A stretch of 5,113 nt of DNA from Candidatus Bathyarchaeota archaeon (lineage in GTDB: Archaea; Thermoproteota; Bathyarchaeia; TCS64), in assembly GCA_016934355.1 (NCBI GenBank), contig JAFGTA010000012.1, positions 1 to 5,113 on the forward strand, written 5' to 3'. The position numbers and the translations under genes were made by a program. Under the pieces are notes generated by a model, which worked only from the letters and a program-made list of their open reading frames with translations, made no database searches and was not told where the DNA came from. How positions within the stretch are numbered: position 1 is the stretch's first letter; every line of letters begins with the position of its first letter. This document shows, piece by piece, positions 1 through 5,113 of this stretch.

Positions 1-655
1 CGCCAACCACCACGATCTCCTCGGGCCTCGTGGAGCCGGGGAGCTCGGCTAAGACGTTTTGGGTCTTCAGCTTGGCCCTCTCGGACTGGACCATGATCCT
101 CGCCCGTTTGGCGCCGCTCTTGAGGAGCCTGAGCCCGTCCTCGAAGCTGATACGCACAGACGGATAGTTGCCGTAGTCCTTGCCCCGCGGGAACTGGCCC
201 CAGAAGTGTTTCCGCTGGACTTTGGGGTAGTTCTCGATGAATATGAAGCCCAAAGGCTTCCTCTTCGCGACCAGCTCGACGTTCTTCCGCTTCAGCCAGC
301 CTGTGACCACGATCTTGCCCTCTATCTCGGGGGTGAGGTACTCCTCGTCCGTGGTCTCAAGGTGGATGAGCTCACCCTCGACGCCGTCGGGGCCGGTGCT
401 GCCTATCATGCTCATCCCCTCGCACTCCACCGTCTCCCTGTACGGCGCGGTGACCTCAAGCATCTGTGAGGTGGTCCACCCCGTCTCGATCATGAACTCC
501 TGCCTCCAAGTCTTGAGGCCGAACCCCTTGAACACGGATTCGATGTAGTCGGCCGCAGCCGAGTCCTCGGGGCTGCCACCCGGCCTGGCACCAATCTCTA
601 CAGCCATCTTCTCGATGTGCTTGAACGCGTTCTCTCCGCTGAAAAGACCATTCAT
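1..655 (-). CDS. M28-family metallopeptidase, N-terminal part (cut by window edge)
   Basis: The frame is open from an ATG at 655 to the window edge, giving 218 residues with no stop. The start region (residues 8-38) has the helix common at the front of M28 aminopeptidases, with GARPGGS at 22-28 followed by an Ala-rich AAADYI helix. Residues ~70-195 are rich in beta strands (for example EGELIHLE, GKIVVTGW, PLGFIFIEN) and fit a PA-type insertion domain. From residue 200 comes NVLAELPGSTRPEEIVVVG, the strand that in this family runs directly into the first zinc ligand, G-x-H-x-D; the cut falls just before that His, so the metal site cannot be checked. No signal peptide or membrane helix is visible, so a cytoplasmic aminopeptidase or carboxypeptidase is likely. 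No in-frame ATG, GTG or TTG lies between the upstream stop and 655. It follows the membrane-ATPase gene after 37 bases with no clear TATA box, so co-transcription is inferred. Family call firm, substrate unknown. Confidence 0.85.
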   Translation of the reverse strand, partial: MNGLFSGENAFKHIEKMAVEIGARPGGSPEDSAAADYIESVFKGFGLKTWRQEFMIETGWTTSQMLEVTAPYRETVECEGMSMIGSTGPDGVEGELIHLETTDEEYLTPEIEGKIVVTGWLKRKNVELVAKRKPLGFIFIENYPKVQRKHFWGQFPRGKDYGNYPSVRISFEDGLRLLKSGAKRARIMVQSERAKLKTQNVLAELPGSTRPEEIVVVG

Positions 656-692
656 TTCAGAGAGACTGCCGCCCGCCGCCGGAAAAGACTTA

Positions 693-2657
693 CTACACCG
701 CTGTCTTGGTGGCGCCGCCGTGGTGGGTGAGCCTCGGCCTGACCTCCAGTATGAGCAGCGTGTCCGGCCCCAGGTTGGACTTATCCGCCCTGACTATGGC
801 CTGCCCGGTGTTCAGTTGGTGGGGCTCCACGGTGGTGCCGTCCACTATCTGCTTCAGCAGGCTACTGCTTATGACGTCGGATTTATGGAATATCTTGACG
901 TCGCTGCCCTTGATTACCTTGGGGTCCACGTCCTCGGGGAAGTGGGTATCCAGCATCAGCCACGTCCCTGCGTGCCGTTTCTTCCTGATCAAGTAGTTGA
1001 CGTAGTCTGTGAAGTCCTTGGATAGCCCTTTCCTGAGGTAGTCGTGGGCCTCGTTGATGACGAAGACGAACTGCTCACGGGCCGTGTTGTCGTTGTTTAT
1101 GAGGGCGCTTATCACAAGCATCATGACGCTGAACACGTCGTCCGGCTCCATCATTATCTTCCTTAGGTCGAAGACGTTGACGCCGCCTATGATGAGGTCA
1201 CCCATGAAGTCCCCCGCCACAAGGTAGTCCTCCAACGTCTCCAGCCTCATCATTGCAAAGCCCTTCTGGTTGGGGTTCAGGTCGCTGGCGTCCACGTTGC
1301 GGCGGATAGTGTTCAGCCCAAAGTCCCTGTCGTACTGGGTCTTCTTAATAATCTGGAAGATCTTCTTCACGTACATAGAGCCGCTCTTCTTACCAAGGCT
1401 CAGCACGTGAGGCCAGTCCTCCGCGGTGAGCCTAGTCGGGTTGATGCCTATCGGGTACACCTTCGTCCCGTAGTCGTCCTCAAACTTCTTACGCTCGTTC
1501 TGGTAGACAAAGGGGTCAACGAATATTCTGAAACCCGCCTTGGTTATGACCTGCCGCGGCCCCACGCCGTAGCCCTCCATGAGAACCGCCGCCTCCGCCC
1601 TGTCCGTGTTGGCGTCCGCGATGCTCCAGAACTCGCTCCTGAGGTCATCCCGGGGCTTATGGAACACAATGATCGTCGCCGGCTTACGCACCTGGCTGAT
1701 GCCCTGTATCGACTTTGAGAGAAGCATCTCGCTTATGACGCCTATGGTGTACCCCTTACCGCTTCCCTGCTTACCGCAGACGAACACGATATGCGGCTCG
1801 TTGAGGTCCACCGCAACCAAATCCTCGCCCGCCTTACCTATGATCCCCCACTGCTCTGGCATCCTGTCGCTGCCGAGGTAGATATCCGGCTGGACGGTGC
1901 TCTCGATGATCGGCTCAGGCTCTGGCGGGGTCACCGGTTCAGGCTCTGGCTCCGGCTCATGCTCAGGCTCTGGCTCAGGGGCGGTGGGCGCCGGAGACAC
2001 AGCCTCCATTGGCTCAGGTTCAGGCTCTGTCGCTGCCTCCGGCTCCGGGAAGTCGAAGAACAGGGCGGGTTCCTCCCCGTACGCCTGCGCCTCCATGAAA
2101 GGCCCGGGGGACGGCTCATACGTCTCCGCGGGTTCGGTTGGCAGGGGCTCCTCGGAGCCGCGGCTTCTCACCCACCCGATCAGTATGAACCTGACGAAGT
2201 AGACCACGATAGAGAGAGAAAACGAGGCGACGCAGAAGCCTACGACCCGGCTCTCAGACACCAAGCCGAACAACGGGTTCACGTCCCATGGATAGACCAG
2301 AGTCAAGTCGCTGTAGACTAAGGCGTCCAGCAGCACGTGCCCCCACGCCCCCAGCAGCCCCGCGACCAGATAGCGCCGCACGCCATCCCCCTGGGGCAGC
2401 CCCGTCGCCTCCATGACGCCTTTGGTTCGGCCCCTCAGCAAGTACATGACAAGAGCGAGTAACAGACCCGCTACGCCGCTGACGACGAGGCTGTGGAACG
2501 GCCCGTGCAGCGGCAGCTGAAGCCCGAGGAGGAACACCGCGAGCGGCTCAAGGTCCAGCATTATGGATGCCACTAGGAACGTGGGCGTGTCCAGCAACGG
2601 GTAAACTAGGAGGGCTACCAGGAGCGCTGGCCCCAAGTGCAGGGGTGTAAACGGCAT
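693..2657 (-). CDS. DUF457/YdjM-like membrane domain fused to HerA/FtsK-like P-loop ATPase
   Basis: This is a 654-residue, three-part protein. Residues 1-163 form a membrane domain with hydrophobic segments at about 9-22, 26-47, 56-74, 97-115 and 138-163. It carries the conserved polar residues of the DUF457 'metal-dependent hydrolase' (YdjM-like) family: H7, D35-x-E37, H51-x3-H55 and H107-x3-D111. Residues 168-258 are an acidic Pro/Glu linker. Residues 268-640 are a HerA/FtsK-superfamily ATPase: a GIIGK lead-in at 271-275, Walker A GKQGSGKG at 295-302, Walker B FVFVINEAHD at 530-539, a basic RKKRH stretch at 558-562 and a sensor-like LMLDTHFP at 567-574. The last helix is followed by R164 and R166, suggesting the ATPase faces the cytoplasm. 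No HAS-barrel of the HerA DNA pump is evident. G302 and N535 replace the usual Ser/Thr and Asp. The ATG at 2657 begins the family-typical MPFTPLHLGPALL. It could be a membrane-anchored DNA or protein translocase; substrate and activity are unknown. Confidence 0.85.
   Translation of the reverse strand: MPFTPLHLGPALLVALLVYPLLDTPTFLVASIMLDLEPLAVFLLGLQLPLHGPFHSLVVSGVAGLLLALVMYLLRGRTKGVMEATGLPQGDGVRRYLVAGLLGAWGHVLLDALVYSDLTLVYPWDVNPLFGLVSESRVVGFCVASFSLSIVVYFVRFILIGWVRSRGSEEPLPTEPAETYEPSPGPFMEAQAYGEEPALFFDFPEPEAATEPEPEPMEAVSPAPTAPEPEPEHEPEPEPEPVTPPEPEPIIESTVQPDIYLGSDRMPEQWGIIGKAGEDLVAVDLNEPHIVFVCGKQGSGKGYTIGVISEMLLSKSIQGISQVRKPATIIVFHKPRDDLRSEFWSIADANTDRAEAAVLMEGYGVGPRQVITKAGFRIFVDPFVYQNERKKFEDDYGTKVYPIGINPTRLTAEDWPHVLSLGKKSGSMYVKKIFQIIKKTQYDRDFGLNTIRRNVDASDLNPNQKGFAMMRLETLEDYLVAGDFMGDLIIGGVNVFDLRKIMMEPDDVFSVMMLVISALINNDNTAREQFVFVINEAHDYLRKGLSKDFTDYVNYLIRKKRHAGTWLMLDTHFPEDVDPKVIKGSDVKIFHKSDVISSSLLKQIVDGTTVEPHQLNTGQAIVRADKSNLGPDTLLILEVRPRLTHHGGATKTAV
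1911..2048 (-). repeat. Degenerate hexamer tract encoding Pro-Glu repeats
   Basis: Two blocks, 1911-1976 (residues 228-249) and 2004-2048 (residues 204-218), consist largely of Pro-Glu dipeptide codons. They are built from variants of a 6-base unit (GGCTCA, GGCTCT, GGCTCC or GGTTCA on the plus strand). About 27 bases encoding an Ala/Pro/Ser stretch separate them. The product is a flexible, strongly acidic spacer between the membrane domain and the ATPase. Such tracts can change length by slippage while staying in frame, since six bases are two codons. Confidence 0.8.
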
Positions 2658-2666
2658 CCACCCACC
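2658..2666 (-). promoter_or_regulatory. Possible ribosome-binding sequence abutting the fusion-gene start
   Basis: The transcript reads GGTGGGTGG immediately before the ATG at 2657. The first GGTG lies five bases from the start codon and could pair with the anti-Shine-Dalgarno sequence. However, the TATA element upstream predicts a transcript start near 2660, which would leave little of this sequence in the mRNA, so leaderless translation is an equally good reading. Confidence 0.35.
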
Positions 2667-2680
2667 AATACGGTGCAGCC

Positions 2681-2690
2681 AATATAAAAA
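2681..2690 (-). promoter_or_regulatory. Archaeal TATA element for the membrane-ATPase gene
   Basis: The minus strand reads TTTTTATATT here, inside a 49-base intergenic gap. Its centre is about 28 bases before the ATG at 2657. With the usual archaeal TATA-to-start distance of roughly 26-27 bases, transcription would begin within a few bases of the start codon, giving a leaderless or nearly leaderless mRNA. The gene may thus have its own promoter, independent of the nfn operon. Confidence 0.55.
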
Positions 2691-2702
2691 CTAGGAAAAA
2701 AA
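2686..2702 (-). terminator. T-tract terminator after nfnB
   Basis: Four bases after the nfnB stop codon the minus strand carries T7 (2696-2702), then CCTAG, then T5 (2686-2690). Runs of T on the non-template strand are the main intrinsic termination signal for archaeal RNA polymerase, and no strong hairpin is needed. The second T run is also part of the TATA element of the next gene, so the two signals share bases. Confidence 0.55.
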
Positions 2703-2706
2703 CCGG

Positions 2707-4095
2707 CTACTTCTTCCTGAGGAACCCGTCGATTGCCGCCGCAGCCTTCTTCCCGGCACCCATGGCGCTGATGACAGTCGCCGCGCCCGTCGCCACGTCT
2801 CCGCCGGCGTAGACGCCCTTGAGCGTCGTCTCCATGGTCTCCTCGTCCGTGATGATGGTGCCATACCTCGTCACCTCTAGGCCCTCCGTGGTCTGCTGGA
2901 TTATCGGGTTCGGGCTCTGACCTATGGCGATGACCACGGTGTCCACGGGCAGCCTCCACTCGCTCCCGGGCATGGGCTCGGGGCGCCTGCGACCTGAGTC
3001 GTCCGCCGCGCCCAGCTGCATCCGTAGGAGCTCCATCTCCTTTACGTTCCCCCGGCCGTCGCCGATGAACCGCACCGGGTTGTTGAGCAGCGTGAATATG
3101 ATGCCCTCCTCCTCGGCGTTCTCGACCTCCTCGTGGCGAGCAGGCAGCTCGCTCATGCCTCGCCTGTAGATGATGTAGACCTTCTCGGCGCCTAGCCTGA
3201 GGCTGCAGCGCGCCGAGTCCATGGCGACGTTGCCTCCGCCTATGATGGCGACGTTCTTGCCGACGTCTATGGGGGTGTCGTACTCTGGGAACCTGTAAGC
3301 CTTCATGAGGTTCGTCCTGATGAGGAACTCGTTGGCGCTGTAGATGCCGTTCAGGTTCTCCCCGGGAACCCTGAGGAACCTGGGAAGCCCTGCGCCGCTG
3401 CCGATGAATACGGCGCTGAACCCGCTGTCGAACAGCTCCTTCACGGTGTAGAGCTTGCCGATCATGCTGTCGAGGTGTATCTCGACGCCCAGCGTCTTGA
3501 TGTACTCGACCTCGGCCTGCACAATCTCCTTAGGCAGCCTGAACTGGGGGATGCCGTACATCAGCACCCCTCCGGCGACGTGAAGCGCCTCGAACATCTC
3601 GACCTCGTGCCCCATCTTAACAAGCTCGGCGGCTGTCGTCAGCCCCGCGGGACCGGCGCCCACCACCGCGACCTTGAACCCGGTGGATTCAGGGACCACA
3701 GGCGTCTCGAGGCCCTTCTCGCGCTCATAGTCGGCTACGAAGCGTTCGAGGCGGCCGATTCCCACGGGGTCTCCCCTGATTCCGAGGACGCAGAACTTTT
3801 GGCACTGGTTCTCCTGTGGGCAGACGCGGCCGCAGATGGCTGGGAGCGCGTTGGTCTCCTTCACCTTCCAAGCGGCCTCGATGAACTTGCCCTCCTTGAT
3901 GAGCTTGATGAACGCGGGTATGTCGATGCCGACGGGGCAGCCCTTCATGCACTGGGGGTTCTTGCACTGGAGGCACCTCTCCGCCTCCTCTACCGCCATC
4001 TCATCTGTGAAGCCCTGCGCGACCTCGAGGAAGTTGTTGACCCTCTCGTCTACGCTCTGCTTGGGCATGTCGACCTGCGGCTTGTTGAACGCCAT
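2707..4095 (-). CDS. nfnB: NfnB/SudA-type large subunit: FAD, iron-sulfur NADPH oxidoreductase (GltD/GltA-like)
   Basis: The 462-residue length is normal for NfnB, SudA and stand-alone 'GltA' proteins. The N-terminal iron-sulfur region has eight Cys in the expected spacing: C41-x2-C44-x4-C49-x3-C53 and C88-x3-C92-x5-C98-x3-C102, with Glu95 in the CPQE context. An FAD-binding Rossmann motif GAGPAG lies at 146-151, followed by GGVLMYGIPQFRLPK at 175-189. A second nucleotide fold begins with IIGGGNVAMDSAR at 284-296, with YRRG nearby, which is typical of the NADP-binding domain. GGDV at 431-434 closes the FAD site. In characterised NfnAB the large subunit holds the bifurcating FAD and two 4Fe-4S clusters, oxidising NADPH to reduce ferredoxin and NAD, or the reverse. 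The start overlaps the nfnA stop by one base (TGATG), and GGAGG/GAGG lie 10 and 4 bases upstream, so translational coupling is likely. Glutamate synthase small subunit is the alternative, but no large subunit is adjacent. Confidence 0.92.
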   Translation of the reverse strand: MAFNKPQVDMPKQSVDERVNNFLEVAQGFTDEMAVEEAERCLQCKNPQCMKGCPVGIDIPAFIKLIKEGKFIEAAWKVKETNALPAICGRVCPQENQCQKFCVLGIRGDPVGIGRLERFVADYEREKGLETPVVPESTGFKVAVVGAGPAGLTTAAELVKMGHEVEMFEALHVAGGVLMYGIPQFRLPKEIVQAEVEYIKTLGVEIHLDSMIGKLYTVKELFDSGFSAVFIGSGAGLPRFLRVPGENLNGIYSANEFLIRTNLMKAYRFPEYDTPIDVGKNVAIIGGGNVAMDSARCSLRLGAEKVYIIYRRGMSELPARHEEVENAEEEGIIFTLLNNPVRFIGDGRGNVKEMELLRMQLGAADDSGRRRPEPMPGSEWRLPVDTVVIAIGQSPNPIIQQTTEGLEVTRYGTIITDEETMETTLKGVYAGGDVATGAATVISAMGAGKKAAAAIDGFLRKK

Positions 4096-4919
4096 CAGTC
4101 CTCTGCCTCCCTGTTGTAGACAACCATGGCAATCTTCTCCTGCGGGTTGTAGAGCCTCATCCTCATGATGAGCTCGTCGAAGTCCACCTGATGGCCGTCG
4201 AACTCTGGGCCGTCAACGCAACTGAACCGGGTGTCACCGGCGACGGTGACGCGGCAGGCGCCGCACATCCCCATGCCGTCCACCATTATGGGGAAAAGGT
4301 TGACGTTCGTAGGAATCCCGTAGGGTAGGGTCCTGTCGCAGAGGTTCTTCTGGAGGCTCGTCGGCCCGATGGTGAACACGTGGTCGAATGCCTGCTTGCC
4401 GAGGAGCTCGTCCACTATCTCCATGCCGTTGAGGCCGTAGCTGCCGTCGTCTGTGCAGATGTAAGCCTCGTCCGCGGCCTCCTTCAACTCTTCCTCAAGC
4501 ATCACGTGGTCTTTGTTCCTGAACCCGAAGACTGCCGTGACGTGGTTCCCCGCCTCCTTGAACGCCCTGATCTGGTACAGCATGGCGCCGACGAAGACGC
4601 CTCCGCCGACGCAGAGAATATTGCCGTAGTCTTTGATCTCTGTGGCGTTGCCGAGTGGACCCGCGAAGTTCAGTATCTCGTCGCCGACGCCGAGCGCCCC
4701 CAGCTCGGTGGATGACTTGCCGACCTCCGCGAAGTATATGAGCACGGTTCCCTCCTCGGGGTCCGTGCCAGCGACTGTGATGGGGAGACGTTCCCCTGTC
4801 TCCTTCGCCCTGACTATAACGAACTGGCCCGGGACTGCCTTGTGGGCGACGGCGGGGGCGTGCACGTTGAACATCTTGACGTTGGGGGTGAGCTCTTGCT
4901 TCGTAACTATCTTGTACAT
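4095..4919 (-). CDS. nfnA: NfnA/SudB-type small subunit: FAD, 2Fe-2S ferredoxin-NADP reductase-like
   Basis: This 274-residue protein has the ferredoxin-NADP reductase layout. A beta-barrel FAD domain occupies residues 1-95, with the flavin motif R44-L-P46-I-T48. An NAD(H)-binding Rossmann domain follows at ~98-200, starting ILCVGGGVFVGAM, with TDDGSYG further on. A C-terminal 2Fe-2S region has D214, C219, C222 and C234 (DGMGMCGACR, then FSCVDG). Three Cys plus one Asp is the ligand set described for NfnA, which supports this identity over the four-Cys dihydroorotate dehydrogenase electron-transfer subunit PyrK. In the known complex it passes electrons between NAD(H) and the large-subunit flavin. 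The glycine-rich loop reads GGGVFVGAM, not the more usual GGGVG-x-AP type. The ATG at 4919 is preceded by GGTGA at a 4-base spacing, so the start is secure. It is the first gene of the nfnA-nfnB operon. Confidence 0.92.
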   Translation of the reverse strand: MYKIVTKQELTPNVKMFNVHAPAVAHKAVPGQFVIVRAKETGERLPITVAGTDPEEGTVLIYFAEVGKSSTELGALGVGDEILNFAGPLGNATEIKDYGNILCVGGGVFVGAMLYQIRAFKEAGNHVTAVFGFRNKDHVMLEEELKEAADEAYICTDDGSYGLNGMEIVDELLGKQAFDHVFTIGPTSLQKNLCDRTLPYGIPTNVNLFPIMVDGMGMCGACRVTVAGDTRFSCVDGPEFDGHQVDFDELIMRMRLYNPQEKIAMVVYNREAED

Positions 4920-4923
4920 GCGT

Positions 4924-4928
4924 TCACC
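4924..4928 (-). promoter_or_regulatory. Ribosome-binding site of nfnA
   Basis: The minus strand reads GGTGA four bases before the ATG, a good match to the archaeal anti-Shine-Dalgarno sequence. It lies inside the leader predicted from the TATA element at 4965-4974, and it supports the start at 4919. Confidence 0.6.
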
Positions 4929-4964
4929 ACGGGTGAGCCGAATCTGAATAAGGAAGCCTTACCT

Positions 4965-4974
4965 ATTAATAAAA
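4965..4974 (-). promoter_or_regulatory. Archaeal TATA element for the nfn operon
   Basis: The minus strand reads TTTTATTAAT, the most A/T-rich stretch in the intergenic region. Placing the start of transcription about 26-27 bases downstream puts it near 4944 and gives a leader of about 24 bases that contains the GGTGA site. The spacing is consistent, but no B-recognition element is clear. Confidence 0.6.
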
Positions 4975-4983
4975 TTGAGGTTC

Positions 4984-5004
4984 TGGGCGCTGGTTGTACG
5001 CCCA
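4984..5004. promoter_or_regulatory. Inverted repeat TGGGCG-N9-CGCCCA upstream of the nfn promoter
   Basis: A perfect 6-base inverted repeat occupies 4984-4989 and 4999-5004, ending ten bases before the TATA element as read on the minus strand. It could be an operator or activator site for the nfn operon, or an RNA hairpin in the 3' region of the preceding transcript. An overlapping alternative pairing, GGTT (4992-4995) with AACC (5004-5007), is also possible. No known regulator's site is recognised. Confidence 0.4.
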
Positions 5005-5012
5005 ACCTTCGT

Positions 5013-5018
5013 AAAAAA
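5013..5018 (-). terminator. Second T6 tract downstream of the upstream gene
   Basis: A second run of six T on the minus strand lies about 30 bases beyond the first hairpin terminator. Weak pairing is possible before it (CTAC with GTAG, or CTGC with GCAG, in 5020-5042). It may act as a backup termination signal insulating the nfn operon. The T run is clear; the hairpin is weak. Confidence 0.35.
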
Positions 5019-5044
5019 CCTGCCCCGATCTACCGCAGTAGTAC

Positions 5045-5070
5045 AAAAAACGTGGGCGTTTCCGCCTACG
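5045..5070 (-). terminator. Hairpin plus T6 terminator with GAAA tetraloop
   Basis: On the minus strand, CGTAGGCG (5070-5063) pairs with CGCCCACG (5058-5051) around a GAAA loop. Seven of the eight positions pair; one A-C mismatch lies third from the outer end after the first U-A pair. Six T follow at once (5050-5045). This is the classic Rho-independent layout, and the stem includes the TAG stop codon (5068-5066) of the upstream frame. A GNRA tetraloop adds stability. Confidence 0.7.
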
Positions 5071-5113
5071 TCCAGAGGCCCGGTACGTCGCCCCAGATGG
5101 CGTCCCACCAGTC
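5066..5113 (-). CDS. C-terminal end of an unidentified Trp-rich protein (cut by window edge)
   Basis: Reading in from the window edge gives DWWDAIWGDVPGLWT and a TAG stop at 5068-5066. Nine of the 15 third codon positions are C and five are G, matching the neighbouring genes, and a hairpin terminator begins at the stop. Together these favour a true gene end. Four of 15 residues are Trp and three are Asp, which could be an amphipathic tail, but the fragment is too short to assign a family. The other two frames continue into the hairpin and T run and look less gene-like. Confidence 0.5.
   Translation of the reverse strand, partial: DWWDAIWGDVPGLWT

Follow-up and report, generated by a model that had tools for sequence, protein, structure and literature searches.

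HerA-type ATPases are best known from intracellular pairings with nucleases and other soluble effectors. The question raised by the locus described here, on a 5,113-nucleotide stretch of DNA from an uncultured Candidatus Bathyarchaeota archaeon (the window), is what such an ATPase might do in one chain with a putative membrane enzyme that, by its predicted topology, has an outward-facing active site. Among the papers listed for DUF457, YdjM, HerA/FtsK and membrane-bound metal-dependent hydrolases, none on a YdjM-HerA fusion was found; the protein consists of known parts in a new combination, with an altered ATP site.

Layout and predicted topology of the fusion protein

As originally predicted, one uninterrupted frame joins the membrane domain to the ATPase, running for 654 codons from an ATG on the minus strand (693..2657, stop codon included). 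Residues 1-166 (2160..2657, minus strand) make up a hydrophobic, helical domain of the YdjM/DUF457 type, residues 167-254 (1896..2159, minus strand) a Pro/Glu-rich linker and residues 255-654 (696..1895, minus strand) a HerA/FtsK-fold, Mad8-like P-loop ATPase. Confidence in the structure model of the 654-residue protein was moderate, with low values in the linker up to about residue 244. Linker length between aligned columns ranged from 37 to 118 residues (median 73) among 45 relatives. The conserved metal-type residues of the membrane domain span 2325..2639 of the minus strand, where the codons of H7 (2637-2639), D35 (2553-2555), E37 (2547-2549), H51 (2505-2507), H55 (2493-2495), H107 (2337-2339) and D111 (2325-2327) are located.

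The orientation of the membrane domain was indicated by the distribution of charge over 45 aligned rows, with mean numbers of Lys plus Arg of 5.3 in the loop at residues 74-95 and 3.5 at residues 156-172, as opposed to 0.0 at the N-terminus, 0.3 in the loop at residues 44-57 and 0.6 in that at residues 113-135. By the positive-inside rule, positively charged loops tend to lie inside the cell. For the predicted five-pass domain, this bias would put the N-terminus on the outer face and the linker and ATPase in the cytoplasm; the short loop at residues 19-24, which is inside by this topology, carried almost no positive charge (0.04), neither helping nor excluding it. In this orientation, the outer parts of helices 2 and 4 would face outward together with H7, H51 and H55, suggesting that the metal-type residues lie on the side of the membrane opposite the ATPase, a point absent from the original prediction, as were the three replaced motor motifs described below.

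The membrane domain and the conservation of the fusion

The N-terminal part proved to be related to YdjM/DUF457, as first proposed, rather than being a mere anchor. Thus, Pfam YdjM (PF04307) was matched at E <= 0.01 by 28/28 aligned N-domain rows, of which 7 came from fusions and 21 from standalone proteins, 27 being distinct. The N-domain of the window protein by itself scored 23.6 bits against the Pfam cut-off of 29, and many relatives carried a precomputed PF04307 label. The feature of YdjM/DUF457, a His/Asp/Glu set within a multi-helix membrane domain, was present with all seven residues, membrane insertion being predicted; H7, E37, H51, H55, H107 and D111 occurred in 27/27 distinct rows and D35 in 26/27, in fused and standalone forms alike. 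Standalone YdjM/DUF457 proteins of Bathyarchaeia, which resemble the fusion in this residue set and in domain length but are without an ATPase, were noted in 46 of 256 Bathyarchaeia genomes at E <= 3e-28, and some part of the fusion profile was matched in 87 of the 256 at E <= 0.001.

In the available part of PMC8557891, YdjM is reported to have profile kinship to phospholipase-C-type and HET-C domains with 6/7 catalytic residues retained, is proposed as a phospholipase and is found in toxin proteins. We infer that the His/Asp/Glu set is a metal site at which a phosphoester, for instance that of a lipid head group, is cleaved. No PDB fold match was found for the N-domain, no kinship was found by hhalign between it and 11 Bathyarchaeal Zn_dep_PLPC rows, and Zn_dep_PLPC (PF00882) was matched by only 1/28 N-domain rows. 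In a Pfam search of the same class, PF00882 exceeded its cut-off in 37/256 genomes, a count that includes YdjM-type hits, those of two genomes (G222 and G214) overlapping the YdjM-type gene of the fusion profile. Secreted-looking Zn_dep_PLPC proteins with a WSNGGYS start behind a hydrophobic leader were also noted (L132-L150).

Relatives of the fusion were collected by two protein searches, each with scoring limited to the candidates that shared most words; the best 120 of 149 matches and the best 120 of 183 were taken, the second search, with ATPase rows, adding three, for a set of 123 listed proteins that includes the window protein. Among these listed matches, the N-terminal motif set occurred within the first 200 residues in 94/123 (C-terminally truncated in a few cases), the N-terminus was clearly different in 11/123 (P0112-P0117 and P0119-P0123), and the remaining 18/123 were truncated or departed slightly from the N-terminal pattern. 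Few of the listed matches had source names; apart from a single Promethearchaeota and a single Thermoproteota label, these mostly read Bathyarchaeota or Bathyarchaeia. Eight loci, every one titled Bathyarchaeota, were found in a scan of genome contigs. The fusion is therefore not unique to this assembly, nor is it an assembly accident, since dozens of relatives have the joined form. The two halves, normally separate proteins according to the original prediction, were also found apart: standalone N-domains exist, as do related ATPases with other N-termini.

Among the 256 Bathyarchaeia genomes, the ATPase was found with a strong score in eight and with weak matches in six more. All eight belonged to one order (8/32) and one family (8/27) and had one ATPase copy each; the whole fusion protein was present in six, while that of G249 was cut off by the end of its contig and the ATPase of G006 was preceded by a run of N. 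In a sample of 398 genomes of the phylum, 59 matched at E <= 1e-5, of which only G006 did so strongly, the others being at E 2.4e-9 or weaker. Mean pairwise divergence was 24% for the ATPase as opposed to 50% for the membrane domain. No phage match and no confirmed relative on a viral contig was found. The source names attached to P0085 and other relatives conflict (many YbcI, a DUF457 family, one DptH and one DUF4184), each covering one half of the fusion or a distant relative.

The ATPase and its altered ATP site

Three motifs of the ATPase differ from the usual form, i.e., Walker A, GKQGSGKGY (residues 295-303, 1749..1775, minus strand), with Gly302 where Ser/Thr is usual, Walker B, VFVINEAH (residues 531-538, 1044..1067, minus strand), with Asn535 where Asp/Glu is usual, and the arginine-finger and sensor-1 stretch (residues 558-574, 936..986, minus strand), which keeps R561 but has His572 where Gln is usual. 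The family motifs were accordingly GKxGxGKGY, NEAH and DTH, as compared with the usual GK[S/T], [D/E]EAH and xTQ. In the 45-row family alignment, KGY, NEAH, DTH and R561 were present in 45/45 rows, with Gly302, Asn535 and His572 constant and K301, E536 and R561 invariant. Among the 123 listed relatives, NEAH occurred in 120 and DTH in 120, the pattern going unmatched in 3, and GKSY was seen in two (P0064 and P0097). Replaced motor residues that are constant across a family present a clear biochemical puzzle.

Bacterial Mad8-type proteins had GKS, DEAH and SQ. HerA-type proteins of the fusion-bearing genomes had EEAH with TQRP or SQRP, and GKS was found in the P-loops of L061-L063, L065 and, in an unusual setting, L060; a second DUF87 type in the same genomes had GKT, LEEA and, where uncut, TQ. 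The three replacements of the fusion family were common to relatives with other N-termini and no membrane domain, so that, judged from sequence comparison, they most simply predate the membrane fusion.

A Glu after Walker B is a feature of the HerA/FtsK superfamily. An arginine finger upstream of strand 4 and Gln as sensor-1 are given as further features in the text available from PMC10853773. Of these, the arginine finger (R561) and the Glu after Walker B (E536) were present and invariant, while the sensor-1 Gln, like the Walker A Ser/Thr and the Walker B Asp/Glu, was replaced. The fold of the ATPase matched those of HerA, VirB4, DndH-C, TrwB and FtsK, several HerA-effector complexes being among the matches. 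Thus, the ATPase is a HerA/FtsK relative by fold but, because His572 replaces the sensor-1 Gln, not a canonical member. Compared with canonical HerA, it has in common the fold (residues 255-649), the catalytic Glu and the arginine finger, and differs in its preceding membrane domain, the HerA of the same genomes being separate proteins with EEAH and TQRP or SQRP.

A closer relationship was indicated by the PADLOC model mad8 (PDLC04140), which matched 45/45 family members (best E 3e-18, window protein 3.4e-11), whereas PADLOC HerA models matched them more weakly. In a translated plasmid search, identity over 99-100% of the query was 28-30% for four bacterial records, and a haloarchaeal record was found at 20%. 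In three of the bacterial loci, the ATPase was the C-terminal part of a 1,845-1,858-residue protein, and a Ser/Thr kinase was encoded two genes upstream. When PADLOC was applied to five genes of the Bacteroides finegoldii locus, the kinase matched mad6 best, the next gene mad7 and the large gene mad8, and the specificity subunit matched mad5, though a type II specificity model better; the gene content of MADS (methylation-associated defence) as given here follows PADLOC model names and record annotation. Mad8-type ATPases of MADS-like operons were collinear with the fusion over 99-100% of 400 residues and ended in the same RPR[VL]TxHGG tail, which in the window protein is a conserved stretch of 15 residues (640-654, 696..740, minus strand; RPRLTHHGGATKTAV) whose outline is common to Mad8-type ATPases. 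They differed from the fusion in their length, in their GKS/DEAH/SQ motifs and in their kinase-containing operons, no such operon being present in the window. MADS-like gene sets of this kind were noted on plasmids of Piscinibacter (L116), Bacteroides finegoldii (L117) and Hymenobacter (L118), the first of which adjoins Tn7-like transposition genes.

Of the 49 ATPases placed in a tree, the 24 from fusions formed one clade (100/100) that was sister (99/99) to two winged-helix rows, the 35 rows with altered motifs joined (100/99), and these adjoined three MADS-like rows (98/97); branches were long and placement unsure for G219, Haloplanus and some others. The superfamily assignment of the original prediction thus stood as to fold, but the alignments and tree place the ATPase on a side branch adjoining Mad8-type ATPases, apart from plain HerA. 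The two sister proteins, P0112 and P0113, carry the replaced motifs of the fusion and have an HTH_45 winged helix where the fusion has its membrane domain; no hydrophobic segment was found in them. In P0114-P0117 and P0119-P0123, the ATPase lies behind other long N-terminal regions that, by a simple cut-off, are without hydrophobic segments; among the eight of these covered by Pfam scans or labels, none had a named N-terminal domain. A distant Bathyarchaeal relative in G219 (L056:5465-7264) has canonical GKS, DEAH and TQ motifs and carries the RPR-HGG tail; with a hydrophobic stretch that follows a run of N, it is possibly another membrane-linked Mad8-like ATPase.

Gene neighbourhood and possible roles

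When genomes were surveyed for the domain order and its neighbours, as the original prediction had suggested, a fixed locus by M28 peptidase and RFC clamp-loader genes was found in several of the eight. Directly downstream of the fusion, the start of an M28-type peptidase gene (2..655, minus strand, running off the window) is a conserved neighbour, present in the window, L001, L005, L006 and L007. RfcS and then RfcL followed further downstream in L001, L004, L006 and L007 and were not shown by L002 and L008, while the window, L003 and L005 end before the position where these genes might lie. Upstream in the window are a GltA/SudA-like flavoprotein with an Fe-S domain (2707..4095, minus strand) and a DHODB/SudB-like flavin and Fe-S subunit (4095..4919, minus strand); this GltA/SudB-like pair was also present in L001, only GltA was visible in L003, and a CoA-transferase was found upstream in L004-L007. 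The corresponding region of G244, from the same family, contains GDH, SudB, GltA, a 106-residue frame, RfcS and RfcL, without fusion, M28 or winged-helix genes. The fusion gene therefore looks like one kept in place within its clade rather than a mobile one, with L002 and L008 as exceptions. No gene of a MADS operon (kinase, methylase or other mads) was recognised in the window or among neighbours that were labelled or scanned by methods other than PADLOC, and for this reason the fusion was not filed as MADS. No conjugation or secretion genes, the usual neighbourhood of type IV coupling proteins and VirB4, were seen in the labelled or scanned subset of neighbours.

The reading that we tentatively prefer, though it may well be wrong, is that of an ATPase switch, tethered to the membrane and responsive to DNA, that acts on an outward-facing, likely metal-dependent hydrolase. 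The predicted cytoplasmic ATPase, presumed to form a ring, would sense DNA and ATP, its state would control the predicted hydrolase across the membrane, and the hydrolase would in turn cleave its phosphoester outside. Contact with DNA is inferred from the nearest relatives, since these carry a winged helix or sit in operons of the DNA-defence type, and the available part of PMC10853773 offers a precedent in defence systems that have captured HerA/FtsK domains. Retention of the metal-type set in both fused and standalone forms was counted for the switch, as were the charge bias, the kinship of the ATPase to HerA-fold and Mad8-type proteins and the replaced motor motifs alongside invariant K301, E536 and R561; a linker of such variable length is more in keeping with a tether than with a rigid drive. 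The same reading is weakened by the N-domain having neither Zn_dep_PLPC profile kinship nor a PDB fold match, by the scarcity of positive charge in the loop at residues 19-24, and by the replaced motifs, which are not specific to membrane coupling because relatives without a membrane domain share them. The stable chromosomal place and the absence of other recognised mads genes nearby do not favour a role in DNA defence, and nothing about lipids or DNA sensing can be read from the neighbouring M28, RFC and oxidoreductase genes.

FtsK consists of membrane helices, a long acidic Pro-rich linker and a C-terminal motor of HerA/FtsK fold. Since this layout is shared by the fusion, whose ATPase matched FtsK, TrwB and VirB4 by fold, a somewhat doubtful but close rival is a membrane-anchored pump, in which a ring motor at the membrane would pull or export DNA, with the metal-type site as a side activity; rfcS-rfcL downstream in four loci agrees with it. 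Unlike FtsK/SpoIIIE, however, the fusion has a metal-type membrane site and has no gamma domain (no Pfam match at E <= 1, the protein ending at the RPR tail), 248/256 genomes of the class are without the fusion ATPase, which argues against a general segregation factor, and conjugation or secretion genes were absent from the labelled neighbours. In the family, other residues stand in for the Walker A Ser/Thr, the Walker B acid and the sensor-1 Gln, and the ring-forming machine moving DNA or protein that was first proposed is thus an extrapolation, the ATPase being without three canonical motor residues. A switch is preferred over a fast pump because these replacements suggest altered ATP use. 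The Ser/Thr that coordinates Mg and the acid of Walker B are lost in 45/45 rows, which would suit an envelope enzyme with a scaffold, i.e., an ATPase that is no longer a motor and binds nucleotide only to cluster the membrane enzyme, but this is the least probable of the readings considered, as the ATPase is better conserved than the membrane domain and K301, E536 and R561 are invariant, which together suggest a working nucleotide cycle. Kinship to Mad8-type ATPases, relatives with swapped N-termini and the phospholipase and toxin associations of YdjM (PMC8557891, as far as available) are in keeping with an anti-virus effector, whose ATPase, in the manner supposed for Mad8-type systems, would recognise invading DNA and whose membrane half would damage the membrane and so stop infection. 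Such an effector is nevertheless rather improbable, given a fixed chromosomal site beside housekeeping genes in several genomes, a single copy per genome, the lack of phage or confirmed viral-contig matches and the absence of other recognised mads genes among the labelled or scanned neighbours.

Returning to the switch, its broadest form would be a new class of transmembrane signalling machine, in which an ATPase ring of defence-type origin, its ATP site rebuilt, reads DNA in the cell and across the membrane drives a metal-dependent hydrolase on the outside, as a stable chromosomal function in one Bathyarchaeia family. This broad form is unlikely. If the predicted pairing of the ATPase with an outward-facing membrane enzyme is right, it would show a route by which a defence-type ATPase can become part of the everyday biology of archaeal cells, and the activity of YdjM/DUF457 proteins could be tested through the partner controlling them.

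Between the GltA-like gene and the fusion, 50 bases (2657-2706 of the window) contain an A+T-rich, TATA-like stretch noted by eye, and the fusion gene may thus have its own promoter.
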